From: Planktomarina sp.
GTDB taxonomy: Bacteria; Pseudomonadota; Alphaproteobacteria; Rhodobacterales; Rhodobacteraceae
DNA length: 41,363 bases
Assembly (NCBI GenBank): GCA_020630015.1
Contig: JAHDCF010000014.1
Span: 1 to 41,363, forward strand
Reading direction: 5' to 3'
Shown: piece by piece, positions 1 to 41,363 of the stretch
Layout: every line of letters starts with the position of its first letter
Numbering within the stretch: position 1 is the first letter of the stretch
Notes under the pieces: generated by a model
Seen by the model: only the letters and a program-made list of their open reading frames with translations
Databases searched by the model: none
Told to the model about the DNA's origin: nothing
Translations under genes and position numbers: made by a program

Positions 1-36
1 GTGTACGGGGTGTGTACGGATTGTGTACAGGTTGTG
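1..36 (+). repeat. GTGTAC array A: tandem 11-bp repeats
   Basis: GTGTAC occurs at 1-6, 12-17 and 23-28, an exact 11-bp period, followed by a fourth partial GTG at 34-36. The array may continue left of the window. Positions 12-36 are identical over 25 bp to the complement of 40650-40674. One-helical-turn spacing of a short half-site is the geometry used by OmpR/PhoB-type regulators, so a tandem operator is the likeliest reading. An iteron-like role is possible. It lies about 70 bp upstream of the prfC start. Confidence 0.75.
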
Positions 37-106
37 CCGGCGTTGATGCCCCCTCTGGATCTCGGACTTGCTGGACGAACGGCAAACCCTTACCTATACG
101 CACGCT

Positions 107-1705
107 ATGTTAGACAATCGTCCAGAATTACCGCCCGAGATCGCCCGCCGCCGCACGTTTGCGATCATCAGTCACCCCGATGCGGGCAAGACAACATTGA
201 CTGAAAAGTTCTTGTTGTATGGTGGTGCGATTCAGATGGCTGGCCAAGTGCGCGCCAAGGGTGAAGCACGCCGCACACGGTCTGACTTTATGAAGATGGA
301 ACAAGATCGCGGGATTTCTGTTTCAGCCTCTGCCATGTCTTTTGATTTTGAAAAATATCGCTTCAATCTGGTCGATACGCCCGGTCACTCTGACTTCTCC
401 GAAGACACATATCGCACGCTGACGGCTGTGGATGCCGCCGTGATGGTCATCGACGGGGCCAAAGGTGTGGAAAGCCAGACCCAGAAACTGTTTGAAGTGT
501 GCCGCCTGCGCGATTTGCCGATCCTGACGTTTTGTAACAAGATGGATCGCGAAAGTCGTGATACCTTTGAAATCATTGACGAAATTCAGGATAATCTGGC
601 GATTGATGTCACCCCGGCGGCCTGGCCCATTGGCCGTGGTCGCGATTTTATTGGCACCTATGATATTCTGCGTGACAGGCTGGAACTGATGGATCGTGCC
701 GATCGTAACAAGGTGGCCGAAAGCGTTGAAATCAACGGTTTGGATGATCCGAAACTGGCCGAACATGTGCCACCAGAATTGCTGGACACATTTTTAGAAG
801 AGATCGAGATGGCGCGCGAATTGCTGCCTAAGCTGGACCCACAAGCGCTGCTTGAGGGGACGATGACACCGATTTGGTTTGGGTCGGCCATCAACAGCTT
901 TGGGGTGCAAGAGCTGATGAAAGGCATCGCCGAATACGGCCCACAGCCACAGCCACAAAGGGCGGAACCTCGCCAAATATCCCCCGAGGAATCAAAGGTT
1001 TCGGGCTTTGTGTTCAAAGTCCAAGCCAACATGGATCCCAAGCACCGTGATCGCGTTGCCTTTGTGCGTATGGCCAGCGGGCATTTCAAGCGCGGCATGA
1101 AATTAACCCATGTCCGCGCCAAAAAACCCATGGCAATTTCAAACCCCGTTTTGTTTTTAGCTTCCGACCGCGAACTGGCAGAAGAGGCATGGGCCGGCGA
1201 TATCATCGGCATTCCAAACCATGGCCAACTGCGCATTGGTGATACCCTGACCGAGGGTGAAAATTTACGGGTGACCGGCATCCCCTCTTTCGCGCCTGAA
1301 CTTTTGCAAAATGTGCGCGCCGGGGATCCGATGAAGGCCAAACATCTGGAAAAAGCTTTGATGCAATTTGCAGAAGAAGGCGCTGCAAAGGTGTTTAAGC
1401 CTATGATGGGTTCTGGGTTCATCGTTGGGGTTGTGGGGGCGCTTCAATTCGAAGTTTTGGCCAGCCGCATTGAAATGGAATATGGCCTGCCGGTGCGGTT
1501 TGAAGCCTCTCAGTTCACATCCGCACGTTGGGTGAATGGCGCGAAAGACGCGGTGGACGATTTTTCCAATAAAAACAAACAACACATGGCCACAGATCAC
1601 GATGAAGACCCTGTGTTTTTGACGCGCCTCCAATGGGATATCGACCGGGTGGCGCGGGATCATCCTGATGTTGCATTGACCGCGACAAAGGAAATGATGT
1701 TGTGA
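107..1705 (+). CDS. prfC: Peptide chain release factor 3 (RF3)
   Basis: This is a 532-residue translational GTPase that recycles RF1/RF2 from the ribosome after peptide release. The P-loop SHPDAGKTT is at about residues 22-30, the switch II motif DTPGHSDF near 90, and the specificity motif NKMDRES near 145. Beta-barrel domain II and the RF3-type C-terminal domain follow. The length matches the family, about 529 in Escherichia coli. I prefer the ATG at 107 over an in-frame TTG at 68 because homologues begin only a few residues before the RRTFAIISHPDAGK block; no clear Shine-Dalgarno is visible for either. The stop overlaps the next gene by 4 nt, suggesting translational coupling with the glycosyltransferase. 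The GTGTAC array lies upstream. Confidence 0.96.
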   Translation: MLDNRPELPPEIARRRTFAIISHPDAGKTTLTEKFLLYGGAIQMAGQVRAKGEARRTRSDFMKMEQDRGISVSASAMSFDFEKYRFNLVDTPGHSDFSEDTYRTLTAVDAAVMVIDGAKGVESQTQKLFEVCRLRDLPILTFCNKMDRESRDTFEIIDEIQDNLAIDVTPAAWPIGRGRDFIGTYDILRDRLELMDRADRNKVAESVEINGLDDPKLAEHVPPELLDTFLEEIEMARELLPKLDPQALLEGTMTPIWFGSAINSFGVQELMKGIAEYGPQPQPQRAEPRQISPEESKVSGFVFKVQANMDPKHRDRVAFVRMASGHFKRGMKLTHVRAKKPMAISNPVLFLASDRELAEEAWAGDIIGIPNHGQLRIGDTLTEGENLRVTGIPSFAPELLQNVRAGDPMKAKHLEKALMQFAEEGAAKVFKPMMGSGFIVGVVGALQFEVLASRIEMEYGLPVRFEASQFTSARWVNGAKDAVDDFSNKNKQHMATDHDEDPVFLTRLQWDIDRVARDHPDVALTATKEMML

Positions 1706-2628
1706 CCCGCGCACCCACATGGTGCGTGGCCGCCACTGTGAAGGCCCCGTTGGTGGACGTGCAAAATTTCGCCGCCCATCACATCGACAGGGGGGCAACC
1801 AAAGTTTTCCTGTTTCTGGATGATGCCGATCATTCCGCGTGTGAAATTTTGAACAAACACCCGGCTGTGCGGGCGCAAGCCTGTGATGATGCGTGGTGGG
1901 CCAGCTTTAATCGCCCACGCCCCGATGATCACAAAGGCCGGCAAGCCTTTAACGCCACGCGCGCTTATCGCATTTTTGCAAGAAAGTTGGATTGGTTTGC
2001 CCACATCGATGTGGATGAATTCATTTGGCCTGATACAACGATCAGTGAAAGTCTTGCCGCCGCCCCGTCTGATGCCCGCACGATGCGCTTAAGACCCATC
2101 GAAGCGTTGGAAGGGGACGGCACGGCATTCAAAGGCCGTATCACTGGCAAACCAGATGTCACCAAAGAAATCAGTGACCGGATTTACCCCGCTTATGGTC
2201 AGTTTCTGCGAGGTGGTTTCATCAGCCATACGGCGGGTAAACTATTTGTTAGGACTGGCTTTGATAAGATCAAAATCCGAATTCATAATATTATGATCGA
2301 CAACGACAAAGATCGCACCGGAATCGAAGCCACTGATATGCGCCTGTGTCATGCCCATGCAAAAACTTGGGATGCGTTTAAATCGATGTATGAATTCAGA
2401 ATGAAGCAAGGGTCTTATCGCAAGGAACTGTCTGGTCCGGATGGTGTGCCGTTACATGCGATATTCAAAACCCTTGAAGATGAATTGGGCGAAGCGGGTT
2501 TGCGCGGATTTTACAATGAAATCTGTGTGGATACACCGCAGTTGCGCAAGACCCTTGCCGCGGAAGGTTTGCTGCATATTTGTGATCTTCGGTTGGATCA
2601 GATGCGCAAAAAACACTTCCCAGATTAA
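1702..2628 (+). CDS. Glycosyltransferase family 2-like protein
   Basis: A 308-residue cytoplasmic protein of the GT2-like type common in Rhodobacterales (Glyco_tranf_2_4-like fold). The N-terminal region reads as a nucleotide-sugar binding fold, with AHHIDRGATKVFLFLDDADH near residues 25-45. The acidic motif WFAHIDVDEFIWP near 100-112 resembles the DxD-type metal and sugar-nucleotide site. No transmembrane segment is seen. The start is GTG, overlapping the prfC stop (GTGA), so translation is probably coupled. The sugar donor and acceptor cannot be read from sequence; surface polysaccharide synthesis is an inference. A nested hairpin follows the stop. Confidence 0.75.
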   Translation: MTRAPTWCVAATVKAPLVDVQNFAAHHIDRGATKVFLFLDDADHSACEILNKHPAVRAQACDDAWWASFNRPRPDDHKGRQAFNATRAYRIFARKLDWFAHIDVDEFIWPDTTISESLAAAPSDARTMRLRPIEALEGDGTAFKGRITGKPDVTKEISDRIYPAYGQFLRGGFISHTAGKLFVRTGFDKIKIRIHNIMIDNDKDRTGIEATDMRLCHAHAKTWDAFKSMYEFRMKQGSYRKELSGPDGVPLHAIFKTLEDELGEAGLRGFYNEICVDTPQLRKTLAAEGLLHICDLRLDQMRKKHFPD

Positions 2629-2670
2629 GTGAATTCACCACGTTTGACGCATGCCAAGCAATCCGGTATC

Positions 2671-2708
2671 AGCGCCTTGACCCAAGTGGGGTCAAATCCG
2701 AGGGCGCT
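2671..2708 (+). terminator. Nested inverted repeat after the GT2 gene
   Basis: AGCGCC at 2671-2676 pairs with GGCGCT at 2703-2708, and inside it TTGACCC (2677-2683) pairs with GGGTCAA (2689-2695) around a 5-nt loop. There is no U-tract after it. It could be a Rho-assisted terminator, an mRNA-stabilising stem, or an operator for the following helicase gene. Confidence 0.45.
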
Positions 2709-2754
2709 CAGGGATTGCGCCTAAATTCAGGGCGATGCCCAAGACTGGAAGCGC

Positions 2755-4170
2755 ATGACAAAATTTACCGATCTGAACCTCGACAAAAAGGTTCTGCAAG
2801 CGATTGCCGACGCCGGGTATGAAGAACCCACCCCCATTCAGGCAGGCGCCATCCCCCCCGCCCTCGAAGGCAAAGATGTTCTGGGAATTGCCCAAACCGG
2901 CACAGGAAAAACAGCAAGCTTTACATTGCCCCTGATCACCCTTTTGGGCCGCGGCCGCGCACGGGCTCGTATGCCGCGATCATTGGTCTTGTGCCCAACA
3001 CGCGAATTGGCGGCACAGGTTGCCGAAAACTTTGACGCCTATACCAAATATTCGAAACTGACGAAGGCCCTTTTGATTGGTGGTGTTAGCTTCAAGGAAC
3101 AGGATCAATTGATCGACCGTGGGGTTGATGTTTTAATCGCAACACCTGGGCGTTTGCTTGATCATTTTGAACGCGGCAAGCTTTTGCTGACGGGTGTTCA
3201 GATTATGGTGGTGGACGAAGCTGACCGCATGCTGGACATGGGGTTCATCCCAGATATTGAACGCATCTTCGGCCTGACACCATTCACCCGCCAGACACTG
3301 TTTTTCAGTGCCACAATGGCCCCGGAAATCGAACGTATTACAAATACATTCCTGTCCGCACCCGCCAAAATCGAAGTGGCCCGTGCCGCAACAACATCCG
3401 AAAACATTACCCAAAGTGTGGTTATGTTTAAGGCCAGCCGCAAAGATCGCGAAGGCACCGAAAAACGCAAGCTGTTGCGAGCTTTGATTGATAAAGAAGG
3501 CGATGCATGTACAAACGCGATCATCTTTTGCAACCGCAAATCCGATGTGGATATCTGCGCTAAGTCCCTGAAAAAATACGGTTATAATGCGTCACCGATT
3601 CACGGCGATTTGGACCAATCCAAACGCATGGAAACACTGGATGGGTTCCGAAATGGGACAGTGAAATTCCTGTGTGCCTCGGACGTCGCCGCACGGGGTT
3701 TGGATATTCCCAACGTAAGTCACGTGATTAATTTTGATGTGCCCGGTCACGCAGAAGACTATGTTCACCGAATTGGGCGCACAGGCCGTGCCGGGCGCAA
3801 AGGCACCGCACTTATGATTTGTGTGCCCCGTGATGAAAAGAATTTGGCTGACATCGAAGCCTTGGTTGAACAAGAGGTGCCCCGCACCGAAAACCCCCTG
3901 CCCCAAAAGCAGAAAACCAACAAAACAGACGCGGTTGGTGCCCCAGAAAAATCGGATGCCCCAAAGCCCGAAACGAAAGAAAAATCCGAAGCCGGGCCAA
4001 ACAAAAAACGCGGGCGTGGTGGCCGGGGGCGCAAGGATCATGATGCCGGTCCGCCGCAAATTGGGATGGGTGATCACATGCCCAGCTTTATCGCGCTCAG
4101 CTTTGCTGATCGCTTAAACCCAAAGGGCGAAAACGATCCAAACCCGGCTTTTGTTTCTGACGAAACCTGA
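2755..4170 (+). CDS. rhlE: DEAD-box ATP-dependent RNA helicase, RhlE type
   Basis: A 471-residue RNA helicase. The two RecA domains carry the Q motif (GYEEPTPIQ), motif I AQTGTGKT, Ia PTRELA, Ib TPGR, motif II DEAD (in VVDEADRMLD), motif III SAT, and motif VI HRIGRTGRAGR. The last 100 or so residues are lysine-, proline- and arginine-rich (GPNKKRGRGGRGRK), a typical flexible RNA-binding tail of RhlE-like proteins. The expected role is remodelling of structured RNA in ribosome maturation or mRNA decay, perhaps with RNase E, which is also in this window. The gene stands alone, with its start preceded by a modest purine-rich site. The subfamily (RhlE against CsdA or SrmB) is inferred from length and tail. 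Confidence 0.9.
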   Translation: MTKFTDLNLDKKVLQAIADAGYEEPTPIQAGAIPPALEGKDVLGIAQTGTGKTASFTLPLITLLGRGRARARMPRSLVLCPTRELAAQVAENFDAYTKYSKLTKALLIGGVSFKEQDQLIDRGVDVLIATPGRLLDHFERGKLLLTGVQIMVVDEADRMLDMGFIPDIERIFGLTPFTRQTLFFSATMAPEIERITNTFLSAPAKIEVARAATTSENITQSVVMFKASRKDREGTEKRKLLRALIDKEGDACTNAIIFCNRKSDVDICAKSLKKYGYNASPIHGDLDQSKRMETLDGFRNGTVKFLCASDVAARGLDIPNVSHVINFDVPGHAEDYVHRIGRTGRAGRKGTALMICVPRDEKNLADIEALVEQEVPRTENPLPQKQKTNKTDAVGAPEKSDAPKPETKEKSEAGPNKKRGRGGRGRKDHDAGPPQIGMGDHMPSFIALSFADRLNPKGENDPNPAFVSDET

Positions 4171-4203
4171 TAAAGTCTGATCAAAGACGGCTCGGGGGGC
4201 GCT

Positions 4204-4674
4204 ATGTCGGATCAAATTCAATACGCCACATTGATGCATGACGCGATGCGCGGCTTGATACGTCGGATCCTTGAAGACGTGGCACGCGAAGGCAAATTGC
4301 CCGGTGACCATCATTTTTTCATTACTTTTGATACCACCCATCCAGATGCCGGGTTGGCAGATTGGCTTAAAGATCGTTACCCCAACGAAATGACGGTAGT
4401 GATCCAGCATTGGTTTGATAACCTTGAAGTCACACCAGAAGGGTTTTCGATCACATTGAACTTTGGTGATTCTCCTGAACCTTTGAACATTCCGTTCATG
4501 GCGGTTCGCGCTTTTGTGGACCCATCCGTGGAATTTGGGCTGCGCTTCGAAGAAGATGAGATGGAAGAAGAAGCAGAAATCGAAGTTATTCCGGAAGTGG
4601 AAGTCGAAGACGACCCCACCCCACCGCAGGGTGATGCCGAAGTTGTAAGCCTTGATGCGTTTCGCAAAAAATAA
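4204..4674 (+). CDS. sspB: SspB-family ClpXP adaptor (alpha-proteobacterial type)
   Basis: A 156-residue protein matching the SspB-alpha family. It starts MSDQIQYATLMHDAMRGLIR and carries the conserved block HHFFITFDTTHPDAG near residues 38-52. The fold delivers ssrA-tagged and other substrates to the ClpXP protease. The C-terminal 45 residues are very acidic, ending in VVSLDAFRKK, which fits the flexible tail whose extreme end docks to the ClpX zinc-binding domain. A G-rich site precedes the ATG. It sits between a helicase and fumC on the same strand. Annotations such as DUF2345-like or stringent starvation protein B would refer to the same family. Confidence 0.87.
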   Translation: MSDQIQYATLMHDAMRGLIRRILEDVAREGKLPGDHHFFITFDTTHPDAGLADWLKDRYPNEMTVVIQHWFDNLEVTPEGFSITLNFGDSPEPLNIPFMAVRAFVDPSVEFGLRFEEDEMEEEAEIEVIPEVEVEDDPTPPQGDAEVVSLDAFRKK

Positions 4675-4729
4675 ATTGGCGGTTGCCACGCCATAATTCA
4701 AAAAACAACCAAATGATGGAGAGCTTTCC

Positions 4730-6121
4730 ATGACTGACACCCGCACAGAAACAGACAGTTTTGGACCGCTTGAAGTTCCTTCGGATAAATATTGGGGGGC
4801 TCAAACCCAAAGATCCCTGATGAACTTCCCCATTGGTTGGGAACAACAACCCATCGCGATCGTACGCGCCTTAGGCGTTATCAAAGAGGCTTGTGCCCGC
4901 GCGAACACCGAGCGGGGTGCGTTGGATGCAAATCTGGGCGATGCGATTCAAAAAGCGGCCCACGAGGTGGTGGAAGGTAAGCTGGATGATCACTTCCCGC
5001 TTGTGGTTTGGCAAACTGGATCGGGCACACAGTCCAATATGAACGCAAATGAGGTTATCGCCAACCGCGCCATCGAAATGCTGGGCGGTGTTATCGGATC
5101 GAAAGACCCTGTGCATCCAAATGACCATTGTAACATGGGACAGTCATCCAACGACACCTTCCCCACGGCCATGCATATTGCCACCGCAATGACGGCCCGG
5201 GATGTCACCCTGCCCGGTCTGCGCAGTTTGCATGCGGCCTTGGCAGCCAAAGTCAAAGAATTCGATGGAATCATTAAAATCGGCCGCACCCACACAATGG
5301 ATGCAACCCCGCTGACCTTGGCCCAAGAATTCGGAGGGTACACTCATCAAGTGGCCATGGGTATCGCGCGGGTTGAGGCGGCCCTGCCTCGAATTTATGA
5401 GCTGGCCCAAGGCGGCACTGCTGTTGGCACAGGCCTGAACACACCCATGGGATGGGGTGAAACAGTGGCGGCACATATGGCCGATATAACCAAGTTGCCC
5501 TTTATCACCGCCCCTAACAAGTTTGAGGCCCTCGCCGCCCATGACGCCATGGTGGAAATGTCTGGTGCGCTGAAAACGGTGGCGGCAAGTTTGTTTAAAA
5601 TTGCCAACGACATCCGCTTGTTGGGTTCCGGCCCACGTTGCGGTTTGGGGGAATTGAAGTTGCCGGAAAATGAACCCGGATCTTCGATCATGCCGGGCAA
5701 AGTGAACCCAACACAGTGCGAAGCCCTGACCCAGGTTTGTGTCCATGTATTCGGCAACGACGCAGCCGTCGGCATGGCAGGCAGCCAAGGGCACTTTGAG
5801 TTAAACGTTTATAAACCAATGATGGCTTACAACGTATTGCAATCCATGCAACTGTTGGGGGATGCCGCACAAGCGTTCACCGACAACTGTGTCATTGGTA
5901 TTCAAGCCAACGAAGCACGGATTGAAAAAATCATGGGCGAAAGCTTGATGCTGGTCACCGCATTGGCCCCTGAAATCGGATATGACAACGCAACCACCGT
6001 GGCAAAAACTGCGCATAAGAATGGCACCACCCTGCGGGAAGAGGCCATTGGCTTGGGCTTTGTGGATGCTGAAACCTTTGACCGTGTGGTGCGCCCTGAA
6101 AAAATGATCGGCCCCAAGTGA
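4730..6121 (+). CDS. fumC: Fumarate hydratase class II
   Basis: A 463-residue, iron-independent fumarase that interconverts fumarate and L-malate in the TCA cycle. The superfamily signature [11 protein letters not shown] lies at residues 317-327, with the conserved histidine in [10 protein letters not shown] (H188). [15 protein letters not shown] near 96-110 is the class II active-site segment. Length and full collinearity fit E. coli FumC. A strong GGAGAG Shine-Dalgarno precedes the ATG. Its stop overlaps the GTG of the next small gene, making a fumC-DUF4169-RHH unit. An argininosuccinate lyase or aspartase assignment is unlikely given the fumarase-specific segments. Confidence 0.96.
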
Positions 6122-6297
6122 GCGAAGTCATCAACTTCAACAAGGCCCGCAAAGCCAAGGTGAAATCGTTAGCCAAAGCAAAGGCCAACGAAAATTCAGT
6201 TAAGTTTGGACGTACCAAAGCGCAAAAGGATTTAGAGAAAGCCCAAGCGGACCAAAACGCGACCCGTTTGGACGGTAAAAAACAAGACCCATGCTAA
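6118..6297 (+). CDS. DUF4169 family small basic protein
   Basis: A 59-residue, highly charged protein beginning [14 protein letters not shown] and ending near LDGKKQDPC. It is predicted to be one long helix, rich in Lys, Ala and Gln. The family (DUF4169) is recognised from its N-terminus and its constant position after fumC in alphaproteobacteria. The function is unknown. The GTG start overlaps the fumC stop (GTGA) and its own stop overlaps the next ATG (TAATG), so all three are probably coupled in translation. Confidence 0.8.
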
Positions 6298-6509
6298 TGC
6301 GGCCCAAAAAGCGATCCCTGACTTTGAAGGGGCACCGCACTTCCGTGTCGCTGGAGGATGCGTTTTGGCAAGAATTTTGCCGGATCGCGGCAGACCAAAA
6401 CCGCCCGATCAACGACCTGGCTGCTGAAATTGATGCGGACCGTGGTCTGCACTGCGGCCTTGCATCGGCCATTCGATTGTTTGTTTTGGCGGAATTAAAG
6501 AAACCTTAA
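6297..6509 (+). CDS. Ribbon-helix-helix domain protein
   Basis: A 70-residue protein of the RHH_4-type family. The core KRSLTLKGHRTSVSLEDAFW has the beta-strand and helix 1 pattern of ribbon-helix-helix DNA-binding proteins. It continues into a helix with LAAEIDADRG and LASAIRLFVL. It may be a small DNA-binding regulator or antitoxin-like protein, but no toxin partner is visible. The ATG at 6297 overlaps the preceding stop by 1 nt; an in-frame ATG at 6291 is the alternative start. Its conserved neighbourhood with fumC suggests a housekeeping role rather than a toxin-antitoxin one. Confidence 0.75.
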   Translation: MRPKKRSLTLKGHRTSVSLEDAFWQEFCRIAADQNRPINDLAAEIDADRGLHCGLASAIRLFVLAELKKP

Positions 6510-6532
6510 CCTACACCCGCCAGCGTGGATTC

Positions 6533-6748
6533 ATGTCCAGATCCAACGATGCCTTCTTTCGCGAGCTGTTTGGATCCCGCGCCGCACGGGATGGCAACAT
6601 CGTGCGGCGCAAAGTCAAAGACGTCGAATTTTGGATCGGTCGCGAGGCGTTTTTAAATGAAGTTAAACGCCGAGGTTTTCGCGCCTATGAAAACGCAGGC
6701 CAATTCATCGTTTTTTGTAACACCGAACCCCTGCGCCGTGTGGCGTAA
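6533..6748 (+). CDS. Small conserved hypothetical protein
   Basis: A 71-residue soluble protein, MSRSNDAFFRELFGSRAARD at the start. It is basic and has no membrane segment. The middle (VEFWIGREAFLNEVKRRGFR) and end (AYENAGQFIVFCNTEP) look like a compact alpha/beta domain. I recognise similar short proteins in other Rhodobacterales but no function. It is 23 nt downstream of the ribbon-helix-helix gene and is probably its last operon member. Transcription runs into the triple hairpin just after its stop. Confidence 0.6.
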   Translation: MSRSNDAFFRELFGSRAARDGNIVRRKVKDVEFWIGREAFLNEVKRRGFRAYENAGQFIVFCNTEPLRRVA

Positions 6749-6749
6749 A

Positions 6750-6818
6750 CGATTTCTGTATCAGAAATCGGCACAGAATCTCTTTGAGATTCTGGAACGG
6801 AAACTGTTTCAGTTTCCG
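6750..6818. repeat. Three tandem 21-nt hairpins with exact 24-nt period
   Basis: Three perfect 9-bp stems with 3-nt loops follow each other: 6750-6758/6762-6770 (loop TAT), 6774-6782/6786-6794 (loop TTT), and 6798-6806/6810-6818 (loop TTT). The starts are 24 nt apart. The first and third share the ending CTG-loop-CAG. The array sits between two convergent genes; the third hairpin spans the P450 stop codon. No U-tract follows. It may terminate both transcripts or protect mRNA 3' ends. Confidence 0.85.
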
Positions 6819-8173
6819 GCTCGGGGACTGACGTTCAACCAAATGCCGTCTTTGGCACGTACGGTAAGATGCGCCACCGGTTCAGGTGTCCGTCCCGGGA
6901 CTGGTTCAAACCGAAATTCTGAACAGAATTTCGCCAACAACAAAGCACCTTCCACGGTGGCAAAACCCGCCCCCACACAGACGCGCCGACCAGAAGAAAA
7001 GGGGATGTATGCATCTCTCTGACATTGCTTACCATTCTCGGTCTGCCAACGTGCGGGATCAAAATCATGGGGGTGATCCCAAAGCCGCTCATGACGATGT
7101 AAATGCCATGGTGACAAAACAATCTGGGCGCCTCGTTTCAAAATCCGATCACGGAAATGCTCTGCCTTTGTTGTTTGTCGCACCATCATCGGAACTGGAG
7201 GGTATAGGCGCAAAGCCTCGCGAAAAACATCACGCGTTGTTGTTAGGCCACGGACGTCACCAAAACTGTTACTGGTTATACCTCGCCCTTCCGCAAAGAC
7301 TTTATCTTGCCATTGCGGGAAACACGCCAACAGATAAAGCCCCCAAGCAAAGGTTGATGCGCTGGTTTCGTGGCCCGCCAAAAAGAAAATCGCAACTTGG
7401 TCCACCATTTCATCTGGCGAAAAAAGCTCCCCTGTTTGCGGATCTGGGGTAGTCATGATTTTGGTTGCCAAATCCATGGGTGCGGTGCCCGCCGCAATTT
7501 GAACAGCGCGCCTATCTGTTAACTGCTTGATCAACCGGCGAATTTTGGCCGCACTTTCCTTGGTTTCTTTGGAAAATCCTCGCGGAAACCATCGGGGTAA
7601 CGGGATTAATGCGGCAATATTTACCACGGGTTGGCTGCGTTGATATTTGCGAAACTCATGAAAGGTTTCAGCGGCGATTTCATCATCGATTGGAATGGAA
7701 AACAGAGTTCTAAAAATGATGTCAGCGGCCGCAAAACTGGCAACTTCTTCCACTTCGATTGGGGTTTGAAAATCGCGTGTTTTCAGGCGTTCCACTGCGG
7801 CATCCACGGCAGCCAACATCGCAGGATAGGTTTCTTTGATCCGCCCCCCTTCAAAGGCTGGATCGATGATGCGACGCTGCCGTTCCCATTGTGCTCCGTT
7901 TGTCAGAAATACACTGTCCCCCAGCAACGGACGCAAACCTTCGTTCACACGCGTGGATTTCGGAAATTCCATGGGTCGTTCGTTTAACACCGTTTTGACC
8001 AGGTCTGGTTGATTAACCATGTAGCTTTTGAAAAAGGGGGTTTTAAACTCCGCCATCCACGCCCGATACAGCTTCGCAGGTTGGGCCGACAACAGGTCTT
8101 TGCGAAACAGCCGCATGTATTCCCGCAGACTGACTTTACCTGCCCTGTGCTTTGGCATTGGAGGGCGCATCAT
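6809..8173 (-). CDS. Cytochrome P450
   Basis: A 454-residue soluble heme monooxygenase. The I-helix oxygen-binding motif AGHETS is in FFLAGHETSASTFAWG, the K-helix ExxR is in FREALRLYPP, and the heme-thiolate loop FSSGRRVCVG gives the cysteine ligand about 55 residues before the end. The N-terminus lacks a membrane anchor, as is usual for bacterial P450s. No ferredoxin or reductase gene is adjacent. Its start overlaps the stop of the upstream hydrolase-like gene by 3 nt, implying an operon. The last residues and stop codon lie inside the third hairpin of the 24-nt-period array, so the C-terminus may have been set by that element. The substrate is unknown. Confidence 0.93.
   Translation of the reverse strand: MMRPPMPKHRAGKVSLREYMRLFRKDLLSAQPAKLYRAWMAEFKTPFFKSYMVNQPDLVKTVLNERPMEFPKSTRVNEGLRPLLGDSVFLTNGAQWERQRRIIDPAFEGGRIKETYPAMLAAVDAAVERLKTRDFQTPIEVEEVASFAAADIIFRTLFSIPIDDEIAAETFHEFRKYQRSQPVVNIAALIPLPRWFPRGFSKETKESAAKIRRLIKQLTDRRAVQIAAGTAPMDLATKIMTTPDPQTGELFSPDEMVDQVAIFFLAGHETSASTFAWGLYLLACFPQWQDKVFAEGRGITSNSFGDVRGLTTTRDVFREALRLYPPVPMMVRQTTKAEHFRDRILKRGAQIVLSPWHLHRHERLWDHPHDFDPARWQTENGKQCQRDAYIPFSSGRRVCVGAGFATVEGALLLAKFCSEFRFEPVPGRTPEPVAHLTVRAKDGIWLNVSPRAGN
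6912..6933. repeat. 10-bp palindrome inside the P450 gene
   Basis: The 10-bp arms 6912-6921 and 6924-6933 are perfectly complementary with 2 nt between them. It shares the TTCTG/CAGAA core seen in the tandem hairpins 100 bp away. It lies in coding sequence (near the residues KFCSEF) and does not appear to add residues to the protein. Confidence 0.5.
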
Positions 8174-9402
8174 TTCATTGACCTGTACTTAGAGGCGGGT
8201 GTTGTCAAACGACTGGGCGATGGGGATCGCCCTTTGAAACGTTCTGCTAAAGTGCTTGGACCTGCGGTAATCTGAAAATAATCATAATCCCCGGGTCGAT
8301 CAAAGGCGCATAGATATTGAAAATGCAGGCGAAAATAGCGCCGTTTCAGCTTGGCCCAAGTTTCTGGTGACAGGGTCTGTTTGAAGGCGGCTGAAATCAC
8401 CAATGGCCATTTCTTTTCTTTTGGAGCAACACCAGTAACACTAACAGGATCACAAAGGGCAAAGGCACATCCATCCCCCGGCGCCGTAACATCCACCCAA
8501 GTTAATGCATCGGTTTGGCTCAAAAAATGCAGATCCCCCCGCAACCGATCTGCCTTTGGCAGAAAAGATACCATAGGAACCACATGTCCAAGGGACAAAA
8601 ACCCAAAATTAGGCCCATCCGGTGGAACCTCACCAGCCCGGATCAGATCGCTTAGGATTGAAACACCAAGATGGGCGCCAGACGAATGCCCAACCACCAG
8701 AACCTCATCAAAATCTTCGTGCAATGCGGATGAGATCACATGGCGAAACTCTTGGATGCGGCCTTCCAAATCACTGGGGTTTGCCCCCTTTGATTGCGCG
8801 GAATAGGCGTAATCATGCATCAAGTAATAGGCAAAAAACCGATTATCGACAGATTTGAACCAGCTCAAAATACCAACAACCAAACCCAAGGCGAGTATTA
8901 TTTGCCCCCCCCAAGCAATGGGGCCTGATATCGCAAACCATCGATCAAGTCCCCATCCAACCGCCTTCGCCCCCACCCATCCAATAATCACGGCCAAAAT
9001 CAGCTGAATGATCAAAAACACAATGGGATAAAGCGCGGCGATCACCGGGCCTTTGCGCAATCGCATTAATCGGGCCAACGCGCCGCTTGCGATATAAGTC
9101 CAGGCGGTTCGAATAAGTTGAAGATAGGTTCCCACAATGCCTGTTTCCATCGATCCACGAACGATGTCCGACCAGACCAAAACTTCGAAATCTGCTTGTG
9201 TTTTTCGCCCGTCGATATTTCCTTCGACATCCCAGCCATAGTGGGATTTCCCAGATCCGGGACGAAGGGAAATTTCATACCCCGATATGGCAGCCTGATC
9301 CGCCCCTTCTTTGCGATACAATTCCCGATATCTGCGCGGATGAATGGGATCATAGCCGGGGATGTAAAACACTTTGCGCTTCTTTACCTGCCCCTTACCC
9401 AT
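8170..9402 (-). CDS. Alpha/beta hydrolase-like membrane protein
   Basis: A 410-residue protein. A basic N-terminus with KRKVFYIPGYDPIHPRRYRE precedes two hydrophobic segments near residues 115-140 and 160-180. The C-terminal half holds the nucleophile elbow VVGHSSGAHLGVS (GxSxG) typical of alpha/beta hydrolases. The serine is plausible as nucleophile; the acid and histidine cannot be placed with certainty. It is probably a membrane-anchored esterase, lipase or thioesterase of unknown substrate. A clear AAGGAG Shine-Dalgarno lies 7 nt before the ATG. It is 71 nt downstream of ccdA and overlaps the P450 start, so a three-gene operon is likely. Confidence 0.7.
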   Translation of the reverse strand: MGKGQVKKRKVFYIPGYDPIHPRRYRELYRKEGADQAAISGYEISLRPGSGKSHYGWDVEGNIDGRKTQADFEVLVWSDIVRGSMETGIVGTYLQLIRTAWTYIASGALARLMRLRKGPVIAALYPIVFLIIQLILAVIIGWVGAKAVGWGLDRWFAISGPIAWGGQIILALGLVVGILSWFKSVDNRFFAYYLMHDYAYSAQSKGANPSDLEGRIQEFRHVISSALHEDFDEVLVVGHSSGAHLGVSILSDLIRAGEVPPDGPNFGFLSLGHVVPMVSFLPKADRLRGDLHFLSQTDALTWVDVTAPGDGCAFALCDPVSVTGVAPKEKKWPLVISAAFKQTLSPETWAKLKRRYFRLHFQYLCAFDRPGDYDYFQITAGPSTLAERFKGRSPSPSRLTTPASKYRSMK

Positions 9403-9473
9403 GGGGAACTACTCCTTCACTTTTGCAATGAGGATACCCTCAAAATATGAAGAAATTAAGGTCTGTTTTCACA

Positions 9474-10226
9474 TCAACCAATCAGGCCTAATGCGGGAAA
9501 TTGTTCTAACAGCCACCAGCTGAAGCGCGTGAATTGCCCTGTTACCATCATCAGGCCAACCGTCCACAGCAACAGCCCCATCACTCGTTCGATCCGTTCC
9601 ATATGACGTTTCATCCACGCCATGACCCCTTTCAACGAGGGAAAGAATATGGCGACCAAAATGAATGGGATGCCTAAACCGGCCGCATAAGTGGCCAATA
9701 AAACGATCCCCTTCCCCGGCGAAGCCACATCCGCAGCAAGCGCCAAGATGGCCCCCAAGATGGGTCCCAAACACGGTGTCCAACCAAAGGCAAAAGCAAG
9801 ACCCAAAACATAGGCACCAAAGGCGGAACCACCACGATCACCGCCATCAATTCGGGCCTCGCGATCCAAAATTGGAATGCGAAATATGCCAAGGAAATGG
9901 GCGCCAAACACCATGACGATGGCGCCAGCCCCCAAAACAAACCAATCTTGATTAGACAGGAACAATCGCCCAAACGCGGATGCCGTGAACCCCAGCAACA
10001 CAAAAACAGTCGATAACCCCATCACAAAGAACAGCGAGGTTACAAAAGCCCTGCGCCGAGCGATTGCCGTGGTGTTCATGTCATCCAGACTGACCCCACC
10101 CATATAAGCCAAATACGGCGGAACGATGGGAAGTACACACGGGCTTGCAAAGCTGATCAATCCGCCAAGCAATGCAATAAACATCGCGGGAATCAGGGAT
10201 GCATCAAAAAGATCTATTCCAAACAT
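9474..10226 (-). CDS. ccdA: Cytochrome c biogenesis protein CcdA (thiol-disulfide transporter)
   Basis: A 250-residue polytopic membrane protein with six predicted transmembrane helices. It carries electrons from cytoplasmic thioredoxin across the inner membrane to periplasmic thiol proteins, including those of cytochrome c maturation. The paired cysteines are visible as FASPCVLPIVPPYL in helix 1 and GWTPCLGPILG in helix 4, in the symmetric arrangement typical of CcdA/DsbD-beta. I chose the ATG at 10226 because AAAAGGA lies 8 nt upstream; an in-frame ATG at 10247 would add 7 residues. No thioredoxin-like CcmG or ResA gene is adjacent. Confidence 0.92.
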   Translation of the reverse strand: MFGIDLFDASLIPAMFIALLGGLISFASPCVLPIVPPYLAYMGGVSLDDMNTTAIARRRAFVTSLFFVMGLSTVFVLLGFTASAFGRLFLSNQDWFVLGAGAIVMVFGAHFLGIFRIPILDREARIDGGDRGGSAFGAYVLGLAFAFGWTPCLGPILGAILALAADVASPGKGIVLLATYAAGLGIPFILVAIFFPSLKGVMAWMKRHMERIERVMGLLLWTVGLMMVTGQFTRFSWWLLEQFPALGLIG

Positions 10227-10335
10227 GGGGCCGTCCTTTTCTTGCATTTGCTTTAACGGTTTTCAATTCAGGCGTCACCGCACAACCTGTCACAAATATG
10301 TGGACAGTCCGAAACATTCGTCCTAGCCCAAGAAC

Positions 10336-10563
10336 ATGACCCATGATGCCGATCTTGATGCCACTGGCCTTTTGTGCCCCTTGCCCGTTCTCAAAGCGCG
10401 TAGGCGCCTGCAAGACTTGGAAAAAGGTCAAACCTTGCGAATTTTGGCAGACGACCCTGCCGCAATAATAGATATGCCCCACTTCTGTTCAGAAGCGGGG
10501 CATGTTCTTATTTCTGCACAAACAGAAGGGTTGCCGCAAGTTTACCTCATTCAAAAGGGTTAA
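10336..10563 (+). CDS. TusA/SirA-family sulfurtransferase
   Basis: A 75-residue protein with the family signature GLLCPLPVLKARRRL, where C14 is the sulfur-carrying cysteine (CPxP motif). Such proteins relay persulfide sulfur for tRNA 2-thiolation, molybdenum cofactor or other pathways. The end QVYLIQKG fits the two-layer beta-alpha fold. It is transcribed divergently from ccdA and converges on rne, with their stop codons overlapping by 4 nt. The precise sulfur acceptor is unknown, so I do not assign the tusA symbol. Confidence 0.88.
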   Translation: MTHDADLDATGLLCPLPVLKARRRLQDLEKGQTLRILADDPAAIIDMPHFCSEAGHVLISAQTEGLPQVYLIQKG

Positions 10564-13280
10564 CCGCGTGACCACCATCCCCGCTTCTTGGGTTTTGGCG
10601 GGCTTTCAGGTTCCGCAGATTCAGCAGTGGTAATCTCCACCTCTACGGGTTCCATTGATTTTTCGACTGACGCTTCTTTTTCCGGCTCTGGTGCTGAAGA
10701 TGTTTCAGCGGCTGGGGCGTCTTCTTTGGGCTCTACTTTTTTGCGCGGTTTGCGGGTTCGCTTAGGTTTCGCCGCTGGTTCCTCTTGTGCCACTGGATCG
10801 GCCGCGGGCGTTACCTCTGCTTCGTCTGCTTCCGCCTTTTTCTTGCGTGGTTTGCGCGTTCGTTTCGGCGTCTTCACTTCTGTTTCAGTGGTATCACCCT
10901 CGGTTGCGGGATCGCCCTGTTCATCTGCCGCTTCGGCAGGCGCTTCATCCGATTTCGGCTCTGCCTTCTTACGGGGTTTACGTGTCCGCTTGGGCTTTTC
11001 CGCTTTGGGTGTTTCGACCTCGGCACTTTCTGATTTGGGTTCTTCGCCTTCGGATTTGGCATCTGTGTCTGCAGATACGTCTTCTGCGGTGTTGCCCTCT
11101 TCCGAAGTTTCAGAAGCCACGTTGCCTTCTGCATTCGCCTCAGGCTGTCCACCCCGACGACGGCGCCGACGACGACGTTTCCGCTTTGGCTGTTCTTCTT
11201 CGATCTTTACGTCTTCTTCTTCCGGCGTGTTTTCATCGATCTCTTCCATCAAAGAAATATCAACAGAACTGACCACCGCAGTGGGTTCTGGGACGAAACG
11301 TGTGGCCGATTTAAATTTCTCCAGCACATAATCTGGGCTGATTAACATTGGATCGGCTTCGATGCGCACCGACATCCCGTGGGCCTGTTCGATCTGACCG
11401 ATGGCCTCTCGTTTCTGGTTTATCAGGAAATTCGCGATCTGAATCGGGGCCTTCACCAAGACTTCTTTTGATCGGCGGCGACCACCCTCTTCTTCGATTT
11501 CACGCAAGATTGTGAGGCCAAGATTATCTTCCGAACGGATTAGGCCAGTTCCATGACAATGTGGGCAAGGCTGGGTTGTTGCCTCCAACATACCCGGACG
11601 CAGGCGTTGACGGCTCATTTCCATCAAACCAAACCCAGAAATACGGCCAACCTGAATGCGCGCACGATCTGTCTTCAGCTTTTCTTTCATCATCTTTTCG
11701 ACAGCCGCGTTATTGCGACGCTCTTCCATGTCGATAAAATCAATGACGATCAAACCAGCAAGATCACGCAAGCGCAGTTGACGGGCAACTTCTTCTGCAG
11801 CTTCAAGGTTTGTGCGCAGTGCCGTTTGTTCAATGGACCCTTCTTTCGTGGCCCGGCCAGAGTTCACATCAATCGCGACCAAAGCCTCGGTGATGCCAAT
11901 CACCAAATAGCCCCCTGATTTCAATTGGACGGTTGGATTGAACATCCCATCCAAGAAACTTTCAACTTGATATCGTGAAAACAGCGGTTTGGGATCTTCA
12001 TAGCGTTTCACGTTTTTGGCGTGGCTAGGCATGATCATTTTCATGGTATCTTTGGCGTTGCGATATCCCGCCTCACCTTCCACCAACACTTCATCGATGT
12101 CCCGATTATAAAGGTCGCGAATGGATCTTTTGATCAAATCGCCTTCTTCATAGATCATCGCAGGTGCGATGGATTCCAAAGTGAACGCGCGTATTTGTTC
12201 CCACATGCGTTGCAGGTATTCATAATCGCGTTTGATCTCTGTTTTTGTGCGCTTAGCCCCGGCGGTTCGAACAATCAAACCTGCCCCTTCAGGCACCTCT
12301 ATTCCAGATGCGATTTCCTTCAGTTTTTTCCGATCCGCGATATTGGTGATTTTCCGGCTGATGCCGCCACCGCGTGCGGTGTTGGGCATCAAAACACAAT
12401 ACCGACCAGCAAGGGAAAGATATGTCGTCAGCGCTGCCCCTTTGTTGCCCCGCTCTTCTTTGACCACCTGCACCAACATTATTTGGCGCACTTTGATAAC
12501 TTCTTGAATTTTGTATCGGCGTGGACGCGGTTTACGCACCGGGCGCACTTCTTCACTGTCGTCTTCTTGCGCAACGGATTCAATTTGAGGATCGGTTACA
12601 TCGCCCTCGGTTTCATCTGTGTTTTCGCCGTCCTCGTCAGAATTGGATGCATCGGCATCTTCACCTTTTTCGGGATCGTGTTTTTCTTCAACATCAGTAT
12701 CTGTTGAAACCTCTGCCGACTTGGCATCGTCCTCTGAAGGGGTATTTCCAGCGTCACCTTCCGGTGCGGCCAAATCTTCTTGTTCGCCGCCTATCTCAGA
12801 CGAAATTTCGCCGTCTTCCGTTGGGGTACCCTCGGGATCGATGGTTTCCATTCCATCGACGCCTTCCACCTCTTGTGTGACAACAGGATCGCTATTTTGA
12901 GCTGCAGCTGATTTTCCACGCCTCCGACGACGGCGCTTGGGTTTTTCACGTTCTTCTTCTGCGGCTTCCGCCTCTGCGGCCATCGCCTCTGCATAGGCTT
13001 TTTCTTCCGCCAACAAGGCTTCGCGATCGGCCACTGGGATTTGATAATAGTCGGGATGAATTTCCGAGAAGGCAAGGAAACCATGGCGATTTCCACCGTA
13101 GTCCACGAAGGCCGCCTGCAAAGACGGCTCTACCCGTGTAACTTTTGCCAAATATATATTCCCAGCAAGCTGTCGCCTGCTTTGGGATTCGAAATCAAAT
13201 TCCTCTACTTTGTTCCCGTCTACAACCACGACGCGCGTTTGTTCCGCGTGCGTGGCATCGATAAGCATCTTTTTTGCCAT
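10560..13280 (-). CDS. rne: Ribonuclease E
   Basis: A 906-residue endoribonuclease that initiates mRNA decay and processes rRNA and tRNA. It begins MAKKMLIDATHAEQTRVVVV. The S1 domain (LAGNIYLAKVTRVEPSLQAAFVDYGG) is split by a long acidic, arginine-flanked insertion at roughly residues 95-255, common in alphaproteobacteria. The DNase I-like catalytic core has VAIDVNSGR and GLIVIDFIDME with metal-binding aspartates. CPHCHGTG is the zinc-link that joins dimers. The C-terminal third is disordered, with a polyarginine block and three PKRTRKPRKK repeats between acidic stretches, suited to RNA or degradosome contacts. The ATG at 13280 is preferred over a GTG at 13289. A long leader precedes it. Confidence 0.96.
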   Translation of the reverse strand: MAKKMLIDATHAEQTRVVVVDGNKVEEFDFESQSRRQLAGNIYLAKVTRVEPSLQAAFVDYGGNRHGFLAFSEIHPDYYQIPVADREALLAEEKAYAEAMAAEAEAAEEEREKPKRRRRRRGKSAAAQNSDPVVTQEVEGVDGMETIDPEGTPTEDGEISSEIGGEQEDLAAPEGDAGNTPSEDDAKSAEVSTDTDVEEKHDPEKGEDADASNSDEDGENTDETEGDVTDPQIESVAQEDDSEEVRPVRKPRPRRYKIQEVIKVRQIMLVQVVKEERGNKGAALTTYLSLAGRYCVLMPNTARGGGISRKITNIADRKKLKEIASGIEVPEGAGLIVRTAGAKRTKTEIKRDYEYLQRMWEQIRAFTLESIAPAMIYEEGDLIKRSIRDLYNRDIDEVLVEGEAGYRNAKDTMKMIMPSHAKNVKRYEDPKPLFSRYQVESFLDGMFNPTVQLKSGGYLVIGITEALVAIDVNSGRATKEGSIEQTALRTNLEAAEEVARQLRLRDLAGLIVIDFIDMEERRNNAAVEKMMKEKLKTDRARIQVGRISGFGLMEMSRQRLRPGMLEATTQPCPHCHGTGLIRSEDNLGLTILREIEEEGGRRRSKEVLVKAPIQIANFLINQKREAIGQIEQAHGMSVRIEADPMLISPDYVLEKFKSATRFVPEPTAVVSSVDISLMEEIDENTPEEEDVKIEEEQPKRKRRRRRRRRGGQPEANAEGNVASETSEEGNTAEDVSADTDAKSEGEEPKSESAEVETPKAEKPKRTRKPRKKAEPKSDEAPAEAADEQGDPATEGDTTETEVKTPKRTRKPRKKKAEADEAEVTPAADPVAQEEPAAKPKRTRKPRKKVEPKEDAPAAETSSAPEPEKEASVEKSMEPVEVEITTAESAEPESPPKPKKRGWWSRG
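10741..11000 (-). repeat. Three PKRTRKPRKK-encoding repeats in rne
   Basis: Near 10741-10770, 10841-10870 and 10970-11000 the complement encodes almost the same basic decapeptide, PKRTRKPRKK. The copies are separated by acidic, alanine-rich linkers. The spacing is roughly 100-130 nt. They look like duplicated RNA-binding short linear motifs in the disordered tail. Confidence 0.8.
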
Positions 13281-13633
13281 ATATTCCACTGAACACCCCC
13301 GGAGGATCGCCCGAAGGCGTTGTAACTACAGGGATATTTCCAATTAAGGCGATGGTCGCGCTTCGGGGTTGGACGTTAAATCCAATCTCTCCGGCATATG
13401 CTTTCGCGTCGTGTACCATCACGTGTTCTCCGGCACCTTGTGCCTGTAAATGATCATCAACATGTCGATGACCGCTCAAAACCACCCTTTCGGGCGTATT
13501 CTTCCGCCCTGACTGCATTTTTTAGCCTTATGTCAGCGGCGAACAAATCTCGTGTCGCGCAAAGCTGCGCTTGCGTTCACACTAAGGGGGTTTGCGGGTT
13601 GATTACAATGGGCAAAGCCAAGAATTTCGCAAT
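13281..13633 (-). ncRNA. Long structured leader of rne (353-nt gap)
   Basis: No convincing gene lies here. On the rne strand several compact stems are visible: 13432-13436 with 13440-13444 (loop 3), 13492-13496 with 13505-13509 (loop 8), 13308-13311 with 13316-13319 (CGAA loop), and a TTGGA/TCCAA stem near 13369-13385. A candidate promoter has -35 TTGTTC (complement of 13541-13546) and -10 TAAAAA (complement of 13519-13524), spacing 16, giving a leader of about 230 nt. Feedback control of rne through its 5' UTR is known in enterobacteria; that it happens here is inference. Confidence 0.5.
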
Positions 13634-14965
13634 TCAGGTATAGTCCGAACGCACCAAGCCGTATTTCGCCATCTTTTCATTCAAGGTCCGGCGCGGCAAA
13701 CGCAACTCATCCATTACCGCCGCAATGGATCCGTTGTGACGACGCATCGTATTATCCAACAGCATTCGTTCGAAAGATTCGACATATTCCTTCAATGCCT
13801 TCCCTTCGGTTGTGACAACAACTTGCTGTTCGTCTTGGTTGGCCATCAACAAAGACGCAAGCGATCCACCGCCTCTGCGACTTTGCAACACTGCGCGTTC
13901 CGCCACATTAATCAGTTGCCGCACATTTCCGGGCCAAGGCGCTTGCAATAATTGAGCCGCCTCTTCTGCAGGGATTTTGGGTGTTTCACAGCCGTATTCA
14001 TCTGCATATTGCTCAGAATACCGCGCGAACAAAGTCAAAATGTCATCACCACGGGATCGCAATGGGGGAACCATAACGCGCAGCGTTGCCAAGCGGTAAA
14101 AGAGATCCGGGCGAAGAACATCTTCACACGTCTTACCTTGTTCTTGCAGATTACAAATCGCAATAATCCGCGTTTCTGCAATTTCACCTTGATCGTTGAT
14201 GGCCGACAATAGTTTGGTTTGCAGAGATTGGCTTAACGCTTCGATATCTTCCAATACCAAAGTTCCGCCACGCGCATCCTCCATCAAAGGTAAGGGTTGC
14301 CCATCATCCACCGGCCCGAACAGACGTTTCGAGACATCTTCTTCCGACGCAGATGCACAGGAAAACAAAACAAAATTCTTTGAAGCGCGCGCGGAAACGG
14401 CGTGCAGTGCGTGTGCCACCAAGGTTTTTCCGGTCCCGGTTTCACCTTCAATCAACACATGTCCATCTGATTGCCCAAGATCCACGATATCTTCGCGCAG
14501 GCGAACCATGGCCGGGTGATCACCAACAAGTTTCTCAATAATAGAATCACCTGTTGCCAGTTCCCGCCTTAGTTGCCGACTGTCCATCACCAACCGGCGT
14601 TGGCGGACGGCCTTTTTACAAAGGTCGGTTAATTCATCTGGGTTAAATGGTTTTTCCAAGAAGTCGAAAGCGCCAAGGCGCATCGCCTCGACCGCCATCG
14701 GCACGTCGCCATGACCGGTGATCATAATCACAGGGATAGAGCTGTCTAAACTTTTGATTTTACGCAATAACTGCATGCCATCCATTCCCGGCATACGGAT
14801 ATCTGTCACGACAACACCCGGAAAATCCCCGGTCAGTACAGCCGCAGCATCTGTCGCCGTGGAAAAAGCTTCGGGTTCGAAACCAGAAAGACTTAGCCAT
14901 TGGCTGATGGATTGGCGCATATCCAATTCATCATCGATCACGGCCACTTTCATTGTGTTAGACAT
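13634..14965 (-). CDS. DctD-like response regulator lacking the GAFTGA motif
   Basis: A 443-residue regulator. Receiver domain 1-120 has the acidic pocket D11/D12, phospho-acceptor D55 (TDIRMPG) and a conserved lysine near 105. The AAA+ domain has Walker A GETGTGKT (174-181), a Walker B-like GGTLVLEDIE and RPDLFYRLATLRV. The C-terminal Fis-type helix-turn-helix is in LDNTMRRHNGSIAAVMDELR. Between residues 211 and 232, where sigma-54 activators carry GAFTGA, there is only GPVDDGQPLPLMEDARG, so canonical sigma-54 contact seems lost. It follows the kinase gene by 10 nt. The relationship to DctD rests on architecture and the DctB-like partner; no C4-dicarboxylate transporter gene is adjacent. Confidence 0.82.
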   Translation of the reverse strand: MSNTMKVAVIDDELDMRQSISQWLSLSGFEPEAFSTATDAAAVLTGDFPGVVVTDIRMPGMDGMQLLRKIKSLDSSIPVIMITGHGDVPMAVEAMRLGAFDFLEKPFNPDELTDLCKKAVRQRRLVMDSRQLRRELATGDSIIEKLVGDHPAMVRLREDIVDLGQSDGHVLIEGETGTGKTLVAHALHAVSARASKNFVLFSCASASEEDVSKRLFGPVDDGQPLPLMEDARGGTLVLEDIEALSQSLQTKLLSAINDQGEIAETRIIAICNLQEQGKTCEDVLRPDLFYRLATLRVMVPPLRSRGDDILTLFARYSEQYADEYGCETPKIPAEEAAQLLQAPWPGNVRQLINVAERAVLQSRRGGGSLASLLMANQDEQQVVVTTEGKALKEYVESFERMLLDNTMRRHNGSIAAVMDELRLPRRTLNEKMAKYGLVRSDYT

Positions 14966-14975
14966 GCGTTAACCC

Positions 14976-16727
14976 TCAACTTTTTTCTGACACTGACATA
15001 ATTGGCAGCACAATTTCAAATACTGCACCTGTAGGTTCGCCATTAAATGCACTTAAACCACCCCCAAAATCGGAAATAATCCCAGATGAAATGGCCAATC
15101 CAAGCCCAACACCTTCGGATGCAGTTTTTGTGGTGTAGAACGGTTCAAACAAATCATCGAGGTTTTCAATCCCAGGTCCATCGTCGCGCACCACGATTTT
15201 AGCTTCATTGCCAACAACCAACAAAACATCAATTTTTCCCGTTCCTCGTTCTTTCATCGCATCCAATGCATTTCGGAACAAGTTGATCAGAACCTGTTCC
15301 AACCGCGCCTGATCGCCAAGGATATACACGTTTTGCGGTGGAAATGTTCGGGTCAGGGCCACAGAATTTTCGGAAAACGCCATCCCCATAATTTCCAGTG
15401 CACCGTTAATGGCATCTTCCACATTAACAGGTTGATGATCTTCGCCACCCTTTCGCGCATGTGTTTTCAATTGTCCGGTGATCGAACCCATTCGCCCAAT
15501 CAAATCATCAATCCGCTGAAACGAACTAAGGGCTTCATTGGTTCGACTTCTTTCCAACAACATCTTGGCTCCTGCCAGATACGTCCGCATTGCCGATAAT
15601 GGTTGATTTAATTCATGGCTCACCGCTGCGGCCATTTCACCCAAAGCTGCCAGTTTTGATGATTGTTCGATTGTTTGTTCCGCAACTTGAAGCTCTTTTT
15701 CCGCGCGTTGACGACCTGAAATTTCATTCTGCAATCGGGCATTCAGCGTTTTCAATTCTTCGCTTTCGCGTTGAAAGCCAAGCGCCTGCAAAGCAGAGCT
15801 TCGGGAGCTAAAGAAAAAGATCAGGGCCAAAAGAAACGCAAAGAAAGTTAAAACGAGAGCCAAAGCACCATTCACCTGTTGGCGCACCCCATCCAGCGTT
15901 GAAAAACCAATTATTCTCCATCCTTGAAAGCCAAGATCCAATTCTCGGCGAACGACTTCTCGTCCTCGAACAAATGGATCATCCGCTTCTACCGGAAGGT
16001 TTTGGGCCAAACGGTTCGCTCTTCGAATGGCGCTGTCGGCGGATCGAAGGTTCAACATTTCCGTTTCGGTGCTGTTTAACCAAAGTGAATCGGTTGCGAG
16101 AATGGCCCGCCCTTGGGCATCAAATACTGCAACGGCATCCCCTTCGCCTGACCACGTTGCAGCAACCGATTGCAAAGGTAAAATGGAAAACACCATTCCG
16201 ATAAGATCGGCGTTTTCACGAATAGATTGCGAAAATATAAATTCGGGATTGCCGCCAGACCCTGTTTGCACCGTGAATTGTGGGCCATCGTCCAATAGTG
16301 ACGCGGTAAACGCATCGCCTTCGATCACACGAGCACCATCAAGGCCTTCTGGAACCGTGGCTAAGATCACGCCATCTTGGTCTGAGATAAGAAATGATGA
16401 ATTGGTTTCACGTTTTGCAAAAACGTTCATGCGGCTTTTGATCGCGTCCAAATCTTGGCTTTCCAACAAAGACAAAAATACTGGATCTGTGGCCAACAGT
16501 TCAGGCAAAAGGCCATTCCGACGGATCGTTTCAAGGATATCGTTTTTATACCCTTCTAACCTCAGTTCAGCCCGGGTTTCTGCAGCTTCCGAAAAGCGCG
16601 AAAGAAGGATTGAATTTGCAAACCAAAGGCAAATTCCAGCGACCAAGATTACAAACGCCAAAAGTGCGCGGGTTTTCCACCCCAGCCCTGTCATCTTGGG
16701 ACGTGCAAATTTGGAAGTCGTCTTCAT
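14976..16727 (-). CDS. DctB-like sensor histidine kinase
   Basis: A 583-residue membrane kinase. TM1 is at about 21-43, a periplasmic PDC/dCache-like sensor region at 44-285, and TM2 at about 287-307. A coiled-coil linker leads to the H-box AAVSHELNQPLSAM with H371, then the N box, G1 (VRDDGPGI) and G2 (GVGLGLAIS) of the HATPase domain. The order matches DctB, which senses C4-dicarboxylates, but the ligand here is not proven. Its stop is 10 nt before the regulator gene, so the two form an operon. It starts 44 nt downstream of purQ, which could allow read-through from the pur genes. Confidence 0.85.
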   Translation of the reverse strand: MKTTSKFARPKMTGLGWKTRALLAFVILVAGICLWFANSILLSRFSEAAETRAELRLEGYKNDILETIRRNGLLPELLATDPVFLSLLESQDLDAIKSRMNVFAKRETNSSFLISDQDGVILATVPEGLDGARVIEGDAFTASLLDDGPQFTVQTGSGGNPEFIFSQSIRENADLIGMVFSILPLQSVAATWSGEGDAVAVFDAQGRAILATDSLWLNSTETEMLNLRSADSAIRRANRLAQNLPVEADDPFVRGREVVRRELDLGFQGWRIIGFSTLDGVRQQVNGALALVLTFFAFLLALIFFFSSRSSALQALGFQRESEELKTLNARLQNEISGRQRAEKELQVAEQTIEQSSKLAALGEMAAAVSHELNQPLSAMRTYLAGAKMLLERSRTNEALSSFQRIDDLIGRMGSITGQLKTHARKGGEDHQPVNVEDAINGALEIMGMAFSENSVALTRTFPPQNVYILGDQARLEQVLINLFRNALDAMKERGTGKIDVLLVVGNEAKIVVRDDGPGIENLDDLFEPFYTTKTASEGVGLGLAISSGIISDFGGGLSAFNGEPTGAVFEIVLPIMSVSEKS

Positions 16728-16771
16728 AAGGGCAGCTTAACCCAGCGTGGATTTACTTCAATGGCGTATCT

Positions 16772-17440
16772 TCACGCATCCAACATCGAAGAGACCAATC
16801 CGCTGAACATCGCAGCGCCATCCGAAGATCCCAGGTTGTTATCAATCGCGCGTTCAGGGTGTGGCATCATTCCAAGTACGCGGCGGTTTTGTGAAAGAAC
16901 CCCTGCAATGTCATCCTCAGCACCATTCGGTGTTTGAGCATATCGAAATGCGATACGATCCTCTTCTTTCAAGGAACTTAGGCCATCGGCGTCTATGCGG
17001 TAATTGCCTTCGTGATGTGCAATCGGAATGCGTAAAGTTTGGCCAAGTTCATACCCACGGGTGAATTCACTATTGGTTGTGCTGGCAATCAAATCCACAG
17101 TTTTGCAAAGGAACTTGAGGCCCGCATTCTGAATAAGGGCGCCGGGCAACAAACCAGTTTCAGTCAAAATCTGAAAACCGTTGCAGACCCCCAAAACATA
17201 ACCACCACGATTGGCATGTTCGATCACGGCTTTTGAAATTGGCGATTGGGCGGCGATGGCGCCACAACGCAAATAGTCCCCAAAAGAAAAACCACCCGGA
17301 ATGGCAACCAAATCAACGCCTTTGGGCAGGTTGGCATCTTTATGCCAAACCATCTGAACATCAGCACCCGCCCCCAACAAAGCTTGCTGCATATCCCTAT
17401 CACAATTGGAACCTGGAAAAACGATAACAGCCGCGCGCAT
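16772..17440 (-). CDS. purQ: Phosphoribosylformylglycinamidine synthase subunit I (glutaminase)
   Basis: A 222-residue class I glutamine amidotransferase that supplies ammonia to PurL for FGAM formation in de novo purine synthesis. The nucleophile elbow GVCNGFQIL holds the catalytic cysteine, and MMPHPERAID holds the histidine and glutamate of the triad. FPGSNCDRDM at the N-terminus is family-specific. The start overlaps the purS stop by 1 nt (TGATG), so the subunits are probably made in balance. The third subunit, PurL, is not in the window. Confidence 0.96.
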   Translation of the reverse strand: MRAAVIVFPGSNCDRDMQQALLGAGADVQMVWHKDANLPKGVDLVAIPGGFSFGDYLRCGAIAAQSPISKAVIEHANRGGYVLGVCNGFQILTETGLLPGALIQNAGLKFLCKTVDLIASTTNSEFTRGYELGQTLRIPIAHHEGNYRIDADGLSSLKEEDRIAFRYAQTPNGAEDDIAGVLSQNRRVLGMMPHPERAIDNNLGSSDGAAMFSGLVSSMLDA

Positions 17441-17670
17441 CAGGACATGTCCACGCTGTAGCTTTCGATAACTGTATTTGCCAAAAGCTGTTCACACATG
17501 GCGCCGATTTCCGCTTCGGTTGTGCCGTCGGCAACATCCAGTTCAATCACCTTGCCTTGGCGCACACTGGATACGCCGTCAAATCCAAGACCATGAAGGG
17601 CCGATTTAACGGCCTCCCCTTGCGGATCCAAAACACCGGTTTTCAGCATGACAGTTACGGTGGCTTTCAT
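17440..17670 (-). CDS. purS: Phosphoribosylformylglycinamidine synthase subunit PurS
   Basis: A 76-residue protein, the small bridging subunit of the PurSQL FGAM synthase found in bacteria that lack the long single-chain PurL. The family opening MKATVTVMLKTGVLDPQGEA and the block HGLGFDGVSSVRQGKVIEL are visible. It lies 10 nt after purC and overlaps purQ by 1 nt. Confidence 0.95.
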   Translation of the reverse strand: MKATVTVMLKTGVLDPQGEAVKSALHGLGFDGVSSVRQGKVIELDVADGTTEAEIGAMCEQLLANTVIESYSVDMS

Positions 17671-17680
17671 CGACGATCCC

Positions 17681-18442
17681 TCAGTTAATCAATGTTGGTT
17701 TTGTGTATTGCTGGTTTGGCACTGGAATGATCCCCAAACGTCGAGCAACCTCTGCATAAGCGTCAGTCAGACTTCCTAGGTCGCGCCGGAATACGTCTTT
17801 GTCCAGCTTTTCACCCGTCTCAATATCCCACAATCGGCAACTGTCAGGGCTGATTTCATCCGCGATAATCAACCTTTGGAAATCACCTTCAAAAACGCGA
17901 CCGATCTCAATTTTGAAGTCTGCAAGGCGAATTCCAACCCCAAACATAACGCCCGACATGAAATCATTCACGCGCAATGCAAGGGCCAACATATCGTCCA
18001 AGTCTTGCTGGCTGGCCCAACCGAAGGCGATAATGTGTTCTTCTGCCACCAAAGGATCACCCAAATTGTCGTCCTTGAGGCAAAATTCAACGATTGGTCT
18101 TGGCAGGGCCGCCCCCTCTTCTAGGCCGAGGCGTTTTGCCAAAGTTCCGGCGGCATAATTGCGAACAATCACTTCCAATGGAATTATTTCAACCGACCGG
18201 ATCAATTGTTCACGCATGTTCAAACGTTTCAAGAAATGCGTGGGCACACCAATGGAATTCAGCCCAGTCATGAAATATTCAGACAATCGGTTATTTAGAA
18301 CCCCTTTGCCTTCGATCACGTCTTTCTTTTCGGCGTTGAAGGCAGTGGCATCATCTTTGAAATACTGGACCAGCGTTCCTGGTTCTGGGCCTTCATACAG
18401 GATCTTTGCTTTGCCTTCATAAATTTTTTTACGACGCGCCAT
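17681..18442 (-). CDS. purC: SAICAR synthetase
   Basis: A 253-residue ATP-dependent phosphoribosylaminoimidazole-succinocarboxamide synthase, which joins CAIR and aspartate in purine synthesis. The family N-terminus [16 protein letters not shown], the segment [18 protein letters not shown] and the catalytic region DFKIEIGR are present. I place the start at the ATG at 18442, since homologues start at the equivalent of MARRKK; 31 further in-frame upstream residues look non-coding. It is first in the purC-purS-purQ operon and divergent from the DUF1476 gene. Confidence 0.96.
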
Positions 18443-18576
18443 CCTAAGCCCCCAAGTTGCTTGCATGCCTCGTATCTGATTGCCTGTTGGGCGGCAAGCA
18501 ATCTTACTTGCAAGATGCCAACAGAAGGCCCACATTTGGACCAGTGGTTATAAAAATCAAAGGAGCCCTTCGCGAT

Positions 18577-18891
18577 ATGAGTAGTTTTGATGATCGATCA
18601 GATGCATTTGAGAACAAATTCGCCCACGACGCACAAATGCAATTCAAAGCCGAAGCGCGCAGAAATAAACTTCTGGGTCTTTGGGCGGCAGGTTTGATGG
18701 GAATCCAAGGGGATGATGCAGAAAGCTATGCCAAAGATGTCATTAAATCTGATTTCGAAGAGGCCGGTGATGATGATGTGGTGCGCAAGGTGGCCGCTGA
18801 TTTGGGCGACAAAGCAAGCGAGGATGATATTCGCGGCAAAATGAAATCATTCCTTGCTGAAGCAAAATCCCAGCTGATGGATGAAGCTTAA
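18577..18891 (+). CDS. DUF1476 protein, F1-ATPase zeta-type inhibitor subunit
   Basis: A 104-residue, mostly helical protein. The opening MSSFDDRSDAFENKFAHDAQ is the conserved inhibitory N-terminus of the DUF1476 family. Members of this family were identified as the zeta subunit that blocks ATP hydrolysis by the F1FO-ATP synthase in Paracoccus and relatives. The rest (KLLGLWAAGLMG and a four-helix bundle) fits full length. An AGGAG Shine-Dalgarno lies 11 nt before the ATG. It stands alone between purC and the methionine synthase unit, far from any atp genes in the window. Confidence 0.88.
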   Translation: MSSFDDRSDAFENKFAHDAQMQFKAEARRNKLLGLWAAGLMGIQGDDAESYAKDVIKSDFEEAGDDDVVRKVAADLGDKASEDDIRGKMKSFLAEAKSQLMDEA

Positions 18892-18910
18892 TCAAATAAA
18901 ATTCATGTTC

Positions 18911-18940
18911 ATTATGTGAATAATGAATTTTTCACATAAT
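18911..18940. promoter_or_regulatory. 30-bp dyad overlapping a candidate promoter
   Basis: ATTATGTGAA (18911-18920) and TTCACATAAT (18931-18940) are a perfect 10-bp inverted repeat with a 10-bp spacer. CATAAT at 18935-18940 could be a -10 element, with a weak -35 at 18912-18917, so a protein bound here would cover the promoter. A second stem (TTCATTA/TAATGAA) overlaps it. It may alternatively serve as the terminator of the DUF1476 gene, though no U-run follows. Confidence 0.6.
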
Positions 18941-18948
18941 ATAGTGTG

Positions 18949-18989
18949 TGGCATTGGGGGACCAACGATTAAAGGGTTACCCAATGCCA
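18949..18989 (+). promoter_or_regulatory. Leader hairpin that buries the AUG of the homocysteine methyltransferase
   Basis: Ten perfect Watson-Crick pairs join 18949-18958 to 18980-18989; three more pairs inside join 18961-18963 to 18975-18977, leaving an 11-nt loop. The start codon (18984-18986) is in the 3' arm, and the Shine-Dalgarno AAAGGG (18971-18976) spans the loop and inner stem. If the TSS is near 18947, the mRNA would begin with this hairpin. It suggests translational control, or an RNA switch. Confidence 0.6.
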
Positions 18990-20000
18990 AATCTTCTTTC
19001 CGAACTTCTTTCTAAACGCGACTGGCTGCTTGCGGATGGTGCCACTGGAACAAATTTGTTCAACATGGGCTTGTCTTCTGGTGATGCGCCGGAACTTTGG
19101 AATGAAGAGCAACCCGAAAAAATTAGGGCACTCTACAAAGGCAGTGTCGATGCAGGCAGTGATATTTTTCTGACTAATTCTTTTGGTGGAAACCGCGCCA
19201 GATTGAAGCTGCATGATGCTGGTCAACGCGCCCGGGAATTGTCCCGCATTTCCGCTGAACTTGGTCGCGAAGTCGCGGACGCAGCGGGACGACCAATTGT
19301 CGTTGCGGGCTCTGTAGGTCCAACCGGCGAAATTATGGAACCAATGGGCCCGCTGACCTATTCCGACGCCGTGGAAATTTTCCACGAACAGGCCGAAGGT
19401 CTAAAAGAAGGCGGCGCAGATGTGGCTTGGGTTGAAACTATTTCAGCCGCAGACGAATTCAAAGCCGCAGCCGAAGCATTTCGGTTGGCTGATATTCCTT
19501 GGTGTGGCACCATGAGCTTTGACACCGCCGGTCGAACCATGATGGGCATCACCGCACCGCAAATGGTGAAGCAGGTTGGAAAGCTGCCAAACCCACCAAT
19601 CGCCTTTGGGGCAAATTGTGGTGTGGGCGCTTCGGATTTATTGCGCACAATATTGGGTTTTTCGGCCGCAACCCCTCAAATCCCACTGATTTCAAAGGGT
19701 AATGCCGGCATTCCGAAATATGTTGATGGTCACATTCATTATGATGGGACACCTGATTTGATGGCCAGTTACGCGAAATTAGCATTCGATAGTGGCGCAC
19801 GCATCATTGGTGGTTGTTGCGGCACCACGCCAGACCATTTGCGCGCGATGCGGCAAGCATTGGAGCACCACACGCCAGGACCACGCCCCAGTTTGGATGA
19901 AATCGCTGGCCAAATTGGGCCATTTTCATCGGAAAGCGATGGAACCGATGGGGCCGGCCCAACGCGGGAAAGAAACAACCGTCGCCGTCGTCGCGCTTGA
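18984..20000 (+). CDS. Homocysteine S-methyltransferase unit of a split methionine synthase (BmtB-like)
   Basis: A 338-residue protein equivalent to the first domain of MetH and to betaine-homocysteine methyltransferase. Zinc and homocysteine ligands are visible: C212 in FGANCGVG and C278-C279 in GGCCGTTPDH. The N-terminal LLADGATGTNLFNMGL is the barrel entry of this family. Rhodobacterales commonly label it bmtB. The separate corrinoid protein 1.25 kb downstream suggests it acts with that protein in B12-dependent methionine synthesis, using methylcobalamin rather than betaine directly. I choose the ATG at 18984 with AAAGGG before it; a GTG at 18948 lacks a Shine-Dalgarno. The C-terminus ends in a basic RRRRRA tail. 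Confidence 0.85.
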   Translation: MPNLLSELLSKRDWLLADGATGTNLFNMGLSSGDAPELWNEEQPEKIRALYKGSVDAGSDIFLTNSFGGNRARLKLHDAGQRARELSRISAELGREVADAAGRPIVVAGSVGPTGEIMEPMGPLTYSDAVEIFHEQAEGLKEGGADVAWVETISAADEFKAAAEAFRLADIPWCGTMSFDTAGRTMMGITAPQMVKQVGKLPNPPIAFGANCGVGASDLLRTILGFSAATPQIPLISKGNAGIPKYVDGHIHYDGTPDLMASYAKLAFDSGARIIGGCCGTTPDHLRAMRQALEHHTPGPRPSLDEIAGQIGPFSSESDGTDGAGPTRERNNRRRRRA

Positions 20001-20005
20001 GATTT

Positions 20006-21094
20006 TCAAAAAAACGACAGCTGATCCCCAGATTGCGCAGGAACCCTGAATTTTTGCGTGCTGAGTTGAGGCATTTTTTTGAGCAGACCCAATCGTTTGC
20101 AGATTAAGTCAAATCTTTGACGAATTAGGTTTGCATATTGCCCTTGCCCGCGCAGACGGTTTCCCCAATTCGGATCATAATCTCGCCCCCCGTGAACTTC
20201 GCGAACACGGGCCATAATTTTCCGGGCACGGTCCGGAAATGCCTGTCTGACCCAATCCACAAAGATTGGTGAAACCTCCTTTGGCAAACGCAACATGACC
20301 CATGATGCACCTTTTGCGCCATTGGCGTGCCCAGCTTGCAAAATCGCTTCGACCTCATGGTCGGTTAACCCTGGGACGACTGGCGAAACCAAAACCCTTA
20401 CCGGAATACCCTTGGACGATAGACGATTGATCATTTGCAAGGTGCGTGCCGGTGCCGGAACACGCGGTTCCATTTTCCGGCCCACCACAGGATCAAGCGT
20501 TGTTAACGTAAGCCCCACCTGAACCAAGTTTTCACGCGCCAAATCCGCTAAGATATCCAAATCCCTTTCGATCAAGCTTCCTTTGGTGGTGATCATCACT
20601 GGATGCTTAAACGAACGAAGCACCTTCAAACATTCGCGCATGATGCGGTATCGCGCTTCGATGGGTTGATACGGGTCGGTGTTGGTTCCAAAAGCGATCG
20701 GTGCCACATTGTAGGTATTTTTGGACAATTCTCTTGCCAAAATTTTTGGGGCATCGGGCCGAGCGATTAAGCGTGTTTCAAAATCAAGGCCAGGCGAAAG
20801 GTTCAAAAACGCATGGCTTGGTCGTGCAAAGCAATAAACACAACCATGCTCGCACCCGCGATAGGGATTCACGGATCGATCAAACGAAAGATCTGGGGAT
20901 GAATTTCGGCTGATGATTTTTCTGGGCACTTCAACACGAACTTCCGTGCGCACCGTGGGTAAATCGTCCTCTTTCGCCCATCCATCATCGACACTAACCC
21001 TCTGAAATTGTTCAAATCTTCCAGATGCGTTCGCAGATATGCCACGACCTTTGGTTTTGCCGGTTAATCGACGTGAATCAAATGCTCGAATCAT
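20006..21094 (-). CDS. PA0069-family radical SAM protein
   Basis: A 362-residue radical SAM enzyme of the spore photoproduct lyase-like group usually annotated PA0069 family. The [4Fe-4S] motif CxxxCxxC is at C81, C85 and C88 (GCEHGCVYC). The partial TIM barrel continues with NTDPYQPIEARYR and ITTKGSLIERD. The substrate is unknown. The ATG at 21094 (MIRAFDSRRL) is preferred, as upstream in-frame sequence looks non-coding. It lies on the opposite strand between the two methionine synthase parts, and its stop is 5 nt from the stop of the methyltransferase gene. Whether it takes part in corrinoid chemistry or is a chance neighbour cannot be told. Confidence 0.88.
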   Translation of the reverse strand: MIRAFDSRRLTGKTKGRGISANASGRFEQFQRVSVDDGWAKEDDLPTVRTEVRVEVPRKIISRNSSPDLSFDRSVNPYRGCEHGCVYCFARPSHAFLNLSPGLDFETRLIARPDAPKILARELSKNTYNVAPIAFGTNTDPYQPIEARYRIMRECLKVLRSFKHPVMITTKGSLIERDLDILADLARENLVQVGLTLTTLDPVVGRKMEPRVPAPARTLQMINRLSSKGIPVRVLVSPVVPGLTDHEVEAILQAGHANGAKGASWVMLRLPKEVSPIFVDWVRQAFPDRARKIMARVREVHGGRDYDPNWGNRLRGQGQYANLIRQRFDLICKRLGLLKKMPQLSTQKFRVPAQSGDQLSFF

Positions 21095-21252
21095 AACACA
21101 AGAAAAGAACATTACATGAACATTTGCAACGTCGACCTCATTGAGTTTCGAAAAGTCGGAACCGCAAGATGGCGTGTCGCAATCGTTTAAGAAGAAATAG
21201 ACATAAAAACCGCATATCACCGCCAGACACCTTAGTAACCGGAGTGCGGCGC

Positions 21253-21960
21253 ATGTCTGACGAAGAAGACGATATCATCCTGTCTGAACTGAACGACGAA
21301 GATCTTGTCGCGCAGATGTTTGATGACCTCTACGATGGATTGAAAGAAGAAATCGAAGAAGGTGTGAACATTTTGCTTGAGCGCAAATGGGAACCCTATC
21401 GTATCCTGACCGAAGCATTGGTCGGTGGGATGACAATCGTTGGAAACGATTTCCGTGACGGTATCTTGTTTGTTCCAGAGGTTTTGCTGGCCGCCAACGC
21501 CATGAAAGGCGGCATGGCCATTTTGAAACCACTTCTGATCGAAACTGGTGCACCGCGCGTCGGCAAAATGGTGATTGGCACCGTGAAAGGCGACATTCAC
21601 GACATCGGCAAAAACCTTGTTGGCATGATGATGGAAGGCGCGGGTTTTGAAATCGTTGATCTTGGCATCAACAATTCTGTCGAAGAGTATCTGGAAGCTT
21701 TGGAAGCAGAAAAACCAGATATTCTTGGCATGTCAGCCCTTTTGACCACCACGATGCCGTACATGAAAGTTGTGATCGACACATTGGTCGAAAAACAATT
21801 GCGTGATGATTACATCGTGCTGGTTGGTGGCGCACCGTTGAACGACGAATTTGGCAAAGCAATTGGTGCCGACGCTTACTGCCGCGATGCAGCGGTTGCC
21901 GTTGAAACCGCAAAAGAATGGGTTGCGCGCAAGCATAACCAAATGGCCGCCCAAAGCTGA
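21253..21960 (+). CDS. Cobalamin-binding corrinoid protein (MetH-like B12 domain)
   Basis: A 235-residue methyl carrier. Residues about 15-100 form the helical cap domain, and about 105-225 the Rossmann-like B12 domain. The cobalt-ligand motif DxHxxG is at D114-H116-G119 (GDIHDIGKNLVG), followed by the SALLTTTMP and VGGAPL segments that line the nucleotide tail. Such proteins pass methyl groups from a donor enzyme to homocysteine. With the homocysteine unit next to it and no full-length MetH here, it is probably the second part of a split methionine synthase. The methyl-folate-binding part is not in the window. A strong terminator follows. Confidence 0.9.
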   Translation: MSDEEDDIILSELNDEDLVAQMFDDLYDGLKEEIEEGVNILLERKWEPYRILTEALVGGMTIVGNDFRDGILFVPEVLLAANAMKGGMAILKPLLIETGAPRVGKMVIGTVKGDIHDIGKNLVGMMMEGAGFEIVDLGINNSVEEYLEALEAEKPDILGMSALLTTTMPYMKVVIDTLVEKQLRDDYIVLVGGAPLNDEFGKAIGADAYCRDAAVAVETAKEWVARKHNQMAAQS

Positions 21961-21986
21961 TCCCAAACGGGTTTATGAATTTTGAC

Positions 21987-22018
21987 AAAGGCCTTACCCT
22001 TAACGGGTGGGGCCTTTT
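21987..22018 (+). terminator. Rho-independent terminator after the corrinoid gene
   Basis: The stem 21987-21999 pairs with 22005-22017 through two G-U wobbles, with a 5-nt loop, and ends in TTTT. It lies 26 nt past the corrinoid stop and 16 nt before the DUF1638 start, so DUF1638 expression should depend on read-through or its own promoter. Confidence 0.85.
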
Positions 22019-22034
22019 CATTTAGGAACACAAG

Positions 22035-22676
22035 ATGGACGTTTCAGATACCCAATTGACGGAAACTGGTTTGCACACAGATGGATCCAGCAAGGTTCTT
22101 TTGTTGGCCTGTGGGGCCATCGCCCGGGAAGTGATTGCCATTCAACAGGCAAATGGCCTGACCCATCTTGATTTACATTGCTTGCCCGCGATCTATCACA
22201 ACACACCCGATAAAATCACCCCGGCAGTGGTAGAGGCTGTGACGGCCCACCGTGATCATTACGATGAAATTTTTGTTTTATACGCGGATTGCGGCACTGG
22301 TGGTCAATTACAGGCAGCCTGTGACAAATTGGGGGTTAAAATGCTGGAAGGGCCCCACTGCTACAGCTTCTTTGAAGGCAACGGTGCGTTCGCCGCGCGC
22401 GATGAGATGACCGCATTCTACTTAACAGACTTCTTGGTGCGCCAGTTCGACGCCTTTGTATGGAAACCATTGGGTCTTGATCGCCATCCTGAACTGTTGG
22501 AAATGTATTTCGGCAATTATGATAAACTTGTCTATCAAGCCCAAACAAATGATCCCAAATTAACGGAAAAAGCCAAAGATTGCGCTGATAAAATGGGTTT
22601 GAATTTCGAGCGTCGGTTCACCGCCTACGGCGATCTGCAAAAAAGCCTTATACCCTTTGAAAACAATGGGTTATGA
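22035..22676 (+). CDS. DUF1638 family protein
   Basis: A 213-residue soluble protein of DUF1638, a family often found beside corrinoid methyltransferase genes. No catalytic role is established to my knowledge. Conserved-looking cysteines sit at C26 (LLACGAIAREV), C49 (HCLP), C86 (YADCGTGG), C96 and C109 (PHCYSFF), which could bind a metal or cluster. AGGA lies before the ATG. Its place directly after the B12 protein suggests a part in methyl transfer, corrinoid repair or donor handling; this is inference. Its stop overlaps the convergent sufE stop by 6 nt. Confidence 0.8.
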   Translation: MDVSDTQLTETGLHTDGSSKVLLLACGAIAREVIAIQQANGLTHLDLHCLPAIYHNTPDKITPAVVEAVTAHRDHYDEIFVLYADCGTGGQLQAACDKLGVKMLEGPHCYSFFEGNGAFAARDEMTAFYLTDFLVRQFDAFVWKPLGLDRHPELLEMYFGNYDKLVYQAQTNDPKLTEKAKDCADKMGLNFERRFTAYGDLQKSLIPFENNGL

Positions 22677-23069
22677 TACGGATTGAAGCCGATTTATCAT
22701 GGCCCGCAACCCGTTTGAACGTTGTGCCGACAAGTGACCGTCCAACCCTAGCCGGGCCATTTCTGACATCGCATCAATTTTTGCTACATCAGCAACCGAA
22801 ACACCCAAGAACAAAGCCTGCAAAACAGCGATTAAACCCTTTACGATGATCGCGTCACTGTCACCATCAAAGGCGATTTTGTCGTCGGGTGTCGTGATAT
22901 GAAGCCAAACTTGGCTGGCGCACCCTTCTACTTTGGTGGCCGGAACTTTCAGCGCATCATCCATAACTGGCAATGCCTTGCCCATTTCAATCACGTGGCG
23001 ATAACGATCTTCCCAATCTTCCAAAAATTCGAAAGTTTCGACCAATTCTTCAAAATCTGCCTGGGCCAT
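22671..23069 (-). CDS. sufE: SufE family Fe-S cluster assembly sulfur acceptor
   Basis: A 132-residue protein that accepts persulfide from SufS for Fe-S cluster assembly. The acceptor cysteine is C50 in KVEGCASQVWL, the hallmark of the SufE/CsdE fold, followed by the helical segment KGLIAVLQALFLG. No suf genes are adjacent, which is common for this stand-alone sufE in Rhodobacterales. It is divergent from the lipoprotein gene. Confidence 0.92.
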   Translation of the reverse strand: MAQADFEELVETFEFLEDWEDRYRHVIEMGKALPVMDDALKVPATKVEGCASQVWLHITTPDDKIAFDGDSDAIIVKGLIAVLQALFLGVSVADVAKIDAMSEMARLGLDGHLSAQRSNGLRAMINRLQSVS

Positions 23070-23193
23070 GTTTCCTCACTTATTGATCATCAGTTAGTGT
23101 TGCCGATTGCAAAGGTCCAGAGGTAAGGGCAAGACCACTTTTCTTCGGACAAAAGACAGGCTAGTTTGGCACCCAAATCGAAAGGGGTTTTTC

Positions 23194-23664
23194 ATGTTGA
23201 AGCCAAATATCGCTGTGTTGATATGTGTTGGCCTTTTGGCCGGGTGTTCAACTGTTTCTGAAAGCCGACTTAATCCTTTCAATTGGGGCAAATCCATCAA
23301 AAGTGCTGTCACGGAAGAAGAAATCAAACCCCTGGTTCCGCAACGTCGCAGTACCGTGACAGTCGACAATCGAAGCATGGTAAATTCAATCACGCGATTG
23401 GATGTGGCCGATGTGACGGGTGGCGTTCTGGTAACCGCAACAGGGGTTCCATCTGTTGCCGGCGCTTACAATGTGGAATTGGTGGTGGTATCTGTTGCTG
23501 ACGGCAAAATGGAGTTGGAGTTTCGTGCACAATCCCCTGAGCGCGCAGTGGGCGGTAAAGTTTCACCGGTGACCGCGTCGCATATTATATCGGCAAACGA
23601 TGCAAAAGGGATCAACGTGATACAAGTGCGTTCCAGAACAAACGCATTGTCACGCCGAAACTAA
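23194..23664 (+). CDS. Putative lipoprotein of unknown function
   Basis: A 156-residue protein with a type II signal peptide: a hydrophobic stretch ending in the lipobox LLAGC, with C18 as the lipidated residue. The mature part has NPFNWGKS, then a beta-rich domain (VTVDNRSMVNSITRLDVADV). AAAGGGG precedes the ATG. I recognise the type as widespread in Rhodobacterales but not its function. Its stop overlaps the rnd stop by 4 nt, convergently. Confidence 0.75.
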   Translation: MLKPNIAVLICVGLLAGCSTVSESRLNPFNWGKSIKSAVTEEEIKPLVPQRRSTVTVDNRSMVNSITRLDVADVTGGVLVTATGVPSVAGAYNVELVVVSVADGKMELEFRAQSPERAVGGKVSPVTASHIISANDAKGINVIQVRSRTNALSRRN

Positions 23665-24818
23665 AGTTCAATCAAACGCACTTTGTTTCCACGCAAACCG
23701 ATCGCGACTTGGCCTTCGCAAAGCTTTAATGCGTCATCACCGAACACCTGCTTACGCCACCCTTGCAATGCAGGAACATCGCGAACACCTGCTGCGATGG
23801 CATCCAGATCAGATACGGATGATATCATCTTTTGTGCCACGTTTGATTGATCTGATTTCGCTTTCAACAACACACGCAGAAGATCGGCCAACGCCGGATT
23901 CACATTCAGCTTTTCGCGCCCCGTAGACGGTTTCGGGAACATCTCAGGCGTATATTTTGAAGCGGCCCCAATGGCATCGATAATACCATCCGCGATGTCA
24001 CCCTTGCGCGCTTCCCTCAACAAAAGCCGAGATTTCGACAAATCTTTCAACGTTTTGGGCTTTGTTGATGCCAGCTCAACCAAAGCGTCATCCTTAAACA
24101 CGCGATTTCGCGGAATATTACGGGTTTGAGCATGCCGTTCACGAAATGCTGCAAGTTCTTTGACATAGGCCAGGAATTTGCCGGAATTGGTTCGCGTTTT
24201 CACCCGTTTCCACGCTTGATCCGGCTCAATTTCATAGGTGGTCGGGTCGGTCAGAATAGCAAGTTCTTCTTCCACCCAAGCGCGGCGATCAGTGCGGTCC
24301 AATTCTGCGGACAGGTGTTCGTAAATATCACGCAAATAGGTAACATCAGAAATCGCGTATTCTAGTTGTGCATCACTTAACGGGCGACGTGACCAATCGG
24401 TGAATCGAGAGGTTTTATCGACTGTTGCATTGGGGATTTTACGAACCAAAGTCTCATAACCGACTTGATCCCCGTATCCACACACCATGGCGGCGACTTG
24501 TGTGTCAAACAATGGTTCCGGAAAAACCTTTTCATCAATCCAGAAAATCTCAAGATCCTGACGGGCGGCATGAAAAACTTTTACCACATCCGTATTGCGA
24601 AAAAGATCTGACAAAGGTGAAAGGTCCAAATCTTCAATCAATGGATCAACGATCACGGCTTGGCCGCCGACTTCCTTTGGAAGAGCCAATTGAACCAAGC
24701 ACAGTTTGGAATAATAGGTACGTTCACGCAGAAACTCAGTATCAACCGTTACATAAGGTGCAAGATTTGCCGCGTCGCAAAAAGTGCGAAGATCTTCCGT
24801 CGTTTTAATGATTTGCAT
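23661..24818 (-). CDS. rnd: Ribonuclease D
   Basis: A 385-residue 3'-5' exoribonuclease acting in tRNA 3' maturation. The DEDD exonuclease motifs are DTEFLRERTYY (Exo I), KVFHAARQDLEIF (Exo II) and YAISDVTYLRDIY (Exo III, Y-x3-D). An HRDC domain follows (AFRERHAQTRNIPRNRVFKDDALVELA). The length fits E. coli RNase D. It lies 39 nt after purN and is probably the last gene of the purM-purN-rnd operon. Confidence 0.94.
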   Translation of the reverse strand: MQIIKTTEDLRTFCDAANLAPYVTVDTEFLRERTYYSKLCLVQLALPKEVGGQAVIVDPLIEDLDLSPLSDLFRNTDVVKVFHAARQDLEIFWIDEKVFPEPLFDTQVAAMVCGYGDQVGYETLVRKIPNATVDKTSRFTDWSRRPLSDAQLEYAISDVTYLRDIYEHLSAELDRTDRRAWVEEELAILTDPTTYEIEPDQAWKRVKTRTNSGKFLAYVKELAAFRERHAQTRNIPRNRVFKDDALVELASTKPKTLKDLSKSRLLLREARKGDIADGIIDAIGAASKYTPEMFPKPSTGREKLNVNPALADLLRVLLKAKSDQSNVAQKMISSVSDLDAIAAGVRDVPALQGWRKQVFGDDALKLCEGQVAIGLRGNKVRLIEL

Positions 24819-24857
24819 ATGTCGGGCGCATCCAATCGCGTCAAAGCTGTAAACTGG

Positions 24858-25469
24858 TTATAGAAATTCATCTTCAAATGAAAGGTTTATCGGGTCTTTT
24901 CGACCTTGCAGAAACTGTTCGGCAACACGTGGATATAATCGATGCTCCATCTTCAACACCCGCGCGGCAAGTGTATCGGGTGTGTCGTCCGCAAGAATGG
25001 GAACACGAGCTTGCCCCAAGATCGGTCCATCATCCAATTTTGATGTTACCAAATGCACCGTGCAACCATGATGCTTGTCCCCTGACTGCAAGGCCCTTTC
25101 ATGGGTATGAAGCCCCTTATACAAGGGTAATAGTGAGGGATGGATATTTAAGATATTGCCTTCCCAAGCGGATGTGAAATCCGCCGTTAAGATGCGCATA
25201 AATCCCGCCAAGAAAATGCAATCGATCCGATTGGCAAGCAATTCAGCGGTCAATGCCGCTTCAAATTTTGCCCGGTCCTGCCCAAATAGTCGATAGTCAA
25301 CAACCCGCGTCAGAATTCCATTTTCGCGCGCCCATCGAATACCTCCGGCATCAGGACGGTTTGATAAAACCATTGCAACCTTGGCAGATGGCAATTCACG
25401 AATTGCGTGCACCAGCGCCTTCATGTTGGAGCCACCCCCAGAAATGAAGATGGCAACATTTACAGTCAT
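24858..25469 (-). CDS. purN: Phosphoribosylglycinamide formyltransferase (GART)
   Basis: A 203-residue 10-formyl-THF-dependent transformylase, third step of purine synthesis. The phosphate-binding loop [12 protein letters not shown] is at the N-terminus, LAGFMRIL is in the folate site, and the catalytic [12 protein letters not shown] contains the conserved Asn-His pair. Its start overlaps the purM stop by 4 nt, so translation is probably coupled. The C-terminus is typical. Confidence 0.96.
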
Positions 25470-26512
25470 GTTAATGTGCCGGAATATTGAACACCTTGCC
25501 CAGCCACGATGGAACCAATTTGAAAAACCTGTTCGCCGGCATCTTGCAACGCCTTTGTGGCAAAGGGGGCATCATCGGGGCTGCAAATCGCGATCATTCC
25601 AATACCTGCGTTGAATGTCTTAAGCAATTCCGCTTGTTCCATATTGCCTTGTTCAGACAGCCATTTGAACACGCCCGGCAGTTTCCAAGCGTTCAGATCG
25701 ATATGCGCACCCTGCCCATCTGACAACACCCTGGGAATGTTTTCAGTCAACCCACCACCCGTGATATGGGCCAACCCTTTAATTTGAGCTGTTTTCACCA
25801 ATGGTAAGGTTTGCGTCACATAAAGCCGCGTTGGCGCTAAAAGATTTGCCCCCAACGTCCCAGCATCCCATGGGCATTTCGAATCCCAAGACAAACCAGA
25901 TTTTTCAACAATATGCCGAACAAGAGAAAACCCATTGGAATGAACACCATCGCTGGCAATGCCTAAAATAACATCATCCTGCGTGATATTGGTGGGTATT
26001 TCATTGCCGCGTTCCATGGCCCCAACGGCAAAGCCTGCAAGATCGAAATCGCCTGCCGGATACATGCCGGGCATTTCTGCGGTTTCCCCACCGATCAAAG
26101 CACATCCGGATAATTCGCACCCCTTCGCAATCCCTTGGATGATGCGGGTGGCTTGGTCCAATTCCAATTTTCCTGTTGCGAAATAATCCAAAAAGAACAA
26201 AGGCTCTGCCCCTTGGCAGATCAGATCATTTACACACATTGCCACAAGATCGATACCAACGCCGTCCACGTTTCCCGTATCAATCGCAATCCGCAGTTTG
26301 GTACCCACTCCATCAGTTGCTGCAACCAAAACAGGATCGGAATACCCGGCGGCCTTCAGATCGAAAAGACCGCCAAAGCCCCCCAACCCGGCCATCACCC
26401 CAGACCGTCTTGTTCGGGCGGCAGCAGGCTTTATTCGATCGACAAGGGCGTTGCCGGCATCAATATCAACACCCGCCGCAGCATAGGTGGCCGAGGGTGA
26501 AGTATCAGTCAT
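25466..26512 (-). CDS. purM: Phosphoribosylformylglycinamidine cyclo-ligase (AIR synthetase)
   Basis: A 348-residue ATP-dependent enzyme that closes the imidazole ring of FGAM to give [23 protein letters not shown] begins the family, GVGTKLRIA and [13 protein letters not shown] are the ATP-binding signature segments, and [13 protein letters not shown] is near the end. The ATG at 26512 is preferred; upstream in-frame residues run into the tRNA promoter region. It leads the operon purM-purN-rnd, transcribed divergently from the CAT tRNA, with about 120 nt between them. Confidence 0.96.
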
Positions 26513-26590
26513 GGTACAAACCTTTATCTCATTGGGATGATTGAGGCAGTAATTGAATTGAGATTTAGGTGCAACGCCTGACCACAAGGG

Positions 26591-26619
26591 TTGACGCCCG
26601 TCGTCCCTGCCCCTAGCAC
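26591..26619 (+). promoter_or_regulatory. Candidate sigma-70 promoter of the CAT-anticodon tRNA
   Basis: TTGACG (26591-26596) and TAGCAC (26614-26619) are 17 bp apart, placing transcription start about 7 nt before the tRNA. The -35 matches 5 of 6 consensus bases, the -10 about 3 of 6. Confidence 0.55.
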
Positions 26620-26632
26620 GGTCTTCGTCGGA

Positions 26633-26709
26633 GGGCCTGTAGCTCAATTGGTTAGAGCAGAGCGCTCATAACGCTTTGGTTGCGGGTTCAAGTCCTGCCG
26701 GGCCTACCA
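26633..26709 (+). tRNA. tRNA with CAT anticodon, probably tRNA-Ile2 (elongator Met possible)
   Basis: A 77-nt cloverleaf with encoded CCA. The acceptor arm 26633-26639 pairs with 26699-26705, with wobbles at the first and sixth pairs. The D arm has AGCTCAATTGGTTAGAGC, the anticodon loop CTCATAA, and the T arm GCGGGTTCAAGTCCTGC. Similarity of the variable and T-arm regions to E. coli tRNA-Ile2 favours an isoleucine tRNA whose CAU anticodon is lysidine-modified, but Met cannot be excluded by eye. Confidence 0.9.
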
Positions 26710-28017
26710 ATCTTCTGACGAAACTATTCTTGGCAACGTTAAATCAGCCTGTAGCCCACCCAGTGCTTCACTACTTCCCAAGACCAATGCACCGCCATGG
26801 GAACGGGCCACATCAGCCGTAATCGCAAGACCAAGTCCCACACCGGAGCCTTTGTTTTGATTGCGGGCCGCATCCAATCGCACAAATGGCCTGAGTGCGG
26901 ATGCCTGATCTTCTTGGGCAATACCCGGCCCGTCATCTTCTATCCTGATCCGTACAGATTTTTTCAGATACTCCAAGGTGACGTTACATCTCGTACCGTA
27001 ACGCAATGCATTTTGAACAAGGTTATCAACCGCCCTTCGCAATCCACCACTGCGCACTTGCGTTAGGAATGGAACGCCTTTGACATCAAATGCAACATTT
27101 GGCCCACAACGTTTACAAAGATCCAACAGCATTTGAGCCAAATCAATCTCCACGGCTTTTTCAAGATTTGCGTGCCTCGAAAAATCAAGAAAGCCTGAAA
27201 TCATTGCGCTCATTTCATCCACGTCTTTTTGCAATGATTGTGCATCCGGCCCATCCATAAGACCCAGTTGCAATTGCATACGCGTGAGGGGGGTACGCAA
27301 ATCGTGACTGACCCCAGACAGCATCAGGGTGCGTTGTTCGATCTGACGTTCGATGCGTTGGCGCATATCTAAAAATGCGTTGCCAGCGGCCCGGACTTCA
27401 ATTGCGCCAGATGGGTTTAAAGGCACTGATTTGCCACGCCCAAACGCCTCTGCCGCTGCTGCCAACCTTTTAATCGGGCGCAGTTGATTCCTTAAAAAGA
27501 TGAACGCGATGATGGTAATAACGAAGCCTGTAAAAACCATCCAAACCAACACTTGGTGTGGATTGGTTGCCGAAACGCGTTTACGAGAAAATCCAATACT
27601 GATCGGCCCCTTCGCAGATTCGATCGCCACCACGACCCAGCTGGGCGCGGACAGATCGACATCCCGAACACCGGGAAGGTTATCGTAAAGTGTTGGGATA
27701 ACCGTTAAGCCAGAGACATCGATGAACCGACGCGCATTATCACTCGGCACCCCATCCCACCTGCGAAGGTTCAATTCCAGTCTCTCTGCCCTGACTTCAA
27801 CCACCTCATCCAGGGAATGAGTTTCCAATTCTTCCAAAATAAATGAAATCTCGCGAACAAGGTTTAACGTCATTTGACGTGTGACCCCTTCAAAATGCCT
27901 TTGTAAAAAAACCAAAGTCACGGCCAGTTGCAGCGTTAAGATTGGCAACAACAAAATCGCTGCTGCGCGTCCATACAGCGTGCGCGGAAACAGTCCTTTG
28001 ACCCAATCAAAATTCAT
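26704..28017 (-). CDS. HAMP-domain sensor histidine kinase (orphan, EnvZ-like)
   Basis: A 437-residue membrane kinase. TM1 is at about 18-38, a short periplasmic domain at 40-150, and TM2 at about 156-175, then HAMP. The H-box is LSGVSHDLRTPLTRMQLQL with H238. The HATPase motifs are RIEDDGPGI and GVGLGLAI. The layout resembles EnvZ-type osmosensor kinases. No response regulator gene is adjacent, so the partner is unknown. The last codons run into the tRNA gene on the other strand: its TAG stop is the complement of the tRNA acceptor bases 26704-26706. Confidence 0.85.
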   Translation of the reverse strand: MNFDWVKGLFPRTLYGRAAAILLLPILTLQLAVTLVFLQRHFEGVTRQMTLNLVREISFILEELETHSLDEVVEVRAERLELNLRRWDGVPSDNARRFIDVSGLTVIPTLYDNLPGVRDVDLSAPSWVVVAIESAKGPISIGFSRKRVSATNPHQVLVWMVFTGFVITIIAFIFLRNQLRPIKRLAAAAEAFGRGKSVPLNPSGAIEVRAAGNAFLDMRQRIERQIEQRTLMLSGVSHDLRTPLTRMQLQLGLMDGPDAQSLQKDVDEMSAMISGFLDFSRHANLEKAVEIDLAQMLLDLCKRCGPNVAFDVKGVPFLTQVRSGGLRRAVDNLVQNALRYGTRCNVTLEYLKKSVRIRIEDDGPGIAQEDQASALRPFVRLDAARNQNKGSGVGLGLAITADVARSHGGALVLGSSEALGGLQADLTLPRIVSSEDW

Positions 28018-28051
28018 GGCAGACTTCTAACGTGAAACAACAGGATTGAAC

Positions 28052-28936
28052 ATGGTCTCGTTCAGCCATCCACGCATTCAAACTATCGTGGCGCCCAACC
28101 CATCCCCAATGACACTCCATGGAACCAATACTTATGTTATTGGGCCTGCGCCCTATGTGGTGATTGATCCGGGCCCCAATAACGAACAGCATCTCGCAGC
28201 GATTCTCGCGGCCACTCAGACAAATGTTGCGGCGATTTACGTGACACATTCACATTTGGACCATTCCCCACTCGCAACTGAACTTTCAAAACGCACCTCG
28301 GCCCCCATTATCGCATTTGGCAACAGCCAATCAGGGCGAAGTGACTTGATGCAAGCTTTGGCACTGTCTGGTGATGCCGGCGGGGGTGAAGGCGTTGACC
28401 CGAACTTTGCACCCGATATCTTGGCAAAGGATCGACAAATCTTTGACCATGGCAATACCAAAATCACGGCCTATTGGACCCCGGGCCATTTCGGGAATCA
28501 TATGTGCTTTGGTTTTGAAAACATTTTGTTTTCAGGTGATCATGTCATGGGGTGGTCAACCAGTATGGTTTCACCGCCAGATGGGGATTTGGGCGCGTTT
28601 ATGCGGTCTTGCCAAAAACTGTTGAACCTTCCCTTCACAACCTATCTTTCAGGGCATGGCGATGTAATTCAAGATGGGCCGGCCCGCACCCGATGGATAA
28701 TGGATCATCGAAAAACCCGGGAATCACAAATCATCGAAACCATGATCAAAAACGCCGCATCCGCCGATGAAATCGCTAAAAAGATTTATGTTGATATTAA
28801 TCCAGCATTGATGCCTGCAGCCGCACGAAACGTTTTTGCACACCTCATCGATCTTCAAGAACGTGGAGTGATTTCAGCAGCGGGACCCCTTTCACAAAAT
28901 GTGCGTTTTCATCAATCCAATCTTTCAGCGATTTAA
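28052..28936 (+). CDS. Metallo-beta-lactamase-fold hydrolase (LACTB2-like)
   Basis: A 294-residue hydrolase. The metal site HxHxDH is T65-H66-S67-H68-L69-D70-H71, with further ligands in TPGHFGNH, FSGDHVMGW and LSGHGDVI. The C-terminal 60 residues form a winged-helix-like domain (AAARNVFAHLIDLQERGVIS) seen in LACTB2-type RNases and glyoxalase-related proteins. The substrate, thioester or nucleic acid, is undecided. I prefer the ATG at 28052 with AGGA 6 nt upstream to a TTG at 28046. It is divergent from the kinase by 34 nt. Confidence 0.85.
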   Translation: MVSFSHPRIQTIVAPNPSPMTLHGTNTYVIGPAPYVVIDPGPNNEQHLAAILAATQTNVAAIYVTHSHLDHSPLATELSKRTSAPIIAFGNSQSGRSDLMQALALSGDAGGGEGVDPNFAPDILAKDRQIFDHGNTKITAYWTPGHFGNHMCFGFENILFSGDHVMGWSTSMVSPPDGDLGAFMRSCQKLLNLPFTTYLSGHGDVIQDGPARTRWIMDHRKTRESQIIETMIKNAASADEIAKKIYVDINPALMPAAARNVFAHLIDLQERGVISAAGPLSQNVRFHQSNLSAI

Positions 28937-28949
28937 TCCAAAATCCCTC

Positions 28950-28978
28950 TGGACGACACCAGATGCAATCGCTATATC
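28950..28978 (+). promoter_or_regulatory. Candidate promoter of tRNA-Asn
   Basis: TGGACG (28950-28955) and TATATC (28973-28978), 17 bp apart, with predicted start about 6 nt before the tRNA. Each hexamer matches 4 of 6 consensus bases. Confidence 0.5.
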
Positions 28979-28990
28979 CCACGCCAGTGT

Positions 28991-29065
28991 TCCGGCGTAG
29001 CTCAGCGGTAGAGCAGTTGACTGTTAATCAATTGGTCGTTGGTTCGATCCCAACCGCCGGAGCCA
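28991..29065 (+). tRNA. tRNA-Asn (GTT)
   Basis: A 75-nt cloverleaf with encoded CCA. Acceptor TCCGGCG pairs with CGCCGGA, the discriminator is G, and the anticodon loop is CTGTTAA (anticodon GTT). The D arm AGCTCAGCGGTAGAGC and T arm GTTGGTTCGATCCCAAC are standard. Confidence 0.97.
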
Positions 29066-29066
29066 T

Positions 29067-29099
29067 AAAAAAAACCAGCGCACAAGCGCTGGTTTTTTT
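29067..29099. terminator. Strong terminator after tRNA-Asn
   Basis: A-run 29067-29074, stem CCAGCGC (29075-29081), loop ACAA, stem GCGCTGG (29086-29092), then seven Ts. The flanking A and T runs make it work for both strands, so it may also stop the GT61 gene transcript that converges from the right. Confidence 0.92.
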
Positions 29100-29122
29100 G
29101 TTTGAAAATAACAGTGTGCATT

Positions 29123-30877
29123 CTATTTCGAAAACTTTTTCCGATACCTGACTGGAAAGCGTTTTTTGAAAAGTTCCTTCAAATCTTCAAACTTCGAGTG
29201 CATTTTATTGGCCTGCGCAATATGCATTGCCCGGCTAAGCAAAACTGATCGATCCGGATTGAGTTCAATCGCCTTTTCCAAGTGGTCCAAGGCACTTTTC
29301 GGGTTTCCCTGCGCAATGGCCTGTGTTGCGCGCACAGAAAGTGCTTTCCAGCTGTTGCTCCCACCGGGCGCGTGGCTGTCTAAAAGCTCCTCCAATAAAT
29401 CCCAATCACCCATTGAAACAATCAGCTCCGACACGATAGAAAAATCAAAGGTCAGGGATTTGTCTCCGCTGTGGACACACAAAAACTTTATATATTCCAG
29501 AACTTTATGGCAGGTCTCTTCTTCGATCTTAACCGGAATATTTCCCATCGACCGATTGGTCTGAACCTCTTTCAACGCGTCCTTTGGGGAAATGTTTTTC
29601 AAATCCGCAAAAAAACTCACATACCGACATCCAGACACATGCGCATGTTGCATAAATTCTTCCCAGCGATACGTCGCCGAATGCAAATTCCCGATTTCAA
29701 TCACGGTGGTTTTAGGATCGGCATAAATCATGTTCGCCAAACCCGCCCCGTGGTAAGATGCAACAATGTCAGCGCCCGCCACCAGCGCCGCCTGCGCGAC
29801 CGGATCATGATCTTCAAAATAAACCACTTCGAACCCAATCGATTTAAGCAGGGAAATCAAATAGTCTTCGTTTTCCATTGCCCTGTCACGGGCATCATCA
29901 GATTGTTTTCGGGATACCCAAATGCGCTTTGCCGCGTTGACATCTTGTAATTTTGAAGCCTGATCACGCGCAATTTTTCGAAACGACTTTTGCGAAGAAT
30001 CATAAAAATTCCGACGAATGACCGCCCCTTCTTTCCTGCGTGGATATTTCCAATCGCCACGATCATCAGGGTGAAAAGCTTGCTGTATGGTATCCGTGTG
30101 TTCGGTGGAACCCAAACCCTCTCGAAAAGAATAATAGGTTATCGCACGATCGAACTTTTGCACAGAACTTCGAAACTTGATCCTCTTTTTCAGATGTGGA
30201 AAAAAATCTTCAACCATCAGGTCGCAAAATTTGCGTCTCTGCGAAGATTTCATCGCTGTGACAAAAAAAATGTCACCCTCAAGACCCCATTCGTCGACCA
30301 AGGCCAAATGACAAAAAGATTCCGTCAAAAAGTGATAGTAGTTTTTGTAATTCTTGCAATCGATTACATAGGGAAGTTTCCGGACATCTTTTCCGCGATA
30401 CCCAAGGGAAAGAAACTTATTTGACCCCGACTTTCCATTGACTAGCTCGTCTTCAATGTCGGCTTCGATACCACGCATTTTAGCAAGGCCAAATTGTTTG
30501 CGCTTATCCCAAAGGTACCGGTTGATAAATCGAATGCTCGACGCACCATTTGGAAGAAATCTTCCATCGACGTAACGATAATTATGATGGATTTCTAAAT
30601 TTCGAACGACGATCGGAACAGTTGTAAATTCAACAACTGAATCAAACCGAAAGCGCCGCCAATATTCGGCGATGACTTCATTCTGGGCTTGCTTTACGTT
30701 TTTGTGAATGCTGACTGCGCACCCATATACACGAGGGGCATCCTGCGCTTGTGCCAGATCATCAGGAAGATTTGTAAATGGCTTGATCAATCTTATCGAA
30801 GCGTCTTTTCCAGGAATTTGGAAAAGGCGTTCTGGCGGGTCATCAAAACCTGGAATATTTCGATTTTGCGCCAACAC
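29123..30877 (-). CDS. GT61/DUF563 glycosyltransferase with C-terminal TPR-like repeats
   Basis: A 584-residue protein. The middle portion has the DUF563 (GT61) signature DIVASYHGAGLANMIYADPKTTVIEIGN near residues 360-390 and an upstream ENEDYLISLLKSIGFEVVYFED block. The last 120 residues contain helical repeats with TPR character (NPKSALDHLEKAIELNPDRS). It may build a capsular or other surface polysaccharide; donor and acceptor are unknown. No transmembrane segment is evident. The start is GTG (complement of 30875-30877) with a weak upstream AAAGG; the TTG next to it is an alternative. It looks more AT-rich than neighbouring genes and lies next to tRNA-Asn, so transfer is possible. Confidence 0.8.
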   Translation of the reverse strand: MLAQNRNIPGFDDPPERLFQIPGKDASIRLIKPFTNLPDDLAQAQDAPRVYGCAVSIHKNVKQAQNEVIAEYWRRFRFDSVVEFTTVPIVVRNLEIHHNYRYVDGRFLPNGASSIRFINRYLWDKRKQFGLAKMRGIEADIEDELVNGKSGSNKFLSLGYRGKDVRKLPYVIDCKNYKNYYHFLTESFCHLALVDEWGLEGDIFFVTAMKSSQRRKFCDLMVEDFFPHLKKRIKFRSSVQKFDRAITYYSFREGLGSTEHTDTIQQAFHPDDRGDWKYPRRKEGAVIRRNFYDSSQKSFRKIARDQASKLQDVNAAKRIWVSRKQSDDARDRAMENEDYLISLLKSIGFEVVYFEDHDPVAQAALVAGADIVASYHGAGLANMIYADPKTTVIEIGNLHSATYRWEEFMQHAHVSGCRYVSFFADLKNISPKDALKEVQTNRSMGNIPVKIEEETCHKVLEYIKFLCVHSGDKSLTFDFSIVSELIVSMGDWDLLEELLDSHAPGGSNSWKALSVRATQAIAQGNPKSALDHLEKAIELNPDRSVLLSRAMHIAQANKMHSKFEDLKELFKKRFPVRYRKKFSK

Positions 30878-31042
30878 CCTACCTTTACGTTATCACGGCG
30901 ATTCCATATTTCGCGCGCTCAAATTGCCCTATCATGGACTGCGCTTTCGAGCGGGAAATTAGATAAATTTCCTGCATTTCTGGCAAATTTTAGCCACTCA
31001 AACGCCCTTCGATTGCATAAGAAATCCTTCAGTCGCGCGAAA

Positions 31043-31969
31043 CTAGTTTCTGATGGGAATTCGCGAGAATGCGGTGGCCATGCCAATTCCTGACAAAACG
31101 TGCCAAATTCCCCAAAATGCCGCCACAACTGCCATACCGCCAAGACCATCAAAAAAATTGAAAATTAGGATTAAGCCCAAACCCGAATTCTGGATGCCTG
31201 TTTCAATGGTAATGGATCGGCGGTCGAAAGGTGACAAACCAGCCAAGCTCGCGAATGTATACCCCGTGCCTAGGGCCAATGCATTATGGAGCAACACCAA
31301 AACAGCAACCGCCCCAGCAAATTTGAGGAAGTTTTCCCAATTCGCAGCCAAAGCAAGCACGATGAACAATATGAAAATTGCCATTGAAAGATACTGAAGG
31401 GGTCTGCGAATACGCGCCGTAAATTCTGGTTTTCTTAAATTCAGGATCACGCCCAAACACAATGGCAGAACCAACATCAATCCAACTGTTACTGCCATCG
31501 ACCAAGGATCCACAAAAGTACGTTGCAAGATTTCACGAGTTGGGGGGTAAAGACTTCCCCAGAATGCAATATTAGCTGGTGTTAACAAAACGGCGCCAAT
31601 GGATGCAAACGCCGTCATCGACACCGACAAGGCTGTATTCCCACCTGCCCTGTGCGTGATAAAATTGGAAATATTACCCCCCGGACAGGCCGCCACGAGT
31701 ATCAAGCCCAATGCGATCGAAGGCTGTGGCTGCAAAACAACGATCAAACAAAAGGTCAAAGCTGGCAAAAGGATGAACTGAGATATCAACCCAATCGCAA
31801 CAGGCTTTGGTGAATTGATCAACCGTCTAAAATCGGCTGGCTTCAAGTCAATCGCAATTGAGAACATCACAATCGCCAAAATGGCGTTCAACACCAAAAG
31901 GCCGGTGGGTGAGAAGTTCAATACCGCCTGATCCAAAGCTATCGTTTGCGATACATCCATTGATGTCAC
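31043..31969 (-). CDS. Bile acid:sodium symporter (BASS) family transporter
   Basis: A 308-residue polytopic protein with about nine or ten hydrophobic helices. The BASS signatures are GLILVAACPGGNISNFITHRAGGNTALSVSMTAF (start of the sodium-site region) and ETGIQNSGLGLIL near the C-terminus. Such carriers move organic anions such as bile acids, pyruvate or pantothenate with sodium. The substrate here is unknown. It is a single gene, divergent from the acyltransferase. Confidence 0.87.
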   Translation of the reverse strand: MTSMDVSQTIALDQAVLNFSPTGLLVLNAILAIVMFSIAIDLKPADFRRLINSPKPVAIGLISQFILLPALTFCLIVVLQPQPSIALGLILVAACPGGNISNFITHRAGGNTALSVSMTAFASIGAVLLTPANIAFWGSLYPPTREILQRTFVDPWSMAVTVGLMLVLPLCLGVILNLRKPEFTARIRRPLQYLSMAIFILFIVLALAANWENFLKFAGAVAVLVLLHNALALGTGYTFASLAGLSPFDRRSITIETGIQNSGLGLILIFNFFDGLGGMAVVAAFWGIWHVLSGIGMATAFSRIPIRN

Positions 31970-32096
31970 CCTTCCTTATCTGCAACCGTGTTTCAAATTA
32001 AAGCACAGCCCAAGGTGTTTTCAAAATGAAACAAACCACACAGAATGATTCCCGAACGGGTTGGACGCTTTCATCTAGATATTGCACAAAACATTT

Positions 32097-32972
32097 ATGA
32101 GACGACTGTTCGCACCCGGCCCCATGGATGATCTTCTACGGGCGCGTCTACGCAAACCCGAAGGGGCCGAATTTCAGTTGGCACTTCTAAAGACCTTTAT
32201 GCGTTCAATCGATTTCACATCACGAAACCTGTTTGGACAGGCATTTTTTGCGCTGCGTGAGGCCGAAAACCTGTTGGAAAAGATTGACGGTCGAACTGGT
32301 CGTGATCTTGTAGATACGATTTTATCTATGAACGGCGGAACACGTGTAACTGCTCAAGGGTTGGAACATGTTCCCAGTAAAGGACGTGTGATCATCGGAT
32401 CCACACATCCCATCGGGACTTTCGATTTCATTGTTCATGCGGCGGCCTTGTTTCAACATAGGCCCGATTTGAAAGTTGTTGCCAACCGAGAGGCAGAACG
32501 TTTCTTGGGGCGCGACCGTATCATCGCCGTTGACATCGATTCAAATGACAAGGTTCTGACCGCCCGACAAACGCTTGTGGGCATGCAAAGCCAACTTGAA
32601 AGCGATGGGGCCTTATTGGTGTTTGGCTCAGGTCGTGTCGCCGGTCGGCAGAACGGTTTTTTGCATGAACCGCTTTGGCGAACAGGCGTGACCCGGATGT
32701 CACAAGCCACCAACGCACCTATCGTTCCCGCCTCTGCCAATATGCGAAATTCAGAGCAGTACTACAAAACCCGGAATTTTGCCAAATGGATCAGCCGAGG
32801 TAACGATGACTTTGGCCGTTTGGTGGCCTCACTCCGGTACGTTTCAGAATTTTTGCTAAAACTTGGGGGGGAGTACACCGTACACTATGATGCGCCTGTG
32901 TCGCCGGGCACATCACCAGAGGTTCTGCAAAACCTGTCTGAGGCGTTGGTGCCCGGGCTTTATCGCCCGTAA
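32097..32972 (+). CDS. Hemolysin/PlsC-like acyltransferase
   Basis: A 291-residue protein (from the ATG at 32097) related to lysophospholipid acyltransferases of the COG3176/hemolysin type. The catalytic H-x5-D motif is in STHPIGTFDFIVHAAAL, and VFGSGRVAGRQ is in the place of the usual substrate-binding FPEGxR-like motif. Likely it transfers fatty acyl groups in glycerophospholipid or ornithine lipid synthesis. No Shine-Dalgarno is clear; a TTG at 32082 and a later ATG are other starts. It ends 3 nt from the convergent smoK-like stop. The 5-bp stem CGGGC/GCCCG overlaps its end and could act as a weak terminator. Confidence 0.75.
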   Translation: MRRLFAPGPMDDLLRARLRKPEGAEFQLALLKTFMRSIDFTSRNLFGQAFFALREAENLLEKIDGRTGRDLVDTILSMNGGTRVTAQGLEHVPSKGRVIIGSTHPIGTFDFIVHAAALFQHRPDLKVVANREAERFLGRDRIIAVDIDSNDKVLTARQTLVGMQSQLESDGALLVFGSGRVAGRQNGFLHEPLWRTGVTRMSQATNAPIVPASANMRNSEQYYKTRNFAKWISRGNDDFGRLVASLRYVSEFLLKLGGEYTVHYDAPVSPGTSPEVLQNLSEALVPGLYRP

Positions 32973-32975
32973 GCA

Positions 32976-34001
32976 TTAAGGGATGCGAAGTTCCGTGGTC
33001 GCATCAAACAAGTGACTTTTTTCCGATTGCCCTTTGAAATACAAAGTTTCGCCGGTCTTATTGGTCGGTGGTGTTTCCATTTTGACGATAAATTCTACGC
33101 CTGAGGCGGTTTTCATGTGAACCAAGGCGTATTCACCCAGATTTTCAACCAATTCCAACGAACCGCTGCACCATGCTGATTTCTTATCAGATTGCACCAT
33201 GTGTTCAGGCCTGATCCCCAAAACCTGACCATCGCCCACGAGTTTGCCCCCTGCGGTGTCCAAATCTTGCACCCCAAAGAAATTCATCTTTGGACTGCCA
33301 ATGAACTGCGCAACAAACATGTTTTCCGGCGATGCGTATAGATCAATGGGGGACCCAACTTGTTCAATTCGTCCATCACGCAATACCACGATCTTGTCTG
33401 CCAAGGTCATCGCTTCAACTTGATCATGGGTCACGTAAATCATCGTGGATCCCAACCGTTCGTGCAGCCGTGCAATCTCAAGCCGGGTCTGAACACGAAG
33501 AGCTGCATCAAGGTTGGACAAAGGTTCATCAAATAAGAAAACCTCAGGATCACGTACAATGGCCCGGCCAATGGCAACCCGCTGTCTTTGCCCACCTGAC
33601 AAATGCTTGGGGCTGCGATCCAAGTAATCTGTGATTTGCAAAATCTCGGCCGCATTTTTAACGCGACGATCGATTTCGGCGGGATCGGTTTTCGCTTGCT
33701 TCAGGCCAAAGGCCATATTCTTATAGACTGTCATATGGGGGTACAAAGCATATGTCTGAAACACCATCGCCACGCCCCGTTTCGCGGCCGCAACCTCATT
33801 CACGACGGTATCACCAATTGCAACAGTGCCATCGGTGATTTCTTCAAGGCCAGCAATCATCCTCAGCAACGTGGATTTCCCACAACCGGACGGGCCAACG
33901 AATACGACAAATTCACCATCGTCGATATCCAGATCCACCCCGTGCATAACCTGGGTGCTGCCATAACTTTTGCGGACATTGCGAAGTGTTAAACCGGCCA
34001 T
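32976..34001 (-). CDS. smoK: Polyol ABC transporter ATP-binding protein (SmoK/UgpC type)
   Basis: A 341-residue ABC ATPase. Walker A GPSGCGKST is at residues 36-44, the signature is LSGGQRQRVAIGRAI, Walker B FLFDEPLSNLD, and the H-loop YVTHDQVEAMT. The C-terminal 100 residues are the TOBE/MalK regulatory domain with VLGIRPEHMV. It energises the transporter encoded upstream. Its start overlaps the mannitol dehydrogenase gene by 13 nt. It is last in the operon. Symbol by analogy with the Rhodobacter smo locus. Confidence 0.88.
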   Translation of the reverse strand: MAGLTLRNVRKSYGSTQVMHGVDLDIDDGEFVVFVGPSGCGKSTLLRMIAGLEEITDGTVAIGDTVVNEVAAAKRGVAMVFQTYALYPHMTVYKNMAFGLKQAKTDPAEIDRRVKNAAEILQITDYLDRSPKHLSGGQRQRVAIGRAIVRDPEVFLFDEPLSNLDAALRVQTRLEIARLHERLGSTMIYVTHDQVEAMTLADKIVVLRDGRIEQVGSPIDLYASPENMFVAQFIGSPKMNFFGVQDLDTAGGKLVGDGQVLGIRPEHMVQSDKKSAWCSGSLELVENLGEYALVHMKTASGVEFIVKMETPPTNKTGETLYFKGQSEKSHLFDATTELRIP

Positions 34002-35410
34002 TTCGTTTCCATTTCTTTGATTTCATGTCGCAGGGCATCTGCAAATTCTGGATAATCGCGCGAAAGATCGCCCCACAGCTTTTGACTCGTCACAAATGCA
34101 TCTGTGTTCAACATCGCACTCAGGTCTGCCCAACTGGGTTCCACGTATTCAAATTCAATTTTGCCTGCATCAACATGGCGGGCAAACTGGTGCCAACTTG
34201 CGATACTGCGAATTGCATTCACGGGCAAAATGCCTTGTTTAAAACAACCTTCCAGCGTGGGGCGAATGAAGATAGGAAATTTTGCCATCCCATCCGCGCA
34301 AATACGTGCAATCGTGTCCCCAATCGCCATATTTTCAAATCGCGCTGCGATATCTTTGAGGTAAGCTTCTTTTGAAAATGGCAATTGCAGCGTAATCGCA
34401 GGCAAAACCTCTTTGGTTTCAAAGTTCCAAAAATGCGCGTTCAATTCCTCGTCTCGCATGGCTTCATCAAAGGTTTTCAATCCCTTTAAGGCCGCTAGAT
34501 AAGTGAGCGCCGTATGACCGCCATTCAGAACCCTGATTTTGGTTTCTTCGTAAGGATCAACATCCGCAGTTATCGTCACACCCGCGATTGACAGATTTGG
34601 GGCTGGTCCAGCAAAATCATCTTGCAAAACCCATTGCAAAAACTCTTCCGCCATAATCGGTGAAGTAATTGTTAGACCAGTCAACTCTGTCAATTCAGGT
34701 CCTAAATGATCTGGCGATCTTGGGGTGATCCGATCCACCATCGAACATGGGAAAGAAACATGTTCTTGAACCCAATCTCGTAAATCTGCATCCTCAACCA
34801 ACTCAAGATAGGCCAGAAGATTTTGGCGCAACATTTTCCCGTTTTGGCGAATATTATCGCAACACGCGATCGTAAGTGGACCAACACCGGCACCCTTCCG
34901 CCTTTTCAAAGCACGCCTCAAATACCCGTAAACGGATTGTGGCACCCCACCCGCTGCCTCCGCCTCTATGAGCGGATCGTTGCGGTTTAGTAGGCCATTT
35001 GGATCAGTATAATATCCACTTTCGGTGACTGTAATCGTAACCAAATGCACGGTCGGCAAACACAAAACATCCTCGGCCTGTTCAGCATTCTTAGACCAAT
35101 CTAAAAATGATACGTGGCTGCGAACACGGCGCACCGCAACATCACCTTTGGGTGAATAAGATTTTAAGTAATACCCGTCCAGCCGCTCTGATTCATTTGC
35201 CGCACTTTCGAAACCATCCGCCTCTGCGCTGCGTAAATTCACCGCCGCAATGCCCCAGTTCAGATCACCTGACACATCCATGTAGTCATCAATATACACA
35301 GCCTGATGCGCCCTGTGAAAAGCACCAAACCCCAAGTGCACAACTCCAATGGAACATTTAGAACGATCATAAGACGTCGTCGTGATTAAGGAACGAACTG
35401 GATTATTCAT
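33989..35410 (-). CDS. mtlK: Long-chain mannitol dehydrogenase family protein (MtlK-like)
   Basis: A 473-residue NAD-dependent polyol dehydrogenase. The N-terminal domain begins IGVVHLGFGAFHRAHQAVYID, and the catalytic segment KIRVLNGGHTALTYLAALKG carries the conserved Lys, Asn and His of the family. It oxidises D-mannitol to fructose or related polyols (arabitol, sorbitol); fructuronate reductases share the fold but the operon favours a polyol. It overlaps the AraC gene stop by 4 nt. Confidence 0.88.
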   Translation of the reverse strand: MNNPVRSLITTTSYDRSKCSIGVVHLGFGAFHRAHQAVYIDDYMDVSGDLNWGIAAVNLRSAEADGFESAANESERLDGYYLKSYSPKGDVAVRRVRSHVSFLDWSKNAEQAEDVLCLPTVHLVTITVTESGYYTDPNGLLNRNDPLIEAEAAGGVPQSVYGYLRRALKRRKGAGVGPLTIACCDNIRQNGKMLRQNLLAYLELVEDADLRDWVQEHVSFPCSMVDRITPRSPDHLGPELTELTGLTITSPIMAEEFLQWVLQDDFAGPAPNLSIAGVTITADVDPYEETKIRVLNGGHTALTYLAALKGLKTFDEAMRDEELNAHFWNFETKEVLPAITLQLPFSKEAYLKDIAARFENMAIGDTIARICADGMAKFPIFIRPTLEGCFKQGILPVNAIRSIASWHQFARHVDAGKIEFEYVEPSWADLSAMLNTDAFVTSQKLWGDLSRDYPEFADALRHEIKEMETKWPV

Positions 35411-36300
35411 GCCTGCTTTTCCTGCTTTGGCGCCAAGTCTTTGCGCGCCGTTTCGCGGTAATGAGACGGGCTAACACCTTTGATCTTTAAAAAGTGGCGA
35501 TTAAAGTTGGCGACATTTTTAAAGCCAGCTTTGTGACATATGGTGGTGATCTGATCATCGGATGCATAAAGCATGCTGCACGCCTGTCCCACACGGACGC
35601 GGTTTACAAATTCAACGAAACCGTGCCCTGTCACAGATTGGAAATTTCGGCTGAATGTTATCTGGGTCATGCCAGCCATATCAGCAGCCTTGGCAACCGA
35701 AAGATCATCTTCGAAATTTTTAACCACGTAATCCACAACGGCACCAATTTTTGCCTGCTTACTGCCACCTTCGGGTTGGATCAATTTGATCAAAGATAAA
35801 GTTTTCTTTTCTGCGTGTTCGTTTAGGCGCACCAACAACCTGATGAATGCCAAGATACGTTCCGGCCCTTTGTTGTCACGAATGGCTTCCATATGTCCGC
35901 GCGCAAAGGTTGGGTTAAATCCTTCAAATTTGATACCAGATTGGGCCAGCTGCAGAAATTTCAATATCTCTGAAAACTCAGGAAACCCTTGGGCCAGTTT
36001 TTCTACACTGTCATGGCTGAACTGCACCAACATATCGCGGGTTTGAACGGGTTCGCCCCAGACCTGATCTGTCACCCAATTGTGGGGCAAATTAGGACCA
36101 ATCATGAACAAATCACCTGCTTTGAAATCGCCAATATAATCCCCAACGAATGCTTTGCCACGGGTGTCGGTAATCAGATGCAATTCATATTCTTCATGGG
36201 CATGCCAGCGACACAAATCAGAAGGCCAACCATGTTCCAGATATCGAATGGATCGGGTGGATCGATCAACAACTTCAAGTTCAGGGATCATAATCGACAT
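35407..36300 (-). CDS. AraC-family regulator inside the polyol operon (MtlR-like)
   Basis: A 297-residue regulator. The N-terminal cupin-like sensor domain contains WHAHEEYELHLITDTRGKAFVG, and the C-terminal two helix-turn-helix motifs contain SVAKAADMAGMTQITFSRNFQSVTG and ITTICHKAGFKNVANFNRHFLKI. AraC/XylS-type MtlR activates mannitol genes in Pseudomonas, so activation by polyol is likely. It lies between the SDR (4-nt gap) and mtlK (4-nt overlap), meaning that it would be made from the operon it presumably controls. Confidence 0.88.
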   Translation of the reverse strand: MSIMIPELEVVDRSTRSIRYLEHGWPSDLCRWHAHEEYELHLITDTRGKAFVGDYIGDFKAGDLFMIGPNLPHNWVTDQVWGEPVQTRDMLVQFSHDSVEKLAQGFPEFSEILKFLQLAQSGIKFEGFNPTFARGHMEAIRDNKGPERILAFIRLLVRLNEHAEKKTLSLIKLIQPEGGSKQAKIGAVVDYVVKNFEDDLSVAKAADMAGMTQITFSRNFQSVTGHGFVEFVNRVRVGQACSMLYASDDQITTICHKAGFKNVANFNRHFLKIKGVSPSHYRETARKDLAPKQEKQA

Positions 36301-36304
36301 CAGA

Positions 36305-37063
36305 TCACCTCAACACATTGCCGCCATCGACGCCGATGGTCTGCGCCGTGAGATACTCTGATTGATCACTGGCCAAAAACACAGCAACCCTTGCCACATC
36401 TTCGGGTGATCCCATATGGCCCAAAGGAACGGCCCGACCAACTTCGCGCTTTTTCTGCCCAATTTCTTTGCCTTCGAATTTGGCAAACAAAGCGTCTACA
36501 TCCTTCCACATCGGGGTATCGATCACACCCGGTGAAATCGCATTAACGCGTACCCCCTTCCGCGCGAGCGCCAAGGCGGCGGATTGTGTATAGCTGATAA
36601 CGGCCGCCTTTGTTGCACAATAATGGGCAACCAAGGCTTCCCCGCGATGCCCCGCTTGGCTGGCCAAATTGATAATTGAACCTTTGCTTTCCTGCGACAC
36701 GATTGACTGTGCCGTTGCTTGCATAATTGCATAAAATGCACGCACATTCACGCCGAACAATCGATCGAAGGACGCCAGATCCGCATCCAATACAGACCCC
36801 ATATCGAAGATAGCTGCGTTATTAAAAAGCACGACTGGTTTGATGTCAGATATCCAATCCAAACACCCTTGCAGTCCCTGTTCATCCAAAAGATCAAAGG
36901 GGCGATATTCCGCAGGGCCATCAAATTCGCTTGCGATATCTGTGGCGTACACTTTGGCGCCAAGCGCGGAAAAATGCTCAACCGTGCTCGCCCCAATGCC
37001 GCCGCAAGCGCCGGTGACGAAGCAGATTTTTCCCGTCAGATCGGTTGGCGCGGCGTTCAGCAT
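36305..37063 (-). CDS. Short-chain dehydrogenase, sorbitol/polyol type (SmoS-like)
   Basis: A 252-residue classical SDR. The cofactor motif is TGACGGIGA, the NNA motif is FNNAAIF, and the catalytic Ser-Tyr-Lys lie in NLASQAGHRG and YCATKAAV. The end QTIGVDGGNVLR is typical. With the transporter it probably oxidises sorbitol or a related alditol to a ketose. Translation most likely starts at the ATG at 37063, one nt overlapping the permease stop (TGATG); a GTG at 37066 would add one residue. Confidence 0.86.
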   Translation of the reverse strand: MLNAAPTDLTGKICFVTGACGGIGASTVEHFSALGAKVYATDIASEFDGPAEYRPFDLLDEQGLQGCLDWISDIKPVVLFNNAAIFDMGSVLDADLASFDRLFGVNVRAFYAIMQATAQSIVSQESKGSIINLASQAGHRGEALVAHYCATKAAVISYTQSAALALARKGVRVNAISPGVIDTPMWKDVDALFAKFEGKEIGQKKREVGRAVPLGHMGSPEDVARVAVFLASDQSEYLTAQTIGVDGGNVLR

Positions 37064-37899
37064 CACTTAACCGCCCCAAATGTCAGACCTTGCACCAACT
37101 GCTTTTGACAAAACCAACCCAACACAACAATTGGCCCAACCGCCGCAGTAGACACCGCTGACAATCGCCCAAAGAATAGACCTTCAGGTGCCCGGTTTCC
37201 TTCGATCAGTTTCGAAAGCGTGGCCGCATCAATGGTTGTCAATCGGACGGTCCAATAGGCTTCGTTCCAACAAAAAATAAAGGTCAGCAACGCAGTAGAG
37301 GCAATTCCACCCCACGCCAGCGGGATGAGGATATCCTTAATTTCACCCCAGGTGTTTACGCCATCCATCTTGCCTGCTTCCAAAATCTCTTTTGGAATTT
37401 CTTTGAAATAGGTGAACAACATCCAAATCGCGATCGGCAAGTTGATCAAACACAAGACCAAAATGACCAAGAAATGCGTATCAAAGATGCCAAGAAAATT
37501 TTTGGTCAGAAATGTCATAGGATACAAAACCGCCGCGGCCGGAAGCATTTTAGTGGACAACATCCACATCAAAATATCCTTGGTGTGACGACTTGGATTG
37601 AACGCCATGGCATAAGCGCAAGGCACGCCAACCGCCAATGCAAACACGGTGGCAAACGTTGCGGTGATGACCGAATTTATCGCAAAACGCCAATAGTCGT
37701 AATTCTCAGTCATATTGGTGTAGTTTTCCAACGTCGGCGTAAAGCTGAACAAAAACTCTGGCTTCACCGCATCGGCATCCGTTTTGAAACTTGTCAAAAC
37801 CATCCAAAAAATCGGAAAAAAGAAAATGATTGCAACAACCCAAGCCACGACAGGCCAGAATATGTCACCAAACTTAGATTTTCCTGTCACTGCAGCCAT
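37063..37899 (-). CDS. smoG: Carbohydrate ABC transporter permease (SmoG-like)
   Basis: A 278-residue inner-membrane permease of the MalG/CUT1 group with six helices. The EAA loop that docks the ATPase is EAGKMDGVNTWGEIKDILIPLAWGG. The N-terminal FFPIFWMVLTSFKTDADAV is typical. It follows the other permease gene by 11 nt. Sugar alcohol specificity is inferred from the neighbouring dehydrogenases. Confidence 0.9.
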   Translation of the reverse strand: MAAVTGKSKFGDIFWPVVAWVVAIIFFFPIFWMVLTSFKTDADAVKPEFLFSFTPTLENYTNMTENYDYWRFAINSVITATFATVFALAVGVPCAYAMAFNPSRHTKDILMWMLSTKMLPAAAVLYPMTFLTKNFLGIFDTHFLVILVLCLINLPIAIWMLFTYFKEIPKEILEAGKMDGVNTWGEIKDILIPLAWGGIASTALLTFIFCWNEAYWTVRLTTIDAATLSKLIEGNRAPEGLFFGRLSAVSTAAVGPIVVLGWFCQKQLVQGLTFGAVK

Positions 37900-37910
37900 C
37901 TTTTCAGTCC

Positions 37911-38858
37911 TCAGTCCATCAAGCTTTTGCCAATCATGCGCAGCAAAAATATTGCAACGATATTGGCCAAAATTACAGCGAAGATTCCCGTCGCACTCGC
38001 TGCGCCGATGTTGTTTGTCGAAAATTCACCAATCAGATACGGCAAGTTCTTGTTCCCATTCCCGCGGCTGACGATCTCTATTTCTGCGTACAGGGAAAGG
38101 TGAAAAATTGATTGGATCATGACAACAATCGCAATTGGTCGCGCCAAGTGTGGAACCGTCAGATTTATGAATTGTGACCAAGCCCCTGCCCCGTCCAAAA
38201 TCGCGGCTTCTTTTTGTTGTTGATCTTCGGATTGAAGCGACGTCATAAAAATCAACACTGCAAATGGAGTCCACTGCCAAGCCACCATAATGATCACGGC
38301 ATAGGCGGATGTCTGTGTTGCGCGAAATGAAATTGGTTCAAATTCAGGCCAAAGCGAGAAAAATCCCCCCAGCACAGGAAAATCTCGCATACCTGCAATC
38401 AGCTCATTGATGCCATTAACAGCCAAGCCCTGAAGGCCAAGTACGGGATCCAAAATCATATTGATCCACAATACTGCATTTACAGCTGGCATCACAAAAA
38501 AGGGAGAGATCAACAATACCCTGACGATACCACGCCCCGGAAACGTTCGGTTAACCAACACCGCAATCGCCAATCCCAGCACAACGGTTATGATCAGAAT
38601 ACTGCCAACAATGAACAAGCTATTTTGGACCGCAAACCAAAAATCCTTGGCCTTATAAAGTACAAATTCATAGTTTCCAAAGCCCCGCCAATTGCTAAGG
38701 CTGGGTGTTGTCCATTCAGGTTTACGAAGGTTGTTCAGAACATACCGAATGAACGAAAAGTAAAGCGTCATGCTTAAGGGCACCAACATCCAAATCAAAA
38801 GCAATATGACCGCTGGTGTCTGCAATAATTTTGGAAGGGTCCGCTTTGACATTGCCAT
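37911..38858 (-). CDS. smoF: Carbohydrate ABC transporter permease (SmoF-like)
   Basis: A 315-residue permease of the MalF/CUT1 group. Helix 1 is in TPAVILLLIWMLVPLSMTLYFSF, and the EAA loop is KEAAILDGAGAWSQFINLTVPHLARP. The ATG at 38858 (MAMSKRTL) gives a length normal for the family; 25 further upstream residues read as leader. It is separated from the binding-protein gene by a 130-nt gap with two strong hairpins. Confidence 0.9.
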   Translation of the reverse strand: MAMSKRTLPKLLQTPAVILLLIWMLVPLSMTLYFSFIRYVLNNLRKPEWTTPSLSNWRGFGNYEFVLYKAKDFWFAVQNSLFIVGSILIITVVLGLAIAVLVNRTFPGRGIVRVLLISPFFVMPAVNAVLWINMILDPVLGLQGLAVNGINELIAGMRDFPVLGGFFSLWPEFEPISFRATQTSAYAVIIMVAWQWTPFAVLIFMTSLQSEDQQQKEAAILDGAGAWSQFINLTVPHLARPIAIVVMIQSIFHLSLYAEIEIVSRGNGNKNLPYLIGEFSTNNIGAASATGIFAVILANIVAIFLLRMIGKSLMD

Positions 38859-38905
38859 GATGTCCTTAAGAATAATGGATTTACGAAAGCTTCGAAGCGA
38901 AAGCC

Positions 38906-38935
38906 GGTTGCCCTGAAAATGCATTAAGGGCAACC
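38906..38935 (-). repeat. 9-bp stem-loop in the binding protein-permease gap
   Basis: GGTTGCCCT (38906-38914) pairs perfectly with AGGGCAACC (38927-38935) around a 12-nt loop. There is no U-tract. Probably an mRNA stabiliser or attenuator like those between malE and malF. Confidence 0.75.
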
Positions 38936-38947
38936 TAAATTTTAGTT

Positions 38948-38972
38948 GAAAGGGCAGTCAAACCGCCCTTTC
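38948..38972 (-). terminator. 8-bp stem-loop just after the binding-protein gene
   Basis: GAAAGGGC (38948-38955) pairs with GCCCTTTC (38965-38972) around a 9-nt loop. In the direction of the operon it follows the stop by 16 nt. Only a weak U-rich run follows, so partial termination is plausible, giving more binding protein than permease. Confidence 0.6.
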
Positions 38973-38988
38973 CGCAGGGAGGACCTGA

Positions 38989-40272
38989 TTAGTAGTAACC
39001 CGCTTCTGACATGATTGCGTCAGCAGCAGCTTGTGCAGCAGCCAAAGCATCTTCGACAGATTTAGCACCTGAAAGAGCCGCAGCCATTTCTTGTGCAACA
39101 GCGGAACCAACTTCTGGGAACTCAGGGATCGCGGCGAACTGAACACCAACGTATGGTTTCAGGTCAGATGCAGCCGGAGCAGCAGAGTCGATTGCAGCCA
39201 TTTCAGCAGCGGCGAAACCCGCAACAGCCTGGAATTCAGGAATTGCATATGTTGAAGCGCGCTGACCTGTTGGAACAGAACCCCAACCGAAGTCTGGGTG
39301 GTTACCTACAGCCTGAACGTAGTCTTTGGAAGTTGCCCACTCGATGAAAGCCATCGCAGCGTCTTTGTTTTCTGTTCCTGCAGGTACGGCCATTGCCCAT
39401 GCCCACAACCAGTTTGCACCAGCTGCTACACCAGCGTTAGGTGATTGTGCGTAAGCAACATTTTCGTTTTCAAGGAAAGAAGCAGCGATTGTTGCGTCAA
39501 TCCAAAGACCACACTTGTCTTCGTTATAAAGAGCAAGGATTTCGTTGAAAGAGTTACCTTCAGAACCTGGAGGGCCGTAGTTGCCCAGTAGGTCTACGTA
39601 GAAGTTAACAGCTTGGTTCCACATAGCTGAATCCAACTGTGGACGGCCTTCTGCGTCAAACCATGCACCACCGAAGGAGTTCACAACTGTTGTGATGAAC
39701 GCCATGTTGTCGCCCCAACCTGGCTTACCGCGCAAACAAGCACCGTAAACGCCATTGTCTGGGTCGTGCATTGCTGCAGCTGCGTCCATGACGCGTGCCC
39801 AGCTGTCGTTGTCGTTGATTGTTACGCCAGCTGCGTCAGCAAGATCTTTACGGTACATAACCATTGAAGATTCACCGTAGAATGGTGCAGCGTACAATGT
39901 GCCTTCGTGTGAAAGGCCAGCACGCATTGCTGGTAGAATATCTTCTACGTCGTAATCTGCGCCAAAGTTTAGCGGCTCAATCCAGCCAGCAGCACCCCAG
40001 ATTGGAGCTTCTTGCATGCCGATGTTGATGATGTCGTACTGACCACCACCGGTTGCTGTGTCAGAAGTTACCTGCTCACGCAGAACGCCTTCTTCCAGAG
40101 AAACCCAGTTCAATTTGACGCCGGTTTCGGCTGTGTAGGCTTCTGCAACTTTTTGCATGTTGATCATGTGACCGTTGTTAACGATCGCGATTGTAAGTTC
40201 CTGCGCAGAAGCAGCGGTGACGCCAGCGGCGGCAATCGCGATACCTGCAACAGTGTTGAATAGAGATTTCAT
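38989..40272 (-). CDS. smoE: Polyol ABC transporter substrate-binding protein (SmoE-like)
   Basis: A 427-residue periplasmic binding protein. The Sec signal peptide has a basic start and an alanine-rich core ending ASA at residue 23, with mature QELTIAIV. The type 1 extracellular solute-binding fold has ETGVKLNWVSLEEGVLREQV and FYGESSMVMYRKDLADAAG. It captures a sugar alcohol for the permeases downstream. A strong GGAGG site precedes the ATG. First gene of the operon. Codon use looks more optimised than in neighbours, which fits high expression. Confidence 0.92.
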   Translation of the reverse strand: MKSLFNTVAGIAIAAAGVTAASAQELTIAIVNNGHMINMQKVAEAYTAETGVKLNWVSLEEGVLREQVTSDTATGGGQYDIINIGMQEAPIWGAAGWIEPLNFGADYDVEDILPAMRAGLSHEGTLYAAPFYGESSMVMYRKDLADAAGVTINDNDSWARVMDAAAAMHDPDNGVYGACLRGKPGWGDNMAFITTVVNSFGGAWFDAEGRPQLDSAMWNQAVNFYVDLLGNYGPPGSEGNSFNEILALYNEDKCGLWIDATIAASFLENENVAYAQSPNAGVAAGANWLWAWAMAVPAGTENKDAAMAFIEWATSKDYVQAVGNHPDFGWGSVPTGQRASTYAIPEFQAVAGFAAAEMAAIDSAAPAASDLKPYVGVQFAAIPEFPEVGSAVAQEMAAALSGAKSVEDALAAAQAAADAIMSEAGYY

Positions 40273-40836
40273 GTCTTTCCTCCCAAGATATGACAGACTC
40301 AGTAAATTTCCGTCCTTTGAAGGTGCAGAAAGCCTGCCAAACCAGCTACTATGATTTCATCAAATTGGTATACTATTTTAACAACAAAGCCCCTGAATTT
40401 CCTATTTTTGTGTAATTTATGAATAGGAACCACCCAATATCTGTACTTTTCATACACAAATCAGCGGGAGATTCTTTTGCCGGTCTGCGGCTGTGTATGG
40501 CCATAAGGCAAAACGTTTCACGCCCCAAATCAAGGGTGATCCCGGACAGAAAACCCACCCACAATTCTAGTGCCCCCTGCCCGAAAGGGCCAGCGTTCGG
40601 TGCATTAACCATCGCCAAAACCCCATCCAAAACAGCCGCACAAACCGTACACAACCTGTACACAATCCGTACACCGGGCAGTTTAAAACCCCAAAATTCA
40701 CAAAGGTTAACAAATCTGCGGGAAACATTTAATGAATCGTAAAAGTTGAGCGTTTCCGCCGCACGATCTGGGCGATCCCAACGCAAAACAACCCAAATCG
40801 GAATTGTCCTGAAGGGTGTGACTGAAAGGAAAGATT
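40273..40836. promoter_or_regulatory. 564-nt divergent regulatory region
   Basis: No convincing gene is present. It holds the GTGTAC array B (40639-40674), the inverted repeat TTCCTATT/AATAGGAA (40399-40406 and 40422-40429), a TTGGTATACTA element near 40364-40375, and the Shine-Dalgarno of smoE. It should control both the polyol operon (-) and the flavin oxidoreductase gene (+). A 137-residue reading frame on the minus strand (40373-40786) shows no family signature and is not called. Confidence 0.6.
40639..40674 (-). repeat. GTGTAC array B: inverted copy of array A
   Basis: On the minus strand GTGTAC starts at 40674, 40663 and 40652, an exact 11-bp period, then GTG at 40641-40639. The first 25 nt are identical to 12-36 of this window. 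It is 163 bp upstream of the flavin oxidoreductase start and 367 bp upstream of smoE on the minus strand. Confidence 0.8.
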
Positions 40837-41363
40837 GTGCCCAAACTCCTTGATCCTTTTCAGCTAAAGCATCTTACGTTGCGCAATCGTATTGTCAGCA
40901 CATCGCATGCGCCCAATTATGTGGAAGATGGCCATCCCCGAGATCGATACCGTCTGTATCACGAAGAAAAGGCCAAGGGCGGCGTGTCTTTGACCATGAT
41001 CGGCGGATCCACAAATATCGCCCCCGACAGCCCGTCTGTCTTTGGGCAGCTATATGCAGGTGACGACAGCATCGTTCCTTGGTTTCAAAAGCTAACCGAT
41101 GGTGTGCACAAACACGGTGCCGCGGTGATGTGCCAGATCACCCACATGGGGCGGCGAACAGCGTGGGATGATGGGCACTGGCTGCCGGTTTTGGCGCCCT
41201 CTGCCGTGCGCGAACGCGCCCACCGCGCCTTTCCGAAAGTGATGGAACAAGACGATATCGATCGGGTCATTGGTGATTTCGCCGCCGCCGCGCGAAGGTG
41301 TCAGGACGGCGGGTTTGATGGGATCGAACTTCTTTCACACTCTCACCTTTTGGGGCAATTCCT
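40837..41363 (+). CDS. NADH:flavin oxidoreductase, TMADH/2,4-dienoyl-CoA reductase type (partial)
   Basis: The first 175 codons of an old yellow enzyme-family protein, cut by the window edge. LLDPFQLKHLTLRNRIVSTSH starts the FMN barrel, and QITHMGRRTAWDDG is the conserved active-site region. The pattern (HAPNYVEDGHPRDRYRLYHEEKAKGG) is like N-methyl amine demethylases acting on dimethylglycine, stachydrine or N-methylproline, but the rest is needed to tell. GTG start with AGGA 7 nt upstream. It is divergent from the polyol operon. Confidence 0.82.
   Translation, partial: MPKLLDPFQLKHLTLRNRIVSTSHAPNYVEDGHPRDRYRLYHEEKAKGGVSLTMIGGSTNIAPDSPSVFGQLYAGDDSIVPWFQKLTDGVHKHGAAVMCQITHMGRRTAWDDGHWLPVLAPSAVRERAHRAFPKVMEQDDIDRVIGDFAAAARRCQDGGFDGIELLSHSHLLGQF

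Follow-up and report, generated by a model that had tools for sequence, protein, structure and literature searches.

Which task falls to a DUF1638 protein encoded beside the homocysteine and cobalamin units of a split methionine synthase? The question is raised by a locus in a 41,363-nucleotide stretch of Planktomarina sp. (contig JAHDCF010000014.1 of assembly GCA_020630015.1), hereafter the window, meaning the whole stretch that was analyzed. A sequence-only reading had described there a split B12-dependent methionine synthase, with a radical SAM gene between the two units and an unassigned DUF1638 gene behind them. All four open reading frames were recovered with the same boundaries (Table 1) and with the residues that had been singled out, and both ORF coordinates and Pfam domains confirm that the homocysteine and cobalamin units are separate genes. 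Judged by its sequence, the locus belongs to a modular cobalamin methyltransferase system of Rhodobacteraceae, of which it forms the mtgE-mtgC-DUF1638 block. In itself it is ordinary and adds one more case to a published system known from marine relatives; the new leads are the cysteine pattern common to DUF1638 subfamilies and the fusions of DUF1638 with kinases.

Table 1. Genes of the mtgE-mtgC-DUF1638 locus in the window
Gene	Position	Strand	Remarks
mtgE / bmt, homocysteine S-methyltransferase unit	18984..20000	+	338 aa from ATG 18984; PF02574
radical SAM gene, PA0069-family	20006..21220	-	genomic neighbour; Radical_SAM, NF033668
mtgC, cobalamin-binding (corrinoid) protein	21253..21960	+	235 aa from ATG 21253; PF02310 + PF02607
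DUF1638 (PF07796) protein	22035..22676	+	213 aa from ATG 22035

The locus and its published counterparts

The translation of mtgE holds Cys212, Cys278 and Cys279 and matches the S-methyl_trans family (PF02574) at E 1.3e-62. MtgC carries DIHDIG at residues 114-119, in agreement with DxHxxG, and matches the B12-binding (PF02310, 1.1e-25) and B12-binding_2 (PF02607, 8.7e-17) families; its closest solved structure is 1y80 (3.5e-51), and NCBIfam MtgC models match it with scores under their cutoffs.

In Phaeobacter inhibens, a three-part methionine synthase is accompanied by two helpers, and mutants in all five genes are rescued by methionine (Price et al. 2018, PMC5764234; with the radical SAM gene included, the genes of the system are PGA1_c13370, c13360, c13350, c13340; c16040; c15200). 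From 13370 to 13340 these encode a methyltransferase, a radical SAM protein, a corrinoid protein and DUF1638, which is the gene order and content of the window; moreover, in both genomes the pterin and RamA-like genes lie elsewhere and PF02965 is lacking. We found no difference in kind between the two, the likeness being one of gene content and order.

In Ruegeria pomeroyi the MtgBCDE and MetF2 proteins are SPO2160, SPO1863, SPO1884, SPO1862 and SPO2162, and loss of mtgC leads to methionine auxotrophy; glycine betaine demethylation in Ruegeria likewise makes use of MtgC and MtgD, both of which are needed for growth on betaine (PMC12478193). The description of the locus as a split B12-dependent methionine synthase is thus upheld by the P. 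inhibens genetics (PMC5764234), while a role as methionine synthase only is contradicted by betaine demethylation in Ruegeria (PMC12478193). Like the demethylase MtgBCD, the window's genome has MttB-family proteins (seven PF06253 matches, one of them starting at a contig end), and a MetF-like ORF lies beside mtgD in both systems. R. pomeroyi strain SZCCDBG043 (L066) also has mtgC and DUF1638 near each other, at 88% and 67% identity respectively; unlike the window, it lacks an mtgE match within 10 kb upstream, and its mtgC and DUF1638 genes are about 1.3 kb apart.

The remaining units lie on other contigs

The window belongs to a genome of 2.88 Mb in 70 contigs, estimated to be 96.6% complete. 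As had been noted, neither the folate-binding unit nor the reactivation unit is among the eight proteins of the window scanned against Pfam; both were found on other contigs. Two proteins of the genome match PF00809. The first, G000:C70, is a lone pterin-binding unit of the methyltetrahydrofolate:corrinoid methyltransferase type (PRK07535, 394.6 bits for a cutoff of 259); the second, on contig C46, we take to be FolP. A single RACo/RamA-type activator is encoded, with Fer2, linker, middle and C-terminal domains.

A full-length MetH elsewhere in the genome had been named beforehand as the observation that would speak against a split synthase. It was searched for and not found, as PF02965 (Met_synt_B12, the MetH activation domain) has no match in this 96.6% complete genome. 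The homocysteine, pterin, B12-cap and B12 domains of canonical MetH are all recognizable in the system of the window; canonical MetH is a single chain with PF02965, whereas here the units are separate genes, with a RACo-type protein and no PF02965. The search for MetE gave a weak MetE-like protein on contig C2. PF02574 matches two proteins, that of the window and one of 322 aa on contig C31. With this second homocysteine methyltransferase and the MetE-like protein in the genome, a strain without mtgE would not have to be auxotrophic in all conditions.

Gene order among relatives

The four-gene order was examined in Rhodobacterales-type loci, the best 80 of 584 confirmed relatives, which by title are mostly Rhodobacteraceae or relatives. 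Of these 80 loci, 77 have an mtgC match upstream of DUF1638 and on its strand, 61 have mtgE upstream and 63 have a minus-strand radical SAM gene, counts that are lower bounds, with absences perhaps over-counted, as some of the loci end at contig ends. Since the arrangement recurs among these best 80 of 584, that of the window is not a matter of chance. The spacing between mtgC and DUF1638 in the 77 loci varies (at most 500 bases in 52, at most 1000 in 68, larger in 9), so that other genes can lie between them.

The proximity of DUF1638 to corrinoid genes also held in a sample of the class. Of 25 DUF1638 loci, 21 have mtgC as the direct upstream neighbour, one has a UroD-type gene between the two, and in three the flanking sequence covered shows no corrinoid match.

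DUF1638 occurs with the RACo activator

Among the 142 genomes of the class sample, DUF1638 is present in 25 and RACo in 30, and 24 have both (Fisher p 1.5e-20, a value that ignores the relatedness of the genomes). PF06253 is likewise found in 30, 24 of them with DUF1638; the single DUF1638 genome without it (G125) has genes for a corrinoid protein, a UroD-type protein, DUF1638 and another UroD-type protein in a row. PF02965 is found in 77 genomes, including 10 of the 25 with DUF1638, and we therefore rejected the idea that DUF1638 marks genomes without MetH. Price et al. report nearly identical profiles of RamA and DUF1638 across 158 alphaproteobacterial genomes (PMC5764234), so that our class-level result is a replication; the extension to other classes is added here.

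In a sample of 349 genomes of the phylum, DUF1638 is present in 54, RACo in 50, and both in 49. The five genomes with DUF1638 and without RACo have only weak, partial DUF1638 matches; three of these were examined, and two are DUF1638-HisKA-HATPase fusions and one an ORF ending at a contig end. Conversely, RACo occurs without DUF1638 in G081 and G321, and a genome 99% complete (G109) has a cluster of mtgC, a MetF-like gene, mtgD and ramA, together with MttB and without DUF1638, which is therefore not always required.

Strong DUF1638 matches were found in 11 genomes of other classes: one of Mtg type (G218), nine of UroD type, and one that was left out (G155). By tblastn, all nine UroD-type loci (L194, L196-L203) encode RACo, a corrinoid protein, a UroD-type protein, DUF1638 and a PAS/GAF or kinase-like protein, eight of them being scanned against Pfam as well. 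These operons have a UroD-type and a sensor-like protein in place of MtgE, MtgD and MttB. It follows from their order that DUF1638 accompanies RACo and a corrinoid protein with either type of methyltransferase, which argues against the handling of a particular methyl donor. The suggestion that DUF1638 might deal with the methyl donor thus found no support, as it occurs with MtgE/MttB and UroD-type methyltransferases alike.

Seven further matches were weak and of a kinase-fused type; five were used (G166 and G205 were left out), of which three were scanned against Pfam and two end at contig ends. In all three fused ORFs scanned, DUF1638 is joined to HATPase or HisKA-HATPase, each time behind a corrinoid and a UroD-type gene. 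In the literature collection searched, no paper matched a corrinoid-UroD-histidine kinase system, a review on similar terms aside, and none mentioned PF13769. Apart from the P. inhibens and Ruegeria studies (PMC5764234, PMC12478193), DUF1638 appears in that collection in a list, as an S. meliloti protein.

Three cysteines and a histidine or cysteine are conserved

The DUF1638 protein of the window passes the cutoff of PF07796 (E 3.3e-32, 112 bits for a gathering cutoff of 27). Its cysteines are at positions 26, 49, 86, 96, 109 and 183: the five listed by the sequence-only reading are all present, C183 making a sixth, and of those five C26, C86 and C109 are kept across the subfamilies compared while C49 and C96 are not. 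In the class alignment (A1, 26 copies, of which L011 is truncated at the N-terminus), C86, C109 and H55 are invariant, as is C26 in the 25 copies that reach this position. C49 is found in 24 of the 26 and is absent from the other two DUF1638 subfamilies; C96 is variable. A second alignment (A2) comprised the window and 79 of the Rhodobacterales-type loci (from the best 80 of 584, L089 being left out).

The pattern extends beyond the class. The DUF1638 proteins of the nine UroD-type operons are homologous to that of the window over the whole domain (hhalign E 3e-18), and in these stand-alone copies positions C26, C86, C109 and H55 are invariant, C49, D85 and H108 being changed in the eight compared. 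The five copies of kinase-fused type have four invariant cysteines, three corresponding to C26, C86 and C109 and one aligned beside residue 55. Profile comparisons between subfamilies back these alignments (E 3e-18, 8e-8 and 1.7e-14).

DUF1638 is predicted to be an alpha/beta protein with a Rossmann-like fold (AlphaFold model, pLDDT 92.7, pTM 0.87). The model has strands at 21-26, 45-50 and 78-82 and a two-residue strand at 102-103, and places C26, residue 55, C86 and C109 at, or at most 6 residues after, successive strands. From the alignments and this model we infer that C26, C86 and C109, with the histidine or cysteine at or beside 55, look like a putative metal or Fe-S site. A search of the PDB for sequence relatives of DUF1638 gave none (two rows had E above 1), and in the fold comparison, where class II chelatase and Asp/Glu racemase folds were considered, no match stood out. 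Ferrochelatase and Asp/Glu racemase rows were listed there; we did not take them as homology.

What DUF1638 may do

The designation of DUF1638 as unassigned needs partial correction. In P. inhibens its mutants are rescued by methionine, its gene is cofit with the synthase genes, as is the RamA-like gene, and a role in B12 reactivation was inferred by the authors; the designation stands in that they proposed no mechanism (PMC5764234).

Homology and gene order, together with the published work on P. inhibens and R. pomeroyi, suggest how the parts would cooperate. MtgC would carry B12; MtgD, encoded elsewhere, would exchange methyl groups with folate; MtgE would transfer the methyl group from MtgC to homocysteine; and MttB-family proteins could load MtgC from betaine-type donors. 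Once the cob(I)alamin of MtgC has been oxidized to cob(II)alamin, its return to the reduced state would be the work of the RamA/RACo-type protein. DUF1638 would be a dedicated partner of this reduction step, its three cysteines and one histidine or cysteine binding a metal or an Fe-S cluster; it would dock on the corrinoid protein and either keep that protein reducible or relay the electron. That DUF1638 is a metal or Fe-S partner acting on the corrinoid protein in RamA/RACo reactivation is the reading towards which we lean, with some reserve. The support obtained here consists of co-occurrence, gene neighbourhood, conserved residues and predicted fold. The conserved residues, kept in the kinase-fused relatives, recast a helper protein as a metal-binding hypothesis, and such a role would fill a gap in the B12-reactivation parts list of marine betaine-using bacteria.

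DUF1638 might instead be a cobalamin-loading chaperone, which would bind the corrinoid through its thiolates or metal and place it, base-off, in MtgC. Thiolate-cobalt trafficking proteins provide the comparison for such loading. This is a fair rival, if an unlikely one: the closeness to the corrinoid gene and the methionine-rescued phenotype (PMC5764234) fit loading as well as reactivation, and loading explains the presence of DUF1638 with different types of methyltransferase. Against it, DUF1638 co-occurs with the RACo activator, which loading does not require, and G109 keeps mtgC without DUF1638.

Less probable still is a sensor role, in which DUF1638 would tell apart the methylated, cob(I) and cob(II) forms of the corrinoid protein and signal which is present, gating RamA in the window's group and feeding a histidine kinase elsewhere. 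The kinase domains of the three fused ORFs and the PAS/GAF/kinase-type gene that follows stand-alone DUF1638 in all nine UroD-type loci are what a sensor would lead one to expect; yet the window's DUF1638 has MtgC and SufE as its neighbours, with no kinase gene directly beside it, and a methionine-rescued phenotype is not obviously expected of a pure sensor.

Reactivation and sensing need not be separate. It is possible, and we put it forward tentatively, that DUF1638 binds a metal or Fe-S cluster (at Cys26, His55/Cys, Cys86 and Cys109), docks on corrinoid proteins and answers to the state of their cobalt, and that it has come to be used in three ways: next to RamA in the split methionine synthase and betaine demethylase, next to RACo in the sensor-containing operons of UroD type, and fused to histidine kinases. 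If true, one domain would combine reactivation and sensing, and this would be an undescribed class of signalling coupled to B12 methyltransferases.

The homocysteine unit and the radical SAM neighbour

It could also be argued that the locus mainly encodes a betaine/DMSP:homocysteine methyltransferase (Bmt) that acts by itself, and that the corrinoid gene has its place in other reactions. In vitro, P. inhibens Bmt needs no cofactors to form methionine with DMSP or betaine (PMC12366255), and the NCBIfam model that the window's MtgE matches (PRK07534, 590.8 bits for a cutoff of 338) is named betaine--homocysteine S-methyltransferase. We consider this reading very improbable. The closest solved structure to MtgE is 1q7m, a MetH fragment, at 133 bits, whereas four BHMT sequences score 42-54 bits, so that MtgE is nearer to MetH modules than to BHMT chains; methionine-rescued phenotypes are common to the methyltransferase, MtbC, pterin, RamA-like and DUF1638 genes of P. 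inhibens (PMC5764234), and R. pomeroyi becomes a methionine auxotroph when mtgC is lost (PMC12478193).

The radical SAM gene lies between the two units, as described. Its product matches Radical_SAM (E 8.5e-20), with CxxxCxxC at Cys123, and the PA0069 family (NF033668, 491.8 bits for a cutoff of 360). That it also takes part in the system, for example in B12 reactivation, is hardly credible and was rejected: its recurrence in 63 of the best 80 of 584 and its position between the two units in 51 of the 61 loci that have both speak for it, whereas it is missing from the sequence covered in the other 10 of these 61, belongs to the PA0069 family, and has a P. inhibens counterpart with no fitness effect or phenotype (PMC5764234). 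The gene is thus better described as a neighbour.

No Rfam family matched at the locus, and riboswitch control was accordingly rejected; the window has two tRNAs elsewhere, and a permissive scan gave one chance-level match. Promoter and terminator signals are no stronger than in shuffled sequence. The surroundings of the locus look ordinary, with genes for the ATPase inhibitor zeta and a presumed purC on one side and those for SufE and RNase D on the other.

DUF1638 in other classes of the phylum

Outside the class, all nine fetched loci with a stand-alone DUF1638 gene present the same gene row: RACo, a corrinoid protein, a UroD-type protein, DUF1638, and a PAS/GAF or histidine-kinase-like gene. 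DUF1638 also occurs fused to a histidine kinase (3/3 ORFs scanned), and in this form it comes after a corrinoid gene and a UroD-type gene; two further loci of this group, L207 and L213, are both cut. The kinase-fused form is possibly a sensor coupled to B12-dependent methyl transfer.

Loci with UroD-type gene rows or kinase-fused DUF1638
Feature	Locus	Genome
RACo-corrinoid-UroD-DUF1638-sensor-like row	L194:5318-11472	G148
Same row	L196-L203	
DUF1638-histidine kinase fusion	L195:6057-9580	G148
DUF1638-histidine kinase fusion	L208:1697-3451	
DUF1638-histidine kinase fusion	L212:5646-7418	

Neighbouring genes

In 16 of the 25 class loci (L137-L158), DUF1638 is followed, within about 105 bases, by an ORF of about 100 aa matching PF13769 ('Virulence_fact'). 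In the window's own genome, such an ORF (L124:9345-9635) immediately precedes the MetF-like gene and mtgD, the lone pterin unit. This family may be a component of the corrinoid methyltransferase system, and its label may be misleading. The MetF-like ORF before mtgD (L124:7319-9348) matches weakly and is probably the counterpart of the MetF2 described in PMC12478193; a canonical MTHFR match is found on contig C54.

The 99%-complete genome G109 carries a cluster of mtgC, PF13769, MetF-like, mtgD and ramA genes without DUF1638 (L164:1955-7085), which offers a natural absence of DUF1638 for study.

Elsewhere in the own genome, contig C20 carries genes for CbiD, a tetrapyrrole methylase and a CobB/CobQ-type protein (L126:375-3636), with the RamA-type gene some 10 kb away. 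The gene for a second homocysteine S-methyltransferase-family protein, of 322 aa (L133:8918-9886), has two large ORFs nearby, each longer than 800 aa, whose starts resemble those of FAD-binding oxidoreductases, as judged by eye.
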